DNA of 64,000 nucleotides, from the NCBI GenBank assembly GCA_944326545.1, contig CALVEH010000006.1, positions 62,001-126,000 of the forward strand. Direction: 5' to 3'. This DNA comes from Candidatus Gastranaerophilales bacterium. Lineage in GTDB: Bacteria; Cyanobacteriota; Vampirovibrionia; Gastranaerophilales; Gastranaerophilaceae. A program made the translations under genes and the position numbers. Below the pieces are notes generated by a model, which ran no database searches, was not told the origin of the DNA, and saw only the letters and a program-made list of their open reading frames with translations. Of this stretch, positions 1 to 64,000 are shown in pieces (the first letter of the stretch is position 1; the number at the start of each line of letters is the position of its first letter).

Positions 1-867
1 TATCAATGTATGCATTTCATCGATTACAAGAATAACATTACCGGCTTGTCTGATTTCATCCATAATCTTTTTAAGACGTTCTTCAAACTCACCTCTGTAT
101 TTTGTACCTGCAACCAACAAGCCCATATCGAGTTGGATAATCTTTTTGCCTTCAAGAATATCAGGAACATCCGAATTAACTATTCTTATAGCCAATCCTT
201 CCGCTACTGCTGTTTTACCAACACCCGGTTCACCTATTAAAACAGGGTTGTTTTTTGTTCTTCTTGCAAGAATTTGTATAAGACGTTCAATTTCTTTTTC
301 TCTGCCAACAACAGGATCCAGTCTTTGTTCTTGAGCTGCTAACGTCAAGTCTGTTCCAAATTCATCAAGCGAAGGTGTTTTTGTCTTTCCGCCTGACGCT
401 GTACCTGCTGTAGCTGTTTGAGCTGCCGGTTTAGATTCTCCGAGCATTTTTATAATATTGCTTCTTAGTTTATTTAAATCAACGCCTAGATTTTCAAGTA
501 CTCTTGCAGCAACACCTTCACCTTCTCTAATAAGTCCAAGTAAAAGGTGTTCTGTACCGATATAGTTGTGACCCAATTGTCTTGCTTCGTCCCAAGAAAG
601 TTCAAGAACTCTTTTGGCTCTTGGGGTAAATGGGATTTCTACCGCTACAAATCCTGAGCCTCTGCCTATTATCTTTTCAACTTCTGCTCTTGCGTCTTTG
701 AGAGTAATCCCCATTGATTTTAGCGTTTTGGAAGCAACACCTGTGCCTTCACCGATTAGACCAAGCAAAACTTGCTCTGTACCGACAAAGTTGTGACCTA
801 ATCTTCTCGCTTCTTCTTGTGCGAGCATGATTACCTTTATCGCTTTCTCTGTAAAACGTTCAAACAT
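1..867 (-). CDS. clpC: ATP-dependent Clp protease ATP-binding subunit ClpC, 5' part
   Basis: The first 289 residues of a Hsp100/Clp AAA+ unfoldase; the rest lies beyond the left edge. Two Clp-N repeats are visible at about residues 5-70 and 80-145, each with a GHN(F/Y)(V/I)GTE motif. A linker follows, then the start of AAA domain 1 with Walker A GEPGVGKT near residue 211 and Walker B VILVIDE near 279. Clp-N repeats plus a short linker fit ClpC rather than ClpA or ClpB. ClpC unfolds substrates and adaptor-bound proteins and feeds them to ClpP in the cytoplasm. The start ATG at 867 has a good ribosome-binding site (AGGAG). No CtsR- or HrcA-type operator was recognised upstream, only the dyads noted separately. 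Confidence 0.96.
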
Positions 868-940
868 TATTAACTCCTGTCCGTATATTATAAAGTTTAT
901 TTGGTTATAATGTACCAACTTAAACTTATTTTTAACTATT

Positions 941-956
941 GTACCTCATAAGGTAC
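941..956. promoter_or_regulatory. Perfect dyad between clpC and the upstream operon
   Basis: GTACCT-CATA-AGGTAC is a perfect 6-4-6 inverted repeat about 75-90 bases upstream of the clpC start and just after the stop of the TPR gene. A second dyad, TTGGT-N8-ACCAA on the minus strand, lies nearer clpC. It could be an operator for clpC or a weak transcription stop for the csrA operon; the T-tract after it is poor. Confidence 0.3.
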
Positions 957-975
957 TTATCTTTCAACTTAAATT

Positions 976-1665
976 TTAGATTTTATTTGAGTAATTTATT
1001 TCAGAAAGCAGCTTTTTGGCTGGATAGTATCCGTATCCCTTTTCAATGCTTGTTTCTAAAGCTTTTTTAGCGTTGTTTATGTCTTTTTTGCTTAAGTAGC
1101 ATTTTGCCAGTAAAAAATGTATTTCAGGGTCAACATAACAAACATCTTTTGCTTTTTTAAGAAACAATTCGGCTAATTCAAAATATTTATTGTTTACAAA
1201 TACTCTTCCTATAAATTTGTAGCTTTCTTGGTTGTTTTGAGCAAGAATATGCGCACCATTAACTATATTTTCGCAATATGAGATAAGATTTGCTTTAAGT
1301 AATGCATCAAGATCTACTTCTAAAAATGCTCTTATTTGAAAAAAAGTTGGTGTATGTATTACATACAAATTAATGAATTCAAGTAATGATTTTCCCCATA
1401 GAGTTGCCGGAGTTTCTTCTTGAATGTTATTCCAGACTTTCTTTGTTATGTCTATATTTCCCATTAATAATTGACATCTGCCGTACTCAAATTGCATATT
1501 CAAATCCGAATATATAGCCGATGCAGCTTGATAGTTTTTTTCTTCAATATATATTCTTGCAAGAATTTCTTTTTCTTTTGGGTTGTTTGAATATAATAAC
1601 AAATGTTTTAGCGAGTTATAGTCTTTATCTTTATAAAATTTTGTTAAAAGCTCTAGGTTATTCAT
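976..1665 (-). CDS. TPR-repeat protein downstream of csrA
   Basis: A 229-residue helical protein made of tetratricopeptide-like repeats. The clearest are near residues 35-70 (ARIYIEEKNYQAASAIY) and 165-215 (LAKCYLSKKDINNAKKALE). No signal peptide or membrane segment is seen, so it is probably cytoplasmic. Its ATG lies two bases after the csrA stop (TAA-AG-ATG), so translation is likely coupled to csrA. TPR proteins are scaffolds, and linkage to csrA and fliW hints at a flagellar or CsrA-related adaptor role, but this is inference from position. No closer family was recognised. Confidence 0.75.
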   Translation of the reverse strand: MNNLELLTKFYKDKDYNSLKHLLLYSNNPKEKEILARIYIEEKNYQAASAIYSDLNMQFEYGRCQLLMGNIDITKKVWNNIQEETPATLWGKSLLEFINLYVIHTPTFFQIRAFLEVDLDALLKANLISYCENIVNGAHILAQNNQESYKFIGRVFVNNKYFELAELFLKKAKDVCYVDPEIHFLLAKCYLSKKDINNAKKALETSIEKGYGYYPAKKLLSEINYSNKI

Positions 1666-1667
1666 CT

Positions 1668-1952
1668 TTAGTGAGTAAGTTTATTAGTAATTTTTGAAAA
1701 ACTATCATTTTTAAAGCTTTGATTTTTTTTATTGAGCAACTCTTGTAACATATCCACAGAATTTTGGGTTACATCTTTGCTTGTTATATTGCTATTTTTT
1801 ATTTCTTTATACAACTCTTCACGATAGACTGTGACATTTTTAGGAGCATTCACGCCTATTCTTACTGTATTTTGATTTGTATCTAAAACTATTATTTCTA
1901 TATCATCATTTAATATTATTTTTTCGCCAACTTTTCTTGCTAATACTAGCAT
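1668..1952 (-). CDS. csrA: Carbon storage regulator CsrA (extended C-terminus)
   Basis: Residues 1-60 are a typical CsrA: MLVLARKVGEKI start, the IxIxVL strand, the RIGVNAPKNVTVYREELY region with the conserved arginine and the VYREE helix. CsrA dimers bind GGA-containing hairpins near ribosome-binding sites and repress or stabilise mRNAs. In Gram-positive and deep-branching flagellates FliW antagonises CsrA, and fliW lies immediately upstream here. The protein is 94 residues, about 30 longer than usual, with a polar Asn/Lys/Ser-rich tail. FliW binding in other bacteria uses a CsrA C-terminal extension, so the tail may be functional. GGAG lies 6 bases before the start. Confidence 0.95.
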   Translation of the reverse strand: MLVLARKVGEKIILNDDIEIIVLDTNQNTVRIGVNAPKNVTVYREELYKEIKNSNITSKDVTQNSVDMLQELLNKKNQSFKNDSFSKITNKLTH

Positions 1953-1977
1953 TTAATTCTCCAATCCCTTTATTAGG

Positions 1978-2412
1978 TTATTCTTTTTCTTTAAATAATG
2001 GATATTTTACCTGATAGTTTGAGTTTGACAGTATAATTTGCATGCCTTGCTTGTTTGTTGCGTTTATTATTATTGGGGCAAGTAAATTAACTGTTGCTTT
2101 CTTAGGATTTATCGATGGTATTGTTACTATATTTACGGATATCAATGATTCTACAGACGTTAAATCAATTTTTTCTGCTTTTTCTGTTGGGATTTCAAAT
2201 TGGTAATCTATATCAAAAAAAGCTGGTGATGTCACAGGAAAAGCTAATTCCGGTGCATCTATTGATTGTAACCATTTGAAAGCTGATTGCTCATTGTGTT
2301 CGATAAATACGTATTTTCTAAATTTATCGTATCCAATAATAGGTTCTACAAAATCAAATATTAGATTGTCATCTATTTCGATTGTTCCAAATCTAGTTGT
2401 TTCTATATTCAT
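1978..2412 (-). CDS. fliW: Flagellar assembly factor FliW
   Basis: A 144-residue protein matching FliW: an N-terminal TTRFGTIEIDDNLIFDF strand, FxWLQSxDxPELAFPVTSP in the middle and the ATVNLLAPIIIN motif late. In Bacillus-type systems FliW binds newly made flagellin and, when free, binds CsrA allosterically to relieve repression of flagellin translation. The fliW-csrA order with a 25-base gap supports an operon. No fli, flg or mot genes occur in this window, so its partner here could be a true flagellin elsewhere or the flagellin-shaped proteins at 53.4-57.4 kb. The ribosome-binding site is weak. Confidence 0.93.
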   Translation of the reverse strand: MNIETTRFGTIEIDDNLIFDFVEPIIGYDKFRKYVFIEHNEQSAFKWLQSIDAPELAFPVTSPAFFDIDYQFEIPTEKAEKIDLTSVESLISVNIVTIPSINPKKATVNLLAPIIINATNKQGMQIILSNSNYQVKYPLFKEKE

Positions 2413-2444
2413 GTTCTACCCAAGTCTAGTATAAGTCGTTATTT

Positions 2445-3209
2445 TTAGTATGTTGGTGTTAATTGGTTCATCATCATTGTTTGAATAAGTTCAGGTGACA
2501 TATTTTGAGTATTGCCTTGATTCATCATGAAAAACGGCAACATGTTCATACCATTTGAATTTTGTGTGTTGTTTCCTAATAGCATGCTCATTTGCATCAT
2601 TTCAGGGTTCTGATATGCGCCTTGTCCCATTTGTGCCATAGGGTTTATTCCTAATTTGGCAAGAGTTTTTACTGCATTTGCTATCTCTTCATTAGATGGC
2701 ATCTCAGATTTTGTGTTGTTGTTAACACTGTTGTTTACTCCATCGTTGATATTTTCTCTGATTCTTTCAAGTTTTTTCTTATTAACTTCGGATTGTACAG
2801 GTGTATCATAAAATTTATTAGAGTTAATAAACTTATCTAAGTCAGTTTTATTGCCTTCAGCATATTGGCTGCATTCTTCCGGTTTTTCTATGCAAGCTTT
2901 AGCTCTTGACGCATATTCAACAAGAGTTGCATTTGAGTTGAGTGATTCAACCTTTGAGAAAGATTCTGTTGCTTCCGTTTGTTTGCCAAGTTGATAGTAT
3001 GACAATCCTTTGTAATAGTGCGCGTATATGTTAGATGGATCTTGCTTGATAATTCTGTCTGAATCTTGTACACATCCAAGGTAGTTTCCACCCTTGTATT
3101 TTGCAACCATTGCTCTGATTGTTGAGTCAGAAACAGCCGCAATACTAGCTGTTTGTACTGACAGAAGAGTAAATGCTACTAACCCTAAAAATAATTTTTT
3201 CAATTTCAT
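2445..3209 (-). CDS. Secreted TPR protein with Asn/Met/Gln-rich tail
   Basis: 254 residues with a clear Sec signal peptide (MKLKKLFLGLVAFTLLSVQT, cleavage likely after ASIAA). Two TPR-like repeats follow at about residues 30-110 (YAHYYKGLSYYQLGKQTEATESF is diagnostic). A polar linker comes next, and a low-complexity C-terminus from about residue 175 rich in Met, Asn and Gln. Probably periplasmic or outer-membrane associated. The ribosome-binding site is AAAGGA. The tail resembles disordered surface-exposed segments, but no function can be assigned. It stands apart from fliW by only 33 bases and may be the first gene of that transcript. Confidence 0.7.
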   Translation of the reverse strand: MKLKKLFLGLVAFTLLSVQTASIAAVSDSTIRAMVAKYKGGNYLGCVQDSDRIIKQDPSNIYAHYYKGLSYYQLGKQTEATESFSKVESLNSNATLVEYASRAKACIEKPEECSQYAEGNKTDLDKFINSNKFYDTPVQSEVNKKKLERIRENINDGVNNSVNNNTKSEMPSNEEIANAVKTLAKLGINPMAQMGQGAYQNPEMMQMSMLLGNNTQNSNGMNMLPFFMMNQGNTQNMSPELIQTMMMNQLTPTY

Positions 3210-3316
3210 ACCTCTATATCCTTTATTTATTTACATTTAATTATTTATCATAACAAGTCAATGACAATTTAATTATATATTATTTCGTATTTATTTGCCT
3301 AATATATTTAGTCTAA

Positions 3317-4669
3317 TTACATTTTATAGATTTCCATAATTATGTCATCTTCTAATTTTTTAACTTTATCTGTTTCTGTATTGTGGTTTTGTACAAATAT
3401 TGCAAAAGAATATTTCTTGTTTGATTTTGTATCTATATAGCCAGCAATTGAGCTTATTCCACTGGCTGTACCTGTTTTTGCTCTAATTTTAAGGCTTATA
3501 TCAAGTAGTCTGTTTGATAGTGTTCCTTCCATAGGTTTGGGTAATAGTATAGCAAATTGTTCAAACTCTGGCGTTTTATATATTTTATTTAGTGCGCTCG
3601 TTGTCCAGTTGGCTGATATCAGATTATTTCTTGATATACCGCATGCGTCAACAATAGTTATATCTTTAGATTCATTTAAATCGCTATATTGTTTTTGGAA
3701 CAGATCTATTGCATTATCTGTATTGCCTTGTTTTTGTGTGTAGTGGGCACCAGCAACCTTAAAAATTAGTTCTGAGTACAGATTGTTGCTGCTTTTCAAT
3801 GTTTCTGCAATTATTTTTTCAAGATTTTCGCTTGATTCTGTTGCGATTAGTTTAGCTTTTTGTGGAACAGGAGCTGTTTTTATTTGACCAGAATATTTGA
3901 GTCCTGCTCCTGAGATAGCTTTTCTAAGTTCATTCATAAAATACGATTGAGGTGAATCAACGGGCAGTTTCATTGTTGTTTCTGTCTTAATACTACCCTT
4001 AACATATGTCATGTCTGATGATAGCCAAGGCATTCTTTCAAATATTATGTTGTTTGCTTCACCGTTTTTTAATAAGTTAACAAAAATCATGTGATAATTA
4101 CTGTTATTCTTGATTTCTGGCAAACGACCATTTTTCCCTGGTGTGATTTTTACACTGATTTTGTTTTGATTTATTGTGTATGGAGAATATTTTGGCAACA
4201 GTTGATTTACGTCATCATCCCACATCCAGCCTGTTCCCCATTGTTTGTTATCAATTATTGAGTCGTCAATAATTATGTCATTAAATGATTTTTTATGGAT
4301 TTCTTTAGCTGTTATAAGTAAATTTTTCAGTTTTGCTGTGCTTAATGACGGATCAGCAGAAAGTTTTATGTATAAGTTGTTATTTGTATCAATGTATGCT
4401 TTGGTATCAAATGTGTATTCTGGTTTTAATTCGTCATAAGCAGCCTTCATTGTAAATATTTTTTGTACTGATGCTGGATTAACCAATTTGTTTTCATTGT
4501 ATTCATAAACAGTTCTACCGGTTTTTGCATCTTTTACGGAAACTGCTATTGTTGCATTGTTATTAATTTCTGAATTTTTTATTATTGAGTCCAAATTAGT
4601 GCAAAAAGCTGGATTTAATGACATAAAAATCAAAGTAAATATACTAAGTATAAATTTATATCTATTCAT
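3317..4669 (-). CDS. dacB: D-alanyl-D-alanine carboxypeptidase/endopeptidase (PBP4, S13 family)
   Basis: 450 residues with a signal peptide (about 1-23). The three penicillin-binding motifs are present: SVQK at 67-70 (nucleophile Ser67), SNN at 294-296 and KTG at 398-400, plus the DACGISR motif near 341 that corresponds to D(G/A)SGLSR of PBP4 enzymes. The large gap between SxxK and SxN is the extra-domain arrangement of the S13 family. It acts in the periplasm, trimming or cleaving peptidoglycan cross-links. The start has AAGGAG nine bases upstream and overlaps the end of the nitrilase gene by 8 bases, so the two are co-transcribed. Confidence 0.93.
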   Translation of the reverse strand: MNRYKFILSIFTLIFMSLNPAFCTNLDSIIKNSEINNNATIAVSVKDAKTGRTVYEYNENKLVNPASVQKIFTMKAAYDELKPEYTFDTKAYIDTNNNLYIKLSADPSLSTAKLKNLLITAKEIHKKSFNDIIIDDSIIDNKQWGTGWMWDDDVNQLLPKYSPYTINQNKISVKITPGKNGRLPEIKNNSNYHMIFVNLLKNGEANNIIFERMPWLSSDMTYVKGSIKTETTMKLPVDSPQSYFMNELRKAISGAGLKYSGQIKTAPVPQKAKLIATESSENLEKIIAETLKSSNNLYSELIFKVAGAHYTQKQGNTDNAIDLFQKQYSDLNESKDITIVDACGISRNNLISANWTTSALNKIYKTPEFEQFAILLPKPMEGTLSNRLLDISLKIRAKTGTASGISSIAGYIDTKSNKKYSFAIFVQNHNTETDKVKKLEDDIIMEIYKM

Positions 4670-5495
4670 CTATACATATCTCCTTATAGTTAAACAATTT
4701 TGCATTTATATCTCTTCTATCTGCCAATAATGGGAAATTTTCCCTGAGTTGTTTTGTTTTTTCTGTATCAAATTCATAAAGTAAGCATGCTTCCTCTGAC
4801 TGTAGCGATGCTTCAATATCACCCCAAGGATTTATAATCATTGAATATCCTAAATTGTACTCGTCTTCTATGATTTTTCCTGTTTGATCGACTGTTATCA
4901 TGTAGCATTGATTTTCAATAGCTCTGGATCTGTGCATTATTTGCCAGTGTTCCAATTTTTTATTTGACCAAGCCGCCATGTTAACAAAAAGCTCAACCCC
5001 CTGTCTTGAGTACTCTCTGAACAGTTCAGGAAATCTTATGTCATAGCATATAGATAAACCGATTTTTGTTCCTTTATAGTTAAGAATTGTTAGTTCATTA
5101 CCAGTTTTGACGTATTTGTTTTCTTCAGAACCTTTGTGTGAGAATAGGTGCATTTTATCATATGTTGTAATCAATTTTCCTGCTTTAGATAGGATTGGAC
5201 AAGTGTTTGTGTATTGATTGTCATCCTTTTTTATTATAAGAGAACCGCCTATCACATTGCTGTTAAATGATAAAGCTATCTCTTTCAAAAAATCTATTGT
5301 AGCGCTATTTTCAAAAGTTTCTGCCTCTTTTGGAAAATTTTGGCAGTACCAGCCAATTGACCAAACCTCTGGAAATATTATAAAATCTGGTTTTTCTGTT
5401 GTGTATTTTTCAAGCATAAGCAACACATTGTCAAATGTTGCCTGTTTATTTCCAATTATTGCGCTGTTTTGAACAAGTAATGTTTTTATTATCAT
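4662..5495 (-). CDS. Carbon-nitrogen hydrolase (nitrilase superfamily, omega-amidase-like)
   Basis: 277 residues with the nitrilase catalytic triad: Glu43 (FPEVW), Lys114 (DKMHLF) and Cys150 (SICYDIRFPELFR). The CYDIRFPELFR signature and length fit the Nit2/YafV omega-amidase branch, which hydrolyses alpha-keto-glutaramate or deaminated glutathione as metabolite repair. The assignment within the superfamily is inferred. No Shine-Dalgarno is present. TATAAT lies exactly 6 bases before the ATG, so the message may be leaderless. It overlaps the PBP4 gene downstream. Confidence 0.88.
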   Translation of the reverse strand: MIIKTLLVQNSAIIGNKQATFDNVLLMLEKYTTEKPDFIIFPEVWSIGWYCQNFPKEAETFENSATIDFLKEIALSFNSNVIGGSLIIKKDDNQYTNTCPILSKAGKLITTYDKMHLFSHKGSEENKYVKTGNELTILNYKGTKIGLSICYDIRFPELFREYSRQGVELFVNMAAWSNKKLEHWQIMHRSRAIENQCYMITVDQTGKIIEDEYNLGYSMIINPWGDIEASLQSEEACLLYEFDTEKTKQLRENFPLLADRRDINAKLFNYKEICIDE

Positions 5496-5501
5496 TACAA
5501 A

Positions 5502-5507
5502 ATTATA
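5502..5507 (-). promoter_or_regulatory. -10 element placing the amidase start at +1
   Basis: TATAAT on the minus strand ends 6 bases before the ATG at 5495, which would put transcription start on the A of the start codon. The -35 is not recognisable. One of several such cases in the window. Confidence 0.45.
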
Positions 5508-5534
5508 TTACAAATCATACATTTGGGCATATTT

Positions 5535-6824
5535 TTAATAAATAACGCCATTTATTATTGTTCCATCTTTGCTTGTGTCTGTTATTTTTACGTTTTGCAA
5601 AGTATTACAGAGACTAATATCTTTTGAATTTGTCAGTATAGTTAGATAATTAGGTGTTACTCCCTTTAAAAAGCCCGTTTTTCTATCAGGTTTTTTTTCT
5701 ATAAGTATTCGATTTTGGGTACCTATATTTTTATTTACAAATGCATTAATTTTTTCTTTTGCAAGCGCATGAAACAGTTCGGCCCTGTGTTTTTTTGTTT
5801 GTTCAGAAACTTGATTTTTCATTGCTGCTGCTTTTGTGTTTTTTCTTATTGAATAAGGGAACACATGTATAGCTGAAAGTTTTGATTTTTTAGCATTTTC
5901 AAATGTTGTACAAAAGTCATTTTCGTCTTCATCAGGGAATCCGACTATTATGTCGCTGCCAATAAACGGCAGATTAAAAATTGAATCTATTTTTTCTATT
6001 AATTCCAGACAATATTCAGCTTTGTATTTTCTGTTCATTGCCAAAAGCGTTTTGTCATTAAGTGATTGCAGAGAAAGATGAAAATGTGGACAAAATTTTT
6101 GAGAATTAGCTAAGAATTCCAATAGTTTTTGATCTATCTCTAAAGGGTTTAATGAGCCAAGTCTATATCTTTCTATTTCTGTTTTTTCTATTTCTTCCAA
6201 TAGATTTATTAAATTTTTTGCAGGAACAAAATCTTCCCCCCATTGGCCTATGTGTATACCAGTCAAAACGAGTTCTTTTATACCTGAGCCTGTATATATC
6301 TTTATTTGTTCAATGATATTGTCAACAGAGTTGCTCCTGCTCTCTCCTCTTGCAAAAGGTATTGTGCAATAGCTGCAGTAATTGTTGCAACCGTCTTGTA
6401 TTTTTAAATATCCTCTTGTTTTGGAATAATTGTGTATAAATTGGTTATTAAATTCCTTTATACTGAAAATATCATCAACTTTGCTTTTTTGTGTATTTAT
6501 TGCGTTAACTATATCAAACTTGTCATTGTTCCCGAGAGTGATATCAATGTATTCATTTTGATTAGTCTTTTGAAAATTTAATTGGGCACTACAACCTGTA
6601 AAAATTGTTAGCACATCAGGGTTCTTGTGCTTAATGTTTCTTAATGTTCTTAGCGCTTCAATATCTGCAGTTTCTGTCACAGAACATGAATTTAGAATGA
6701 AAATATCTGCATCCGCACTGTTTGTTGTTTCAGTATAATTAGCGTTTAACAGTTTTTCTCTTATTATGTTTGATTCCAGTTGATTAGCTTTGCAACCGTG
6801 TGTCTTTATAAAAAATTTCTTCAT
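5535..6824 (-). CDS. mtaB: tRNA t6A37 methylthiotransferase MtaB
   Basis: 429 residues of the MiaB/MtaB radical SAM methylthiotransferase family. The N-terminal cluster cysteines are Cys11 (GCKANQLES), Cys47 and Cys78; the radical SAM CNNYCSYC motif gives Cys146, Cys150 and Cys153; a TRAM-like C-terminus follows. The GCKxNxxES start is typical of MtaB, which converts t6A37 to ms2t6A in tRNA-Lys, rather than MiaB or RimO. The start ATG has no Shine-Dalgarno and TATAAT 11 bases upstream, so the leader would be only about 4 bases. Confidence 0.93.
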   Translation of the reverse strand: MKKFFIKTHGCKANQLESNIIREKLLNANYTETTNSADADIFILNSCSVTETADIEALRTLRNIKHKNPDVLTIFTGCSAQLNFQKTNQNEYIDITLGNNDKFDIVNAINTQKSKVDDIFSIKEFNNQFIHNYSKTRGYLKIQDGCNNYCSYCTIPFARGESRSNSVDNIIEQIKIYTGSGIKELVLTGIHIGQWGEDFVPAKNLINLLEEIEKTEIERYRLGSLNPLEIDQKLLEFLANSQKFCPHFHLSLQSLNDKTLLAMNRKYKAEYCLELIEKIDSIFNLPFIGSDIIVGFPDEDENDFCTTFENAKKSKLSAIHVFPYSIRKNTKAAAMKNQVSEQTKKHRAELFHALAKEKINAFVNKNIGTQNRILIEKKPDRKTGFLKGVTPNYLTILTNSKDISLCNTLQNVKITDTSKDGTIINGVIY

Positions 6825-6886
6825 AAGAGAATTTTATTATAAAAATTTTATTTATGTTGTATAATGACAATGTAGGATATAATGGC

Positions 6887-7684
6887 ATGATTTCTTCTAT
6901 AGTCAAAAACAACTATAACATTGCTAAATCTCAGGATAATTTTTACTCACATACTTTGAGAAATTTTAAGGCTATAGAAAATTCAGATGATGAAAGTAAA
7001 AATTCTGCTTTGCAGAATAAACTTACTGAAGACGATATTGCTGTACTTTCTTCTTATGCGCCTGATAAGGAATTATCGAAAGTTGCTTCTAAAACACTTA
7101 AAACATTAATGGTAACTATTCCTGTTTTAGATGTTATTGTGATGGGGGCTACTAAGTCTGGTAATTTGTCTTCTAAGGTATCTAAAAGTTTACATACTGC
7201 AGGTAAATGGGGTACTGTTTTTGCTGCTGGTGCTGCTGTTTCTGCTTCTAAGTCATTAATAAATTCAAAAGTTGAAAAATTAGATAATTTTGACAAGAAG
7301 CATCCTGTTGCTTCAACATTCCTTGATTTCTTTGCTATATATAGTACATATGATTTTTTACTTCGTAATGGTAAAAAAATATCTATGTTTGCTAAAGATA
7401 AATTCCCTAAATTAGTAAATAGTTTTGATAAGTTTTTAAAAACACCTGTAGCTAATGCTTTAAATAAGTCTTTAGTAAATAAAAAAATTATTGTTCCTGC
7501 TGAAAAATTTGTTGCTAAAAGACCTTATTTGGCTTCAACAATAAAGTTGTCTACTGCAGTTATGGTTCCAGCTATGCTTATTGCTTCTTTCCTTCGTTTT
7601 GATAAAGAATTAAAGAATCGAAATTCTCAAGTTGAAAGAAACAAGATGTTTTTAAATGCATTAAATAATGAAGCACAGGACTAA
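6887..7684 (+). CDS. Lineage-specific protein with hydrophobic segments
   Basis: I do not recognise this family. I place the start at the ATG at 6887 because AGGA lies 9 bases before it; an upstream in-frame ATG at 6854 lacks one. The 265-residue product has a polar N-terminus and basic Lys-rich stretches. Hydrophobic segments lie near residues 75-95 (MVTIPVLDVIVMG), 105-125 (VFAAGAAVSA), 150-165 and 235-255 (AVMVPAMLIASF). The alternation of amphipathic Lys-rich helices and Ala/Gly-rich hydrophobic helices is also seen in the proteins at 10.7-12.4 and 50.1-51.6 kb. A membrane-remodelling or membrane-scaffold role is possible but unproven. Confidence 0.65.
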   Translation: MISSIVKNNYNIAKSQDNFYSHTLRNFKAIENSDDESKNSALQNKLTEDDIAVLSSYAPDKELSKVASKTLKTLMVTIPVLDVIVMGATKSGNLSSKVSKSLHTAGKWGTVFAAGAAVSASKSLINSKVEKLDNFDKKHPVASTFLDFFAIYSTYDFLLRNGKKISMFAKDKFPKLVNSFDKFLKTPVANALNKSLVNKKIIVPAEKFVAKRPYLASTIKLSTAVMVPAMLIASFLRFDKELKNRNSQVERNKMFLNALNNEAQD

Positions 7685-7704
7685 GTTTTTGATAAATAAA
7701 TTGC

Positions 7705-7733
7705 TTGACCATGCTTATTGTTAATGTTATTTT
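7705..7733 (+). promoter_or_regulatory. Promoter of the tRNA gene
   Basis: TTGACC (7705-7710), 17-base spacer, TATTTT (7728-7733), about 14 bases before the mature tRNA 5' end. Good sigma-70 spacing; the -35 is a 5 of 6 match. Confidence 0.6.
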
Positions 7734-7747
7734 ATTCTTACAGCCAC

Positions 7748-7819
<72 letters not shown>

Positions 7820-7830
7820 ATTTAACAGAT

Positions 7831-7856
7831 AAAGAGCCATTTGAGGCTCTTTTTTC
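7831..7856 (+). terminator. Rho-independent terminator after the tRNA
   Basis: AAAGAGCC (7831-7838), loop ATTTGA, GGCTCTTT (7845-7852), then a T-run. Confidence 0.9.
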
Positions 7857-7879
7857 ATGTCTATATTTTTTTTAGAAGG

Positions 7880-7890
7880 TTTGTTACAAA
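7880..7890. promoter_or_regulatory. TTTGTTACAAA palindrome upstream of the 7970 gene
   Basis: An exact copy of the 11-base palindrome TTTGT-T-ACAAA, flanked by G and C so that the dyad extends to 13 bases. It ends 79 bases before the start codon. The same motif recurs at similar distances before other lineage-specific genes in this window. Confidence 0.45.
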
Positions 7891-7969
7891 CTTTTAATTT
7901 CTTTTTCCTTTCCTAACAAAAATATTTTTTTTACAGTTTTGCAAATAACGTATATCGAAAGGAGAGTAT

Positions 7970-8569
7970 ATGAATAATATTAGTTTTGGTTCTATATATA
8001 GAATTCCTATAACTCAAGCTGGGGTAAATAATGCTAAAAAAGAAAGATTGAGAACTCTTATTGAGTCATACCCAAATGGACTTATTGGTAAGAGTAAGAC
8101 TGGACAGGCAAGGGTTTCTGTTCCTGACAGTGAAGATAGTAAATTTGAGCAAAAACTTAAAACTATTGGTTATAAGGTTTTTCAAAAATTTGAAGGTGAT
8201 AATATTCCAAAGGAAGAAATTGATTCTTTTGTAAAGTCAAAGTTGGACGCAAGAGATTATAATCAGGTCGGTAAAAAAATGAAAAGAATGTCTCGCGAAA
8301 TGAAAGAGCAAAGACGTTATGAAAGACGTTTTATAGAACCTGTAAAAAAACAAAACGTTGATATTTCTGATGATTATACAGAAATTTCTAATGAGGCTTC
8401 GGCATCAAATAAAAAACACTCTAATTTTGAGTTAAGAAAGAAAACTGAGGATGAAATTGCTAAAATTAGAGCTATTAATGAAATAAAAAAATCTCCAGCA
8501 TATTTAAGAATAAAAGAACAATACGGTGAGGAATTTGCCGATGCTGTTTTTTGGGGAAAAATTTATTAA
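7970..8569 (+). CDS. Lineage-specific basic, charged protein (N-terminal ISFG motif)
   Basis: 199 residues of unknown family with a strong ribosome-binding site (AAAGGAGAG). It begins MNNISFGSIYRIPI and continues with a compact mixed region to about residue 90. The rest is highly charged and helical (MKRMSREMKEQRRYERR near 105-120). It ends in a region rich in Lys and Glu. There is no signal peptide or membrane segment. It has its own upstream palindrome and a shared downstream terminator, so it is a single-gene transcript. Function unknown. Confidence 0.7.
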   Translation: MNNISFGSIYRIPITQAGVNNAKKERLRTLIESYPNGLIGKSKTGQARVSVPDSEDSKFEQKLKTIGYKVFQKFEGDNIPKEEIDSFVKSKLDARDYNQVGKKMKRMSREMKEQRRYERRFIEPVKKQNVDISDDYTEISNEASASNKKHSNFELRKKTEDEIAKIRAINEIKKSPAYLRIKEQYGEEFADAVFWGKIY

Positions 8570-8575
8570 AGATAA

Positions 8576-8604
8576 AATCGGATAATTAAGCTAATTATCC
8601 GATT
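8576..8604. terminator. Bidirectional terminator between convergent genes
   Basis: A 13-bp perfect stem, AATCGGATAATTA / TAATTATCCGATT, with a 3-base loop. The minus-strand gene's stop codon lies inside it. It serves the plus-strand gene at 7970 and the minus-strand gene ending at 8595. Confidence 0.85.
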
Positions 8605-10514
8605 ATTTCTTTATTTCTATTCCCTGTAAAATATAAATCTTCTAATTCATTTTTCTTATTGTCTGCACTTGTATTTGATTTTGAAAGTATTTCTAAAGTG
8701 TCATCTTTTAAGTTAAATATTTTACTTTTTTTAGTAATCATCATTGCTTCTTGAGGATTGTGGTTTTCTAGTGCTGCCAGCATAACTTCTGTACTTGAGC
8801 TATCTGTACATAGTTTTATGACATCAGCTAGTTCGTTGATGCTCAATGATGATGTTGTCTTTTTGATTTTTTGGATTAAGTACGGATCTTCGACCAAGGA
8901 GTTTATAATAGTTTGGTTTCCGTTATACTGCTTCATCAAGTCAATAAATGTTGAGTCTTTTTCTATTGCATTTAATACTTTTTCTGCTGATACTCCATAT
9001 TTTTTAGTCAATTCTCTAAGAACAGTGCTTCTTTCATAAGCTACACCGTTTATGTATGTTTTTTCAATTATATTGTCTTGAGTATTTGTTTTTGTATATT
9101 TAAATTGAAGTGGATTTGTGACTTGGTTTGCATTTAAATATCTGTTAGATTTTGCATTGTTTGTTGTTCTGGTCGCATTTTCTCTTTGTTGAGTATTTCT
9201 TGTTGCACTATTATTTTGGGGTTCTTGTTGAACATTGTTTTGGGGTTGTGTTGCATTTCTTGTTTCTGAAAAATTGCTGTTTGCACTGCTATTTCTTGTT
9301 CTGTTTGCCAATTCGTTAGCGTAATTTGCTATTTGTTCCCCTGTTGTATTGGGTTTGTTCAACAACATATTAACCCTATCTTGTATTTCAGGGTGTTCTG
9401 TTGTAGAGTGAGTTACTCTGAGTGCATCTTGAGAGTTCAGTTTTAAGTGTCTAGCGTATTCAACTATGTTTCTTTTATATTGAGAGCAAAATCCTCTTGT
9501 TTTATCAAATAAATATTGTGATTCTTGGCTTACTTGACTAGCATTGAATCTGTCTTTTCCATCCTTGTCTTTTGCTGATGCTAAAAATTCGATTGCCTCA
9601 GCCATAAAATGGTTTTTAGCCAAGTTTGTTGTTGTATCAATTAAGAAGTCATCTGTCATGTCAGATTTTTTTGCAACAACCATCATTGTTGATTTTACTT
9701 CTTTATTTTTTATCATTTTTTCATCAACATCGATAATAGTAGAGCCTTTATACTTTGTGTTTCCTTTATTATCTTGTATAGACTCTAATTCTACTGCATT
9801 TGCTGTAAATTCGTGTGCATCTTCTATGTTTTCAGTTATTATGTCTGTTGCTTTAAGAACATCTTTTTCTGTATATAATTTAGAACCATCATTATTTGAT
9901 TTAACCACAAAGTGCATTACGTCTTCTTTTATTTCAGGTTCTTTAGTAACAGTTTCTGAAACATTAACAACAGATTCAGATGAAAAATCATCTCGTTCTG
10001 TTCTGACTTCGTTCATGTTTTCGCCTAATTTACCTGCGTAGTAAACAGTTTCACTTTTTGCCAAATCAATTGCTTCAGATAAACCATCATTGATTGCTGT
10101 TTTTACAACGTTTTTAACTCTTTCAAAAAAACCTTTTGGTGCGTATTCTTTTATATTACGCATTGCACCAAGGATATCTCCTGGTTTTAAGGCTTGATTT
10201 TCTTTTATTAAATTTAAAAATGATTTTAATTCTTTTTTATCAGTAATGATTTTTTCTAACTCAGCTTTTTCTTTATCTGTAAAATTTATTCCAAGTTCAT
10301 TTAATACACCAATTGGATTTTTCTTGTATTTCTTTACAAGTTCATCAACGTCAAGATTAGCTAAGTTGTTATTTGTGTTTTCTGTATCAGGTAAGGTCTT
10401 TTGAAAGATGTTCAAGCTGTTCAAGTTATCATTAGATACATTTTGTTGTGTACCTGAATTGTAACTTGAAACATACGTTTCATCTAATTTTGAACTATCT
10501 ATACCGTAGCTCAT
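8595..10514 (-). CDS. Large lineage-specific protein, low-complexity centre
   Basis: 639 residues, no recognised family, no signal peptide. Residues 1-50 are Ser/Asn-rich. Residues 50-130 are a helical domain, LDVDELVKKYKKNPIGVLNE onwards. Residues 190-380 look like a mixed alpha/beta domain. Residues 390-450 are Asn/Gln/Thr-rich low complexity. The C-terminal 160 residues are helical with repeated short helices (LTKKYGVSAEKVLNAIE; TEVMLAALENHNPQEAMMI) suggestive of an alpha-solenoid. GAGGA lies 9 bases before the start. It follows the TTTGTAACAAA palindrome by 88 bases and is probably co-regulated with its neighbours. Probably a structural or cytoplasmic scaffold protein. Confidence 0.7.
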   Translation of the reverse strand: MSYGIDSSKLDETYVSSYNSGTQQNVSNDNLNSLNIFQKTLPDTENTNNNLANLDVDELVKKYKKNPIGVLNELGINFTDKEKAELEKIITDKKELKSFLNLIKENQALKPGDILGAMRNIKEYAPKGFFERVKNVVKTAINDGLSEAIDLAKSETVYYAGKLGENMNEVRTERDDFSSESVVNVSETVTKEPEIKEDVMHFVVKSNNDGSKLYTEKDVLKATDIITENIEDAHEFTANAVELESIQDNKGNTKYKGSTIIDVDEKMIKNKEVKSTMMVVAKKSDMTDDFLIDTTTNLAKNHFMAEAIEFLASAKDKDGKDRFNASQVSQESQYLFDKTRGFCSQYKRNIVEYARHLKLNSQDALRVTHSTTEHPEIQDRVNMLLNKPNTTGEQIANYANELANRTRNSSANSNFSETRNATQPQNNVQQEPQNNSATRNTQQRENATRTTNNAKSNRYLNANQVTNPLQFKYTKTNTQDNIIEKTYINGVAYERSTVLRELTKKYGVSAEKVLNAIEKDSTFIDLMKQYNGNQTIINSLVEDPYLIQKIKKTTSSLSINELADVIKLCTDSSSTEVMLAALENHNPQEAMMITKKSKIFNLKDDTLEILSKSNTSADNKKNELEDLYFTGNRNKEIIG

Positions 10515-10602
10515 CTCGAAAGTCCTCTGTCTAATAATTTTGATATCTAGCTCTCATGTAAATAAAGTGTTTTATTTTTCCAAAATTGACAAATTTTATT
10601 AG

Positions 10603-10613
10603 TTTGTTACAAA
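10603..10613. promoter_or_regulatory. TTTGTTACAAA palindrome upstream of the 10514 gene
   Basis: Exact 11-base palindrome; 88 bases separate it from the ATG at 10514 on the minus strand. Confidence 0.45.
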
Positions 10614-10618
10614 ATATT

Positions 10619-10645
10619 AAGCTCTGTAATTCAACTACAGAGCTT
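10619..10645 (-). terminator. Terminator of the 12446-10674 gene
   Basis: AAGCTCTGTA / TACAGAGCTT perfect 10-bp stem with a 7-base loop, followed on the minus strand by AATATTTTG. Confidence 0.75.
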
Positions 10646-10673
10646 AATACCAATTATTGTATATACACTAATA

Positions 10674-12446
10674 TTACAAATATCTTTGAGCTTGTGCTTC
10701 TACTATGTCAGCTTGTCTCATAACCGCATCTATTTGAGCCGAACGTGTAGATGCAGGGTTAACTGTATTTTCTACTCCCAAAATTGGGTTAGGAATATAG
10801 CTTCTTCTAATGCCTGCATTTTCTTCTGGTGTTCTGAGAGTACTTGCTGCAGGTGTTGGAGGTGTCATTGGTTGTGATGATATCGGTTGATTATATTTGT
10901 TGTTTAACTGATCATATAGATTGCCTGGTTTTGATTGTTGTGTTGGTGCAACTGCCTGAGGTGTTTGAGGTTGTTGCATTGGTTGAGTTGGTTGAATAGT
11001 TTGAGGTTGTTGCTCCATTGCCTGAGCTTCGGCTTCTTCTTTTAATTTTTCTCTTTCAAGAGTTTTTACAGGTTTCCCAAAGATTGCGTATGACATTTTT
11101 TTAGCAATTCCAGAGAAGATTGGTACAACTACGCCCATTAAGAGTGCGATTCTTCCTGCGTAGCCTAAACCTACTTTAAGTCCATAAGGTATTTTTGCAA
11201 ATGCTGTTGCTGCTTTTGTTGCTTTAAGCGGTTTAAGTGTTTCTTTGATTCTTCCAAAGCTTACAAGATTGCCTATCCACTTAAATGGTTTTTGATACCA
11301 TTTTGTATTTGCCTTTGCTGCTTGTTTGAGGTTTTCCATATACAAGCACATTTTGCCATATGCTTTTTTATTGCCCATTGCTGCGGCTTTGTTGGCAATT
11401 TCCATTGCTTTTTGATATTTTTTCACATTTTCAGGAGACATTCCGATGTATTTTAAGCCTGCAAGATGGTTTACAACTCTCATTTGTATGCCCATTGTTG
11501 CTAAGAATGATGCAAGTTCTGCAAATGATGCCATGAATGTTGAAAATTTTTCACCCTTTTCTGCTTTTGATGCTTCGCTTGCTGATTGAGCAATCATTAA
11601 TGCTTGAATCAAAACTTGACCTTTGCCTGAAAACATGCCGTTTGTTAAGCATTCCATTCCCCTCATCAGGTAGCCTGATACTTTTTGTCCGACGGATTTA
11701 CCTGCAGTTTTATAATTTTTTATGAGAATGTCTTTGTTCAGAATTTCTTGTAAAGATACCTTGTTCTTTACAATACCTGCGCCCCACCAAGGTTTTTTGC
11801 TTATAACTTTGCTTAAATCCGCAGAAGAGCCTTTTATTGTTCTTATTATGTCATCGTAGTATTTGTATGAATCTTTTTCAGCCTTTTTCAAAATGGCATC
11901 AAATTCTTTAAATTCATTGCCAGTAGCCAGTTTGTATTCAGCCTTGTACTTTTTCATTGCTTCAATAGCACGAGAAGCAAGGTGTCCTTTTACACTAGCT
12001 GCTTGTGATTGAACCTGAGGTCCGCCGATACTTGGCTTTTGGGTCAATGTTCTAAGTATTTCTGATTTGTTGATAAGATTTTTGGCACCAGCTTTCAAGC
12101 CTCTGAGTTTATCAAAGAAACTTTGAGCTTTAGGTTTTGTCGCATATTTATCAATAAATGTTTCTATTTTTTTGAAAAATGTCTGATCATATTTTTTGTT
12201 TTGTAATGGTTGGTTTACAAAATTGTTAATCCCCATTAATGCCGCTGTGCTTACACCTGCTGCTGCTAAAAACGAAAGAGGGTTGTCTGTCGGGTTTGCT
12301 GCAGCGTTTAAGAGAGGGTTGTTTTGTACAACTCCTTTGTCTGAAATATTTGCTGCTGCCGGAGTAGCTGTAAAATTAGTGTTTGACGGCTGTTGATACT
12401 GTCTGTATTGATTTAACGGGATATTTGACGAGATATTTTGAGACAT
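10674..12446 (-). CDS. Large lineage-specific membrane-associated protein, Pro/Gln-rich tail
   Basis: 590 residues, family not recognised. The N-terminal 50 residues are Asn/Ala-rich and disordered. Hydrophobic segments lie near 57-75 (LSFLAAAGVSTAALMGI), about 270-325 (VLIQALMIAQSA and SFAELASFLATMGIQM) and 420-450 (VGLGYAGRIALLMGVVVPIF). Lys-rich helices lie between them. The last 120 residues are Gln/Pro-rich. AGGTTAGAA precedes the ATG, and TATAAT is well placed about 35 bases upstream. It resembles the 276- and 479-residue proteins in style, and the three may form a membrane-linked scaffold set. No enzymatic motif seen. Confidence 0.7.
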   Translation of the reverse strand: MSQNISSNIPLNQYRQYQQPSNTNFTATPAAANISDKGVVQNNPLLNAAANPTDNPLSFLAAAGVSTAALMGINNFVNQPLQNKKYDQTFFKKIETFIDKYATKPKAQSFFDKLRGLKAGAKNLINKSEILRTLTQKPSIGGPQVQSQAASVKGHLASRAIEAMKKYKAEYKLATGNEFKEFDAILKKAEKDSYKYYDDIIRTIKGSSADLSKVISKKPWWGAGIVKNKVSLQEILNKDILIKNYKTAGKSVGQKVSGYLMRGMECLTNGMFSGKGQVLIQALMIAQSASEASKAEKGEKFSTFMASFAELASFLATMGIQMRVVNHLAGLKYIGMSPENVKKYQKAMEIANKAAAMGNKKAYGKMCLYMENLKQAAKANTKWYQKPFKWIGNLVSFGRIKETLKPLKATKAATAFAKIPYGLKVGLGYAGRIALLMGVVVPIFSGIAKKMSYAIFGKPVKTLEREKLKEEAEAQAMEQQPQTIQPTQPMQQPQTPQAVAPTQQSKPGNLYDQLNNKYNQPISSQPMTPPTPAASTLRTPEENAGIRRSYIPNPILGVENTVNPASTRSAQIDAVMRQADIVEAQAQRYL

Positions 12447-12528
12447 TTCTAACCTATAGTTTTCCTACACTATTATAATAAAAACTACCTTTTTGTATTT
12501 CTTGTTAATATTTTTGTAAATATTAAAT

Positions 12529-12539
12529 TTTATTACAAA
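12529..12539. promoter_or_regulatory. Near-copy of the TTTGTTACAAA palindrome
   Basis: TTTATTACAAA, a 10 of 11 match, 82 bases before the ATG at 12446 on the minus strand. Included because spacing matches the other copies. Confidence 0.25.
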
Positions 12540-12541
12540 AA

Positions 12542-12570
12542 AAAATCGGTTAATGTTAACCGATTTTTTT
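12542..12570. terminator. Terminator of rplI (bidirectional shape)
   Basis: AAAATCGGTTAA-TG-TTAACCGATTTT, a 12-bp stem with A and T runs on both sides. It ends the rplI transcript on the minus strand. Confidence 0.9.
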
Positions 12571-12587
12571 CTGTATATTTTTATTTA

Positions 12588-13091
12588 TTATTCAGCTGTT
12601 TCTTCTGTTTCTGGAGCTTCTTCAATTTCAGATTTAATAACTTCTGAAGCTGTAACGATAACAGGAAGTTCAGTTTTAACTTTTGAAGTCAATTTAATAA
12701 GCATTTTGAATTCGCCGATTTTGTTAATAGCTGCATCTAATGAGATAACTTTTCTATCAATAGATGTACCTAATTTAGCGTTTAATTCTTCTGCTAATTT
12801 TTTAGTTGTAATAGTACCGAATAATTTACCAGATTCACCAGCTCTAGCTGATAGTTCAAGTTTTTCAAGTTCTTCAATTCTTTTTGCTAATTCAAGAGCT
12901 TCTTGGTGTAATTTTTCTTGTTTAGCTTTAATTCTAGCTAAATTTTGTTCTCTGTTTTTCAAAGCGCCTTCAGTAGCAACTTCTGCAAAATTTTGTGGAA
13001 GCAAAAAGTTTCTTGCATAACCATCTTTAACTGTTACTACGTCGCCTGCTTCGCCAACGTTTTGGACGTCTTTTCTTAAAATAACTTGCAT
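12588..13091 (-). CDS. rplI: 50S ribosomal protein L9
   Basis: 167 residues. MQVILRKDVQNVGEAGDVVTVKDGYARNFLLP is split here as MQVILRKDV, GEAGDVVTVK and GYARNFLLP, the N-terminal rRNA-binding domain. The long connecting helix and C-terminal domain (GKLFGTITTKKLAEEL) follow. The tail is Glu-rich and slightly longer than usual. I chose the ATG at 13091, which has AAGGAG upstream, over an in-frame codon 57 bases earlier. L9 binds domain V of 23S rRNA and helps keep the reading frame. The usual partners rpsF and rpsR are not adjacent. Confidence 0.97.
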   Translation of the reverse strand: MQVILRKDVQNVGEAGDVVTVKDGYARNFLLPQNFAEVATEGALKNREQNLARIKAKQEKLHQEALELAKRIEELEKLELSARAGESGKLFGTITTKKLAEELNAKLGTSIDRKVISLDAAINKIGEFKMLIKLTSKVKTELPVIVTASEVIKSEIEEAPETEETAE

Positions 13092-13144
13092 TTTCTTATT
13101 CTCCTTTAAGTAATTATTTTTCAAAAAATATGGGTTAAAAACCA

Positions 13145-13170
13145 TCACATACTATATGGAAAATATGTGA
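13145..13170. promoter_or_regulatory. Inverted repeat in the rplI upstream region
   Basis: TCACATA (13145-13151) and TATGTGA (13164-13170) are perfect 7-base arms around a 12-base centre containing TATAGT on the minus strand. The pattern resembles an operator over a promoter. The divergent U32 gene lies on the other side. Confidence 0.3.
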
Positions 13171-13236
13171 CATTACTTATCGTAATAAAAACATATTGAA
13201 TTGTCACCTGTTTTCGGATTTTTTTTTAAATTATTG

Positions 13237-13242
13237 TATAAT
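13237..13242 (+). promoter_or_regulatory. -10 element giving a leaderless U32 mRNA
   Basis: TATAAT ends 7 bases before the ATG at 13250, and there is no Shine-Dalgarno. The -35 is unclear. Confidence 0.4.
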
Positions 13243-13249
13243 TTTTGTA

Positions 13250-15046
13250 ATGATTAATACAAGAAAAAAAATTGAATTACTGGCTCCCGCTAAAAATAAA
13301 GAGTGTGCTATTGCTGCCATAAATGCAGGTGCAGATGCTGTTTATATAGGTGCAGATGCTTTTGGCGCAAGAAAAAAAGCAGGAAATTCACTGTCAGATC
13401 TTTTGGAAATTGTTGAATATGCACATAAGTTTCTTGTGAAAGTTTATGTTACCGTAAATACGATTATCTATGATAGTGAATTAAAAGAGGTTGAAAAATT
13501 AATTTGGAAACTTTACGAAATTGGTGTAGATGCAATCATTTTTCAAGATTTTGCATTGTTGGAGATGAACTTGCCTCCGATTGCATTGCATGCCAGCACT
13601 CAGTGTAACAATGATTCTCTTTCTAAAATCCAATTTTTAAAGAAGTTGAATATACAAAGAGTTGTTTTGCCAAGGGAGTTTTCTGTTGAACAAATTAAGC
13701 AAGTAACTGATTCTGTTGATATAGAGACTGAAGTCTTTATTCATGGTGCATTGTGTGTTTGCTATAGCGGACAGTGCTATTTTAGCAATTTTATTGGTGA
13801 AAGAAGTGCAAACAGAGGTGATTGTGCTCAACCTTGCCGAAAAAAATATGAAGTTGTTGATGACAACAACAATGTTGTAATAAAAAAGGGATACTTATTG
13901 TCAATGAAAGATAACAATCTTTCAAATCATATTAGTGAATTAATTGATGCTGGTGTTACCTCTCTCAAAATTGAAGGCAGGTTAAAAGACAAGGATTATG
14001 TTACTAACGTTGTTTCTTATTATAGGAAGTTAATAGATGGTGTTTCAAAAAATTTAAAGCCATCTGAAGGCATTTTGTTAAACGATTTTGCACCTGATGT
14101 AAATAAGACCTTTAATAGAGGATATACTAACTTTTATTTTGACGGGAAAAGAAAAGTTTTTGTTAATCCTTTAACGCCAAAGTTTTTAGGTGAAAAAATA
14201 GGAAAAGTAAAAGCTATAAAGGGGAAGTGTATTCTTCTTGATACAAAATGTCAATTAAATCCGTCAGATAAAATTACATTTTTTGATGATAATAGCGAGC
14301 TTTCTGGTACAACTGTAAAAACTGTCGATAAAAATCTTGTAGAGCTTCTTAACAATTCTTCTATAAAAGTTGGCACTGTCTTGTACAGAAATTATGATTC
14401 GGCATTTTTTAAGTCTTTGCTTTCTGCCGAATTTAAACGCAAAATTCCTGTGAAGATACATGTTGACAATAGTAAGATTATCGTTAAGTCTTTTTTTGAT
14501 AATGAAATAGAGTATTTATTCTCTGAAAATTTTGAAGCAGCCAATAATGTAGAAAAAGCTAAAGAAAATGTAAAAAAACAACTTTCAAAACTTGGTGATA
14601 CGGAGTTTTTTGCTGTTGAAATTGAGATTGATGAGAATTTTAACCTTTTTATTCCCGTTTCTAAACTCAATGAAATAAGACGTTGTGCAATAAATATGTT
14701 GATTGAAAAATCAAAGGAAAATTACGAATATCAAAGAAGAGATATTAAATTTGATTACCCTGATTATCCAATAAAAACTCTTGATTATTCTTACAATATT
14801 GCAAATAACAAAGCAAAAGCTTTTTTTGAAAAATGTGGCTCAATTGTTAATGAATATTCTCCTGAATGTAGCGACAAAAAGCAAGATATTGTTCTTATGA
14901 AAACAAAACATTGTTTAAGAGATTTTGCTGGTATTTGTTTAAAAAAACAAAAAGATAATAGAAACCTTTACCTTCTAGACGAATATGGTCAAAAATATAA
15001 ACTTTCTTTTGATTGTAAAAATTGCATTATGAAAATTGAATTATAA
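13250..15046 (+). CDS. U32 family protein (TrhP/RlhA-like RNA hydroxylation factor)
   Basis: 598 residues from the ATG at 13250, where homology begins (KIELLAPAKNKECAIAAINAGADAVYIG). The U32 core spans about residues 5-300. It carries the cysteine motif region CVCYSGQCYFSNF, then GERSANRGDCAQPCRKKY, which binds an iron-sulfur cluster in TrhP and RlhA. An additional C-terminal region to residue 598 resembles the long members of the family. Known relatives hydroxylate tRNA U34 (TrhP) or 23S rRNA C2501 (RlhA); older annotations say collagenase-like peptidase. Which RNA is the substrate cannot be decided here. The gene is divergent from rplI and convergent with nusA. Confidence 0.88.
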   Translation: MINTRKKIELLAPAKNKECAIAAINAGADAVYIGADAFGARKKAGNSLSDLLEIVEYAHKFLVKVYVTVNTIIYDSELKEVEKLIWKLYEIGVDAIIFQDFALLEMNLPPIALHASTQCNNDSLSKIQFLKKLNIQRVVLPREFSVEQIKQVTDSVDIETEVFIHGALCVCYSGQCYFSNFIGERSANRGDCAQPCRKKYEVVDDNNNVVIKKGYLLSMKDNNLSNHISELIDAGVTSLKIEGRLKDKDYVTNVVSYYRKLIDGVSKNLKPSEGILLNDFAPDVNKTFNRGYTNFYFDGKRKVFVNPLTPKFLGEKIGKVKAIKGKCILLDTKCQLNPSDKITFFDDNSELSGTTVKTVDKNLVELLNNSSIKVGTVLYRNYDSAFFKSLLSAEFKRKIPVKIHVDNSKIIVKSFFDNEIEYLFSENFEAANNVEKAKENVKKQLSKLGDTEFFAVEIEIDENFNLFIPVSKLNEIRRCAINMLIEKSKENYEYQRRDIKFDYPDYPIKTLDYSYNIANNKAKAFFEKCGSIVNEYSPECSDKKQDIVLMKTKHCLRDFAGICLKKQKDNRNLYLLDEYGQKYKLSFDCKNCIMKIEL

Positions 15047-15060
15047 ATATTTTGATAAAA

Positions 15061-15090
15061 AAAAGAGCACCACTTGGTGCTCCTTTTTTT
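15061..15090. terminator. Bidirectional terminator between the U32 gene and nusA
   Basis: GAGCACCA (15065-15072), loop CT, TGGTGCTC (15075-15082), with A-run before and T-run after. Confidence 0.9.
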
Positions 15091-15103
15091 GAACTTTATT
15101 TTC

Positions 15104-16333
15104 TTATTCTTGTTCTTCGTAGTTATCTTCTTGTGATTCTTCAACCATATCTTCTGCATCGATACCGTATTCTTCTTCAACGATAGGTTCTTCTTCGTTA
15201 TCTACAGATTCATCGATATAGTCTTCTTCAACAGGTTGCTCTTCTTCGTATTGAGCTTGATAAGCTGCTTCAGCTTGAGCTGCTTGAGATTCGTTTTTAA
15301 TATCGATTTTCCAGCCTGTTAATTTGTGAGCCAATCTAACGTTTTGACCTTCACGTCCTATTGCAAGACTCAATTGGTCATCTGGAACAACAACTAGAGC
15401 TTCGTGAGCATTTTCTTCGTCAGCTAGGATGTCAACAGATATAATTCTTGCTGGAGATAAAGCGTTAACAATGTATTCAACCGGGTCTTCTGACCATCTT
15501 ACAATGTCGATTTTTTCATTTTTAAGCTCACCAACTATAGTTTGGATTCTTGAACCTCTTGGTCCGATACAAGCTCCAACTGAGTCAATTTCCGGGTCAT
15601 TTGAGTGAACAGCAAGTTTTGTTCTGTATCCTGCTTCTCTTGCAATTGACTTGATTTCTACGATACCGTCTTCGATTTCAGGAACTTCTAATTCAAAAAG
15701 TTCTCTAACGATTTCTGCGTGAGCATGAGATACGATTACTTGTGGAAGTCTGTTAGTTTCTTTAACATTAAGAACAAAAACTCTTATTCTGTTGCCGGGT
15801 TTGTAATATTCGCCAGGAATTTGTTCTCTAAAAGGTAGGATTGCATCAGTTTTTCCAATGTTAACAAAAACGTTTCTATTTTCTACACGTTGGATTATAC
15901 CTGTTGTCAAAGTACCTTTCTTTTCTAAGAATTCATCGAGAACCATCTTTCTTTCAGCTTCTCTGATTCTTTGAGTAATAACTTGTTTAGCTGATTGTGC
16001 AGCTATACGACCAAAGTTTTCCGGTGTTACTTCAATTTTAACTTCGTCTTCAAGTTCAACTTCGTCGTCGATTTCTTTTGCATCTTCTAAAGAGATTTCT
16101 AAGTTTTCATCTTCAACGTTTTCTACAACGAGTTTAGTTCTGAAAACACCAATTTCACCAGTTACTTCATCTAAAATTGCTTCTACATTTGGAGCTTCTT
16201 TAACTCTGATGTGCTTTTTATAAGCAGCAACTAAAGCATCTTTGAGTGATTCAATAATAACCTCTTTTGAGATTCCCTTTTCTCTTTCGAGTTCTTCTGT
16301 TGCTTCGAAAAGAGCAGTACCGATTTTAATCAT
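15104..16333 (-). CDS. nusA: Transcription termination/antitermination factor NusA
   Basis: 409 residues. The N-terminal RNA-polymerase-binding domain is at about 1-125. The S1 domain is at about 130-200 (GIIQRVENRNVFVNIG). Two KH domains lie at about 205-345, containing GACIGPRGSRIQTIVGEL and AIGREGQNVRLAHKLTGW. An acidic Glu/Asp-rich tail of about 65 residues replaces the E. coli C-terminal acidic repeats. NusA stimulates hairpin pausing and intrinsic termination and joins the NusG/NusB/S10 complexes. AGGAG precedes the start. It follows rimP by 9 bases, the widely conserved rimP-nusA order; infB is not downstream here. Confidence 0.97.
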   Translation of the reverse strand: MIKIGTALFEATEELEREKGISKEVIIESLKDALVAAYKKHIRVKEAPNVEAILDEVTGEIGVFRTKLVVENVEDENLEISLEDAKEIDDEVELEDEVKIEVTPENFGRIAAQSAKQVITQRIREAERKMVLDEFLEKKGTLTTGIIQRVENRNVFVNIGKTDAILPFREQIPGEYYKPGNRIRVFVLNVKETNRLPQVIVSHAHAEIVRELFELEVPEIEDGIVEIKSIAREAGYRTKLAVHSNDPEIDSVGACIGPRGSRIQTIVGELKNEKIDIVRWSEDPVEYIVNALSPARIISVDILADEENAHEALVVVPDDQLSLAIGREGQNVRLAHKLTGWKIDIKNESQAAQAEAAYQAQYEEEQPVEEDYIDESVDNEEEPIVEEEYGIDAEDMVEESQEDNYEEQE

Positions 16334-16342
16334 CTTATTCTC

Positions 16343-16831
16343 CTATATGTCTTCCATATGTAATTGTGCTTTTAATATTTTGTCTTTTGGTACGATGTAT
16401 TCTTTGTTTTCATCAAGTTTTAAGACAGTTAAACCTTTTTCTACGTCAAAATCGAGAATTTTACATAAAAAGTGTTTTTGGTCAGTTCCTTCAATAAGGC
16501 TTTTGAGTTTTAAGTCAATAGTTTTGCCGTTGAAGATAATGAACTCTTTGTCGGATTTGAGTTTTCTGTCTAATCCTGGAGAACTTACTTCAAGATAAAA
16601 CTTTACAGGAACAAGTTCGTCTAAAAACGGGTTTAAACTTCTTGAGACATTTTCACAGTCATCCAATGTTACTCCGCTATCTTTATACAAAAATATTCTT
16701 AAAAACCATTTTCCTGATTCCTTTGTAAAATCGATTTCAATAGGAATCAAATTGTATCTCATTGCTGTATTTTCAATGAGCGGTATAAGTTTTTCGAGAA
16801 TTTCGTTTTTGTTAAAGTGCGCGGGTTGCAT
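16343..16831 (-). CDS. rimP: Ribosome maturation factor RimP
   Basis: 162 residues from the ATG at 16831, preceded by AGGGGG. An upstream in-frame start at 16894 would run through the leader hairpin. The RimP signatures are present: LRIFLYKDSGVTLDDCENVSRSL and FYLEVSSPGLDRKLKSDKEF, followed by the Sm-like C-terminal domain. RimP is needed for late maturation of the 30S subunit. It is first in the rimP-nusA operon and has a well-formed promoter and a leader hairpin. Confidence 0.95.
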   Translation of the reverse strand: MQPAHFNKNEILEKLIPLIENTAMRYNLIPIEIDFTKESGKWFLRIFLYKDSGVTLDDCENVSRSLNPFLDELVPVKFYLEVSSPGLDRKLKSDKEFIIFNGKTIDLKLKSLIEGTDQKHFLCKILDFDVEKGLTVLKLDENKEYIVPKDKILKAQLHMEDI

Positions 16832-16861
16832 AATATCCCCCTGAAAACTCTTTTTAAATAA

Positions 16862-16888
16862 AAAAGAAACGGGAATGCCGTTTCTTTT
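16862..16888 (-). promoter_or_regulatory. Hairpin at the 5' end of the rimP-nusA mRNA
   Basis: AAAAGAAACGG-CATTC-CCGTTTCTTTT on the minus strand forms an 11-bp stem, followed by T(5)ATTT. It begins only about 6 bases after the predicted start and sits about 30 bases before the rimP ATG. It has the form of an intrinsic terminator but could equally be a 5'-end stabiliser. The E. coli nusA operon is autoregulated by NusA at leader terminators, so attenuation is a reasonable inference. Confidence 0.55.
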
Positions 16889-16900
16889 CTTCACAAGTTA

Positions 16901-16929
16901 ATGATAACAATTATTCGTACATTTTTCAA
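16901..16929 (-). promoter_or_regulatory. Promoter of the rimP-nusA operon
   Basis: TTGAAA, 17-base spacer, TATCAT on the minus strand; predicted start near 16894. Confidence 0.65.
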
Positions 16930-17043
16930 TATATTTGTAAAAATTCTTTATCTTTTCTTAATTTATAAAGTTGTAGACTAACAAATTTGTTGAGTTATAA
17001 TTTATCTTGTAGATCTAGATTGTGGAGTTGAATTTTAAATATA

Positions 17044-17811
17044 ATGGAAAAAACCAGTAAAAAATGTGTCGATTTTAATATTAATCTGGCGCAAGTTTTT
17101 GACAGTGATAATGTCGATAAGGGATTTGCTCTGATAGATTATGCAAGTTCTGTTAATATATCTTGCGATATTTCTTCAGGTTGTCCTGTTGCTATTAAGA
17201 ATGCTGTTCAACATTGCAAGTTTAATAGCAAAGAAATTGGGGCTTTGATTTCTTTGCCTAATACTAACAAATCTCCTTTGGAACTTTCTGAAGAAGAAAT
17301 AGAAGCAATTGTTCTGTATCAATTGGGTGCAATTTCTGCATTTACTGATGCGTACAGCTTAAATATCGAGCATGTTAGACCTTTTGGGCTTATGTATAAA
17401 TTAGCTTCTGAAAATTTAGCTTTTTCTACTTCTATAGCTAATGCAGTTAAAAAATTTAGCAAATGGTTGACATTATATGGTGCTGCTGGCGAGATTTTGA
17501 AAGAAACAGAAGCTGCTGCCAATATTAATATTGCACAAGAGGTATTTTTTGATAAAAAGTATACAGAAAGTTCTTTAATTGATTTTTCCGGTGATGTTAA
17601 TTTTACCGAAAACGAATTGAAAGATCGTTTGCACAGACTTATTGAAAATTCTGAGGTTACTATTTCTGAAAACAATTTTGCAAAAGTAGAATTTGACACG
17701 ATTCATTTTGATGTTGACAACTCTTTAGAGTTGATTAAAGAAGCCAATAATATTGTTGTCCAAAGGCCGGTAAATTACAATAAAGTTGTTGCTTCTGGCT
17801 GGGTTGAATAG
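17044..17811 (+). CDS. LamB/YcsF (PxpA-like) protein lacking the usual histidines
   Basis: 255 residues with the fold landmarks of 5-oxoprolinase subunit A (LamB/YcsF family): the DFNINLAQVF start, NISCDISSGCP, then GALISLPN and VRPFGLMYKL at the expected spacings. In canonical members these read N-ACGFHAGDP, GAHPGYPD and VKPHGALY. Here each histidine is replaced (His to Ile/Ser, Leu and Phe). The protein is therefore unlikely to use the normal catalytic or metal site. PxpB and PxpC are not nearby. It leads directly into yvcK and panBC. An inactive or repurposed paralog is the best reading; the family call itself is moderately sure. Confidence 0.7.
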   Translation: MEKTSKKCVDFNINLAQVFDSDNVDKGFALIDYASSVNISCDISSGCPVAIKNAVQHCKFNSKEIGALISLPNTNKSPLELSEEEIEAIVLYQLGAISAFTDAYSLNIEHVRPFGLMYKLASENLAFSTSIANAVKKFSKWLTLYGAAGEILKETEAAANINIAQEVFFDKKYTESSLIDFSGDVNFTENELKDRLHRLIENSEVTISENNFAKVEFDTIHFDVDNSLELIKEANNIVVQRPVNYNKVVASGWVE

Positions 17812-17836
17812 TTTTTATAATTACGGGAGATGCATT

Positions 17837-19159
17837 TTGAAAAAGATTTTATATAAAATTAGAATGCCAAAAGATGCGGGTTGGTTATTGCCTGGTTTAC
17901 AAGTAAAAAGATGGTTTGGGCTGATTATATTGGGTACAGTTATCAGTTTGTTGGGTCTTTGCGTACTCTTTAATATGCGCCCTATCTATTTTGCTGTCGG
18001 TATTTTAAAGTATATTGCTGTTACTGTTAATCAGGAATTACTCGGTTTCATTCTTCTTTTAGCAGGTGCGTATGTTTTTTTAATGGGGTGGAAAAATACA
18101 AACTATTCTATCCTTGATTTAACAGAAGACAGAGACAGACATGCGCTTTTAGAATCTTTGTATAAACGCAGAAAATTAAATTATGGGCCTAAAATTGTAG
18201 CTGTTGGTGGTGGTACCGGATTGTCTACAATGTTAAAAGGTATTAAAAAACTTACTAACAATATTACTGCTGTTGTTACTGTTGGTGATGATGGTGGTAG
18301 CTCAGGTCGTTTAAGACACGAAATGGGTGTGTTGCCTCCTGGTGATATAAGAAACTGTATCGCTGCTTTGGCTGATGACGAAGATTTGGTTACAAAGCTG
18401 TTTCAATATAGATTTAAAACAGGTGAAGGTCTTGAAGGTCATAGCTTTGGCAATTTGTTTTTGACTGCACTTTGCTCAATTACAGGCAATATGGTGCGTG
18501 CTGTCCAAGAATCATCAAAGGTTCTTTCTATTAGAGGTAGAGTTTTACCTTCTACTTTAGATGATATGAAATTGGCTGCAGAACTTGAAGACGGTACTAT
18601 TGTTCGCGGTGAATCAAGTATTCCTGAAACTGGTAAGAAAATAAAAAGACTTTTTACAGAACCGGCAAACTGTAGAGCTTTGCCAGATGTTTTGCATGCT
18701 ATAAAAGAAGCTGATTTGATTATTCTTGGTCCCGGTAGTTTGTATACAAGTGTGATACCAAACTTATTGATTAAAGAAATTTCTGAAGCAATTTCAAAAT
18801 CTTCTGCCAAGAAAATTTATGTATGTAATATAATGACTCAGCCTGGTGAAACTACTGATTATACTGCCTCTCAACATATTCAAGCAATTTTGGATCACGC
18901 AGGATATCCAAATATGATTGAGGCTGTTTTAGTTAACAACTCACTTCCTGATGATTTATCACCTGATTACAAGTTGGCAAATTCTTTCCCTGTAGTTGTT
19001 GATACTGATGTTATTAAAGCTAAAAATATCAATGTCGTTGCTACAAGATTATACGAAGAAAATGAAGCTAAGTATGTTCGTCATAGTCCGTCAAGACTAG
19101 CTAGGGCAATTAGCTATTGGTATAAAAAACAAATTAGAGATAAAAACAATAAAAAATAA
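17837..19159 (+). CDS. yvcK: YvcK/CofD-family UDP-sugar-binding protein
   Basis: 440 residues from a TTG start at 17837, chosen because GGGAG lies 7 bases upstream; earlier in-frame codons overlap the previous gene. Two N-terminal membrane segments (about 25-45 and 65-90) precede a YvcK domain: VAVGGGTGLSTMLKG, then VGDDGGSSGRLR, GVLPPGDIRNC and the GPGSLYTSVIPNLL motif. YvcK binds UDP-sugars and is required for peptidoglycan homeostasis and cell shape during gluconeogenic growth in Bacillus. The membrane-anchored N-terminus is found in several phyla. It is 8 bases from panB, so likely one operon. Confidence 0.92.
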   Translation: MKKILYKIRMPKDAGWLLPGLQVKRWFGLIILGTVISLLGLCVLFNMRPIYFAVGILKYIAVTVNQELLGFILLLAGAYVFLMGWKNTNYSILDLTEDRDRHALLESLYKRRKLNYGPKIVAVGGGTGLSTMLKGIKKLTNNITAVVTVGDDGGSSGRLRHEMGVLPPGDIRNCIAALADDEDLVTKLFQYRFKTGEGLEGHSFGNLFLTALCSITGNMVRAVQESSKVLSIRGRVLPSTLDDMKLAAELEDGTIVRGESSIPETGKKIKRLFTEPANCRALPDVLHAIKEADLIILGPGSLYTSVIPNLLIKEISEAISKSSAKKIYVCNIMTQPGETTDYTASQHIQAILDHAGYPNMIEAVLVNNSLPDDLSPDYKLANSFPVVVDTDVIKAKNINVVATRLYEENEAKYVRHSPSRLARAISYWYKKQIRDKNNKK

Positions 19160-19167
19160 GGTGTGTT

Positions 19168-20049
19168 ATGTCAGTCGAATCAAAACTTAAGGAAATTACA
19201 GTAAATTCTTTTATTAAGAAAAAGCAAAATAATGAAAAAATAACTATGTTGACAGCTTATGACTGTTCTACAGCAAAGTTTTTTGATGAGGCTGGTGTTG
19301 ATTCTATTTTGGTGGGAGATTCAGTAGGAATGGTTGTTTTAGGCTATGAATCTACTCATCATGTTACAGTTGATGAAATGAAAGTATTTACTGCTGCTGT
19401 TTCACGTGGCGCAAAAAGATGTATGGTAGTTGCAGATATGCCTTTTTTGAGCTATCACTTGTCAGTTGATGAAGCAATTAAAAATGCAGGTGAATTAATT
19501 AAAGCCGGTGCTTCTGCCGTAAAATTAGAAGGCGCTTCTGATCATACATTGGAAGTGATAAGAAGATGTGTAGAAACAGGAATACCTGTTGTTGGGCATT
19601 TAGGCTTTACTCCACAATATTTGAATGTTCTTGGCGGGTATAAGGTTCAAGGTAAATCTGCTGAAAATACAATCTTTATTTTGAATCAAGCACGAAAATT
19701 GCAGCAAGCAGGTGCTTTTTGTGTAGTTTTAGAGATGGTTCCTGAGGAATCTGCTAAGTTTATTACTGAAAATCTTGATATCCCTACTATTGGTATAGGT
19801 GCAGGACGATATACAGATGGTCAGGTTTTAGTGGCTGACGATATTCTTGGTAAATTTTCTGAATTTAAACCTAAATTTGCTAGAAGGTATGCTGATTTGC
19901 AATCTGTAATTAGGCAGGCTGCAGCTAATTATGTTGCAGATGTTAATTCAGGCAACTTCCCTTCGGAAGCAGAGGTTTTTCATTTGACAGACGAAGCATT
20001 GAATAAATTGAAGGAGATGAATAGCTTTGAGTTTAATTGTAGTAAATGA
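19168..20049 (+). CDS. panB: 3-methyl-2-oxobutanoate hydroxymethyltransferase
   Basis: 293 residues with the PanB signatures: MLTAYDCSTAKFFDEAGVD, ILVGDSVGMVVLGY, HLGFTPQ and LEMVPEE with the catalytic glutamate region. It transfers a hydroxymethyl group from methylene-THF to alpha-ketoisovalerate, the first step of pantothenate synthesis. AAGGTG precedes the ATG. It overlaps panC by 23 bases. Substrate supply links it to IlvC encoded at 52.1 kb, since ketoisovalerate comes from the valine pathway, and CoaX at 30.6 kb uses the final pantothenate. Confidence 0.97.
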   Translation: MSVESKLKEITVNSFIKKKQNNEKITMLTAYDCSTAKFFDEAGVDSILVGDSVGMVVLGYESTHHVTVDEMKVFTAAVSRGAKRCMVVADMPFLSYHLSVDEAIKNAGELIKAGASAVKLEGASDHTLEVIRRCVETGIPVVGHLGFTPQYLNVLGGYKVQGKSAENTIFILNQARKLQQAGAFCVVLEMVPEESAKFITENLDIPTIGIGAGRYTDGQVLVADDILGKFSEFKPKFARRYADLQSVIRQAAANYVADVNSGNFPSEAEVFHLTDEALNKLKEMNSFEFNCSK

Positions 20050-20887
20050 AATAAAAAAACTTAGAGAGTTAGTTAAGGATTATAGAAAACAGGGTAAAAC
20101 AATTGCTTTAGTTCCAACAATGGGCTGTTTGCATAATGGTCATAAATCATTGATGGAAAAAGCTCATTCTGTTGCAGATATTACAGTTGCTTCAGTTTTT
20201 GTAAATCCAATTCAATTTTGTCCTGGTGAGGACTATGACAGATATCCAAGAACATTAGATGCTGATAAAATAGTTGCAGAATCTGCTGGTGTAGATATAA
20301 TTTTTGCTCCATCTGTTAACGAAATGTATCCAAATTTGCAAAAATTTTCTGATTTAACGATGGTTACACCTCCGTATGAATTGACTGATATTATGTGTGG
20401 TAAATCCAGAGTTGGCCATTTTGACGGTGTTGAAACTGTTGTTACTAAATTGTTTAATATCGTTCAGCCGGATTTTGCTTGTTTTGGTATGAAGGATATA
20501 CAACAGTTATTTTTAATTAAAAAAATGGTAGCAGATTTAAATTTTCCTATTGAAATCATTCCTTGTCCGTTAGTTAGAGAAGATGATGGTTTGGCTTTGA
20601 GTTCAAGGAATAAATATTTATCAGAATCAGATAGAAAAATTGCATTGTCTTTAAGTAAAGCATTATTTGCTATCAGAGATTTTTGCAAGGCTGGGATTAC
20701 TGATACTAAAAAATTGTTTGATACAGGATTGACAAATCTCGATAAAAATGTTGAACTTGAGTATCTGGAGTTTGTAGATTTTGACACATTTAAACCTGTC
20801 GAATCTATTTCAGGTCTTACAATTTGTGCATTAGCAGCAAAGGTTGGTAATGTTAGATTGATTGATAATATCGTGCTTGAGGTATAG
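20027..20887 (+). CDS. panC: Pantothenate synthetase
   Basis: 286 residues, starting with TTG at 20027 (AAGGAG at 20011-20016, 10 bases away). VPTMGCLHNGHKSL carries the HxGH nucleotide-binding motif. The KSRVGHFDGVETVVTKLFNI region and GLALSSRNKYLS (KMSKS-like) are conserved. It condenses pantoate with beta-alanine using ATP. The start lies within the end of panB, a translationally coupled arrangement. No panD is visible in the window. Confidence 0.97.
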   Translation: MSLIVVNEIKKLRELVKDYRKQGKTIALVPTMGCLHNGHKSLMEKAHSVADITVASVFVNPIQFCPGEDYDRYPRTLDADKIVAESAGVDIIFAPSVNEMYPNLQKFSDLTMVTPPYELTDIMCGKSRVGHFDGVETVVTKLFNIVQPDFACFGMKDIQQLFLIKKMVADLNFPIEIIPCPLVREDDGLALSSRNKYLSESDRKIALSLSKALFAIRDFCKAGITDTKKLFDTGLTNLDKNVELEYLEFVDFDTFKPVESISGLTICALAAKVGNVRLIDNIVLEV

Positions 20888-21829
20888 ATGTTTAATAAAT
20901 TTGCTAGGTTTATTGACAAATTTTTTGAAGAAATCAAATACATGATAACACTCATAGTGTTTTTTAATATATCTATGGCAGTGTTGTTGTTTATTTATTG
21001 GTTAGTATTTAGCGCTAAACTTACTCTTCCATATTGGTTAGAACTTTTCGTATGGAATATGATTGATTTCTGGGCACAAGGTATTAAAGACACGCCAATG
21101 TATCAAGAGATCACTCCAATTTTACCGGTCTTGGTTTCAGGCGTGTTCATTGTTCTTACTTATTTTCTTAATTGCTTTATTGTTTTTCTTGAATCTAATC
21201 ATGAAAAATTTAATAAAAAAGTTGATGATTACAAGCAACATTTAGCTAAGAAAATTAACGAAGAGCTACATCATGATTTTATTAATGAGTTGAAGAAAAA
21301 TAACTATATGTTATTAAAAATCAAAATTGTAGCTACTCGACATACTTCTTACTTGTCAGAATATACTGATGAGAAAATAGATACGGCAAAATTAGAGGAA
21401 AAACTACATAAGGAAATACTTAATTCCTTAAATGATGATTATATTGAATTTAAAGGTATAATTAACCAGTCATTGTATTTTGTTTTAAACAATGTTTCGC
21501 AATCAAAGGATTTTATTATAAATCTTGTTACTAATTCTTCTCGATTTATTAAGGCAGAAATTAGACCTAAGCTTGAAATATCATTTTATTGTGCGGTAGA
21601 TCTTGTTGAAAATCTGTCTGATGCGACAGCAAGACAAGAGTACCTTGATAGAGTTTTGAATGTAAAAATTAAGAATAAAATTATTGCTACTCCTAAGTTC
21701 AAACTGTATTACGAAACAATTTATCCTAGCGTTTATCATTTTGACGTTTTGGGTCAATATAACATAGAAACTGAGGCAAATGGTAAACCAACCTCAATAA
21801 TGGTTTATGCACTGAGACGTAAGTATTAA
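20888..21829 (+). CDS. Two-pass membrane protein downstream of panC
   Basis: 313 residues, family not recognised. Hydrophobic segments lie at about 17-42 (YMITLIVFFNISMAVLLFIY) and 78-102. A long soluble region rich in charged residues and predicted alpha/beta structure follows from about 115 to the end. The ATG immediately follows the panC stop, with GAGG six bases before it, so it is part of the yvcK-panBC transcript. It ends overlapping a convergent gene by 4 bases. Membership of a CoA-related process is only positional inference. Confidence 0.7.
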   Translation: MFNKFARFIDKFFEEIKYMITLIVFFNISMAVLLFIYWLVFSAKLTLPYWLELFVWNMIDFWAQGIKDTPMYQEITPILPVLVSGVFIVLTYFLNCFIVFLESNHEKFNKKVDDYKQHLAKKINEELHHDFINELKKNNYMLLKIKIVATRHTSYLSEYTDEKIDTAKLEEKLHKEILNSLNDDYIEFKGIINQSLYFVLNNVSQSKDFIINLVTNSSRFIKAEIRPKLEISFYCAVDLVENLSDATARQEYLDRVLNVKIKNKIIATPKFKLYYETIYPSVYHFDVLGQYNIETEANGKPTSIMVYALRRKY

Positions 21830-23181
21830 ATTGTTAAAATCTCTAGGTTTTCAATCTCATTTGCTATTTCTTTTGATATTGTTTCTCCAGGGAGAAGTAT
21901 TGGTATGCCTGGAGGGTATTTCATAATGGTTTCACCAGATATTTTGCCGATTGCATTAGCTTTGGATGTTATTTCTTTGGCTAAAAAGAATGCTTCTCTT
22001 GGTGTATAGAGTGCTTGTGGTACGTCTATTTGTAAAATGTTATCATTCTTTTCAGGTTCTTGAATATCAGTAGTTTGAGAAATGTTTTTTATAGCTTTAT
22101 TTAGTTTATTTAACTTTGTTTTGTCAGTTCCAATGCCAGTTATAAACAGCATAGATTTTTTGTTTGTATATTCTTCTTCAATGTTATATTGAGTATTTAA
22201 TAATTCAGAGAATCTTTCTGCATTTATACTTTTTGATTTAATTAATATTTTAGTTATATCGTTGTCATTATTGTATATTTCAATGTCTTTAGGCAGTTTT
22301 TTGATAAATGATTCTATTTCTTCAAGTAGTTTATTTATATGCTTACGACCTTTGGCTGATTCAAGATATAAAACAGATGCTTCTATTGCTGTTAATAGCG
22401 CATATGATGGTGATGTAGTGTTAATCAAATTTAAAGCTGCTTGCACTTTATTAGGCGAGATTTTGCTATTCTTTGAGATATGTATCAGTGCACAAGGATT
22501 TGGTGCACCTGCTGTCTTGTGAAGTGAATGTATGACAATATCTGCATTTTGTTGTAATGCTGATTTATTTTTATATTTAGAAAAATTTAAAATTGCTCCG
22601 TGTGCTTCATCAACAATTAAAACAATTCCTTTTACTTTGCAAATTTCTGAGATTTTATTTATATCACTAAAAACTCCTTCATAAGTCGGGCTTGTAATTA
22701 TTAATGCTTTGATATTGTTGTTTTTATCAAGATGTTTTTTTACGATATCTGCTGTTATTCCTTTAAAAATCCCCCATTTTTCATCATAATCCGGTAAGAA
22801 CCAAATAGGCTTTGCCCCAGTTAATACTAGCCCGTTGTAAACAGATATGTGACAATTTCTTGCTATGAGTACATTATCTTTTTCTTTCAACGTTGCTAAC
22901 ATTGCTGCAATTATTCCTGACGTAGAGCCATTTGTTAGCATGAATGAATATTTTGAGCCATATATGTATGCAATTTTATCTTGTAGGCGTTTTAGTATGC
23001 CTTCGGGTGCTCTTAAATTATCAAAACCATCTATTTCTGAAAAATCGCACTTGTAAAACTTTTCCCCTAACATGTCTTTTGCTGTAGAGGGTATAAAATT
23101 ACCTTGCGAGTGTGATGGAGTAGTAAATAAAACTGATTTTGAGTTTTTATAGTAATCCTTAATTTTTCTTATTAGGCTCAT
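21826..23181 (-). CDS. Orn/Lys/Arg decarboxylase family PLP enzyme
   Basis: 451 residues with the group III amino-acid decarboxylase pattern: TPSHSQGN, the TNGSTSGIIAAM region, VDEAHGA (Asp191, His194) and the PLP lysine in HSLHKTAGA (Lys222). The C-terminal domain has the YPPGIPILLPGE motif. At about 450 residues it is the short form, like Bacillus SpeA/YaaO and cyanobacterial enzymes, lacking the N-terminal wing domain. Arginine or lysine is the likely substrate, giving agmatine or cadaverine; which one cannot be read by eye. No Shine-Dalgarno is obvious. Confidence 0.9.
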   Translation of the reverse strand: MSLIRKIKDYYKNSKSVLFTTPSHSQGNFIPSTAKDMLGEKFYKCDFSEIDGFDNLRAPEGILKRLQDKIAYIYGSKYSFMLTNGSTSGIIAAMLATLKEKDNVLIARNCHISVYNGLVLTGAKPIWFLPDYDEKWGIFKGITADIVKKHLDKNNNIKALIITSPTYEGVFSDINKISEICKVKGIVLIVDEAHGAILNFSKYKNKSALQQNADIVIHSLHKTAGAPNPCALIHISKNSKISPNKVQAALNLINTTSPSYALLTAIEASVLYLESAKGRKHINKLLEEIESFIKKLPKDIEIYNNDNDITKILIKSKSINAERFSELLNTQYNIEEEYTNKKSMLFITGIGTDKTKLNKLNKAIKNISQTTDIQEPEKNDNILQIDVPQALYTPREAFFLAKEITSKANAIGKISGETIMKYPPGIPILLPGETISKEIANEIENLEILTI

Positions 23182-23235
23182 TATTTATATCGTTTTTTGT
23201 TGTAAAATTATACTGTTAGATTATACAGGAAATAA

Positions 23236-25654
<2,419 letters not shown>

Positions 25655-25691
25655 TTATTGGGGAACCAAAAGTTATTTTATAACGTCTTAT

Positions 25692-25727
25692 AAAACAAAC
25701 CCTTGAGATATATGCTCAAGGGTTTGT
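25692..25727 (-). terminator. Terminator of the 31-residue peptide gene
   Basis: ACAAACCCTTGAG / CTCAAGGGTTTGT forms a perfect 13-bp stem with a 7-base loop. On the minus strand it is followed by TTTATAAG; on the plus strand there is no T-run, so it belongs to the minus-strand small gene. Confidence 0.75.
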
Positions 25728-25746
25728 GGAAAAACTTTTTTGCGTG

Positions 25747-25842
25747 TTAGTGTTGTGCTGCTCTTTTTTCCATAATCTCTGGAATTGTGATTAAGCTTAA
25801 ATACATTAAACCGCCAAATGCTACTAATGTTAAAATTTCCAT
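25747..25842 (-). CDS. 31-residue single-span membrane peptide
   Basis: A short ORF encoding MEILTLVAFGGLMYLSL followed by ITIPEIMEKRAAQH. One hydrophobic helix of about 18 residues is followed by a charged tail. Support: AGGTG six bases before the ATG, a strong terminator 20 bases after the stop, and no other gene in this 335-base gap. The size and one-helix layout recall small subunits of membrane complexes, such as the small cytochrome or photosystem peptides, or membrane-active regulatory peptides. No specific family is recognised. Confidence 0.7.
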   Translation of the reverse strand: MEILTLVAFGGLMYLSLITIPEIMEKRAAQH

Positions 25843-25945
25843 GATGTCACCTACTTATCTACTTAACTAATACATTTATCTATCACACTTATATAGTTCC
25901 CATTTTTTTTATCTTCTAAACATATTTTATGTATTTTGGGATATT

Positions 25946-25956
25946 TTTGTTACAAA
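25946..25956. promoter_or_regulatory. TTTGTTACAAA palindrome upstream of the 25990 gene
   Basis: Exact copy, 33 bases before the ATG. Here TTGTTA could also act as a -35, with TATAGT 17 bases downstream. Confidence 0.45.
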
Positions 25957-25989
25957 ACTTAACATTTTTTATAGTAATATGAGGGTTGT

Positions 25990-26331
25990 ATGAATAAGAA
26001 ACTAATAAATATGCTGTTTTCAGACATGTGTTGCTCTGAATGTAAATCTGATTTTACAGAGGATTCTGTTTTCGTGTTGAGGAAGGAAAAGAATCTTTCT
26101 GTTATACAAATTATTTGCCAAAATTGTGGCAAGTCTTTTGGTATTGCAATTTTAGGCGATTGTGACGAAAAAGATGCACTTTCTCACTCTGCATCTGAGT
26201 TAGCATTGCAAATTCAAGACGGGCCTGACGCTATCTGTTACGATGATGTAATAGACGCTCATAATTTCTTTAAAAATTTAGATGAGGGCTGGGAAAAATA
26301 TATTCCTGAGAACCTAAAGAAAAACTTATAA
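25990..26331 (+). CDS. Small protein with two CxxC pairs (zinc ribbon-like)
   Basis: 113 residues. CCSEC near residue 13-17 and CQNCG near 48-51 give two CxxC pairs about 30 residues apart, typical of a zinc ribbon. The second half is acidic, with a DDVIDAHNFFKNLDEGWEKY helix. GAGGG lies 6-7 bases before the start. It could be a small nucleic-acid or protein-binding factor. No family was recognised. It overlaps the convergent engB by 6 bases. Confidence 0.75.
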   Translation: MNKKLINMLFSDMCCSECKSDFTEDSVFVLRKEKNLSVIQIICQNCGKSFGIAILGDCDEKDALSHSASELALQIQDGPDAICYDDVIDAHNFFKNLDEGWEKYIPENLKKNL

Positions 26332-26898
26332 TACAGTATTTTCGATGTATTTCAGTATTAAGTCATTGTATCGTTTTTCTACTGTAGAAAATGGAAATAC
26401 TTCTCTTTGGGTAATTTTTTTAAGCTCATTAATTTTTGCTTGAATTCTTGATTTTTGAGACAAATCAATTTTAGTTGCCACTACGACTGATTCCAGACCG
26501 TTGTGGAACAGCCATTCTTGCATTTGTAAGTCGTTGTTTTGGATTTCGTGTCTTGAGTCAATAAATTGTATTAATAGTTTTAGCGAGCTTCTGTTGAGAA
26601 GGTATTCTTCAAGATTTTTTTGCCACTCGTTTTGCATTTCTCTTGAGACTTTTGCATAGCCGTAGCCTGGTAAATCAGCTATTATAAATTGATTGTTTAT
26701 ATCAAACAAGTTTATTAGTCTTGTTTTTCCTGGTTTGTTACTTGTTTTTGCAAGCTTTGATTGGTTGGTAATTGTATTTATAAAAGATGACTTACCAACA
26801 TTTGAGCGTCCAAGTAGTGCAATTTCAGGGAGATTATAATTTGGACATTGTGAGAGCTTTTGTGCGCTCGTGAGAAATTTTGCTTGTTTTATCAACAT
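26326..26898 (-). CDS. engB: Ribosome biogenesis GTPase EngB/YsxC
   Basis: 190 residues with all GTPase motifs: G1 GRSNVGKSSF (near 31-40), G3 DLPGYGYAKV (near 75-84) and G4 VATKIDLS (near 140). EngB is a circularly unpermuted TrmE-Era-family GTPase needed for 50S assembly. The start matches the usual N-terminus (AKFLTSAQ...LPEIALLGRSNVGKS) and lies inside the end of the upstream gene (65-base overlap). Confidence 0.96.
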   Translation of the reverse strand: MLIKQAKFLTSAQKLSQCPNYNLPEIALLGRSNVGKSSFINTITNQSKLAKTSNKPGKTRLINLFDINNQFIIADLPGYGYAKVSREMQNEWQKNLEEYLLNRSSLKLLIQFIDSRHEIQNNDLQMQEWLFHNGLESVVVATKIDLSQKSRIQAKINELKKITQREVFPFSTVEKRYNDLILKYIENTVL

Positions 26899-27136
26899 CT
26901 AAATCTGAGCCTTTTAATATCTTTTTCTTGTACAAAACTGCAGAAAGAAGATTATAAGCTCCAGGACTGTTATACACATTAATTTGAGCAGATTCGTTAG
27001 ACAAGTTAAATTGAATCTTATTTTGCACATCCACACCTTCAGCTTCAACATGACAAATTTGTATTATTCGATCACGAATAATACTTAACGGTTCAGCCAT
27101 AAATGTTTCAAAAGTCTGAAAAATATTAATCTTCAT
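26834..27136 (-). CDS. Unknown 100-residue protein upstream of engB
   Basis: I place the start at the ATG at 27136 (product MKINIFQTFETFMAEPL...). An earlier in-frame codon at 27172 has less support. The compact alpha/beta product has a central strand-rich part (VQNKIQFNLSNESAQINVY) and a Lys-rich end. No signal, membrane segment or known motif. It lacks a Shine-Dalgarno, and an AATATAAG -10-like box lies just before the ATG. The long overlap with engB is unusual and suggests translational coupling. Family not recognised. Confidence 0.55.
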   Translation of the reverse strand: MKINIFQTFETFMAEPLSIIRDRIIQICHVEAEGVDVQNKIQFNLSNESAQINVYNSPGAYNLLSAVLYKKKILKGSDLDVDKTSKISHERTKALTMSKL

Positions 27137-27252
27137 CACGCTTATATTAACAAACAAGCGTATGAAATTCAATTTTTTAAAATTGTTTTATAACGGAATG
27201 GTAATGTTTGATGGTATTTTGCATTGCTCCCGAATGCCATCTCCCGGGAAGA

Positions 27253-27558
27253 TTATGCATTCAAGTTCAACGTAAAGTCTTTCTTAACGTTAGTATCTAA
27301 GATTTTCTGCATACTTTCTAATTCTGATGTTGCAGCTTTTTGCTGAGTTTCCAAGTTCTTTTGTTGCAATTCAAGGTATGAATCCATTGCCTGCAATTGT
27401 TTTACTCTTGGGTCATTTTCCCAGTCTACATCAGCCAATTGCATTGTTTGATATGCAATTTGTTGCCTTTTATTACTGATAGATGTAATGCTGAACTCTA
27501 AGTTGCTTTTATACAACGTCAAAGTTAACAATCTTGTGTTAATAGCCCCTATAGTCAT
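27253..27558 (-). CDS. Short helical member of the MGMAASQ family
   Basis: 101 residues, nearly all helical. It aligns with the 107-residue protein at 57.1 kb: an N-terminal (N/S)xRLLxLxLYKxxLEF helix, then WENDPRVKQLQAMDSYLELQQKNLE against SDDPMVKKLEARKERLNVMEKKLD. It ends LESMQKILDTNVKKDFT against the KVIDKNIEETFKTF ending of the long paralogs. It has AAGGAG 6 bases before the ATG and stands alone. The two-helix coiled-coil layout resembles needle, ESAT-6 or flagellin end-domain proteins in shape only. No signal peptide, so any export would need a specialised route. Confidence 0.7.
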   Translation of the reverse strand: MTIGAINTRLLTLTLYKSNLEFSITSISNKRQQIAYQTMQLADVDWENDPRVKQLQAMDSYLELQQKNLETQQKAATSELESMQKILDTNVKKDFTLNLNA

Positions 27559-27762
27559 TTTGCTCTCCTTAAAACTTAGTCTAGGTACGGTGGTAAAATA
27601 GTTTAATGGTATTTATCTAGTTTTGCTCTTTTGATAAACTCTCTTTTGTTTATCTTTTTTTCTCTCTTGTATATATATAAAAAAATTTGCGTATAGAAAA
27701 TTGCTATATTTGTTATATATTGTGTAACATTTCTTAATATACTTCAAGAAAACAATAATAAA

Positions 27763-27789
27763 GCAGGTTTTGCGTATATGCAAACCTGC
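27763..27789 (-). terminator. Terminator of the rluD operon
   Basis: GCAGGTTT(T)GC / GCAAACCTGC with one bulge and a 6-base loop; on the minus strand TTTATTATTGTTTT follows. Confidence 0.75.
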
Positions 27790-27821
27790 CATAAAAAATA
27801 TTAGTATATACTATTTATCTA

Positions 27822-28184
27822 CTATTTGTTTTTTAATGCTGATTCAAGAGCTGTTTCTAATGTTGCTATTTTAGCCTCTAATGCAGCTATTTTAGCTTTG
27901 TCTGAATCATTTTGTATTGATATATTTTCATGTCTCTTTTGATACGCATCAACAAGTGCGTTAACTTTGGTATTGAAAAAGGCACATAACATATATCCTC
28001 CAAAGTGAGATACAACAAACAAAAACAAGGATATATATACAAAATTTGTGGTATATGTTTTTTGCATAAGCGGGCAGTAATAGCTGATTGATGTATCCTT
28101 ATTAAAGAAAATAAAAGCACCAAAGCCAATTAAAATAATTGCTTCTAATAACAGGTACATATATTTTTGTATTGTCTTATTCAT
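27822..28184 (-). CDS. Two-pass membrane protein with C-terminal coiled coil
   Basis: 120 residues: hydrophobic helices at about 8-28 (YLLLEAIILIGFGAFIFF) and 48-70, then a coiled coil (AKIAALEAKIATLETALESA) to the end. The layout is similar to LapA-type proteins, but the loop CPLMQKTYTTNF is not a motif I know. It has AAGGAG before the ATG and overlaps the rluD stop by 4 bases, so it is the last gene of the 30510-27822 operon. Confidence 0.7.
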   Translation of the reverse strand: MNKTIQKYMYLLLEAIILIGFGAFIFFNKDTSISYYCPLMQKTYTTNFVYISLFLFVVSHFGGYMLCAFFNTKVNALVDAYQKRHENISIQNDSDKAKIAALEAKIATLETALESALKNK

Positions 28185-29110
28185 TTTTTACTCCTTAAGT
28201 AGTTCAATGTTTTTATTATATCATTATCAAAGTCTATCTTTATAATGTGTTCTTTGTTGTCGTGAGGAGATATAAATTTTAGCGAGTAGGCTTGTAAAAC
28301 TTGTTCTTTAGTTTTTACCGGTAGTTTTGTACCGCCATATAGGCTGTCATTTGCAAGCGGATGACCTATGTGTGACATATGAACTCTTATTTGGTGGGTA
28401 CGTCCAGTTTCCAGATTTATATCTATAAATGTATGGGTACCAAATCTTTCTATGACATTGTAATGTGTAACAGATGGCTTTCCATCTTCTGTTACTGCCA
28501 TTTTTTCAGGTTTTGTTTTATTTCTGCCAATTTTTTCATCAATTGTTCCGCTGTCTTCTTTTATGTCACCACAAACGATTGCATAGTATTTTTTTTCAAC
28601 AGTATGCTCTTGTATTTGTTTTTTTAAGTGTTCGTAGGCTGAATTGTTTTTTGCTATCATTAACAGACCAGACGTATTTCTATCAAGTCTGTGAACAATG
28701 CCTGGTCTTAGGATACCGTTGCAATCTGATAAATGACCTTTGGTGTAATATAACAATGCGTTAACGAGTGTTGAATTCTTTTCCACTGATGTAGGATGTG
28801 TTAACATACCCGCAGGTTTGTTAACTACAAGCATATCCTCGTCTTCGTATTCTATGATAAGCGGAATATTTTCAGGTTGAGGTTCTTGTACCACTTTGTC
28901 TTCAAAATCCACAGATACGACGTCATCGACTTTTAAAATGTATGATGGCTTAACTTCTTTGTCATTTACCAGTACTTTGTTTAGTTTAATTTGTTTTTGT
29001 ACATATGAACGAGATATATCTGTATAGCAATCAGCAAGAAAGCTATCTATTCTTGTATTTGAATCATCTATATCTATTAAAAATTGTTTAGAGTTGTTTG
29101 TCTGTTTCAT
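28181..29110 (-). CDS. rluD: Ribosomal large-subunit pseudouridine synthase RluD-type
   Basis: 309 residues. An S4 RNA-binding domain is at about 15-75 and a pseudouridine synthase domain follows. The catalytic motif RPGIVHRLDRNTSG places the nucleophile at Asp143. LETGRTHQIRVHMSHIGHPL is also conserved. RluA/RluD enzymes isomerise uridines in helix 69 or elsewhere in 23S rRNA; the exact sites are not readable. It follows lspA with a 23-base overlap, a common lspA-rluD pairing. Confidence 0.93.
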   Translation of the reverse strand: MKQTNNSKQFLIDIDDSNTRIDSFLADCYTDISRSYVQKQIKLNKVLVNDKEVKPSYILKVDDVVSVDFEDKVVQEPQPENIPLIIEYEDEDMLVVNKPAGMLTHPTSVEKNSTLVNALLYYTKGHLSDCNGILRPGIVHRLDRNTSGLLMIAKNNSAYEHLKKQIQEHTVEKKYYAIVCGDIKEDSGTIDEKIGRNKTKPEKMAVTEDGKPSVTHYNVIERFGTHTFIDINLETGRTHQIRVHMSHIGHPLANDSLYGGTKLPVKTKEQVLQAYSLKFISPHDNKEHIIKIDFDNDIIKTLNYLRSKK

Positions 29111-29561
29111 TATTAAAAAGTATATTACAAATAAGCATAAAAGCCCCTATGCTTATGAATAGGTCTGACATATTAAATATAGGGAATGATACGAAATTTA
29201 TTCTTATATAGTCTGTAACAAATCCGTCTAAAAGTCTTTCCAGCAGATTACAAACTATACCTGAACAAAGCAAAGATGAAAAAAATAAGTCACTGCTACT
29301 AAATTTTGCAATATTGTTTATTATGTACCACAGTATATAGACTAAAATTATAGAAGACACAACAATCAAAAGAGATGTGTGCGTGTGTAATAAGCTAAAC
29401 GCTGCACCATAGTTTTTTATATAATCAACACTAAATAAGCCAAAATTATGGTTATTTAGGTGCTGTATAAGTATATCTCTTACTAAAAACGAGGTAATAC
29501 AGAATATGACTGTAATTACTAAAAATAAAATTAAACTTTTATGTTTTTTTATAAAAGACAT
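29088..29561 (-). CDS. lspA: Lipoprotein signal peptidase
   Basis: 157 residues from the ATG at 29561, right after the upstream stop (TAA-G-ATG). Four hydrophobic spans are present. The catalytic aspartates lie in RLLDGFVTDYIRI and FNMSDLFISIG, the standard LspA motifs. It cleaves signal peptides of diacylated prolipoproteins in the inner membrane. Translation is probably coupled to the upstream gene. Confidence 0.93.
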   Translation of the reverse strand: MSFIKKHKSLILFLVITVIFCITSFLVRDILIQHLNNHNFGLFSVDYIKNYGAAFSLLHTHTSLLIVVSSIILVYILWYIINNIAKFSSSDLFFSSLLCSGIVCNLLERLLDGFVTDYIRINFVSFPIFNMSDLFISIGAFMLICNILFNNETDKQL

Positions 29562-29562
29562 C

Positions 29563-30510
29563 TTACTTGCTTTCGTTTTTAACAACGTTTTTTTCTATGG
29601 TTTTGTTTTCTCCTACTGTTTTAAAAGAGTTTACTTTAGCAGGAATAACATTTACTCTACTGGTTAAGAATGCCAAACCAACAATATTAACGTTGATATT
29701 ATCATCTTTTATGTCAGCTTTAACTATGCCTACTGATGCTGTCGCATTTTCGTTTTTATTTTCTTTATTGCTGTATAAAATTCGTTCTTGGATGCCGGAT
29801 GGTTTTAGTCCTCTGAACGTATTTGGGATTTTCTCTGCAGGATAAGAAATAGGTTCATTATCAATTGCAATCAAAGCCTTGTACTTAGATGGTAAATTGA
29901 TTTTAAGTACAGCTGTATAGTCTGTATCAGGTGTTACTGTTGCTGGTGCGTCAATAAGCATTGGTACAAACTTTGCAAGTCCATATCTCATTGCTGTTTT
30001 TTCGTTAATTATGAAGTCTGAAGTAATTTTCCATTCATTAGAAAATCTTTTTAAGTAGTATATATTAGTTGATTCTGCATCAATGTAGCCTTTGCCTTTT
30101 ATGTATTCAATGTTTGAATCAGTTGTTGCGTATAGTTTTTCTTTAGTTATTACAGTTGCATTATCAACATCAACATTTACAGAAAGAACTTTTATGTCGT
30201 ACTTCATGTCTGGATAGTTTTTTATAACTTCTATTGCAAGTTTTTTTAAAGTTTCCTTGTCGTATCCGTCAGAACTTTTGTAGGAACTGTCATATAGTCC
30301 TAGAAATTTATCCAGTTCTTTTGTGTTCATATATTTTTGATAATTAGAAAATATTTCTTTGATTTGTTGTTGAGAAGAAATCTCTAGCCTTTTATGAAAT
30401 CCGATTTTAGCTAAATCAGATTTTGATATATCTGTATTTTCTGCAGATATAGCCATATTTTGGATGAGTGAACAACAGATTATGGAAAGTATAAAAAATA
30501 TTTTTTTCAT
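29563..30510 (-). CDS. Exported protein with NTF2-like domain
   Basis: 315 residues with a signal peptide (KKIFFILSIICCSLI, cleavage near ISA-E at 23). The middle region at about 45-165 looks like an NTF2/DUF4440-type domain: QQIKEIFSNYQKYMNTKELDKFL, followed by strands ending NEWKITSDF. A beta-rich C-terminal half carries a polar Asn/Lys tail. Probably periplasmic. It heads the lspA-rluD operon. Function unknown. Confidence 0.7.
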   Translation of the reverse strand: MKKIFFILSIICCSLIQNMAISAENTDISKSDLAKIGFHKRLEISSQQQIKEIFSNYQKYMNTKELDKFLGLYDSSYKSSDGYDKETLKKLAIEVIKNYPDMKYDIKVLSVNVDVDNATVITKEKLYATTDSNIEYIKGKGYIDAESTNIYYLKRFSNEWKITSDFIINEKTAMRYGLAKFVPMLIDAPATVTPDTDYTAVLKINLPSKYKALIAIDNEPISYPAEKIPNTFRGLKPSGIQERILYSNKENKNENATASVGIVKADIKDDNINVNIVGLAFLTSRVNVIPAKVNSFKTVGENKTIEKNVVKNESK

Positions 30511-30614
30511 TGCAACCTCGTCATTTATTCCTTGCTACATTATAGCAAAAAGTATAGATTTACATAAAATTACTTAAAAATATTTTTTTGATAGAATATC
30601 AATGAGGTGAAACT

Positions 30615-31388
30615 ATGTTATTAACACTAGATATTGGTAATACGTCAACTACAATAGGTTTATTTGATGGTGATAAGCTTTTGGAAACTTGGACTATCGC
30701 ATCAGAAAAACATCGTTCAGAAGACGAGATTGGTATTTTATTACTTAATCTTCTTAGAATTCATAACTACGAAAATGACGTTGATTCAGCTTGTTTGTGC
30801 AGCGTTGTTGTGTGTTTGACAGAAAGATATAAAAATGCAATAAAGAGATATTTAGGTATTTCGCCTTTTGTTGTATCTAATAAGACTACAAATATGTTGA
30901 AGTATTCTGTTGATTATCCTGAAGAACTTGGCGCAGACAGGATTGTTAATGCTTTTGCCGCATATTCCTTGTATCACAAGACCAGTATTGTTGTTGATAT
31001 GGGTACTGCAACCTCTTTTGATATTGTGAAATCAAACGGAGAATTTATTGGCGGTATAATTTGTGCTGGCATGAAAATTCAAGCAGAAAGTTTAAAAAAA
31101 TTCACTTCTAAGCTGCCTCTCATCAAAATAGAGGCGCCTAATAAAGTGATAGGTACAAATACTATAGACGCTATGCTATCTGGCATTGTAAGAGGACATG
31201 CCTGCATGATAGATGGTCTTATTAAAGAGTGCGAAAAAGAGCTTGGAGAAAAAGCTGTAGTTATTGCTACAGGAGGATATTCTGAAATCATAGCAAATTA
31301 TATGGAAAGAAAATTTGATTACATAAGCCCCAATATTACATTGGAAGGCCTAAAACTTATTTACGATGCTCATGTGCCTTCAGTATAA
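30615..31388 (+). CDS. coaX: Type III pantothenate kinase
   Basis: 257 residues of the acetate/sugar kinase fold. LTLDIGNTSTTIGLF is the P-loop-like motif with the catalytic Asp, GADRIVNAFAAY is conserved, and VDMGTATSFDIV follows. CoaX phosphorylates pantothenate and is insensitive to CoA feedback. GAGGTG precedes the ATG, and TAGAAT about 20 bases upstream may be its -10. Together with panBC it completes much of the route to CoA in this window. Confidence 0.96.
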   Translation: MLLTLDIGNTSTTIGLFDGDKLLETWTIASEKHRSEDEIGILLLNLLRIHNYENDVDSACLCSVVVCLTERYKNAIKRYLGISPFVVSNKTTNMLKYSVDYPEELGADRIVNAFAAYSLYHKTSIVVDMGTATSFDIVKSNGEFIGGIICAGMKIQAESLKKFTSKLPLIKIEAPNKVIGTNTIDAMLSGIVRGHACMIDGLIKECEKELGEKAVVIATGGYSEIIANYMERKFDYISPNITLEGLKLIYDAHVPSV

Positions 31389-31474
31389 AATCATACGTTA
31401 AACCGAGTAATTTGTCTTTGAGTAGAGTTATAGTGTAAATAGTTAGGGTCTTTTTGTCTTATTTGGAGGTGTTT

Positions 31475-31720
31475 ATGTTTTCTGTAACTTCTATTTCTGA
31501 CTTATATAGTCCTCAGACAAACGGTGAAATTTCTGAATCTATTATGCAAAATTGGACTTTGCAAGCTATTGAGTGTTACGAGATAAATTCTGACTGCAAA
31601 AAATGCTCTTTATCAAAGGGAAATTATTCTTTTATATGTCAGATGCCTAAAATAGTACAGGCACTCCTTAAAACTTATGGAGAGCCTGTATATGAAACAA
31701 AAATTGTGTCGAACTTCTAA
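31475..31720 (+). CDS. Small cysteine-containing protein
   Basis: 81 residues from the ATG at 31475, with GGAGGTG 5 bases upstream. Cysteines occur in AIECYEI, DCKKCSL and FICQMP, a CxxC-type arrangement that could bind metal or form a disulfide. It looks helical near WTLQAIECYEI and KIVQALLKTYGEP. No signal peptide. Family not recognised. It overlaps the convergent gene at 31717 by 4 bases. Confidence 0.65.
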   Translation: MFSVTSISDLYSPQTNGEISESIMQNWTLQAIECYEINSDCKKCSLSKGNYSFICQMPKIVQALLKTYGEPVYETKIVSNF

Positions 31721-32049
31721 AATTTTTCAATAAAAAATTTAGTTGCATCTTCTATAGTTTCAGGTGTTGTTAAGTCTTTTGTAACATCTACAAGATATGT
31801 CTCTTCTTCACCTGTTTCTTGTTCTTTAAAACGTTTGTAAGTTCTTAATGCAAAATACAATATGGCGCAAGAGCCTACAACAAGACCCATTGATGTTGCA
31901 AATTTCTTTAAAACATGCACAAGCTCACTTTTTTGACGAGGGTTTGCGTCAGACTCAACAGCATTATCAAGCGCTAATACCGGCAATATGTTGAAGAGTG
32001 AAACTGTTAAAAAGATTCCTGCACATATAATTTGCTTTTGTAATTTCAT
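31717..32049 (-). CDS. Small exported membrane-anchored protein
   Basis: 110 residues from the ATG at 32049 (AAGGAC upstream). A signal peptide (MKLQKQIICAGIFLTVSLFN, ending near VLALD) is followed by a short polar region. A second hydrophobic helix (about 62-80, MGLVVGSCAILYFALRTY) and a cytoplasm-type acidic C-terminus follow. Located 22 bases after the RNase E/G gene, so probably in its operon. Function unknown. Confidence 0.65.
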   Translation of the reverse strand: MKLQKQIICAGIFLTVSLFNILPVLALDNAVESDANPRQKSELVHVLKKFATSMGLVVGSCAILYFALRTYKRFKEQETGEEETYLVDVTKDLTTPETIEDATKFFIEKF

Positions 32050-32071
32050 ATTATTGTCCTTCAACTATAGA

Positions 32072-33973
32072 TTACTCGGCTTTTTCTGCTGGTTTTTTTC
32101 TTGCCCTTGATGCTTTCCTTGTTTTTGTTGGCTTTTTGGGCTTTGCTGCTTCTTTTTCTTGTTGAGCTGGTTGTTCAACTTGTTCTTGTTGTTCTGCACT
32201 TGGCTCGCTTGCTACAAGCTGTTCTTGTTTTGTTTCCTCAACTTTATGTTCAACTTCTTCTGTTTTTTTAGATTTTCTTGTAGCTCTTTTTCTGGTTGTT
32301 TTTTCTTTTTTCTCAGCTTTTTCTTCTGTAACAGCAACTTCTACTTGTGCTTCTGTTTCAACAGCAGGAGTTGCTAATGTTTCTACAGCTTCTTCAGTTA
32401 TAATTTCTGCAGCTTTGTTTTGTTCAAGTTGCTCGTCATTAGGTATAAGGATATTTTGTTCTTTGTTATTATCTCTTTTATTTTTATTTTTTCTATTGTT
32501 TTTATTAAAACGTTGTTTTTTGTCGTTTTTATTTTCTAATGGCGTTTCTGTTGTTTCTACATCAAAATTAGCTTCGATTTCTTCAACTTTATTTTGATTG
32601 TGGTTACGTCTGTCATAATCATTCTTTTGTGGATTATTTTGTCCGTTTACATTTTGGTAATTAAATACTTTATTGTGTTTGTCATTATGTTTGTTTTTAT
32701 TTCCGTTCATTGGAAGTTTTAATTTTGCAGCTTTTGAACGTTGTTCACCTTCTGATAATGCTGATGCAAAGCCAAAGTCTTCCAATATATGGCCGGTTCC
32801 ATGGCAATGAGGACATTTCTTTGTAAATATTTCTGATAGGCTTTGGCCTTGTCTGTGTCTAGTCATTTCTACTAATCCAAGGTCAGACAATTGACCAACT
32901 TGAGGTTTAGATTTATCTGATTCAACAGCAAGTTCAAGTTCTTGAAGAATAGCTATTTTATCTGCACGACTCAACATATCGATAAAGTCGATAATAATCA
33001 TACCTCCGATATTTCTTAGTTTGAGTTGTCTTGCAATTTCTTTAACAGCTTCTTTGTTAGTCTTTAAAATCGTTTCATCTTGTGTTGCTGAACTTATAAA
33101 TTTACCACTGTTTACATCAATAACCGTTAGAGCTTCTGTTGCTTGTATGAACAAGTAACCGCCTGATGGAAGGTTTACTTTGTCTTGTAGTGCTAATTCA
33201 ATTTCTTTTTTTACGCCTGAAGCTACAAGCAAAGGCTCATTTCCCTTGTATACTGATATATCAATATTTCTGTTTAAGTTCCAGTTTTGAATAAGTTGTT
33301 GAGTTCTATGCATAGCGTATGGCGTATCAACAACTATTTCTTTAACATCTTCGGTACAAGCTTCTCTTATAACTCTGTAAAGTAAATCTTGGTCTCTGTA
33401 CAACAGATTTGGGGCTTCTACTAATTCTGCTTGAGTTACGATTGTATTCCATTTTTCAAGAAGTATTTCTAGATCTTCTTGTATTTCTGCTTCAGATTGA
33501 CCTTCAGCTTCTGTTCTTATGATTACACCAAGACCTACCGGTTTAAGGAGGCTTACAATAGATTTTAATCTTGCTCTTTCTTTTGAAGACATAATCTTTT
33601 TACTTACACTAATGCCTGATTCTTGAGGCATTAAAACACAGAATCTTCCCGGCAAGCTAATTGACGTTGTAACTCTGGGACCTTTGTGTCCTGTAGGTTC
33701 TTTAACAACTTGTACAACCAGTTTTTGTTTTGGTGACAATTTGTCTTGTAAACCGCCTTTTCCAATTACATCAGCTGCATGTAAAAAGCCCATTTTATCT
33801 GATCCAACGTTTACAAAAGCAGCTTCGATACTTGGTAAAATATTTTCAACTTTACTGAGGTAAACATCACCAAGGAGAATTTCTCCTCTGTGTATAAAAA
33901 ATTCGGTTATTTTGTTATCTTCGAATACAGCAGCGATATTATCACGTTCTGCAATAACAATTGATTTAGCCAT
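32072..33973 (-). CDS. rne: Ribonuclease E/G family endoribonuclease
   Basis: 633 residues. An N-terminal S1 domain (about 35-115, GDVYLSKVENILPSIEAAFVNVG) is followed by the catalytic core. The metal-binding Asp residues lie in VIDVNSGKF and IIIDFIDM, and the Zn-link CPHCHGTGH is near 390. The last 220 residues are Lys/Glu/Asn-rich and disordered, as in RNase E scaffolds that recruit degradosome partners. It initiates mRNA decay and rRNA/tRNA processing. AAAAGGA precedes the ATG. It lies downstream of the radical SAM-DUF2344 gene, a pairing seen in many cyanobacteria and Firmicutes. Confidence 0.93.
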   Translation of the reverse strand: MAKSIVIAERDNIAAVFEDNKITEFFIHRGEILLGDVYLSKVENILPSIEAAFVNVGSDKMGFLHAADVIGKGGLQDKLSPKQKLVVQVVKEPTGHKGPRVTTSISLPGRFCVLMPQESGISVSKKIMSSKERARLKSIVSLLKPVGLGVIIRTEAEGQSEAEIQEDLEILLEKWNTIVTQAELVEAPNLLYRDQDLLYRVIREACTEDVKEIVVDTPYAMHRTQQLIQNWNLNRNIDISVYKGNEPLLVASGVKKEIELALQDKVNLPSGGYLFIQATEALTVIDVNSGKFISSATQDETILKTNKEAVKEIARQLKLRNIGGMIIIDFIDMLSRADKIAILQELELAVESDKSKPQVGQLSDLGLVEMTRHRQGQSLSEIFTKKCPHCHGTGHILEDFGFASALSEGEQRSKAAKLKLPMNGNKNKHNDKHNKVFNYQNVNGQNNPQKNDYDRRNHNQNKVEEIEANFDVETTETPLENKNDKKQRFNKNNRKNKNKRDNNKEQNILIPNDEQLEQNKAAEIITEEAVETLATPAVETEAQVEVAVTEEKAEKKEKTTRKRATRKSKKTEEVEHKVEETKQEQLVASEPSAEQQEQVEQPAQQEKEAAKPKKPTKTRKASRARKKPAEKAE

Positions 33974-34021
33974 AATTAAATTCCTTTTAAACTTGTATAA
34001 ACCCTTATAAAACTACCTTTG

Positions 34022-36526
34022 CTACATAACGACAAAATCTTTGTCATATAAAGCAATTCTGGTAATATTAAACTTTTCTTCGGGATAGAAAATTCTCATC
34101 AAATCGTCAGCACGCAGTGCAGGAATATCCTGATTTTGTCCTGTTTTAAGAGTTACATATAATCTATTGTTTTTAAACTCAACATCTCGTACTGATTGTT
34201 TAATGTTTATTAATTTATCTATACCTTTTTTAGTCTTCTTCTTTAAGAATATTTCATCTTCTGAAGTAAGCTTATCTTTAATATACTCTAAAAGTTCGGT
34301 TTTGAAAATACCCTCATCTAGTGCTGCTATTTCATACTTTGCCCATTGTGTAGTGATATCAAGTGATATAGCGTTTTTAGGTATTTCATAAATATTAATA
34401 ATCTGCGCATTTTTATCAAATGCACTATTTAATTTTTCTTTAATGAATTCAATGTCATTATTTCCATATAATTCAAAGTCGATAAATTCAGTTTCACTTT
34501 CTATAAAGATTGGCAATGCTGCGCCAAGTGAAATTTTTGGGATAGGGTTAAATCCTTCTGTAAAGACAACAGGTAAACCTGACCTGAACAGACCTTTAAC
34601 AAGCGTGTTTTGCCAATCAAGGTGTGATAAAAACTTTAAGTATCCTTTTTTGGTTACTTTTGCTCGGTATTTTTTTATCTCTTTATTAGAATAATCTTCT
34701 TGTTGCTTTAATTTTGGTGTATATGGTTTGTCTAAGTGTTTAGAAACTTTGTATTCTTGACATATACCACAATTAGAACATTTTGATTCACAAGGTATAC
34801 TTGATTTGCTTTCGAAGGCTTTTTTATACTCTTCAATGAACCAATCTTTTTTTATACCAACGTTTATAAAGTCCCAAGGCAATTTTTCATCTGTGCTATA
34901 AACTTTTTGAGCCAGTGTACCAATGTCTAGACCGCAATCTTTTGCTATGTTATACCATTTGTCTTTATCAAAGTTTTCATCCCAAGCATCAAGATAGCAA
35001 CCGTTTTCATACAATTTTTCAATGTATTGGCAAATTGTTGAATCACCTCTTGTTAGTACGGCTTCTATTTCTGATATGTATTTTTCGTGAATTTTGATTC
35101 TAACGCCTTTAAGAGATTTTGATTTTTCTCTTATGTATGCAATTTTTTGAGTAATTGTTTCTAAAGAGTCTTGGCCTACCCATTGAAATGGTGTAAACGG
35201 TTTTGGAACAAAGATTGAGAGAGTGCAATTGAGTTTTAAATCTTGTTTTAAATCCAATTCTTTTTTTATCTGTTTAGCTCTGTATTTTATTCCACCAAGC
35301 AATTCAATCATTTCATCTATATCTTCGTAAGTTTCAGTAGGAAGACCTAAGATAAAGTAGTATTTGATGCTGTCATAGCCGTTTTTATAGCAATCTAGCG
35401 TTGTGTTAACAATTTGTTCTCTTGTGATATTTTTATTTATAACATCTCTGAGTCTTTGTGAACCTGCTTCAGGTGCGAGTGTTATAGTTGTTTTTCTGAC
35501 GTCTTTTACAAGATTTGATAGTCTTATGTTAAATCTGTCTATTCTTTGGCTTGGAAGCGACGCTGAAACCTTTTTATTGCTAAAATAGCAAGTCAGCTCT
35601 TCTAGTACTGGTTCGATATTTGTATAGTCATTAGAAGACAAAGAAAGCATTGAGAATTCGTCATAACCTGTATTTTTAACGATTTCTTTTGTTATGTTTA
35701 TTATGTCTTCTGCTTTTCTTTCTCTAATTGGCAAATTTACGTGCCCAGGTTGACAGAATCTGCACATTCTTCCGCATCCTCTGCGAATTTCCATAACAGC
35801 TCTGTCATGAATAGACGTCGAAAAAGGTACAGGATGCTTTCTAGGTACTGAATCCGGAGAAAAGTTGTATATTCTTTTGTTTATCTTTTGTCCATTGTGT
35901 AAAGCAGGTACATAAAGACCATCAATTTTTGAAAGTTCTTTTATTACTTCTGTACGATTTTTTCCGGATTTTTTAGCTGTTCTATATATATCAACTACTT
36001 CTTTTAAAATGTCTTCTCCGTCACCTATCAAAAAACCGTCTATAAAATCTTTTATAGGTTCTGGGTTAAACGTACAAGGCCCACCAGCAAGTACTATTGG
36101 ATATTTTTCGTCCCTTTGGGATGAACGAATTGGGACATCAGACATTTTTAACATTGCAAGCACTGTTGGGTAAGCAAGTTCGTACTGCAAAGAAAATCCA
36201 AGCAAATCAAAATCACCCAAACAAACTTTTGATTCTACACCATAAAGAAATAAGCCTTGTTTTTCTATTTCGTTTTTGCAATCTGTATCAGGGGCATAAG
36301 CTCTATCACACATGCAGCCATCAATAGAATTAAGTGTTTCGTAGATTATTCTATGACCAAGGTTACTTGCCCCAACTTCGTATTTATCAGGAAAAGCTAT
36401 TGCAAATTTTACTTCTGCTGAATCAAAATCCTTGTTATATGAATAAAGCTCATTACCTGCGTATTGATATGGTTTGTTTACACTATATAGGAGTTTATCA
36501 AGCGCTTTGTTATCTAATTTTTTCAT
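34022..36526 (-). CDS. Radical SAM protein fused to DUF2344 (TIGR03960-type)
   Basis: 834 residues. An N-terminal B12-binding-like region (about 35-210) is followed by a radical SAM core with the cluster motif CGRMCRFC (Cys251, Cys255, Cys258). A cysteine-rich linker (CESKCSNCGIC near 585-597) and a C-terminal DUF2344 domain (from about 620, AKVTKKGYLKFLSHLDWQNTLVKG) complete it. This fusion is widely conserved next to the RNase E/G gene and rplU in Firmicutes and Cyanobacteria. Its reaction is not established; an RNA-modification role is a reasonable guess. The ATG overlaps the stop of the upstream gene (TAATG). Confidence 0.92.
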   Translation of the reverse strand: MKKLDNKALDKLLYSVNKPYQYAGNELYSYNKDFDSAEVKFAIAFPDKYEVGASNLGHRIIYETLNSIDGCMCDRAYAPDTDCKNEIEKQGLFLYGVESKVCLGDFDLLGFSLQYELAYPTVLAMLKMSDVPIRSSQRDEKYPIVLAGGPCTFNPEPIKDFIDGFLIGDGEDILKEVVDIYRTAKKSGKNRTEVIKELSKIDGLYVPALHNGQKINKRIYNFSPDSVPRKHPVPFSTSIHDRAVMEIRRGCGRMCRFCQPGHVNLPIRERKAEDIINITKEIVKNTGYDEFSMLSLSSNDYTNIEPVLEELTCYFSNKKVSASLPSQRIDRFNIRLSNLVKDVRKTTITLAPEAGSQRLRDVINKNITREQIVNTTLDCYKNGYDSIKYYFILGLPTETYEDIDEMIELLGGIKYRAKQIKKELDLKQDLKLNCTLSIFVPKPFTPFQWVGQDSLETITQKIAYIREKSKSLKGVRIKIHEKYISEIEAVLTRGDSTICQYIEKLYENGCYLDAWDENFDKDKWYNIAKDCGLDIGTLAQKVYSTDEKLPWDFINVGIKKDWFIEEYKKAFESKSSIPCESKCSNCGICQEYKVSKHLDKPYTPKLKQQEDYSNKEIKKYRAKVTKKGYLKFLSHLDWQNTLVKGLFRSGLPVVFTEGFNPIPKISLGAALPIFIESETEFIDFELYGNNDIEFIKEKLNSAFDKNAQIINIYEIPKNAISLDITTQWAKYEIAALDEGIFKTELLEYIKDKLTSEDEIFLKKKTKKGIDKLINIKQSVRDVEFKNNRLYVTLKTGQNQDIPALRADDLMRIFYPEEKFNITRIALYDKDFVVM

Positions 36527-36897
36527 TATATTATACTTTTCGGCAAAAATTTGTCTATTTCTATGATTGTTCCGCTTAACTCATTATTTCTAAACATTAA
36601 AAGAAAATCAAGAAGTTTATCACTAGGCACATTGTAGCTGTATAAAGAAGGAGCGCCGTTTTTATTCCTCATTACTTTAACTATGTAGTGACATTCCTTT
36701 GCATAGTCTAACAAATGGTCTTCTTTGAATGGATAGCCGTTAGCATCTTTGTCCATTCTCACATAGCTAAAACCAGCAAACGTTTTTACTTTTTCATTTG
36801 TATTTGCGGGTTTGTTTTTAATATGTTTGCTAAAAATATTTATAACTTTTTTATTAATTTCATCAGACATATAACAATTAAATCTTATTTTAGGCAA
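36526..36897 (-). CDS. Unknown protein upstream of the radical SAM gene
   Basis: 123 residues from a TTG start at 36897 or 114 from the ATG at 36870. Neither has a convincing ribosome-binding site, so the start is open. The product is an alpha/beta protein with no signal or membrane segment (e.g. SDEINKKVINIFSKHI; DKLLDFLLMFRNNELSG). Overlap with the radical SAM gene indicates coupling. Family not recognised. Confidence 0.55.
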   Translation of the reverse strand: MPKIRFNCYMSDEINKKVINIFSKHIKNKPANTNEKVKTFAGFSYVRMDKDANGYPFKEDHLLDYAKECHYIVKVMRNKNGAPSLYSYNVPSDKLLDFLLMFRNNELSGTIIEIDKFLPKSII

Positions 36898-36928
36898 ACA
36901 GTCCAGTTGTTAAATTTTTGTAAAAAAT

Positions 36929-36963
36929 AAAGGCAGAACTTGAAAACTTACAAGTCTGCCTTT
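36929..36963 (-). terminator. Terminator of the HEAT-repeat gene
   Basis: AAAGGCAGA(A)CTTG / CAAGTCTGCCTTT with an 8-base loop; on the minus strand ATTTTTTAC follows. Confidence 0.85.
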
Positions 36964-36982
36964 ATCCATATTTTGTTCTTTT

Positions 36983-38107
36983 CTATGCTGCTTGAGAAGG
37001 TGCTGCTGCTTGTTCAGCAGGTGCATCCATAACTGTTGCTAATTTAGCAAGTCCTTCTGCAGCTACTTTTTGTACATTTTCATCTGCGTCTTGTTGAGAC
37101 AATTCAAAGATTTCTTTCATTACCGGTTTGTATTCAGGTCTTGCGTTGTAAGCAAGTGCTGCCAAACCGCTAGCTCTTAACATTGGGTTAGGGTTATCTT
37201 TGATTGTTGTAACAATTTGTTCCATACCTGGCAAATCTTTGATATCAGGTGTCATGTTGTTTGTCTTTTTGAACTCATCAATCAATGAATTTTGCAAGAT
37301 AGCTGTTGTGAACAATGCATATTGTTTATTTCTTTCAGCCATTTCTAATGGAGTGATTTTATTAGCTTCAGCCATATCAGCGTCTGAAAGTTGTTTACCT
37401 TCTAATACTTGTTGTCTTAGTTCTTTTTGTTTTTCTGTTGGACCTTCAAGTGCACTGCTGTCTTTACCGATTACACCTAATAGTGATTCCATTAATTCAG
37501 TGTCTAATAATTGAGAAGCAACTTCCGGTTTTGTTTGAGCAATATCAGCTACTTCTTCAATTGCTTTACCTGCATCTTCTAGATTATCTGATTTGATTCT
37601 TTGTGTAAAAGAAGGTACATCAATTGTTGCTGCTGGTGCAGTAGGCTGTGGAGCTTCTGGAGCTGTAGTAGCTGTTGGTTGTTCAACAGCAGGAGCTTGA
37701 GCTGTAGTTTGTTCAGGTGCTACCACTGATGGAGGCACTTGATTAATTGTTTGTGTATTTATAACTTGTGGGGCTGGTACTGATACAGGTGCTTGAGGTG
37801 CCATTGTTGGTTGTTGTGGCATTGGAGGCATTACCACTTGTGCTTGTTGCTGTACAGGTGGTTGTGCATAAATTTGTGGACCATAAACAGGTTGTTGTGC
37901 TTGTGGGTATGAATATACCTGTGATTGTGGGTATGAATAAACCTGTTGTGGCTGTTGTGCACCAGGTACGTTTACTTTTGGATCTACAATGTTAATTTTA
38001 ATTGCGTTGTACTCGGGAGCTGGAGCAGGAGCGATAGGCTGCTGAGCCGGCATGTACATTTGTTGTTGCGGCATTGTGTAATTTGCTGGTAAAGGTGACT
38101 GTATCAT
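36983..38107 (-). CDS. HEAT-like repeat protein with Pro/Gln-rich N-terminus
   Basis: 374 residues. Residues 1-165 are Pro/Gln/Ala-rich and disordered, with the block APAPEYNAIKINI near 27-40 and tyrosine/proline repeats (VYSYPQ twice). Residues 170-365 are helical and look like HEAT/armadillo repeats (NPMLRASGLAALAYN; DENVQKVAAEGLAKLA). No signal peptide. AAGGGG precedes the ATG. The neighbouring 66-residue gene copies the YNAIKI leader. A scaffold whose N-terminus interacts with a shared partner is a fair guess. Confidence 0.75.
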   Translation of the reverse strand: MIQSPLPANYTMPQQQMYMPAQQPIAPAPAPEYNAIKINIVDPKVNVPGAQQPQQVYSYPQSQVYSYPQAQQPVYGPQIYAQPPVQQQAQVVMPPMPQQPTMAPQAPVSVPAPQVINTQTINQVPPSVVAPEQTTAQAPAVEQPTATTAPEAPQPTAPAATIDVPSFTQRIKSDNLEDAGKAIEEVADIAQTKPEVASQLLDTELMESLLGVIGKDSSALEGPTEKQKELRQQVLEGKQLSDADMAEANKITPLEMAERNKQYALFTTAILQNSLIDEFKKTNNMTPDIKDLPGMEQIVTTIKDNPNPMLRASGLAALAYNARPEYKPVMKEIFELSQQDADENVQKVAAEGLAKLATVMDAPAEQAAAPSQAA

Positions 38108-38195
38108 TTTTTTCCCCTTATTTTTCTCTTATTTACTATCTAATCAATAGATGTGAAGATTTAAAATTGCTATTTTATAATATTTTTATTAATAA

Positions 38196-38206
38196 TTTGT
38201 AACAAT
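38196..38206. promoter_or_regulatory. Near-copy of the TTTGTTACAAA palindrome
   Basis: TTTGTAACAAT on the plus strand (ATTGTTACAAA on the minus), 10 of 11, 88 bases before the ATG at 38107. TTGTTA is also followed by TATTAT after 17 bases on the minus strand, so it may double as a -35. Confidence 0.35.
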
Positions 38207-38219
38207 TGCTTTTTAGTAA

Positions 38220-38252
38220 AAAGTAACCGCATATTGTCTAAGCGGTTACTTT
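38220..38252 (-). terminator. Terminator of the 66-residue gene
   Basis: AAAGTAACCGC / GCGGTTACTTT, 11-bp stem, followed by TTTTAC on the minus strand. Confidence 0.85.
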
Positions 38253-38255
38253 GTT

Positions 38256-38456
38256 TTATGCATTATAATCTACTTTTTGTCCAACATTTTCTGTCTGTGG
38301 AACAGGTTGTTGTACCATAATTGGTGCTGGAGCAGGAGTACCTACTGTTGCACCTGTTATATCAATCTTTATTGCGTTATACTGCGGGCCTGGAGCTGGA
38401 GCTGGAGCTGGAGCCGGTGGCATTGCAGGTGCATAAGTTGTTGGTTGGTTTATCAT
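38256..38456 (-). CDS. 66-residue Pro/Ala-rich protein sharing the YNAIKI motif
   Basis: A small disordered protein: MINQPTTYAPAMPP, then a Pro-Ala repeat, then GPQYNAIKIDITG and a polar Gln/Val end. The block PAPAPxYNAIKI(D/N)I is shared with the N-terminus of the 374-residue protein downstream, with the same position relative to the start. GGAGG lies 4-5 bases before the ATG, and it has its own terminator. It may be a decoy or partner for whatever binds the YNAIKI segment. Unknown function. Confidence 0.65.
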   Translation of the reverse strand: MINQPTTYAPAMPPAPAPAPAPGPQYNAIKIDITGATVGTPAPAPIMVQQPVPQTENVGQKVDYNA

Positions 38457-38804
38457 TTTTCCTCCGTTAAATAGATGTAGGTTTTAATCACATTAGCTAA
38501 ATAACCAAATAAAAAAAAATTTGTTAGCTGAATATCTTATAATTAACAAAAGTTAACAAATATCGATACGTGAGTGTCCTAACTAAGCTTGTCACAATAG
38601 TTTTCAACAATGCATGTATTATGTTTGTTGGTATTACTATAGCAACTTTTTGTGAATAAACGTACAGAAATTTTGTGATGGTAAAAAATCTGTCATGTCC
38701 AGAATATCTCTAACAGTGAGTAAATGCAAATTATTAAAATTATAACTATGAGATTAGTAGTAAAAAATACTTTTTTGTATTATCATTAGTTCAAGAGGTA
38801 AATT
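38457..38804. other. 348-base intergenic region upstream of nadB
   Basis: No ORF longer than about 12 codons with a ribosome site was found. Visible elements: TTAAC-AAAA-GTTAA dyad near 38543-38557, TATCGATACGT near 38562, and AATAC-T6-GTATT shortly before nadB. TATTAT/TATCAT boxes and AGAGGT precede the nadB start. No NAD-responsive riboswitch or known RNA was recognised. Confidence 0.4.
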
Positions 38805-40445
38805 ATGCCGATGAAACATTCAAATTATTCAGTAATTATTGTAGGTAGCGGTATTGCGGGTCTTTATGCCGCAATTAAATTAGCCGAAACAGTTGAGTTG
38901 CCTGATGGGATTCTTCTTTTAACAAAATCTCAGCTATCAGAGTCTAATTCCAGATATGCTCAAGGTGGTATTGTTGGTGTTCTACCTGAAAACAAACTTG
39001 ATTCAGTTAGTCTTCACGTAGCTGATACAATCAAAGCTGGCTGCGGATTGTCTGATTTTAATGTTGTTAAATTTGTTTCTGAAAAAAGTCAGCATGCTAT
39101 AAAAGATTTGATAAAATATGGTGTTTCTTTTGATAAGAATGAAAAAAATGAGCTTAATTTTACTCTTGAAGGGGCTCACAGTGTCAGAAGAATACTTCAT
39201 GTCGGTGGTGATGCTACTGGGTATGGCATAGAAAAAGCTCTGGTAGAAAAAGTTAAAAATGATGCTAACATATCTCAGATTGTAACAATTTACGAACAAA
39301 CGTTAGCTATAGACTTACTAAAAGATTCCAATGATAATTGCAGAGGCGTTGTTTCGTTTAATAACGTAACTCAAGAATATGAAGCAATATACGCTCCTGT
39401 TACTGTGTTAGCCACAGGTGGTACAGGTCAGATATACAAATATACGACAAATCCTTCTGTAACAACGGGTGATGGCTTAGCTTTAGGTATTAGAGCAGGC
39501 GCAGTTACTAAGGATATGGAATTTATACAATTCCATCCGACAGCTTTATCAATTGAAAACAGTGATTCAAGATTCCTTATCTCTGAGTCAGTACGAGGTG
39601 AGGGCGCAAGGCTTCTTAATCAAAAAGGTGAGTACTTCATGAGTGAGCATGCTCAAAAAGATTTAGCTCCAAGAGATGTTGTCGCTCGTTGCATTTATTC
39701 CCAATTATCTAAGGGAAATAAAGTATATTTGGATGCTTCTTTTATAGATTCTGACAAATTCAAAAACAGATTTCCTAACATTTATAAAACTTGTTTAGAA
39801 AATGGTATTGATATTGCGCACGACAATATACCTGTTGCTCCTGCTGCTCATTATTGTATGGGCGGTATAAAAACAGAAATCAATGGAAAAACATCTATCA
39901 ATAATTTGTATGCAATAGGTGAAGTAGCATGTACTTCTTTACATGGTGCTAACAGACTGGCTAGCAATTCCTTGCTAGAGTGTGTTGTTTCTGCTTATGA
40001 GCTTGTTAATACAGTGTCAAAACTTGATTTAAAAAGTTCACAAATTATTGATGAAACCGTAATCAGTATAATAAAAAGATATTCAGAAACTGATTCTGAT
40101 AATCTTGATGACATTGATGTTATAGCTTTAAAAGCTAAACTAAAAAACATTATGTGGAATAATGTAGGTATTATTAGAACTGAAGAGTCTTTATTAACAG
40201 CGCTTTCTGAAATCAATGCTCTTTCAGAGTTTTATAATAATAAAGATAAATGCAATTCTATTGACGAATACGAATTTAGAAACATGCTTTTAGTTGCTAA
40301 ATGTATAACAAATGCTGCTCTTAAGAGAAAAGAATCAATTGGTGCACATTTTAGAGCTGATTCAGGTACTGATACACAAAGCCATCAAGCAGAAAACCTT
40401 ATTCAAGAAGAGGACAAGATTGATGATGCAAAAGTTACTGCATAA
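38805..40445 (+). CDS. nadB: L-aspartate oxidase
   Basis: 546 residues of the succinate dehydrogenase/fumarate reductase flavoprotein family. IIVGSGIAGLYAAIKLAE is the FAD motif, SRYAQGGIVGVL is typical of NadB, and FIQFHPTAL and HYCMGGIKT are conserved. It oxidises aspartate to iminoaspartate for quinolinate synthesis and can use fumarate or oxygen in known systems. AGAGGT precedes the start. It is first of nadB-nadC-etfB-etfA; nadA is absent here. Confidence 0.96.
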   Translation: MPMKHSNYSVIIVGSGIAGLYAAIKLAETVELPDGILLLTKSQLSESNSRYAQGGIVGVLPENKLDSVSLHVADTIKAGCGLSDFNVVKFVSEKSQHAIKDLIKYGVSFDKNEKNELNFTLEGAHSVRRILHVGGDATGYGIEKALVEKVKNDANISQIVTIYEQTLAIDLLKDSNDNCRGVVSFNNVTQEYEAIYAPVTVLATGGTGQIYKYTTNPSVTTGDGLALGIRAGAVTKDMEFIQFHPTALSIENSDSRFLISESVRGEGARLLNQKGEYFMSEHAQKDLAPRDVVARCIYSQLSKGNKVYLDASFIDSDKFKNRFPNIYKTCLENGIDIAHDNIPVAPAAHYCMGGIKTEINGKTSINNLYAIGEVACTSLHGANRLASNSLLECVVSAYELVNTVSKLDLKSSQIIDETVISIIKRYSETDSDNLDDIDVIALKAKLKNIMWNNVGIIRTEESLLTALSEINALSEFYNNKDKCNSIDEYEFRNMLLVAKCITNAALKRKESIGAHFRADSGTDTQSHQAENLIQEEDKIDDAKVTA

Positions 40446-41268
40446 CTTTATTATTGAAGAGCATGTAAAAAATTCGTTGAAAGAAGACATTGGTTTTGGC
40501 GATATTACAACTGATTTTTTGTATAACGAATCAGATGATTTGACTGCCCAACTAAATACCAGAGAAGATACGGTTGTCTGTGGTATCGATGTGTTTAAAC
40601 TTGTTTTTTCAATTCTTTCAGACAAGGTTGAAGTTAAAACTTTTTGTAAGGAAGGAGACTATGTAAAAGCAGGTACAAAACTTGCTGAGTTAAAAGGCCC
40701 TGCAAGAGCTATTTTGATAGGTGAAAGAACTGCACTCAATTATATGCAGAGAATGTCAGGTATAGCAACACAAACAAGAATATACCAAGAAGCTATCAAG
40801 CCATATCAGGCTTTTGTTACAGATACAAGAAAAAACACACCTGGTTTCAGAATGTTTGAAAAATACTCAGTAATGGTTGGTGGTGCCAAATTACACAGGT
40901 TTAACCTTTCTGATTGTGTAATGATAAAAGATAATCATATTAAGCATGCCGGTTCCATCACGGCTGCTGTTGAACTTGTAAAGAAAAATTTGTCGCATGC
41001 ACATAAAATTGAGGTTGAGTGTGATACTTTTGAACAAGTTAAAGAAGCTTTAAGTTCAGGCTGTGACATAATAATGTTAGACAATATGACTATTCCAGAA
41101 ATGAAAAAATGTGTGGAATTTATTGGTAACAAGGTTATTGTTGAAGCTAGTGGAAATGTTAAAATAAATACAATAAATGAAATAGCATCAACAGGCGTAG
41201 ATGTAATTTCAACTAGTGCAATTGTAGCACAAGCTCCAGTGATAGATTTAGGATTGGACATTTTTTAG
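40423..41268 (+). CDS. nadC: Nicotinate-nucleotide pyrophosphorylase
   Basis: 281 residues from ATG at 40423 (or the next codon, also ATG), with GAGGA about 9 bases before. It overlaps the nadB end by 23 bases. KEDIGFGDITTDFL, RTALNYMQRMSGIAT, DTRKNTPGFR, GGAKLHRFNLSDCVMIKDNH and the late ASGNVKINTI are the NadC signatures. It converts quinolinate and PRPP to nicotinate mononucleotide. Earlier in-frame codons lie within nadB and are not needed. Confidence 0.96.
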   Translation: MMQKLLHNFIIEEHVKNSLKEDIGFGDITTDFLYNESDDLTAQLNTREDTVVCGIDVFKLVFSILSDKVEVKTFCKEGDYVKAGTKLAELKGPARAILIGERTALNYMQRMSGIATQTRIYQEAIKPYQAFVTDTRKNTPGFRMFEKYSVMVGGAKLHRFNLSDCVMIKDNHIKHAGSITAAVELVKKNLSHAHKIEVECDTFEQVKEALSSGCDIIMLDNMTIPEMKKCVEFIGNKVIVEASGNVKINTINEIASTGVDVISTSAIVAQAPVIDLGLDIF

Positions 41269-42060
41269 ATGACATTTAAAATCATAGTTTTTGTAAAACA
41301 AGTACCTGACACTGATGATATAAAATGGACAGAGCATAATACTATTCAAAGAGAAGGTCTTGATTCTATAATAAACCCCTATGATGTCGCTGCAATTCAG
41401 CTTGCTAAGAATGTAAAATTCATATTAAAAGATTGCAAGATTCTGGTTGTATCTATGGGACCGAAACAGGCAGAAAATGTTTTAAAAGAAGCATTAGCAA
41501 TGGGGTGTGATGAGGCTTATTTGCTTTGTGACAAAAAATTTGCAGGTTCTGATACATTAGCTACAGCTTATGTTTTGTCTCAATTTGTAAAAACACAGTG
41601 TAGTGACTTTAATCTAATAGTATGTGGTCAGCAAGCAATCGATGGCGATACTGCTCAGACTCCATCAAGTATGGCAGAAAAACTCGGAATATCTCAAGCT
41701 TGTAACGTAACTGCTTTAAAAGATATAGATTTCAGCAATTCTGTTTGGATTAGAGATACTAATTTATGTACTCAACAAATAAAATTGTCCCATCCAAGCT
41801 TGATATCTACGTCACTGAAAAATGTTGATATTTTACCCGATATTAATGGGTATATTGGTGCTCAAAATGCTAATGTTGTTACCTTGACAGCTGAAGATTT
41901 ATCTGTTGATATTGATAAAATTGGCATAAAAGGTTCACCTACTCAAGTAAAAGCTGCTTATAGACCTGTAATAGAACGTAATACAGTGGTGTTTGAAGCC
42001 AAAGATGCAGATACTATCGCAGATTTTATTATTAGTGAAATAAATAATTGTAAGGTTTAA
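41269..42060 (+). CDS. etfB: Electron transfer flavoprotein beta subunit
   Basis: 263 residues. KIIVFVKQVPDTDDIKW, the NPYDVAAIQLAK motif, GCDEAYLLCD and the signature CGQQAIDGDTAQTPSSMAEKLG are those of EtfB/FixA. It binds AMP or FAD and with EtfA carries electrons between dehydrogenases and acceptors. The ATG starts the base after the nadC stop. It may accept electrons from NadB or from an acyl-CoA dehydrogenase elsewhere. Bifurcating and non-bifurcating types cannot be separated by eye. Confidence 0.94.
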   Translation: MTFKIIVFVKQVPDTDDIKWTEHNTIQREGLDSIINPYDVAAIQLAKNVKFILKDCKILVVSMGPKQAENVLKEALAMGCDEAYLLCDKKFAGSDTLATAYVLSQFVKTQCSDFNLIVCGQQAIDGDTAQTPSSMAEKLGISQACNVTALKDIDFSNSVWIRDTNLCTQQIKLSHPSLISTSLKNVDILPDINGYIGAQNANVVTLTAEDLSVDIDKIGIKGSPTQVKAAYRPVIERNTVVFEAKDADTIADFIISEINNCKV

Positions 42061-42061
42061 A

Positions 42062-43033
42062 ATGACTGAAAAAGTACTTGTTTACATTGAAATAAACAAT
42101 AATAAACTGGAAAAAGTTTCAAAGGAAATTGTTTCTCATTCTAAGCATAATTTTCCAGATTTTGAAGTGATTGGCTTATTGCTAACAGATAAAGCAGATG
42201 TTTCTTTTTTGTCTGAAGATATAAATAATTTAGGATTAGACAAGCTTTTGGTATCTTGTAATAATGCTTTTGCTGACTTTAATTCAAGTCTATTTGCTAA
42301 CACTGTAGCTTCTTATATTGCTGAAATTGCTCCTGATGTTCTATTAATGGGTGCGACTTGTAATGGCAGAGAACTTGCTCCTAGACTTGCGTCAAAGTTA
42401 AACATAGGGTTAACAGCCGATTGTACAGACTTACAAATTGATGAAAATAAAACATTGCTCGCTACAAGACCCACTTATGGCGGTAAAATGATGGCAACTA
42501 TTATTTCTAAAACAAAACCGTCATTTGCTACTGTTCGTCAGGGAGCATTTAAATTTAAGCCAGTTTCTCACGTTATGCCTGAGATTATTTATAGAAATGA
42601 TGATATAAATGAATTAACTTGTCATATTGATGTAATTTCAACTAATATAAAACCCGAAATCGAAGATTGGACTACTTCTGATATCATTATAGCCGGAGGT
42701 TTAGGCTTAAAATCAAAAGAAAATTTTGAGTTAATATACAATCTTTGCGATTTAATTGGTGCCAAGCCGGCAGCTTCTCGTGCAGCTGTAGAACTTGGTT
42801 GGGCTAAACAAGATATTCAAGTTGGACAAACAGGCAGTTCTGTTGCTCCCAAAATGTATATTGCTTTGGGTATTTCCGGGGCACTGCAACATATGACAGG
42901 CATTAGCAACGCCGATAAAATTATTGCTGTAAATATCGACGAAAATGCGCCGATAATGGCATCAGCTGACATTGCAATACCAGCTGACGCTGTTACAATA
43001 ATTAAATCTATGATACATAAATTATCAAACTAA
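42062..43033 (+). CDS. etfA: Electron transfer flavoprotein alpha subunit
   Basis: 323 residues. The C-terminal FAD domain is clear: AGGLGLKSKENF, GAKPAASRAAVELGWA, QVGQTGSSVAPKMYIALGISGALQH and ADIAIPADAV, all EtfA/FixB signatures. It directly follows etfB and completes the flavoprotein. It ends overlapping the convergent response regulator by 9 bases. No etf-quinone oxidoreductase is present in the window. Confidence 0.95.
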   Translation: MTEKVLVYIEINNNKLEKVSKEIVSHSKHNFPDFEVIGLLLTDKADVSFLSEDINNLGLDKLLVSCNNAFADFNSSLFANTVASYIAEIAPDVLLMGATCNGRELAPRLASKLNIGLTADCTDLQIDENKTLLATRPTYGGKMMATIISKTKPSFATVRQGAFKFKPVSHVMPEIIYRNDDINELTCHIDVISTNIKPEIEDWTTSDIIIAGGLGLKSKENFELIYNLCDLIGAKPAASRAAVELGWAKQDIQVGQTGSSVAPKMYIALGISGALQHMTGISNADKIIAVNIDENAPIMASADIAIPADAVTIIKSMIHKLSN

Positions 43034-43687
43034 GCCTTCTTTTATGGCTTTTACTGCTGCTTGTGTTCTGTCATCAACAACCAGTTTTTGTATTATGTTG
43101 CATACGTGAGCTTTTGCCGTGTGTTCACTGATAGTTAGAGTATCAGCTATTTCCGCATTGGACTGACCATCAACAACAAGTTTGAGTACTTCATATTCTC
43201 TTTCAGTAAGGTTAGCATGTTGAGCACGAAAAGCCGCTCTGGAAGTCTGTTTTTGTGGTATAAAACAGGATGATTTGTCTCTTATAAGCGGTACAATTTG
43301 CGGATCTAGCCACATTGCACCCTCATTTACTGTTTTTATAACCATAATCAAAATTTCAGTATTGATATCTTTTATAACATAGGCAAAAGCCCCTGTATTA
43401 AGGGATTCCATAACCTCTTTTTCATTAATATGTGAGGTTAACATAATGATTTTTTGGGTAGGGTTAAAGTCTAGAATTCTTTTGGCAGCTTCAATACCGG
43501 AAATATCAGGTAGCCCTATATCCATTAATATTATATCTGGCTTTGTGGCTTTAGCCTTTTCTATGGCATCTTTGCCGTTATCTGCTTCGGCTATAACCTT
43601 TATGTCACTAGTATCATTAAAAAGTGATTTTAAACCAACTCTTAAAAGCTTATGGTCTTCAACCATAAGAATTGATATAGATTTCAT
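43025..43687 (-). CDS. NarL/FixJ-type response regulator
   Basis: 220 residues: a receiver domain with Asp56 (DIILMDIGLPD) and the acidic pair Glu10/Asp11, and a LuxR-type helix-turn-helix at about 157-217 (LTEREYEVLKLVVDGQSNAEIADTLTISEHTAKAHV). No sensor kinase is adjacent, so it is an orphan in this window. GAGAGGAA precedes the ATG. The intergenic space to the divergent mnmD gene has two related CGATA-containing elements that it could bind; this is speculation. Confidence 0.94.
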   Translation of the reverse strand: MKSISILMVEDHKLLRVGLKSLFNDTSDIKVIAEADNGKDAIEKAKATKPDIILMDIGLPDISGIEAAKRILDFNPTQKIIMLTSHINEKEVMESLNTGAFAYVIKDINTEILIMVIKTVNEGAMWLDPQIVPLIRDKSSCFIPQKQTSRAAFRAQHANLTEREYEVLKLVVDGQSNAEIADTLTISEHTAKAHVCNIIQKLVVDDRTQAAVKAIKEGLV

Positions 43688-43927
43688 AACAAATTCCTCT
43701 CTCGAATAAATTTCTTTTTAAAATATAATTTAATCTTTTTGAAAGCACATCACCAAAAAAAATTTTTGTGTGACAAATTTTTTATTTTTAAAATTTAAAA
43801 TTTATTTATTACGAATCGATATGTAACGATAAACTCAAAATGCTTTGTTTTGATTTATCAGTATATAACGTCGCGATACATAATGATAATCTTTTGTAAA
43901 AAACTACCCTTAAATTAAATTAAAAAT

Positions 43928-43933
43928 TATAAT
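43928..43933 (+). promoter_or_regulatory. -10 element giving a leaderless mnmD mRNA
   Basis: TATAAT with exactly 6 bases before the ATG at 43940 and no Shine-Dalgarno; upstream, two similar elements (CGATATGTAACGATAA and CGATACATAATGATAA) occur in the same space. Confidence 0.45.
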
Positions 43934-43939
43934 ATTATC

Positions 43940-45025
43940 ATGCAGTTTAACGAACAGGAAGATTTATATTTTAATTTTGCCTTCACTAATGACGGATCTG
44001 TAGGACTTTATAACAAAGATGTTGGTGATGTTTATCATTCTGTGTTTGGAGCAAGGGAAGAGGCAGAAGATAAATTTATCTCACCTTTAGATTTTAGAAA
44101 TAATTTTTTTAAGCAACCAAATATAAATGTTCTTGATATTTGTTTTGGTATCGGCTATAACACTAAAGCTCTATTAAAAAAAATTTTGCAAGAAAAATAT
44201 CAGGGCAATTTACATGTGGATATTTTGGAGTATGATAAGAATCTTGTAACTATATCTCCTTTTATAGTAGACGGTTATTTTAAAAAATATCCAGAAATTT
44301 CATATTTTTTGGCAACATATTTAATTGATTCAATATACGAAAATAAGTCTTCCTTATTTTCGATAATAAATAACTGCAAAAATTTTAAATATATTGAACA
44401 ATTTTATATGTCTTTGATAAAAAAATATCATTATTTGGGGTACAGTTATAACCCTTGTAAGCAAAATAAATCGTTTTTACATAATATATATTATCATTGT
44501 ATTTCGCAACGCAATAAAAAGCCATCTAAAGGCCTTAAAATTAGGAATTTTTCATTAAACACTTATTTTGATGATGCAAGAAAGTCAATTAAACAACTAA
44601 ATAAACTATATGATATTATATTTTTAGACGCTTTTACTCCATCAAAGTTGCCAACTTTATGGACTTTAGAGTTTTTTAATGAATTATATAGACTTATTTC
44701 TGATAATGGTATGCTTGTTACTTATTCGAATTCAGCAGCTGTTAGACACGCTATGTTAGATGCTGGTTTCTTTGTTGGAAAATTGTTTGATAAAAATAAC
44801 AGACATTGCGGTACAGTCGCTTCTAAAAATTGCAGTTTAATAAAGCATCCATTAGATGATTATGATTTAGGTCTAATTAATACAAGAGCCGGTATTTATT
44901 TTAGAGATAAAAATTTGGATTTAACGGCTGAGGAAATTATTGAAAATTACAATAACGAAAGAAATAACTCTTTACTTGAAAGTTCAAGTCAATATATAAA
45001 GAGGCATAAAATGGAGAAAGTTTAA
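43940..45025 (+). CDS. mnmD: MnmD-like tRNA U34 methyltransferase
   Basis: 361 residues. A SAM-binding start VLDICFGIGYNTKALLKKIL (about 55-75) and the late motif DIIFLDAFTPSKLPTLWTLEFF, then LVTYSNSAAVRHAMLDAGF, match the MnmC methyltransferase domain (DUF752). In between is an insertion of roughly 100 residues rich in Tyr, Lys and Asn, so it is longer than stand-alone MnmD. It would methylate nm5(s2)U34 to mnm5(s2)U34 in tRNA. It overlaps the next gene by one base. No Shine-Dalgarno. Confidence 0.85.
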   Translation: MQFNEQEDLYFNFAFTNDGSVGLYNKDVGDVYHSVFGAREEAEDKFISPLDFRNNFFKQPNINVLDICFGIGYNTKALLKKILQEKYQGNLHVDILEYDKNLVTISPFIVDGYFKKYPEISYFLATYLIDSIYENKSSLFSIINNCKNFKYIEQFYMSLIKKYHYLGYSYNPCKQNKSFLHNIYYHCISQRNKKPSKGLKIRNFSLNTYFDDARKSIKQLNKLYDIIFLDAFTPSKLPTLWTLEFFNELYRLISDNGMLVTYSNSAAVRHAMLDAGFFVGKLFDKNNRHCGTVASKNCSLIKHPLDDYDLGLINTRAGIYFRDKNLDLTAEEIIENYNNERNNSLLESSSQYIKRHKMEKV

Positions 45026-46305
45026 TGCATAAATATGATATTACAATTTGTGGCGGAGGAACTGCAGGTGTCGCAGCTGGATATATTGCTGCTAAATATG
45101 GATTAAAAACTCTTATAGTTGAAAGAAATATACACCTTGGCGGTTCTATTACATCTGCACTTGTTATGCCGGTTATGAAAGCTAACACAAATGATATTAA
45201 TTGCGAATTTTATAATGATTTTATATCTGAATTAAAAAGATATAATGGTCAAATTACCTATTGTGACGGCAATAATGGGTGGTTTAATCCAGAATTATCT
45301 AAAATAGCATTAGAAAGTATGTTAGAAAAAGTCAATTGCGATATATTGTATAATTCTGATGTTATTGATGCATCTATTGAAAAAAATAACATTAAGTCTA
45401 TAAAAATAAGTTCAAATATGTTATCGTTATATATCGAATCGTCTTATTTTGTGGACTCAACAGGAAATGGAAATTTTTCTCAAATTTTAAAAAATAAATT
45501 TTTAAAAAATTCTAAAAAAAGACAACCAATGACTTTACGTTTTCATGTTTCAAATATAAATATGGAAGAATTCTCAACTTGGTTGTTAAATCTTGATTCA
45601 GACAGAGATGTAACTACAGTTTGTAAAATAGATAATCAAATACATTTATCTACTGCTTGTACTTGGGACAGTAATAAACGTTGGGCATTGAGGCCTATAT
45701 TTGAAGAAGCTGTCAAGAACGGTGATTTAGAAGAGTTTGATACATCGTATTTTCAAATATTCACTGTCCCCGGTATGCCGGGTACAGTGTCTCTTAATTG
45801 CCCAAGAATATGTCTGGATGAGGGTTCTGACCCATTAGATCCTTTTGTTCAGTCGAAGGCGTTGATAATGGGTAGAAAACAGGTTTGGAGGCTGTTTTGC
45901 TTTCTACGCAAGTATTTCCCAGGGTTTGAAAACTCATTTGTTTCAAACATTGCAGATATGATTGGAATTAGAGAGTCTCGAAGGGTTGAATGTGAGAAAA
46001 TATATACAAAAGAAGATATTTTAAGTGGCAAAACCTATGATAACCCTGTGTTACATGCGGATTATCCTATAGATATACATTCTTATAAAAAAGATTCATC
46101 AGTTCTGCAGAATACAAGAGTTGACTATGAACTTCCTATTGAATGTTTAAAATCAAAGGATTACAACAATTTGTATGTTGCTGGTAGATTATTGTCTGCT
46201 GATTTTGAAGCACAGGCTGCATTAAGAATACAATCGTCTTGTTTTTCAATGGGTGAGGCTGTGGCCAAAGACATTGTTCTAAAATTAGGACATAGTGGTA
46301 CATAG
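45025..46305 (+). CDS. FAD-dependent oxidoreductase (FAD_oxidored family)
   Basis: 426 residues. DITICGGGTAGVAAGYIAAKYGLKTLIVER is the dinucleotide-binding fold (split: ICGGGTAGVAAGY, LKTLIVER), HLGGSITSAL follows, and YVAGRLLSADFEAQAALR near the end contacts FAD. This fits pfam12831-type oxidoreductases, not the DAO-type oxidase domain of MnmC. It shares the TAATG junction with the methyltransferase gene, so it may act on the same tRNA pathway or a free amine. Substrate unknown. Confidence 0.8.
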   Translation: MHKYDITICGGGTAGVAAGYIAAKYGLKTLIVERNIHLGGSITSALVMPVMKANTNDINCEFYNDFISELKRYNGQITYCDGNNGWFNPELSKIALESMLEKVNCDILYNSDVIDASIEKNNIKSIKISSNMLSLYIESSYFVDSTGNGNFSQILKNKFLKNSKKRQPMTLRFHVSNINMEEFSTWLLNLDSDRDVTTVCKIDNQIHLSTACTWDSNKRWALRPIFEEAVKNGDLEEFDTSYFQIFTVPGMPGTVSLNCPRICLDEGSDPLDPFVQSKALIMGRKQVWRLFCFLRKYFPGFENSFVSNIADMIGIRESRRVECEKIYTKEDILSGKTYDNPVLHADYPIDIHSYKKDSSVLQNTRVDYELPIECLKSKDYNNLYVAGRLLSADFEAQAALRIQSSCFSMGEAVAKDIVLKLGHSGT

Positions 46306-46329
46306 ACATTTTTGTGATAAATTGTTGTT

Positions 46330-46980
46330 ATGTTTACTGGAATTATCGAAGAAATTGGTACAATACTTGAAATAAAAAAAGATTCAGGTTCTGCTTATAT
46401 AAAAGTAGAAGCCAGTGTTGTGCTTGATGGAACCAAATTAGGTGATAGTATTGCAGTTGATGGGGCTTGCCAAACCGTAATCAATATGACAGGTAGTAGC
46501 TTTGAAGTTTTTTCTTCGTATGAAACTCTTAATTTAACTACATTAGGCTCACTAAAAAAAGGTGATAAAGTTAATTTAGAAAGAGCTTTGCGATTGTCTG
46601 ACAGGCTAGGTGGTCATATTGTAAGCGGTCACGTCGATTCCGTAGCGGTTTTTCGTTCTAAAGAGTTAAAAGGTGAGGCTTGCGAGTTCACTTTTGAAGC
46701 ATCCGGTGAGTCAATGAGACAAATTGCGAAAAAAGGTTCTGTCACAATTAATGGAATAAGCCTTACTGTAGCTGATGTTAAAGAAAATACATTTACTTGT
46801 GCAGTAATTCCACATACTATAGAAAATACTACTCTTAAATACTTAAAAAATGGCGATAAAATCAACTTAGAGACTGATTTACTAAGTAAATATATTGAAA
46901 AATATTTATCACTGAATGATAATAACAGTAAAGCCACTACCATTAATATTGATTTATTAGAAAGAAACGGGTTTCTTTAA
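46330..46980 (+). CDS. ribE: Riboflavin synthase alpha chain
   Basis: 216 residues with the duplicated lumazine-binding domain: MFTGIIEEIGT at the start, and GGHIVSGHVDSVA beginning the second half. It dismutates two lumazines to riboflavin. No FMN riboswitch is present in the 24-base gap before it, so expression depends on the upstream promoter. ribBA follows directly. ribD and ribH are not in the window. Confidence 0.96.
   Translation: MFTGIIEEIGTILEIKKDSGSAYIKVEASVVLDGTKLGDSIAVDGACQTVINMTGSSFEVFSSYETLNLTTLGSLKKGDKVNLERALRLSDRLGGHIVSGHVDSVAVFRSKELKGEACEFTFEASGESMRQIAKKGSVTINGISLTVADVKENTFTCAVIPHTIENTTLKYLKNGDKINLETDLLSKYIEKYLSLNDNNSKATTINIDLLERNGFL
46961..46978 (+). promoter_or_regulatory. 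Hairpin at the ribE-ribBA junction
   Basis: AAAGAAA-CGGG-TTTCTTT (extended AAAGAAAC/GTTTCTTT), just before the ribBA ATG at 46981, where no Shine-Dalgarno exists. The ribE stop is in its 3' end. It may restrict ribBA initiation to coupled ribosomes. Confidence 0.35.
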
Positions 46981-48264
46981 ATGTCATTGTTAGAGAATAT
47001 AAAAGAAGTATTTAATAAAGATTTTGATTGCAAGTTTGACACTGTTGAAGATGCTATTGAAACAATAAAAAAAGGCGGAATGGTTATTGTTGCCGATGAT
47101 GAATCAAGAGAAAATGAAGGCGATTTGATTTGCGCTGCCGAATTTGCAACTCCTGAAAATGTTAACTTTATGATCACGGAGGCAAAAGGCGTTTTGTGCT
47201 CTCCAATAAGCTTAGCTAGGGCTAAAAAGCTAGGTCTTGATTATATGGTAAAAAACAACACAGATGTTAAAGGAACTGCTTTTACACAAAGTATTGATGC
47301 TGATCCTAAATATGGTGTTACAACGGGAGTATCGGCTTTTGACCGTTCGATAACATTAAAACTCATTGCACAAGATTCAACAACTGCTGCAGATTTTAGA
47401 CAACCAGGCCATATTTTCCCACTCATCGCAAAAGACGGCGGGGTTTTAGAACGTGTTGGACATACTGAGGCATCAGTTGATTTGTGTAAACTTGCAGGAC
47501 TTAAGGATGCTGCTGTTTGTTGTGAAATAGTTAATCCTGACGGCTCTATGGCAAGACGTGACGATTTAAGAAAATTTGCAAATAAACACGATATTAAGTT
47601 TATAACTGTAGCTCAGCTAATTGCATATAGACTTAAGAACGAAAAATTAATGGTTAGAGAGGCTGAGGTCAATCTTCCAACGGCTTTTGGTACATTTAGA
47701 CTTATCGGGTACAGGCACGCACTAACTGGACAGGAACACGTTGCTTTACTTAAAGATGATGGCTCAGATAAAATTCCATTGGTTAGAATGCACAGTATAT
47801 GTCTAACCGGAGATACTTTCCATAGTTTAAGATGCGATTGTAATAGTCAATTGCAAAATTCTATGAAAATGATTGACAATTACGGCAAAGGTGCTGTCGT
47901 TTATCTTATGAATCACGAAGGAAGAGGTATAGGTATTGTAAACAAAATTAAGGCCTATGCTCTTCAAGACAAGGGTGAAGACACTGTTCAAGCAAACTTA
48001 TCTTTAGGCTTTAATTCTGATTTAAGAGATTATGGAGATGGAGCTCAAATTCTCTTAGACTTAGGTTTTAAAAAGTTTAAGCTTATTACTAATAACCCTC
48101 AAAAAATAGTCGGATTAGAAGGTTATGGCCTAGAAATTGAAGAAAGAGTGCACGTTGATTCAGAATGCACAAAGTATAATTACAGATATTTGTGTACTAA
48201 GGCCAACAAAATGCACCATATGTTAGAAATTAGCCCAATTAAGGAAAATTCGGAGCAATTGTAA
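46981..48264 (+). CDS. ribBA: Bifunctional DHBP synthase / GTP cyclohydrolase II
   Basis: 427 residues. A short extra N-terminus is followed by the DHBP synthase domain (DDESRENEGDLICAAE near 39-54; later HTEASVDLCKLAG). GTP cyclohydrolase II is from about 230, with zinc cysteines in CLTGDTFHSLRCDC and the HEGRGIGIVNKIKAYALQ motif. The two activities make 3,4-dihydroxy-butanone phosphate and the pyrimidine precursor of riboflavin. The ATG immediately follows the ribE stop. Confidence 0.97.
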   Translation: MSLLENIKEVFNKDFDCKFDTVEDAIETIKKGGMVIVADDESRENEGDLICAAEFATPENVNFMITEAKGVLCSPISLARAKKLGLDYMVKNNTDVKGTAFTQSIDADPKYGVTTGVSAFDRSITLKLIAQDSTTAADFRQPGHIFPLIAKDGGVLERVGHTEASVDLCKLAGLKDAAVCCEIVNPDGSMARRDDLRKFANKHDIKFITVAQLIAYRLKNEKLMVREAEVNLPTAFGTFRLIGYRHALTGQEHVALLKDDGSDKIPLVRMHSICLTGDTFHSLRCDCNSQLQNSMKMIDNYGKGAVVYLMNHEGRGIGIVNKIKAYALQDKGEDTVQANLSLGFNSDLRDYGDGAQILLDLGFKKFKLITNNPQKIVGLEGYGLEIEERVHVDSECTKYNYRYLCTKANKMHHMLEISPIKENSEQL

Positions 48265-49244
48265 TGACGGAAACATTATCTTATAAAGTTCAAACATATA
48301 ATGATGAATATAAAAATATTTTTAAAGGCGTATATAATGACTTTAAAAATAAAGCTTATTCTTTGTATAAATTTGAGTTAGAACCACTTCAGTATGATGA
48401 ATTTGTTGACAGTGTCAATGCCGGTTTGATTCAATGTATCATTTTGTTTGAAGATGAGATTCCGACTGCGTTTTTGGTTTACACAACTGAAATTAGTGAA
48501 GCGTTAGAATTGAATATTATCCACTGTATAGGTGAAGAAAACTTAAATGCTAAACGCAGAATATTAATGGATAAATTTATGGATTTGAATAAAGACCTTA
48601 TTAAAGAAAAGGTTGTTACTTATCCTATGTTAGGCACACAAGACGAATTTACACCAGAAATAACTAATTATGGCTTTAAGCTTGTCGGCCTAGCTGTAGA
48701 ACGTTTAATTTTTTCTAATTTAAATTCTCTTGAAGTATTCAAAGCATACAAACCAAAATCGCTACCAGAAGGTTATAAGATTGTAGAATGGGATTCTAAA
48801 TATAAAGATGAAGTTGTAAATGTTATAAACACGTCTTTTATCAATACTTCAGATGCTTTATTCGACCCAAGATTCGAATCTATTGAAGGTTGCAAAGATA
48901 TTTTAAATAAAATTACTTCTAGCATTTACGGAAGATTTCTTTCTGACTGCTCTTGTGTATTACTTCATCACAAAAAGCCAGTTGGAATTTGTTTTACTAA
49001 TATAACTGCAGGCAGAATTGCAAATATTCCTTTGGTTGGTTTAACTAAAGGACATTGTGGCAAAGGTCTAGGTGAAGCACTGTTACATACATCTTTAACT
49101 AAGCTTATCAGCAAGCATATTAACCATCTTTCTGAAGTTAATGCAAGCACAGAAACAGACAACTATCCTGCTTTAAAGATGTATAGAAGAATGGGCTTTA
49201 AGGAAGATTATTACTATCCACAAGCATACAGACCTGTAAAGTAA
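48264..49244 (+). CDS. GNAT-family acetyltransferase
   Basis: 326 residues with two GNAT-like halves. The C-terminal half (about 165-326) has the acetyl-CoA loop VGLTKGHCGKGLGEALLHTSL and the NASTETDNYPALKMYRRMGFKE ending typical of GNAT enzymes. It overlaps the ribBA stop (TAATG). The acceptor is unknown; its place at the end of the rib operon may be incidental. Confidence 0.8.
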   Translation: MTETLSYKVQTYNDEYKNIFKGVYNDFKNKAYSLYKFELEPLQYDEFVDSVNAGLIQCIILFEDEIPTAFLVYTTEISEALELNIIHCIGEENLNAKRRILMDKFMDLNKDLIKEKVVTYPMLGTQDEFTPEITNYGFKLVGLAVERLIFSNLNSLEVFKAYKPKSLPEGYKIVEWDSKYKDEVVNVINTSFINTSDALFDPRFESIEGCKDILNKITSSIYGRFLSDCSCVLLHHKKPVGICFTNITAGRIANIPLVGLTKGHCGKGLGEALLHTSLTKLISKHINHLSEVNASTETDNYPALKMYRRMGFKEDYYYPQAYRPVK

Positions 49245-49256
49245 TGTAACAAATAC

Positions 49257-49283
49257 TTAAGTTTTAGTCTCTTGATCCGACAT
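49257..49283 (+). promoter_or_regulatory. Sigma-28-like promoter of the 49321 gene
   Basis: TTAAGTTT (7 of 8 to TAAAGTTT), 11-base spacer, TCCGACAT (5 of 8 to GCCGATAA). Spacing equals the E. coli FliA consensus. An imperfect dyad CATATA...TATATG overlaps it at 49281-49304. Confidence 0.5.
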
Positions 49284-49320
49284 ATATAGTGTCACTGTTA
49301 TATGTCTTTTGGAGTGCTAT

Positions 49321-50133
49321 ATGGACGTTGCCGGAATAACCTATTCTTTCAGTCAGAAAGTAACAAAGAGTGCTAAAGCAAGTAGTTATGTCAGCTATGA
49401 AAATAGCGATTTGTTTAAAAATAATTACAGCGATAGTAATATTAACATTAATGATAAATCAGCTGAATATATATTAAAATTAGCACCTCTTGCTGATACT
49501 GCAAGTAAAATGATTGACAATGTTAATATATTGAGCAAATTGGGAGCAAATGAGCTTACTACAATCGCTTTAAAGGCTTCTTCAAGTGCAAACACCATAA
49601 TTTCATCTTTAAAAGCTTCTATTGGCAATTATGCATCTCAAATAACGTCTATTTTGAATAATCCTTTTTTAACTGACTCAGAAAGAGAAAATCAAATAGA
49701 GTTAATTGAAGCTAAAATTAAAGCACTTGTCGACGAAGGAAAAACTAAAATAACTACGTTGTTTTCAATTTCGGAAATAGTTGTAAGTCTTTCTTCTACA
49801 GTGTCAGGTCTTAAAAATACAGGATTTGATACAAGTTCATTTGTTTTAGATTTTCAAAAACTTCTTGCAAATGTTAACACAAAACCACCAGACTTGTCTG
49901 AAGTAAAAAACAAGTCTGATATTAACGACATTATTAAAGCTAATGAAAAAACATTCTTAGGTACTGATTCGCAACAAACAATTCAAAATTTAATTACCGA
50001 AACCGATAAAAAAATCAAAGAAAATGAAGAAAAGCTAAAGAATAAAGCTATTTCACCTGACGAGAAAAAGCGTCTTGAATTAGAGCTTGTTTTATATCGA
50101 AGTGAAAACAATTTACTTAAAATGCTTTCGTAG
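49321..50133 (+). CDS. Helical Ser/Lys-rich protein with a sigma-28-like promoter
   Basis: 270 residues from the ATG at 49321 (GGAG 6 bases before). Long amphipathic helices: YILKLAPLADTASKMIDNVNILS near 45-70, then IALKASSSANTIISSL and SEREN QIELIEAKIKALVDE as heptad stretches. A C-terminal coiled coil (KKIKENEEKLKNKAISPDEKK) ends the protein. There is no signal peptide, membrane span or enzyme motif. The composition is like flagellar rod, cap or hook-associated coiled-coil proteins, but homology is not recognised. The promoter links it with the 53-55 kb genes. Confidence 0.65.
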   Translation: MDVAGITYSFSQKVTKSAKASSYVSYENSDLFKNNYSDSNININDKSAEYILKLAPLADTASKMIDNVNILSKLGANELTTIALKASSSANTIISSLKASIGNYASQITSILNNPFLTDSERENQIELIEAKIKALVDEGKTKITTLFSISEIVVSLSSTVSGLKNTGFDTSSFVLDFQKLLANVNTKPPDLSEVKNKSDINDIIKANEKTFLGTDSQQTIQNLITETDKKIKENEEKLKNKAISPDEKKRLELELVLYRSENNLLKMLS

Positions 50134-50144
50134 TAAGCCGTTAA

Positions 50145-51584
50145 CTATGCCACTCTGCCTTTAAAGCTTTGTTCTAACTGTCTTTCAATTTCTGATTGTA
50201 CGTGAAATTCTTTTTTACCGTTTTGATGTTTTTCTCTGTATTTCATCATTGAATAAGGAACAATCAAGCCTAAGAATAAGCAAGTTATTCCCATATTAGC
50301 TGCTACTGAACCTATCTTCATATTTCTGCAAGATTTTAAGAATTTATTTAAATCTTTGTGTTTGCTTGCTTCTTTATATAATTTGCTGATATTTTCTGCT
50401 ACATCATCAAAACTATCAATGCTTATATGTTTGAACGGATCGATTTGGTGTGTATTTTTAGCTTTTCCTCTTAATTTTTGCCACCAATTTCCTTCAACAA
50501 TTGTTTGAATAGTTCCTGAGTGTTTAGCAGCTTTAATAACTGTATTGTCTTGGTTTTTAGCGTCGTATATAAACTCATATAAAGCTTTTTTAGCAGAGCT
50601 TAAAGCAGCTTTGTTTGCATTAGTTTTATTTGCTTTATAGTTATCAGCAGCTTCTTTTATAGCATTAGTCAAGTTTTTAACGGCTTTGACATCGCTATCT
50701 GCTTTGCCTGATGCAATTGAGTCTTTTATATAAGTTGAATCAAGAACTTCTGCATGGAGTCCAATTGGTTTGCCTAATTTTTCGCCAACTTTTTCAATTC
50801 CTTTTTGTATATAAGAACCAGCTACGTATAAGAAGAATAACAAGCTACCTTCTTTTATCGCAGTTTCAGCAAATTCTGTTTTAGTTCTTGATGCAATAAG
50901 TCTTTCACCTGTGATTCCTGCATCAACTATAAATAAGTTTTTAACAGGATCAATCATAAAGCTTGTAATAGTTGAACCAAGACCTTTAAAAGCAATGTTT
51001 TTATTATTTGCTTTTTGTTGCTCATCTTTGTTCATAAATGCTTTGAAAGCAGGGCTTTTTGCTACATTGTTATTATAAAAATGTTGTTCTGATTTTTTAG
51101 CCCAGAATTGTTTTTCGATTTCTTTTTTAGTGTAGTGTTGCTTAACTTTAACAAGAGTAAAGAAAGATGCCAAAGTCAAAGCTGTGGCAGTAGTGAATTT
51201 TGCTAAGAATAAGCCTTGTGCTTTGTTAGTATGTTTAGCAACATCAACAAGTGTTTTTGAAATATTTTTATCTTGAAGTGTTTTTGCGTATCTTTGCGCA
51301 ACACCAAGTTGTTCTTTATTCTTTAATAGTCTAACATCTACATCAGGGTTAATTTTTGCAAGGGCATAAGCAGTTTTGTTAAATGCCCATTTAAAAAATG
51401 GAAGTCCACCCATCCATATAGCTTGAGTTCCAAACTCATCAATAAATCTGTCTTTTGCTTCAATTTTCCCACCTGCATCGTAGGAAAATGCTGTCATACC
51501 TGCGCTGTTTACAACGTCCTTTGCAAATAATGGTGCTAAGCTAGAGTGATCGCCAAAAGTTGAAGTAAGTTTATTAATTAACAT
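50145..51584 (-). CDS. Lineage-specific membrane-associated protein
   Basis: 479 residues, family not recognised. Hydrophobic stretches lie near 60-80, 130-150 (TTATALTLASFFTLV), 225-265 (FLYVAGSYI in the second half) and 440-460 (NMGITCLFLGLIVPYSMMKY), with Lys-rich helices between them. NIAFKGLG near 200 recalls the ISFG motif at the start of the 199-residue protein. Ala/Lys-rich segments around 300-350 are probably helical. AAAGGAA precedes the ATG. A short upstream ORF and a hairpin lie directly before it. Confidence 0.7.
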   Translation of the reverse strand: MLINKLTSTFGDHSSLAPLFAKDVVNSAGMTAFSYDAGGKIEAKDRFIDEFGTQAIWMGGLPFFKWAFNKTAYALAKINPDVDVRLLKNKEQLGVAQRYAKTLQDKNISKTLVDVAKHTNKAQGLFLAKFTTATALTLASFFTLVKVKQHYTKKEIEKQFWAKKSEQHFYNNNVAKSPAFKAFMNKDEQQKANNKNIAFKGLGSTITSFMIDPVKNLFIVDAGITGERLIASRTKTEFAETAIKEGSLLFFLYVAGSYIQKGIEKVGEKLGKPIGLHAEVLDSTYIKDSIASGKADSDVKAVKNLTNAIKEAADNYKANKTNANKAALSSAKKALYEFIYDAKNQDNTVIKAAKHSGTIQTIVEGNWWQKLRGKAKNTHQIDPFKHISIDSFDDVAENISKLYKEASKHKDLNKFLKSCRNMKIGSVAANMGITCLFLGLIVPYSMMKYREKHQNGKKEFHVQSEIERQLEQSFKGRVA

Positions 51585-51604
51585 TTAAAATTCCTTTATA
51601 CACC

Positions 51605-51629
51605 GGGGTTATAGCGTACTATAGACCCC
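51605..51629 (-). promoter_or_regulatory. Hairpin between the upstream ORF and the 479-residue gene
   Basis: GGGGT/ACCCC plus TATAG/CTATA arms with one bulged base and a CGTA (TACG) loop. The stop codon of the 26-codon ORF lies in it, and the next ribosome site is about 10 bases beyond. It is positioned to mask or time initiation. Confidence 0.5.
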
Positions 51630-51699
51630 ATACCAAGTTCATAACTAATACAATTTGAGATTTTGCTCTTGATTGTGTATATCGTCGATTATTAAACAT
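51619..51699 (-). CDS. 26-residue upstream ORF (leader peptide candidate)
   Basis: MFNNRRYTQSRAK then SQIVLVMNLVWGL, with a perfect AAGGAG 7 bases before the ATG. The peptide is basic at first and then hydrophobic. It ends 34 bases before the start of the 479-residue gene, inside the hairpin. Translation could affect folding of the hairpin, as in leader-peptide control, or it could be a small membrane-binding peptide. It is too short for homology by eye. Confidence 0.5.
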   Translation of the reverse strand: MFNNRRYTQSRAKSQIVLVMNLVWGL

Positions 51700-51774
51700 T
51701 TTATTTTCTCCTTAGTTATATTTGTAATACCTGTAAAGGTTGTAATGTGCTAAATAGATTAACTTTTTTTATAA

Positions 51775-51785
51775 TTTGTAACAAA
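51775..51785. promoter_or_regulatory. TTTGTAACAAA palindrome
   Basis: Exact copy in reverse orientation, 75 bases before the 26-codon ORF and just beyond the small-RNA terminator. Confidence 0.45.
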
Positions 51786-51798
51786 TAAATTTTGAGAC

Positions 51799-51917
51799 AA
51801 AAAAGCCTTCCGAATTTTTCAGAAGACCTCACAAATTCTGTTCTATGCTCATGCGGAATTGCCGCAATCTTTTCAAAATGTTGCGAAGACTTCTAGTTAG
51901 TGTAAAATTGTCGCTTT
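51799..51917 (-). ncRNA. Candidate small RNA (about 119 nt)
   Basis: The minus strand has a good promoter (TTGACA-17-TAGAAA, predicted start at 51917). It ends in a classic terminator: GGTCTTCTG / CGGAAGGCT stem with an AAAAATT loop, then TTTTTTG. No ORF of note lies within. Internal hairpin GCGG-CAATT-CCGC is seen near 51852-51864, and GCGA/TCGC arms can close the 5' part. It does not match 6S RNA, SRP RNA, tmRNA or RNase P RNA. It may be an independent regulatory RNA or the terminated leader of the genes downstream (26-codon ORF and 479-residue gene). Confidence 0.65.
51804..51828 (-). terminator. Terminator of the candidate small RNA
   Basis: 9-bp stem with a 7-base loop, followed by six T on the minus strand. 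The 5' part of the RNA contains AGAAG, which could pair with CTTCT of the stem, so an antiterminated form is possible. Confidence 0.8.
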
Positions 51918-51923
51918 TGGTAC

Positions 51924-51952
51924 TTTCTAATTCTCATCTTTTACCATGTCAA
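51924..51952 (-). promoter_or_regulatory. Promoter of the candidate small RNA
   Basis: TTGACA (perfect -35), 17-base spacer, TAGAAA. Confidence 0.7.
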
Positions 51953-51963
51953 TAAAAATTTAA

Positions 51964-52073
51964 TACTACACTATATAGTAATACATAAAAATATTCTTTT
52001 GTCTACAACTAATCAGTATTTTGATGTATAAATTTTAATAAATTTTACTACACCTTAAATAGTGTGATAGAAT
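51964..52073 (+). promoter_or_regulatory. ilvC promoter with two related dyad elements
   Basis: TACTACACTATATAGTA (51964-51980) and TACTACACCTTAAATAGTGTGA (52046-52067) share TACTACAC and both contain dyads (ACTATATAGT; ACAC-N8-GTGT). The second overlaps a promoter with TTACTA and TAGAAT (52068-52073) 17 bases apart. They look like two sites for one regulator. Confidence 0.4.
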
Positions 52074-52116
52074 AGTTTAATCAAGAAATCAGTATTACGT
52101 GAAAAAGGAGAGAAGA

Positions 52117-53145
52117 ATGGCTCACGAATTGAAAGTTTACATGGATTCAGATATTGATAAAAGCAAAATCCTTAATAAAAAAGTGGCTGTAATTGGTTAT
52201 GGTTCACAAGGATATGGCCAATCAACTAACTTAAAAGATAGTGGTGTTGATGTTGTAATTGGTGCAAGAGTCGGCGGTGCTTCTGCAAAAAAAGCTGAAG
52301 CTGAAGGCCTTAAAGTTATGAGTATTGAAGACGCTGTTAAGTGGGCTGATTTAATTCAAATCCTTATTCCTGATGAAGTTCAAGCAAAAGTTTATGAAGA
52401 ACAAATCAAACCAAATATGAGACCTGGTCAATACTTGATGTTTGCTCACGGTTTTAATATTCACTTCAAAAAAATTGTTCCACCTGCTGATGTTAACGTA
52501 TTGATGGTTGCACCAAAAGGTCCTGGACACACAGTTAGAAGTGAATACCAAGCAGGTAAGGGTGTTCCTTCACTTATCGCAGTATACCAAGACCCATCAG
52601 GAGATTCTAAAGAAGTTGCACTTGCTTATGCTTCAGCTATCGGAGCTGGTAGAGCAGGTATATATGAAACTTCTTTTAAAGAAGAAACTGAAACAGACCT
52701 TTTTGGTGAACAAGCCGTACTTTGCGGTGGCTTATCTGCATTGATTACTGCCGGTTTTGAAGTGCTTGTTGAAGCAGGATATTCACCATATATGGCTTAC
52801 TTTGAATGTTTACACGAAATGAAATTAATCGTAGACTTGGTTAACCAAGGCGGTATTTCTGATATGAGATATTCAATTTCTAATACAGCTGAATGGGGTG
52901 ACTTAACAATTGGACCAAGAATTGTAACACCAGCTGTTAAAGAAGAAATGAGAAAAGTTCTTAAAGAAATTCAAGACGGTAAATTTGCCAAAGAATGGTT
53001 AGAAGAATACAACTCTGGTATGAAAAAATTCAGAGAGCTTGAAAAAGCAGGAGAAGAACATCAAATCGAAGTTGTTGGTAGAGAATTGCGTTCTAAATTT
53101 GCTTGGAAAGACAGCAACAAAATCATCAACAGAGATAAAAACTAA
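52117..53145 (+). CDS. ilvC: Ketol-acid reductoisomerase (class I, short form)
   Basis: 342 residues from the ATG at 52117 (AAGGAG upstream); the GTG at 52099 is within the ribosome site region and is not needed. [15 protein letters not shown] is the NADPH-binding motif, [13 protein letters not shown] and [12 protein letters not shown] carry metal ligands, and the C-terminal knot domain follows. It makes dihydroxy-isovalerate and dihydroxy-methylvalerate in branched-chain amino acid synthesis, and feeds ketoisovalerate to PanB. Single-gene transcript with a strong terminator. Confidence 0.97.
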
Positions 53146-53166
53146 CTTTAATATTTAAGGTTTATA

Positions 53167-53195
53167 AAAAGGCAGGTACAAAACCTGCCTTTTTT
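53167..53195 (+). terminator. Terminator of ilvC
   Basis: AAAAGGCAGGT-ACAAA-ACCTGCCTTTT then T-run. Confidence 0.92.
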
Positions 53196-53302
53196 GCTAC
53201 TTATATTGACTATTTTTGCAAAAACATTAATAAAGAAATGGTTAGTATTATTGTGTTTCAACATTAAATGTAAATTTTTCTTAACATTATAAAGCCAATT
53301 AC

Positions 53303-53330
53303 TAAAGTTTTAACACAAGTCTGCCGATTA
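53303..53330 (+). promoter_or_regulatory. Sigma-28-like promoter of the first long paralog
   Basis: TAAAGTTT (53303-53310), 12-base spacer, GCCGATTA (53323-53330). The sigma-28/SigD consensus is TAAAGTTT-N11-GCCGATAA, so this is 15 of 16 with one extra spacer base. AAGGAG and the ATG follow at 53369. Confidence 0.7.
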
Positions 53331-53368
53331 ATAAAACAGATATGCAAAAACAATAAGGAGTATTAGCA

Positions 53369-54379
53369 ATGGGAATGGCAGCATCACAAGCCAGATACCT
53401 AGGCTTGACAGCTAGAAAAACCAACGTTGAATATGAAGGTCAACAAGTTAACCAACAAAGAACTGCATTGGCTAACCAAAGTGCTGGCTTATTCAACCAA
53501 ATGTTAGCACTCGATGTGCCAACTCCTCCTAATGCTACTGATTATACAAAAACAGAATATGTTTTCACAGATAATTCAACTAGTGAAAAATACACAATAG
53601 ACAGCATTTATAAAAATCCAACTCCAGACGAAAATGGAGATTATCATTACACAATTTCTACTTATAGAAACAGAACAGATATTCTTTCAAACAGAACCGA
53701 AATCAAAGGTACTGGTGATGGTTCAAGCAGATTTACTATTTCTAAAGATGAAAATGATAAATATACTATTAGAATTGGTAACAATCCTGCAAAAACACTT
53801 ATTGAGCCACAAAAATATTCAGCATTAACAACTAAATTTCAAGATGCTGACGAAAACAATGTTGATAATATTACTGACGAAACAACATTCTTTAAGTTTA
53901 CTGACGGAAGCGTAGAATATTATATTCCTACAACACCTGAGGTTCAAACTCTTGAAGACTTATTGAATTACAACGGTAATTTATCAATGTATACTGCTGA
54001 AGGTATTGCTAAAAGTGAATATACAACTTTTAACGATGCAATACTTACTCAAGCAGGTGATGGCACTGGAAGATTTGAATCAGTAACTTTCACTAACGAA
54101 AATGGCGATACAATCACTTGTAAGTTAACTCAACAAACAACTCAAGATGATGAAGCATACGATGCAGCGATGGAAACATATACAGCTAAAAAAGCTATAT
54201 ACGAAAAAACAGTTGCTGATATCAACGCACAAACAACAATTATTCAACAACAAGATAAAACTCTTGAATTGCACCTTGATCAACTTGATACAGAACAACA
54301 AGCAATTCAAACAGAAATGGACGCAGTTAAAAAGGTAATCGATAAAAACATAGAAGAAACATTCAAAACATTTGCATAA
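53369..54379 (+). CDS. Long member of the MGMAASQ family (flagellin-like layout)
   Basis: 336 residues. Residues 1-50 (MGMAASQARYLGLTARK, VEYEGQQVNQQRTALAN) are almost identical to the gene at 54614. Residues 55-265 are a beta-rich, Thr/Asn/Asp-rich variable part. Residues 265-336 form a coiled coil (VADINAQT, LDQLDTEQQAIQTEMDAVKK) ending VIDKNIEETFKTFA. Conserved helical ends around a variable middle is the arrangement of flagellin, although no flagellin motifs are present. No signal peptide. AAGGAG precedes the start, and a sigma-28-like promoter lies 40 bases further up. Family not recognised; a filament-forming or secreted structural protein is proposed. Confidence 0.75.
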   Translation: MGMAASQARYLGLTARKTNVEYEGQQVNQQRTALANQSAGLFNQMLALDVPTPPNATDYTKTEYVFTDNSTSEKYTIDSIYKNPTPDENGDYHYTISTYRNRTDILSNRTEIKGTGDGSSRFTISKDENDKYTIRIGNNPAKTLIEPQKYSALTTKFQDADENNVDNITDETTFFKFTDGSVEYYIPTTPEVQTLEDLLNYNGNLSMYTAEGIAKSEYTTFNDAILTQAGDGTGRFESVTFTNENGDTITCKLTQQTTQDDEAYDAAMETYTAKKAIYEKTVADINAQTTIIQQQDKTLELHLDQLDTEQQAIQTEMDAVKKVIDKNIEETFKTFA

Positions 54380-54392
54380 TACTCCAATTTTT

Positions 54393-54440
54393 AACCGGCT
54401 TTTTATAAGTCTGCTTGAAAATAGAAAGCCGGTTTTTATT
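54393..54440 (+). terminator. Terminator after the first long paralog
   Basis: AACCGGCTTT / AAAGCCGGTT with a long loop, then TTTATT. Confidence 0.8.
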
Positions 54441-54542
54441 TAAAAATTGAGTACATCAAACAGAGGATTTTTCTTTTAAGAGGCTTTAAAAAGAGTAATA
54501 TAAGCATTTATAATTGAATTAATAAAACTTAATATAAAATGC

Positions 54543-54570
54543 TAAAGTTATGACAAATCGAGAAAGATAA
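54543..54570 (+). promoter_or_regulatory. Sigma-28-like promoter of the second long paralog
   Basis: TAAAGTTA, 12-base spacer, AAAGATAA: same spacing as the site at 53303, weaker -10 (5 of 8 to GCCGATAA). Confidence 0.45.
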
Positions 54571-54613
54571 TTAATATTTAATGGTTAGTAGGTAAACACG
54601 GAGACACTATTAT

Positions 54614-55585
54614 ATGGGCATGGCAGCATCACAGGCTAGGTATTTAGGTATAACAGCCAGAAAAATAAACGTTGAGTACGAAGGACAACAAGTTAACCAA
54701 CAAAGAACAGCGTTAGCTAACGAAAGCGCAGGCTTATTTAGAAGACTTTTAGAATTAACAGTACCAACACCACCGGCTCAAACGGAATACTATACTGATG
54801 TTTATCAATATAGTGATCCAATGGCTTCTGACGGTAAAGTTACTTTATCTTCTATAACAGAAAACGATGGTTCTGATCCTAAAACATATACTGTAATAAC
54901 TAAGTACAAAGAAGATGTACCTCAATACGGAGTTTCTTCTGATCAGTCAGTTTATGTTCAAAGCTCTGCTGAAAGCAATAAAATCTATTTAAGCAATGGT
55001 AATAGTTATCAGCTTTCAAATTCAATTACAAACCTTCCAGAATCATTAAGAAAAGAATTTGATTCTAAAACATCTTATACAAACGATGCTGATGACCAGT
55101 ATTATATGTTTACTAATACAGCAACTAAAACAACATTCTATATCAACGCAACCAAGACTGGTTTTGATATAACTAAACAAGGTAGCCAGAATGTTGATTT
55201 ACTAACTGTTACAACAGTTGAACAAGAAAAATCTAAAACTATTAGCAATGCAACTATGGGTACATCTTCATCAGGTTTGTATAACTCAATTAGTTGGACT
55301 GATGAAAATGGTAATACTGTATCATATGATCTTTCTTCAGCTCAAGAGTATGACGAACAAGCTTATAATGAAGCAATGGATCAATACAACGTTGATAAAG
55401 CAAATTACGAAAAAGAAGTTGCTGATATCAACGCTAAAACAGAAGAGCTGCAAGAAACAGACAGAACTCTTGAATTAAGACTAAAACAACTTGATACTGA
55501 GCAAGAAGCATTGCAAACAGAACTTGATTCAGTTAAGAAAGTTATTGATAAAAACGTTGAAAATGTATTTAAAACATTTCAATAA
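54614..55585 (+). CDS. Second long member of the MGMAASQ family
   Basis: 323 residues. The first 50 residues match the protein at 53369 at nearly every position (ITARKINVEYEGQQVNQQRT; variation in the Leu/Arg cluster that follows). The middle (about 55-250) is a different Thr/Ser/Asn-rich beta region. The last 75 residues align closely again: NYEKEVADINAKTEELQE and LDTEQEALQTELDSVKKVI, ending DKNVENVFKTFQ. This is a duplicate in which the centre has diverged. GGAG precedes the ATG by 11 bases. It leads into the glycine-rich gene, 29 bases downstream. Confidence 0.75.
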   Translation: MGMAASQARYLGITARKINVEYEGQQVNQQRTALANESAGLFRRLLELTVPTPPAQTEYYTDVYQYSDPMASDGKVTLSSITENDGSDPKTYTVITKYKEDVPQYGVSSDQSVYVQSSAESNKIYLSNGNSYQLSNSITNLPESLRKEFDSKTSYTNDADDQYYMFTNTATKTTFYINATKTGFDITKQGSQNVDLLTVTTVEQEKSKTISNATMGTSSSGLYNSISWTDENGNTVSYDLSSAQEYDEQAYNEAMDQYNVDKANYEKEVADINAKTEELQETDRTLELRLKQLDTEQEALQTELDSVKKVIDKNVENVFKTFQ

Positions 55586-55614
55586 TTAGATAAGTAGAAA
55601 TATGTGAGGCCAAA

Positions 55615-56442
55615 ATGTCTTATAAAAACGATGGATATCTTGTAATAGCAAATAAATTTGGTAAAGCCAGCTCTGATGCTAAAGCACAACTTTTTGAAAC
55701 TTATGATAAATTGAGAGATTTAACCGTAAGTGGTTCAGCATTAGATGGTGCAGGTTTTGGTACCGCAGGCAGCTTCTTATGGCAAATTGCAAGATTAATT
55801 TCACCAAGTGCTTTTATGCCTATAATGGGTGGTAACACTATGATGAATATCCCAGGTACATCTTATTGGTCTCCAATTAGCGGTGGTAACGCTATTTTAG
55901 ATAGCGGTAGTGCAGCTTTTGGTATCACAGGTTTAGGTAACTACCCCGGTTTTCCTAGCGGTGCGGCTCCAGTTGCTTGGGGATTTGGTATGGACACAAG
56001 TTACTCCGACGGTTCAATTACTGGTGGTGCATCAGGGTTATATTCAGCGAGCAGTATTGGAGGTTCAGTTGGTCTTAACGCTGCTGCATACGGTGCAGGG
56101 GTAGCCTCAGGCTTTGGAGTTCCTGGTACTAGTTGGGTATTACCTGCCGCAGGTATAGTTTCAGGTTTTGCAGGTGTAGTTCAAGCTATGGCACCTTATA
56201 TGGGTGGTTTTGGTCTTGGTGCAACAGTTCTTGGTAACTTATTACAAGGTACTTCTTCTGCTGGGTTAGCAGCATATCAAAACATATCTGGCAGCATACT
56301 ATCTAACGCTGACACTATTTTGTCTAACAAAGTAAGAAACATTGAAACGGTTGTAAAAATGCTTGATACCCAAGGTGATATTGTTAAGAAAATGCTTAAA
56401 GATTCTATCGAGGGTGATAGCAAACAAGTACAAAATATGTAA
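55615..56442 (+). CDS. Glycine-rich hydrophobic protein in the MGMAASQ cluster
   Basis: 275 residues, family not recognised. A short helical N-terminus (DAKAQLFETYDKLRDLT) precedes a long Gly/Ser/Ala-rich section with alternating hydrophobic residues (about 45-225; e.g. GGNAILDSGSAAFGITGLG). Hydrophobic Ala/Gly helices (AAGIVSGFAGVVQAMAPYMG) follow, and a helical C-terminus (VRNIETVVKMLDTQGDIVKKML) ends the protein. No signal peptide. The pattern of hydrophobic middle and helical ends recalls secretion-system translocators or tip proteins, in layout only. GAGG lies upstream. Co-transcribed with the second long paralog. Confidence 0.65.
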   Translation: MSYKNDGYLVIANKFGKASSDAKAQLFETYDKLRDLTVSGSALDGAGFGTAGSFLWQIARLISPSAFMPIMGGNTMMNIPGTSYWSPISGGNAILDSGSAAFGITGLGNYPGFPSGAAPVAWGFGMDTSYSDGSITGGASGLYSASSIGGSVGLNAAAYGAGVASGFGVPGTSWVLPAAGIVSGFAGVVQAMAPYMGGFGLGATVLGNLLQGTSSAGLAAYQNISGSILSNADTILSNKVRNIETVVKMLDTQGDIVKKMLKDSIEGDSKQVQNM

Positions 56443-56455
56443 ATTTAGGGATTGT

Positions 56456-56680
56456 ATGACAGATAGAACTTATATTAGAACCATAAATGAATTTGTTTTT
56501 GATAAGACAATTATATTTTCCATAATAAAGAAAATTGTTAATTTTTATTACAATATATTCAGCTTTCATCCGAATATATTTAAGAAAAAAGAAAAAATGT
56601 CGATTAATATAACAGAGCACAAAAACTGCTTAGCTATGTTAAAAGCTGCGGTTGACAGTAATATAAACCTTACTTATTAA
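56456..56680 (+). CDS. Small basic helical protein
   Basis: 74 residues from the ATG at 56456, with AGGGA 4-5 bases before it. One moderately hydrophobic, aromatic-rich stretch (IIFSIIKKIVNFYYNIFSF) is followed by a basic run (FKKKEKM) and a polar end. It follows the glycine-rich gene by 13 bases. Coding status rests on the ribosome site and position; no family seen. Confidence 0.5.
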   Translation: MTDRTYIRTINEFVFDKTIIFSIIKKIVNFYYNIFSFHPNIFKKKEKMSINITEHKNCLAMLKAAVDSNINLTY

Positions 56681-56769
56681 GAAATATTACAAAAATTTTT
56701 CTACGAGGCAATATTATTGTGTGTTTAGTTTTTATTGTTATGTAGGTCCAAGTGGACAAGGAGTCAACA

Positions 56770-57042
56770 TTGTTTCAAGATGCTTTAATGACAAACTTGC
56801 AAAAAATAGTTAACTTCTTTGGTTACTTGATGTCTTATTTAAAAAGACATAATCCGCTGCAAATCTTTTTGGCACAGATTACTACAATGGTGAAGGACTA
56901 CTTGACTATGAACAGAAAACTGAAAATGGCCAAGTACAGAGTAAATTATCAAATGTATAAATTGAACCAAATGGAACAGTTGATTGCCGAAAACAATGAG
57001 CACGTTTTCTTGAGAGGAAATAAGCTCAATCTTCAAAGATAA
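56770..57042 (+). CDS. Small amphipathic helical protein (TTG start)
   Basis: 90 residues from TTG at 56770, where AAGGAG lies exactly 6 bases upstream. A GTG at 56752 would add 6 residues and overlap that site. The product has hydrophobic helices (LQKIVNFFGYLMSYL; IFLAQITTMVKDYL) and then basic helices (RKLKMAKYRVNYQMYKLNQMEQLI). It lies 24 bases before the short MGMAxSQ member, so they form one unit. It could be a chaperone-like partner. Unknown family. Confidence 0.6.
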   Translation: MFQDALMTNLQKIVNFFGYLMSYLKRHNPLQIFLAQITTMVKDYLTMNRKLKMAKYRVNYQMYKLNQMEQLIAENNEHVFLRGNKLNLQR

Positions 57043-57066
57043 AAACTAGACAAGGGTGGTCCTATT

Positions 57067-57390
57067 ATGGGCATGGCGACATCACAACTAAGATTAATGT
57101 ATTTGAATGCTTACAGGCTTGATCTGGAGTATAAAATACAGTTGATAACTGAGGCAAAGATGAATTTGTCAAAGACTTGTACTGACCTTATTAACGTTGG
57201 TACAGACTTAGATTCTGATGACCCTATGGTTAAAAAACTCGAGGCTCGTAAAGAACGTTTGAATGTAATGGAAAAGAAACTCGATATGCAAATGCAGCAA
57301 TATCAGAACAAATTAAAGATGATTGATACAGAATACTCATCTTGTGAATCTATGCTACAAAAGAATATCGAGCGATCTTTCAAATACTAG
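57067..57390 (+). CDS. Short member of the MGMAASQ family
   Basis: 107 residues: MGMATSQLRLMYLNAYRLDLEYK at the start (split: MGMATSQLRLM and LDLEYK), then a turn at SDDPMVKKLE, and a coiled coil ending CESMLQKNIERSFKY. It is the family's helices without the variable middle and aligns well with the protein at 27253. GGTGG precedes the ATG. The product is all-helical, about needle- or ESAT-6-sized. No signal peptide. It ends 9 bases before the convergent htrA-type gene. Confidence 0.7.
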   Translation: MGMATSQLRLMYLNAYRLDLEYKIQLITEAKMNLSKTCTDLINVGTDLDSDDPMVKKLEARKERLNVMEKKLDMQMQQYQNKLKMIDTEYSSCESMLQKNIERSFKY

Positions 57391-57399
57391 TTTCAATGA

Positions 57400-58107
57400 T
57401 TAGTTGTCAGATTTTGACAGTTTTGAATTAGACATTGCTAGTTTAATGAAGTTTTTTGCTTCATTAATTGGTACTGCAAATCCAATTCCAATATTTGATA
57501 TATTATTGTCAGGATTGTAAATTGATTGGCTTATTCCGATGACTTCGCCATGGATATTTATGATTGGTCCTCCAGAATTACCCGGGTTAATTGCTGCATC
57601 TGTCTGTATTTTATTCTTTGTATAATCAATTCTTGACACGATGCCCGTTGTAAGAGTATTGCTGAAGCCAAAAGGATTACCGATAGCAAGTACTTTTTGA
57701 CCAACTTTAACCTTTTCTGAATCGCCAAGCTCAATTGTTGGCAACAATTTTTTAGCATCAATCTTTATGATAGCAAGGTCATTATCCTTTCCCATAACAG
57801 AAACAATATTGCCTTTAAAAACTTCTCCAGTAGAAATTGTAACCTGCACGGACGGTGCTCCAGTAATTACGTGAGAGCTAGTTAGAATATAGCCTTTTGG
57901 GTCGATAATACAACCGGTACCTGTTGATAATCCATCTTTTAAGTCTGCTTCAATCAAAACAATAGCAGGAGACATTTTTTCATAGATAGCTGTGATAGTA
58001 GTATCTTCATCGTATCTGTTTGAATCTAGAATGCCACAGTATCCTACATTAACATTGAAACCAACAAAAGTACCTATTAAAGCAAAAATCACAATAAATT
58101 TACGCAT
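57400..58107 (-). CDS. HtrA/DegP-type serine protease without PDZ domain
   Basis: 235 residues of the trypsin-like S1C family with the triad His79 (LTSSHV), Asp110 (KDNDLAIIKI) and Ser178 (NPGNSGGP). A hydrophobic signal (RKFIVIFALIGTFVGF) leads to GYCGIL, so it is secreted or membrane bound. No PDZ domain follows; DegP and DegS have at least one, so this is a minimal form. GGAGAGGG precedes the ATG. It faces the short MGMAxSQ gene and could act on extracytoplasmic proteins of that set, an inference from proximity only. Confidence 0.9.
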   Translation of the reverse strand: MRKFIVIFALIGTFVGFNVNVGYCGILDSNRYDEDTTITAIYEKMSPAIVLIEADLKDGLSTGTGCIIDPKGYILTSSHVITGAPSVQVTISTGEVFKGNIVSVMGKDNDLAIIKIDAKKLLPTIELGDSEKVKVGQKVLAIGNPFGFSNTLTTGIVSRIDYTKNKIQTDAAINPGNSGGPIINIHGEVIGISQSIYNPDNNISNIGIGFAVPINEAKNFIKLAMSNSKLSKSDN

Positions 58108-58271
58108 AATTTTCCCTCTCCTCTAAAAAAGATTTCATTTATGAAAAAATTATGAATTTAGATTTTGCTTGTAATAACAGTTCACAGGCCTTGTTTTATG
58201 GCAATTAAATTAAATATTATAATTTGGTCTATGATTAAAAAGCTTAATATAATGTTTTAATTATAAAAATT

Positions 58272-59702
58272 ATGAACTATAATCTTGTTATGCTAGTCAA
58301 AGAAAAGAACTCATTTACACAATTTGATAACAATATCATTTCTCAAATAGAAAGTATCGTTGGAAAAAAGAATATAATTAGTGATGAAGAAGGTGTATAT
58401 GCATATTCTTTTGATTGCGCACATATTCCTTTTGATAAAAAATATCCAAGAATAGTTGTTTTTCCAGAAAACACTTTACAAGTTAGCGAGATATTAAAAT
58501 TAGCTAATAAGTATAAGATACCTATTATAGAACGTGGTGCAGGTTCAAATCATGCAGGTGGATGTGCACCTGTAAAAGGCGGTATAATACTACATTTTTC
58601 TAAAATGAATAAAATTTTAGAAATAAATAATGAAGATTTAACTTGCAAAGTTCAACCAGGGGTTGTAGTTGGAGACTTGCAAAAGGCTGTAAAAGATATA
58701 GGTCTTTTCTTTCCTCCTGATCCTTCAAACTTAGCAGTATCAACAATTGGCGGTGGAATTGCACTATCATCTGGAGGGCCAAGAGCATTTAAATACGGGA
58801 CATTCAAAGATTATGTACTTGATTTGGAAGTAGTACTTGCTGATGGTTCAATAATAAGAACTGGGTCACAAACGGTAAAAAATGTGACAGGGTTAAATCT
58901 GACACAATTAATTGTTGGCTCGGAAGGAACTTTGGCTGTCGTTACAGAAGCAACGTTAAGGTTAATACCTGCACCAGAGACTACTAATGTTATGTTGGCA
59001 TATTTTGATAGTATTTCTGAGGCAGTAGACTCTGTTAGTGCGATTATAAACAACCATATGACACCTTCTGTTATAGACCTGATTGACAAAAAGACAGTAC
59101 AAACAATAGAAAATTTCTATCCGACAGGTCTTATATGTGACAAGGAAGCTGTTCTTCTTATTGAAATTGACGGTGATGTGTCATCAGTTAGGTTGCAACA
59201 AGATAAAATTGCAACTTTGTGTCGTGAATATGGAGCCAAACATATCGATTGCGCTAATGATGAAAAGCACAGACAAAAAATATGGACAGCAAGACGCTCT
59301 GCGTTTGGAGCTTGTGCTCAATTGGCTCCAAATGTAATTACAGAAGATGTAGTTGTACCTCGTTCGAAAATTGCAGAACTTTCAAAAGGTATTTTACAAA
59401 TAAGCGAAAAATACAATTTAATAACAATGGTTATGGGGCATATTGGTGACGGCAATATTCATCCTAATTTTGCATTAGATTTAAGAGATCCTAATCAAAA
59501 ACAAAATTTTGAGCTTGCTAAAGCAGAACTTTTTAGACTTGCTGTGTCTCTTGGCGGCACTTTATCAGGTGAACATGGCATTGGCTGTCAAAAAGCTAAT
59601 TTTTTGCCTTTGGCATTAGATAAAACAACATTAAATCTAATGATACAAATCAAAAAGGTTTTTGATCCAAATTATATTTTGAATCCTGAAAAAATGTTGT
59701 AA
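58272..59702 (+). CDS. glcD: FAD-linked oxidase, GlcD/D-lactate dehydrogenase-like
   Basis: 476 residues. FAD-binding type 4 domain with IIERGAGSNHAGGCAPVKGGI and VGSEGTLAVVTEATLRL. The C-terminal substrate domain has MGHIGDGNIHPNF (metal-binding His) and SGEHGIGCQK. This family oxidises glycolate, D-lactate or related 2-hydroxy acids and passes electrons to a quinone or EtfAB; EtfAB is encoded at 41-43 kb. No iron-sulfur partner subunit is next to it. The start lacks a ribosome site; ATG at 58272 and 58290 are both possible. Confidence 0.88.
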   Translation: MNYNLVMLVKEKNSFTQFDNNIISQIESIVGKKNIISDEEGVYAYSFDCAHIPFDKKYPRIVVFPENTLQVSEILKLANKYKIPIIERGAGSNHAGGCAPVKGGIILHFSKMNKILEINNEDLTCKVQPGVVVGDLQKAVKDIGLFFPPDPSNLAVSTIGGGIALSSGGPRAFKYGTFKDYVLDLEVVLADGSIIRTGSQTVKNVTGLNLTQLIVGSEGTLAVVTEATLRLIPAPETTNVMLAYFDSISEAVDSVSAIINNHMTPSVIDLIDKKTVQTIENFYPTGLICDKEAVLLIEIDGDVSSVRLQQDKIATLCREYGAKHIDCANDEKHRQKIWTARRSAFGACAQLAPNVITEDVVVPRSKIAELSKGILQISEKYNLITMVMGHIGDGNIHPNFALDLRDPNQKQNFELAKAELFRLAVSLGGTLSGEHGIGCQKANFLPLALDKTTLNLMIQIKKVFDPNYILNPEKML

Positions 59703-59736
59703 TATATTATTATCAATATTTAATGAGGAGATTATA

Positions 59737-60051
59737 GTGAGAAATTGTGTAATTTATTGTACAGTTCCAAATGAATTTAACGCTAATCTTATTGCAACAA
59801 CATTGGTAGAGGATAACTTGGCAGCTTGTGTTAATATCGTTCCTTCAATTACGTCGGTGTACAGATGGGAAGGAATTACACAAACAGAAAGTGAGTTAAT
59901 GCTAATTATAAAAACCCAAGAAGACAGATTTAAAGATGTTGAAGCTAAAATAAAAGAGCTGCACGAAAACTCTTTGCCAGAAATTATTGCATTACCAATT
60001 GTAATGGGAAGCGATGACTATCAAAATTGGATAGTCAAAGGTACGTCATGA
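59737..60051 (+). CDS. cutA: Divalent cation tolerance protein CutA
   Basis: 104 residues starting with GTG (GAGGAG 6 bases before). The CutA signatures are present: VIYCTVPNEFNANLIATTLVE, LAACVNIVPSITSVYRWEG and LPEIIALPIV. A trimeric PII-like protein linked to copper and divalent metal tolerance in E. coli; its role is poorly defined. It overlaps the next gene (ATGA). Confidence 0.94.
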   Translation: MRNCVIYCTVPNEFNANLIATTLVEDNLAACVNIVPSITSVYRWEGITQTESELMLIIKTQEDRFKDVEAKIKELHENSLPEIIALPIVMGSDDYQNWIVKGTS

Positions 60052-60884
60052 TTGATGTAGATATAAAACCAAAAGACAATTTAGAAGAAATTTTTAATAA
60101 CATGGTAGAGTTTGTGCGAACCCTTGGAGTAAAGGTTAATACAAACACTAAAGCGCGTGGTCATCAAGGATTTTTCTTAAAAGATAGAATAGATATATGT
60201 AAAGATATTATTCCTGAAAGAAAGATTGAAGTACTAATACACGAATTTACACATTATATTCACGCAAAAATTGACTCTAATATAGCAAAAAGTGGCGGTG
60301 ATTTAGAAAAATTATTTCCAAAATCAGACGTAAAGCGTTTATCTGATGAACTGTTTGCTGTCACAATGTACTTTGATAAAAACAAGGGGTATAAGCTTCT
60401 TAAATCTAAAAGAGTCGAGATACTTGATGAAATTAAGGATATATCAAACACAATAAAAAATACTTACCCTGAATTTAAACGTTCAGAACCATTTACCAAA
60501 ATTGAAAAAATTATCAAAAAAACTGATGCCAAATATTTGCTAAAATACGACAGAGTAAAAATCAAAACGGCATTTATAGGTAAACTTAAATATTACTCTA
60601 TAGATACACTAGATAGCGATTTTCCTCAATTTGACTCAAATACCAAGAGTTATTTGCTGCTAAAATCTAAACAACGTACACTTAGAAGAATTTCCTCAAG
60701 AATAACAAGAATTACAAACTATTATAAAAGGCCTACAGAGCTATTTGCGCGTTTTGTAGAGGCACTTTTTATAGATACAAACAAAGTTAGTGAAATTGCT
60801 CCATATACATACCTTGTTTTTTGCAAGGAATTATCTGAAAACAGATTTTTAGAATTAGCTGATTTTATTAATAAGTTTTTTTAA
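60048..60884 (+). CDS. HExxH-containing protein (zinc metallopeptidase-like)
   Basis: 278 residues from the ATG at 60048, which overlaps the cutA stop. EVLIHEFTHYIHAK has the zinc motif HEFTH at 65-69. A conserved-looking PTELFARFVEALF near 240 could supply the third ligand (Glu), as in gluzincins. The remainder is helical and Lys-rich, and there is no signal peptide, so it is cytoplasmic. No known peptidase family was recognised. The substrate is unknown. Confidence 0.65.
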   Translation: MIDVDIKPKDNLEEIFNNMVEFVRTLGVKVNTNTKARGHQGFFLKDRIDICKDIIPERKIEVLIHEFTHYIHAKIDSNIAKSGGDLEKLFPKSDVKRLSDELFAVTMYFDKNKGYKLLKSKRVEILDEIKDISNTIKNTYPEFKRSEPFTKIEKIIKKTDAKYLLKYDRVKIKTAFIGKLKYYSIDTLDSDFPQFDSNTKSYLLLKSKQRTLRRISSRITRITNYYKRPTELFARFVEALFIDTNKVSEIAPYTYLVFCKELSENRFLELADFINKFF

Positions 60885-60898
60885 ATTAAAAATTAGAG

Positions 60899-60904
60899 TA
60901 TAAT
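60899..60904 (+). promoter_or_regulatory. -10 element giving a leaderless mlaD mRNA
   Basis: TATAAT, 7 bases before the ATG at 60912; no Shine-Dalgarno. The gap to the previous gene is 27 bases. Confidence 0.4.
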
Positions 60905-60911
60905 TGTAGCT

Positions 60912-61523
60912 ATGAAAAAACACCTACTATGGATACTAGAATTATTAATATGGGGATTATTAATATTTTCTGCTATATTTGTGAGCCTTTATATTTACAA
61001 CTACAATGTTAGGGCTAAACATACGTATTATGTTTTCTTTAACGATGTTGACGGAATAATAAAAGGTTCACCGGTCAAAATACAAGGTTTTCAGGTAGGT
61101 TATGTATCTGACATATCAATTGTGGATGAGGATGTATTTATAACATTTATCATTACAGATAAAGACTTTGTCATGCCACAAAATTTGACAGCAACTGTCG
61201 AATTTACAGGTATGGGAGGTTCTAAATCACTTGAACTTTCTGTACCAGAATCAGGTTCAAATACAAAAAATTACATAAAGCCTGTTGAACCAAAAAGACT
61301 TCAGGATTTTTATGTTTATCAAACTCAAATTGCCCAAAACATAGTAAGTATGACAACAGACTTTATGAATATAATGACACCTAAAAACACAAATACAGTC
61401 GTCAATTTCATTAAAGATCCAATGATTTTAGAACAAATTCACAATATTCTTGATATCGTACAAACAAAAGAAACAAACATGATAAACAATCGGAGTAAAG
61501 ATGAAAAACATAATGTCAAATAA
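60912..61523 (+). CDS. mlaD: MCE-family lipid-transport protein (MlaD-like)
   Basis: 203 residues: one N-terminal transmembrane helix (about 7-28) and a single MCE domain (about 35-115, GIIKGSPVKIQGFQVGYVSDI and FTGMGGSKSLEL). A helical C-terminus of about 85 residues follows. MlaD forms a periplasmic hexamer that carries phospholipids between membranes, usually with MlaE and MlaF; these are not in the window. Its presence supports an outer membrane. It overlaps upp by 23 bases. Confidence 0.88.
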   Translation: MKKHLLWILELLIWGLLIFSAIFVSLYIYNYNVRAKHTYYVFFNDVDGIIKGSPVKIQGFQVGYVSDISIVDEDVFITFIITDKDFVMPQNLTATVEFTGMGGSKSLELSVPESGSNTKNYIKPVEPKRLQDFYVYQTQIAQNIVSMTTDFMNIMTPKNTNTVVNFIKDPMILEQIHNILDIVQTKETNMINNRSKDEKHNVK

Positions 61524-62169
61524 TGTTATTGTTGTAAATCACCCTCTTTGTGAGCATAACCTTGCTGTTATAAGAGATAAAAATATAAATTCTGACGGTT
61601 TCAAAAATTCTATGAGACGTTTGGCTACAATTTTGATCCTTGAAGCAACAAAAGATTTGCCACTAAAAAAATATAACATTGAAACCCCAATAAAAGAATG
61701 TACTGTAAATAAGGTTGATGATGACTATAAAATAATATTTGCACCAATTTTAAGAGCAGGTCTTGCTATATCTGATGTCGCAAGTGCGATAGTACCTGAT
61801 GCCAGCATACAACACGTCGGTATGTACAGAGACGAGACAACACTTGAACCTGTATGGTATTACGACAAGACTCCTGTATATTATGAAAATCCAGAAAAAA
61901 TAAAGGTATTTATTCTTGATCCAATGATTGCAACGGGTAACTCAAGTCATGCAGCAATATCTTTATTTTTAAAAAAGGGCATATTAATAGAAAATATGGT
62001 ATTTGTTTCTATTTTAAGTTGCCCTGAAGGCTTAAGCCTATTAACCAAGGATTTCCCTGATTTAAAAATAATTACAGCAAAAATTGACGAATGCTTAAAT
62101 GAAAGAGGATACATTGTCCCAGGTTTAGGTGATGCAGGTGATAGATTGTTTAATACATTTGAGAAATAA
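61501..62169 (+). CDS. upp: Uracil phosphoribosyltransferase
   Basis: 222 residues, GGAG 5 bases before the ATG. NHPLCEHNLAVIRDK, APILRAGLAISD, and the PRPP motif LDPMIATGNSSHAAI are present; the C-terminal GYIVPGLGDAGDR is the uracil-binding signature. It salvages uracil to UMP. It starts inside the end of the mlaD gene, so coupling is likely. Confidence 0.97.
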   Translation: MKNIMSNNVIVVNHPLCEHNLAVIRDKNINSDGFKNSMRRLATILILEATKDLPLKKYNIETPIKECTVNKVDDDYKIIFAPILRAGLAISDVASAIVPDASIQHVGMYRDETTLEPVWYYDKTPVYYENPEKIKVFILDPMIATGNSSHAAISLFLKKGILIENMVFVSILSCPEGLSLLTKDFPDLKIITAKIDECLNERGYIVPGLGDAGDRLFNTFEK

Positions 62170-62174
62170 ATAAC

Positions 62175-62927
62175 ATGTTTAAGTTTGAAACCATTAATAA
62201 CAAAAAAATTTTAAAATCTGATTTGTTAACTAAGGCAAATGGCTTTTTTACAACAAGAGAAAGTGTTATTACACAAAGAGATTTACCTGAATTAGAGGCA
62301 ATATGTTCACAAAATAGAGAGCTTATTGCTAGATATTTAAAAATTAAGCCAGAGCAATTAATAAGCCCTGTTCAAACTCATTCTGCTAATATTGCTGTTG
62401 CAAAAGAAGGACAGATATACCCGGACACAGATGCATTAGTTATTATTGATACAAATATTGCAATTGCCTTAAATTTTGCTGATTGTACCCCTGTTATTTT
62501 ATATGATTCTTATAATAACATTGGGGCTATTTCTCATGCAGGTTGGAGAGGTACAGCAGCTGGCATAGTGCCAAAGACTATTGAATTTATGAATAAACAT
62601 TATTCAACTGAACCTAAAAATATAACAGCTATAATAGGACCGGCAATATCAATGGATAATTATCAGGTTGGTGATGATGTATTTATACAAATAAAATCAA
62701 GCTTAAAACAAGAATATAATGACTTTTACAGATTTGATAAAATTGCAAACAAATACAATGTTGATTTAAAGACTGTTAATTTACATCAGCTTGAAGAATT
62801 AGGCGTATCGAGAATTGACAAGTGCGATTATTGTACTTATGATTCGATTGATGTATTCTTTTCATACAGACGTGAAAACGGAAAAACAGCACGCCATAGT
62901 GCTATTTTAAAACTAATTGAACAATAA
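62175..62927 (+). CDS. pgeF: PgeF/YfiH-family multicopper-like protein
   Basis: 250 residues. The metal-site motifs are VQTHSANIAVA, ALNFADCTPVILYD and HAGWRGTAAGIV (two His and one Cys). The family was first called polyphenol oxidase/laccase domain. PgeF in E. coli clears mis-incorporated L-Ser in peptidoglycan, while mammalian FAMIN relatives act on purine nucleosides. Which applies here is not known. It lies 5 bases after upp. Confidence 0.9.
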   Translation: MFKFETINNKKILKSDLLTKANGFFTTRESVITQRDLPELEAICSQNRELIARYLKIKPEQLISPVQTHSANIAVAKEGQIYPDTDALVIIDTNIAIALNFADCTPVILYDSYNNIGAISHAGWRGTAAGIVPKTIEFMNKHYSTEPKNITAIIGPAISMDNYQVGDDVFIQIKSSLKQEYNDFYRFDKIANKYNVDLKTVNLHQLEELGVSRIDKCDYCTYDSIDVFFSYRRENGKTARHSAILKLIEQ

Positions 62928-62942
62928 GGGGAGTTTTATACA

Positions 62943-64000
62943 ATGTCAGTAATAGACAAAATTTCATCAATAAGTGAAACACTTAGTAAAGTTTTTCAAT
63001 TTGCACAAGCAAATGCTGAAATTAAAGAAGATTTTGACGAATATTTAAAGACTATCGGTGCGTACAATGCTCCGGCTTCACAAATCAGCTCATTACTTGT
63101 TACATACGTTTTTGAAAGAGCTTTCCATAGAGGTGAAGATACCGTATTTTCAATGTACTTAAAAGAAAATACAGACATTGATAAAGAGACAAAAAATGTA
63201 GTTGAAGCATTACAAAAATCAATTGACGCATTGTTTGAAGTTCAAGCCGTGCACAAAAACGGTTTTGATTTACTAAGTTTAGTAAATGAAAAAAAATACT
63301 TTGCTCTTCCTCTTGTCAAAATGAGCCACTTGAGAGGTATTTATAAAGGGAATTACTTATTAGCAAGAATTTTCCCTTTTGAAAATGAATACTACATAAT
63401 TGAAATTAGAGAAACATATTCAACATTAGAAAAAGACAGAGTCTTAAAATATGCTGTAGCAAAAATAATCGAACAGCCAGAGAATCTTTACAAGGATAAT
63501 GACAAAAAACTTGGCGAAATTGAACAACAAATTGCGAACTTTACAGAAAAATTTGTAGAATGTTTTGGAACTGACGAAGTTGTTACAACAAATGAATACG
63601 TTGACCAGCTTATCAGCGACTTTAATGATTACTATTTTGACTCAGATGCAAAATCCCCTGATGAGATTAAGCAACTTATAAAACCTATAGAAAACTACGG
63701 CTACTTCAAAGTACCTGAGTTTAACAGCAGTTACGATACTTATATCGAATCATCTATGGCAGGATTTTCAAGTCATAGTTCAAAATATGACGTTGGCGTA
63801 ATTTTTGATAAAGAGCTTGGTATGTTTATTGTTCCTTTCTATGCTACACTGTGTCATATTTTTGAAACCGAAAATTATAAAGAAATCCCAGGCTGGGACG
63901 AGTGTATTAAGTCATTTATGGAAAATGATAAAATGCCGGCAAGTTTAGTAAAAAGATTAGCAGATAGATATCCAAACTTTACTGATATTTTAAATGAATT
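62943..64000 (+). CDS. Unknown protein, 3' end cut by the window
   Basis: The first 352 residues of a cytoplasmic protein with no signal peptide, starting at 62943 (GGGGAG about 10 bases upstream). It is mostly helical and charged, with scattered alpha/beta parts such as NYLLARIFPFENEYYIIEI. Family not recognised. It follows pgeF by 15 bases and is presumably in the same operon. Confidence 0.6.
   Translation, partial: MSVIDKISSISETLSKVFQFAQANAEIKEDFDEYLKTIGAYNAPASQISSLLVTYVFERAFHRGEDTVFSMYLKENTDIDKETKNVVEALQKSIDALFEVQAVHKNGFDLLSLVNEKKYFALPLVKMSHLRGIYKGNYLLARIFPFENEYYIIEIRETYSTLEKDRVLKYAVAKIIEQPENLYKDNDKKLGEIEQQIANFTEKFVECFGTDEVVTTNEYVDQLISDFNDYYFDSDAKSPDEIKQLIKPIENYGYFKVPEFNSSYDTYIESSMAGFSSHSSKYDVGVIFDKELGMFIVPFYATLCHIFETENYKEIPGWDECIKSFMENDKMPASLVKRLADRYPNFTDILNE

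What the first reader, a model, noticed from the sequence alone, without database searches (positions are those of the whole stretch)
53369..57390. A cluster of flagellin-shaped paralogs with a glycine-rich partner: candidate undescribed surface assembly
Two long proteins share near-identical N-terminal 50 residues and similar C-terminal 75-residue coiled coils but have unrelated beta-rich middles. A third, short protein has essentially only these helices, and between them lie a glycine-rich hydrophobic protein and two small helical proteins. Conserved helical ends with a variable insert is how flagellin-type filaments are built, yet no flagellin motif is present and none of the proteins has a Sec signal. 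Duplication with divergence of only the centre suggests an exposed surface under selection. I infer a secreted filament, needle or adhesin-like assembly.
Basis: partly seen in the sequence, partly recalled or inferred. Interest (0 to 1): 0.8.

Follow-up and report, generated by a model that had tools for sequence, protein, structure and literature searches.

The report
Subunits of a flagellin-free flagellum-like machine
These genes belong to a large, undescribed protein family that seems to be exported by a second, flagellum-like secretion machine present in nearly all examined gut relatives of cyanobacteria (Gastranaerophilales), including the many that have no flagella, where published work has read the machine's genes as leftovers of a lost flagellum.

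Summary
The cluster is real. Two long proteins (336 and 323 aa) share terminal helices with a 107-aa helical hairpin; the long forms are that hairpin with a beta-rich domain inserted at its loop. No Pfam, NCBIfam, PHROG or PDB family matches. In 386 genomes of the phylum the family (3-17 copies per genome) occurs in 174: every Gastranaerophilales genome plus one sister-family genome. Flagellin occurs in only 57 of these. A second, complete flagellum-type type III export apparatus, separate from the flagellar one, is in 170 of the 174. The single-copy glycine-rich partner is in 169 and nowhere else in the phylum. In several genera the whole cluster sits directly beside this apparatus on the same strand. 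Family genes carry sigma-28 (FliA) promoters, and FliA is retained in a flagellin-less genome. That genome has rod and hook-like genes but no flagellin, ring, hook-associated or FliG genes. Best reading: the family and the glycine-rich protein are late exported axial or surface subunits of a flagellin-free, flagellum-derived machine. Export and polymerisation are inferred, not shown. Published surveys counted these genes as flagella or flagellar remnants.

The parts
53303..53330 (+). sigma-28 (FliA)-type promoter TAAAGTTT-N12-GCCGATTA before gene A
   Evidence: 11 of 12 consensus bases, 66 bp upstream of the ATG; conserved before orthologues in other genera
53369..54379 (+). Gene A: long family member, 336 aa
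   Evidence: no Pfam/NCBIfam/PHROG match
54395..54439 (+). Terminator-like inverted repeat CCGGCTTT...AAAGCCGG followed by T-run, after A
   Evidence: read directly from sequence; loop too long for the automatic scan
54543..54570 (+). weak sigma-28-like site before gene B (TAAA-N16-AAAGATAA, 9 of 12)
   Evidence: read directly; too weak to claim alone
54614..55585 (+). Gene B: long family member, 323 aa; N helix, beta domain, C helix
   Evidence: AlphaFold2 model pLDDT 88, pTM 0.52; alignment A5 of 43 sequences
55615..56442 (+). Glycine-rich hydrophobic partner, 275 aa, single copy per genome
   Evidence: in 169 of 174 family-bearing genomes and none other in the phylum; directly 3' of a long member in 78 of 80 loci
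56456..56680 (+). 74-aa small protein, conserved in close relatives, not seen beyond them
56752..57042 (+). 96-aa small helical protein (90 aa in other genera)
   Evidence: alignment A4; preceded by sigma-28-type sites in other genera
57067..57390 (+). Short family member, 107 aa: helix - acidic proline loop (DSDDP; DPDSP in relatives) - helix hairpin
   Evidence: alignment A7 of 26 short members
27253..27558 (-).
   Evidence: 24% identity to the 107-aa member, conserved C-terminal pattern

Best explanation
The cluster encodes late exported substrates of a second, flagellum-derived type III export apparatus that works without flagellin. Shown by sequence: the basic unit is a ~108-aa helical hairpin, and the long proteins are this hairpin with a beta-rich domain inserted at the loop. 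A complete export apparatus separate from the flagellar one is present (FlhA/SctV, FlhB/SctU, FliP/Q/R/O, FliI/SctN, FliH/SctL, FliF/SctJ, a FliM/N-type C-ring protein, FliE), with FlgB/C/F/G rod proteins, a FlgE/F/G-like protein, FliJ-like and FliK-like proteins in a flagellin-less relative. Inferred: FliA transcribes family genes late; the proteins leave through this apparatus by a flagellar-type route without a Sec signal; the paired terminal helices pack as a D0-like core into a thin axial structure (needle, filament or tip), short forms making the core and long forms displaying variable beta domains. The glycine-rich hydrophobic protein may be a membrane-contacting or tip component, and the small 96-aa helical protein an export chaperone or accessory.
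For: Distribution: family in 174 of 386 phylum genomes, all of f1-f3 plus f5; SctV2 orthologue in 170 of the 174 (about 79% identity or more in the f1-f3 genomes listed, 64% in f5); glycine-rich protein in 169 and 0 elsewhere; flagellin in only 57 of the 174. Three of the four genomes without SctV2 also lack the glycine-rich gene (G085, G240, G388), and in relatives of two of these the genes are unlinked. Linkage: in genera g2, g4, g6, g8, g10 and g11 the cluster [long member - glycine-rich - 90 aa - 108 aa] sits just upstream of FliE-FliF-X333-FliH-FlhA. Two full apparatuses; FlhB is 2 copies in flagellated and 1 in flagellin-less genomes. Regulation: sigma-28 sites >=11/12 before 22.6% of family genes against 1.2% of controls, also in flagellin-less genomes; FliA above its cut-off in G034. 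Anatomy: residues 1-36 and 54-108 of an ancestral-looking short form align to residues 1-36 and 268-322 of B at 64% and 55%; model of B.
Against: No experiment shows export or polymerisation. Co-occurrence rests on few independent events because both traits are inherited through one clade. In the own genus the cluster is not linked to the apparatus. G188 keeps the glycine-rich gene but lacks SctV2 in its assembly, and G104 and G378 the reverse. Strong sigma-28 sites precede only a minority of members. No sequence match to any needle, hook or flagellin, and the Foldseek resemblance to flagellin is weak. The glycine-rich model is unusable (pLDDT 41). Some short members in the sister family f5 lie near true flagellar genes, so export through the flagellum there is possible.
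Confidence: 0.6

Rival explanations
1. The proteins are exported by the second apparatus but are effectors, adhesins or translocators, not polymer subunits. The conserved helices are a secretion and chaperone-binding module, and the variable middle is the working domain.
For: Copy number of up to 17 and inserts of very different size (members of 108 to 762 aa) suit a repertoire of cargo; the hydrophobic glycine-rich partner could be a translocator.
Against: Both ends are conserved, not the N-terminus alone. The ancestral-looking forms are almost only the two helices, so they have no cargo domain.
Confidence: 0.2
2. The proteins are cytoplasmic coiled-coil accessory proteins (chaperones, adaptors) of the second apparatus and are never exported.
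For: Short charged coiled coils resemble export chaperones and FliJ-like proteins; one short member weakly hits the FliS co-chaperone model (E 0.0018).
Against: Most family genes are long with a beta-rich insert that varies quickly between species, unusual for chaperones; 8 to 15 paralogues per genome are more than chaperones need.
Confidence: 0.12
3. The second apparatus is only a decaying remnant of a lost flagellum, as the literature reads it, and the family is an unrelated surface or regulatory family that shares the FliA regulon.
For: Di Rienzi et al. 2013 (PMC3787301) and Soo et al. 2014 (PMC4040986) interpret partial flagellar gene sets as loss of flagella.
Against: SctV2 is about 79% identical or more across the listed genomes of the order and intact in nearly all. 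Flagellated genomes carry both apparatuses at only 39% FlhA identity, so the second is not a leftover of the first. The gene set and FliA are kept in a flagellin-less genome.
Confidence: 0.08

Closest known systems
Bacterial flagellum (rod/hook/filament exported by FlhAB-FliPQR)
   Same: Same export gate, ATPase, MS-ring, FliE, FlgB/C/F/G rod genes, FlgE/F/G-like, FliK-like and FliJ genes, and FliA sigma factor
   Different: No flagellin, FlgK, FlgL, FlgH, FlgI, FlgA, FlgN or FliG in the flagellin-less genome read (about 88% of it); the family and glycine-rich protein occupy the late-gene position
Non-flagellar type III secretion system (injectisome), and the secretin-less Myxococcales type (Abby and Rocha 2012, PMC3459982)
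   Same: All eight shared core components; derived from a flagellum; candidate small helical hairpin subunits of needle size
   Different: Keeps FliE, FlgB and FlgC, which the published definition excludes; no SctF/SctI needle match; no secretin identified (not searched systematically); FlhA2 is nearer FlhA than SctV by NCBIfam score
Flagellin (PF00669) and needle protein SctF
   Same: Conserved N- and C-terminal helices with a variable central insert; short forms are helical hairpins with a proline-containing loop, as in SctF (resemblance recalled, not tested by alignment)
   Different: No profile match; fold resemblance to flagellar filaments weak
Partial 'flagellar gene sets' of Melainabacteria (Di Rienzi 2013; Soo 2014)
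   Same: The 13 shared genes listed in 2013 (flgG x2, flgC, fliF, fliH, flhA x2, fliI, flgE, fliP, fliQ, fliR, flhB) match the second apparatus by name
   Different: There read as flagella or flagellum loss; here shown to be a second apparatus that coexists with a separate flagellar one

Membership tests
Non-flagellar T3SS as defined by Abby and Rocha 2012 | at least 7 of the 8 core genes sctJ,N,Q,R,S,T,U,V | tested here: met
   all eight in flagellin-less G034 and in the own genome
Non-flagellar T3SS as defined by Abby and Rocha 2012 | absence of the flagellum-specific genes flgB, flgC and fliE | tested here: not met
   FliE (PF02049, 1.1e-17), FlgB and FlgC present
Non-flagellar T3SS as defined by Abby and Rocha 2012 | secretin (sctC) | not tested
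   no secretin seen in loci read; a 120-aa protein in the FliPQR operon only weakly resembles the pilus/T3SS N-domain (E 0.036)
Bacterial flagellum | export apparatus plus rod | tested here: met
Bacterial flagellum | flagellin | tested here: not met
   absent from 117 of the 174 genomes with the family; no hit in G034
Bacterial flagellum | L and P rings, FlgK, FlgL and FliG | tested here: not met
   no hit to own-genome homologues in the 1.56 Mb (88%) of G034 that was read
Flagellin (PF00669) | Flagellin_N profile match | tested here: not met
   no match in A or B although five true flagellins exist in the genome
SctF/MxiH needle family | sequence profile match of short members | tested here: not met
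   no match among 26 short members or in PDB profile search
SctF/MxiH needle family | helical hairpin that polymerises into a needle | not testable with these tools
   hairpin inferred from alignment A7; no multimer prediction or experiment available
FliA (sigma-28) regulon | TAAA-N15/16-GCCGATAA promoter and a FliA sigma factor | tested here: met
   22.6% of members >=11/12 against 1.2% of controls; FliA TIGR02479 247.9 bits against cut-off 189.6; strong sites for a minority of members only

The most novel reading that the evidence does not exclude
Gastranaerophilales build an extracellular filament or needle that is neither flagellum, injectisome needle nor pilus: a flagellum-type basal body and rod topped by a polymer of this helical-hairpin family, decorated with variable beta domains, in an order of animal-gut bacteria most of which have no flagellin.
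Probability: 0.4. Interest if true: 0.92.

Novelty: new variant of a known kind. Interest (0 to 1): 0.78.

Why it matters
A whole order of gut-dwelling cyanobacterial relatives appears to keep a dedicated, conserved export machine that has been read as decayed flagella. If the family is its extracellular part, it is a new class of type III-exported filament or needle with a variable surface facing animal hosts. It would also be a natural intermediate between flagella and injectisomes, keeping the rod but not the flagellin, which bears on how secretion systems arose from flagella and makes that question testable in living bacteria.

Tried and rejected
Considered and rejected: (1) phase-variable or shufflon cassette, suggested by identical C-terminal fragments at pairs of contig ends; reading them fits near-identical 3' ends of two paralogues that break assembly, with no recombinase seen. 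(2) Phage origin: no PHROG match; the only 'phage' hit, Microcystis phage MaAM05, carries secF, secDF, scpA/B and smc and is a mislabelled bacterial contig. (3) Plasmid origin: no match. (4) Dependence on flagella: excluded by 117 flagellin-less genomes. (5) Positive selection on the middle: not seen. (6) Homology to PDB proteins by profile: none credible for shorts, longs or the glycine-rich protein. (7) Known domains in the inserts of larger members: none. Led nowhere: AlphaFold2 of the glycine-rich protein (pLDDT 41); viral fold search gave PA14/phage-tail-like beta hits with low TM-scores; the last 11-12% of genome G034 could not be fetched.

Full report
What is there. The window is part of a Gastranaerophilales (non-photosynthetic Cyanobacteria, class Vampirovibrionia / Melainabacteria) genome of 2.19 Mb; a 97%-identical orthologue lies in a contig labelled Candidatus Gastranaerophilales. 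A and B are 84% identical over 50 N-terminal residues, 60% at the C-terminus and 26% in the middle. B is modelled with good confidence as N helix, beta domain and C helix. None of the proteins matches a family in Pfam, NCBIfam or PHROGs, and profiles of the long, short and glycine-rich proteins find no credible PDB relative.

What the family is. An N-terminal 50-residue profile finds it in 174 of 386 genomes of the phylum: all members of the order (families f1-f3) and one genome of the sister family f5, and in no other genome of the sample. Copy number is mostly 3 to 17 per genome. In f5 nearly all members are about 109 aa, and an ancestral-looking short protein from a mislabelled record aligns to the two ends of B at 64% and 55% with B's beta domain inserted between them. 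So the unit is a helical hairpin with an acidic proline loop (DPDSP-like), and the long proteins are hairpins with an insert at the loop.

The second export apparatus. The genomes of the own genus carry two full-length FlhA/SctV proteins plus a C-domain-only paralogue (with a few gaps in less complete assemblies). One belongs to a flagellar system with FliF-I, FlgF-L and flagellins. The other (39% identical) lies in an operon FliF - 333-aa protein - FliH - FlhA - FliI, with a second FliMN-like - FliO-P-Q-R operon elsewhere and a second FlhB. Across the phylum sample, SctV2 orthologues are present in 170 of the 174 genomes with the family (64% identity in f5), while families f4 and f6, which lack the family, have only 46-47% identical homologues. 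The glycine-rich partner is single-copy, in 169 of the 174 and in no other genome. Flagellin is in only 57 of the 174 (counted from the table).

Linkage. In 78 of 80 loci a long member lies directly before the glycine-rich gene; the other two are cut by contig ends. In genera g2, g4, g6, g8, g10 and g11 the cluster [long member - glycine-rich - 90 aa - 108 aa - divergent 220 aa] is followed within a few genes by FliE - FliF - X333 - FliH - FlhA on the same strand. Those loci were picked because both genes lay on one contig; in an unpicked set of loci with 10 kb downstream (L212-L228) nine of twelve show it. In g20, g25 and f3 the SctV2 operon carries FliE, a FlgJ-like gene, FlgC, FlgB and two FlgF/G-like rod genes. 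Of four genomes without SctV2, three also lack the glycine-rich gene; G085 keeps only a fragment of SctV2's C-domain. In relatives of G240 and G388 the two genes are on different contigs, so those two joint absences are not easily one assembly gap.

A flagellin-less genome read almost whole. Of G034 (genus g2), 1.56 of 1.76 Mb was read. It holds all eight core export genes, FliE, FliO, FlgB/C/F/G, a FlgE/F/G-type 278-aa protein (TIGR03506 above cut-off), FliJ-like and FliK-like proteins and FliA (TIGR02479 247.9 against 189.6 bits, a few kb from the rod operon), and eight family members of 108 to 762 aa. It has no detectable FliG, FlgA, FlgH, FlgI, FlgK, FlgL, FlgN, flagellin, CsrA or FliW. 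The 13 'flagellar' genes that Di Rienzi et al. list as shared by four Melainabacteria match this set by name; they explained missing filament, cap, junction and rings in MEL.A1 by genome reduction (PMC3787301), and Soo et al. [quoted passage not shown] No paper found describes a separate type III system here.

Regulation. A TAAAGTTT-N12-GCCGATTA site lies 66 bp before A. Sites with at least 11 of 12 consensus bases precede 22.6% of 217 family genes and 1.2% of 1420 control genes, at a fairly constant distance. Of 35 strong sites in the loci then held, most precede family genes or the 90-aa gene. In confirmed flagellin-less genomes sites of at least 10 of 12 precede 10 of 29 family genes (1.2 expected from shuffles) and 4 of 8 of the 90-aa genes (0.1 expected). 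In G034 as a whole such sites are not exclusive to the family.

How it most likely works. In flagella the FliA-dependent genes are the late, exported ones; that is established knowledge. By position and regulation the family takes that place here. The short hairpin has the size of needle and rod subunits, and the conserved two-ended helices with a variable insert repeat the flagellin design. The mechanism proposed is export through FlhA2/FliPQR and packing of the terminal helices into a thin axial structure, the long members exposing beta domains. Export and assembly are inferred. dN/dS is 0.026, 0.133 and 0.073 for N, middle and C regions, so the middle is relaxed but not positively selected.

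Against known systems. By the published definition this is not a non-flagellar T3SS, because FliE, FlgB and FlgC are present; nor is it a complete flagellum, because flagellin, junction proteins, rings and FliG are missing. It is best called a flagellum-derived, flagellin-free type III apparatus with its own exported family: a new variant of a known kind. That its outer part is a new kind of filament is not excluded (probability about 0.4).

Caveats. Co-occurrence rests on one clade and few losses. The sample is mostly metagenome-assembled genomes. Foldseek's top PDB hits for B are flagellar filaments but with E 1e-3 and TM 0.16. The glycine-rich protein's structure is unknown. The literature library lacks most subscription papers.

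Noticed in passing
L338 (MW495066.1, 124602-140925): GenBank 'Microcystis phage MaAM05' (273,876 bp) looks like a mislabelled bacterial contig (secF, secDF, acpS, scpA/B, smc) from a Vampirovibrionia-like bacterium; it carries the ancestral cluster short member - glycine-rich - 96 aa.
   Followed up: yes
window 1668-2412, minus strand: CsrA and FliW pair, known regulators of flagellin translation; no hit in the part read of flagellin-less G034, so it probably tracks the true flagellum.
   Followed up: partly
G000 C2:257929-258993 (L059:9567-11027): A third FHIPEP homologue with only the cytoplasmic C-domain, conserved in nearly all of the genus and beyond; a possible soluble docking or regulatory paralogue of FlhA.
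   Followed up: no
L036:7671-8225, L039:248-820, L042:3774-4334, L070:14173-14760: An EF-hand protein of about 185 aa lies beside one family member type in every copy seen; possibly another exported partner.
   Followed up: no
G000 C2 end / C4 end, G006 C12/C44, G019 C39/C40: Two paralogues per genome share near-identical 3' ends that break assemblies, hinting at gene conversion between family members.
   Followed up: partly
window 49309-50133: 274-aa protein with a weak FlxA-like match (E 0.0032) near the cluster; no homologue found in G034.
   Followed up: partly
L057:8356 and L057:8414-9667: A perfect sigma-28-type site precedes an HD-domain (HD_5) gene just upstream of the second apparatus operon in the own genome; a homologue exists in G034 (C3:172664).
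   Followed up: no
L239 (G099, f4), L241 (G376, f6): Sister families f4 and f6 have a FlhA/SctV 46-47% identical to the second apparatus and no family members; f4 lacks flagellin, so it may have yet another flagellin-free type III apparatus.
   Followed up: no
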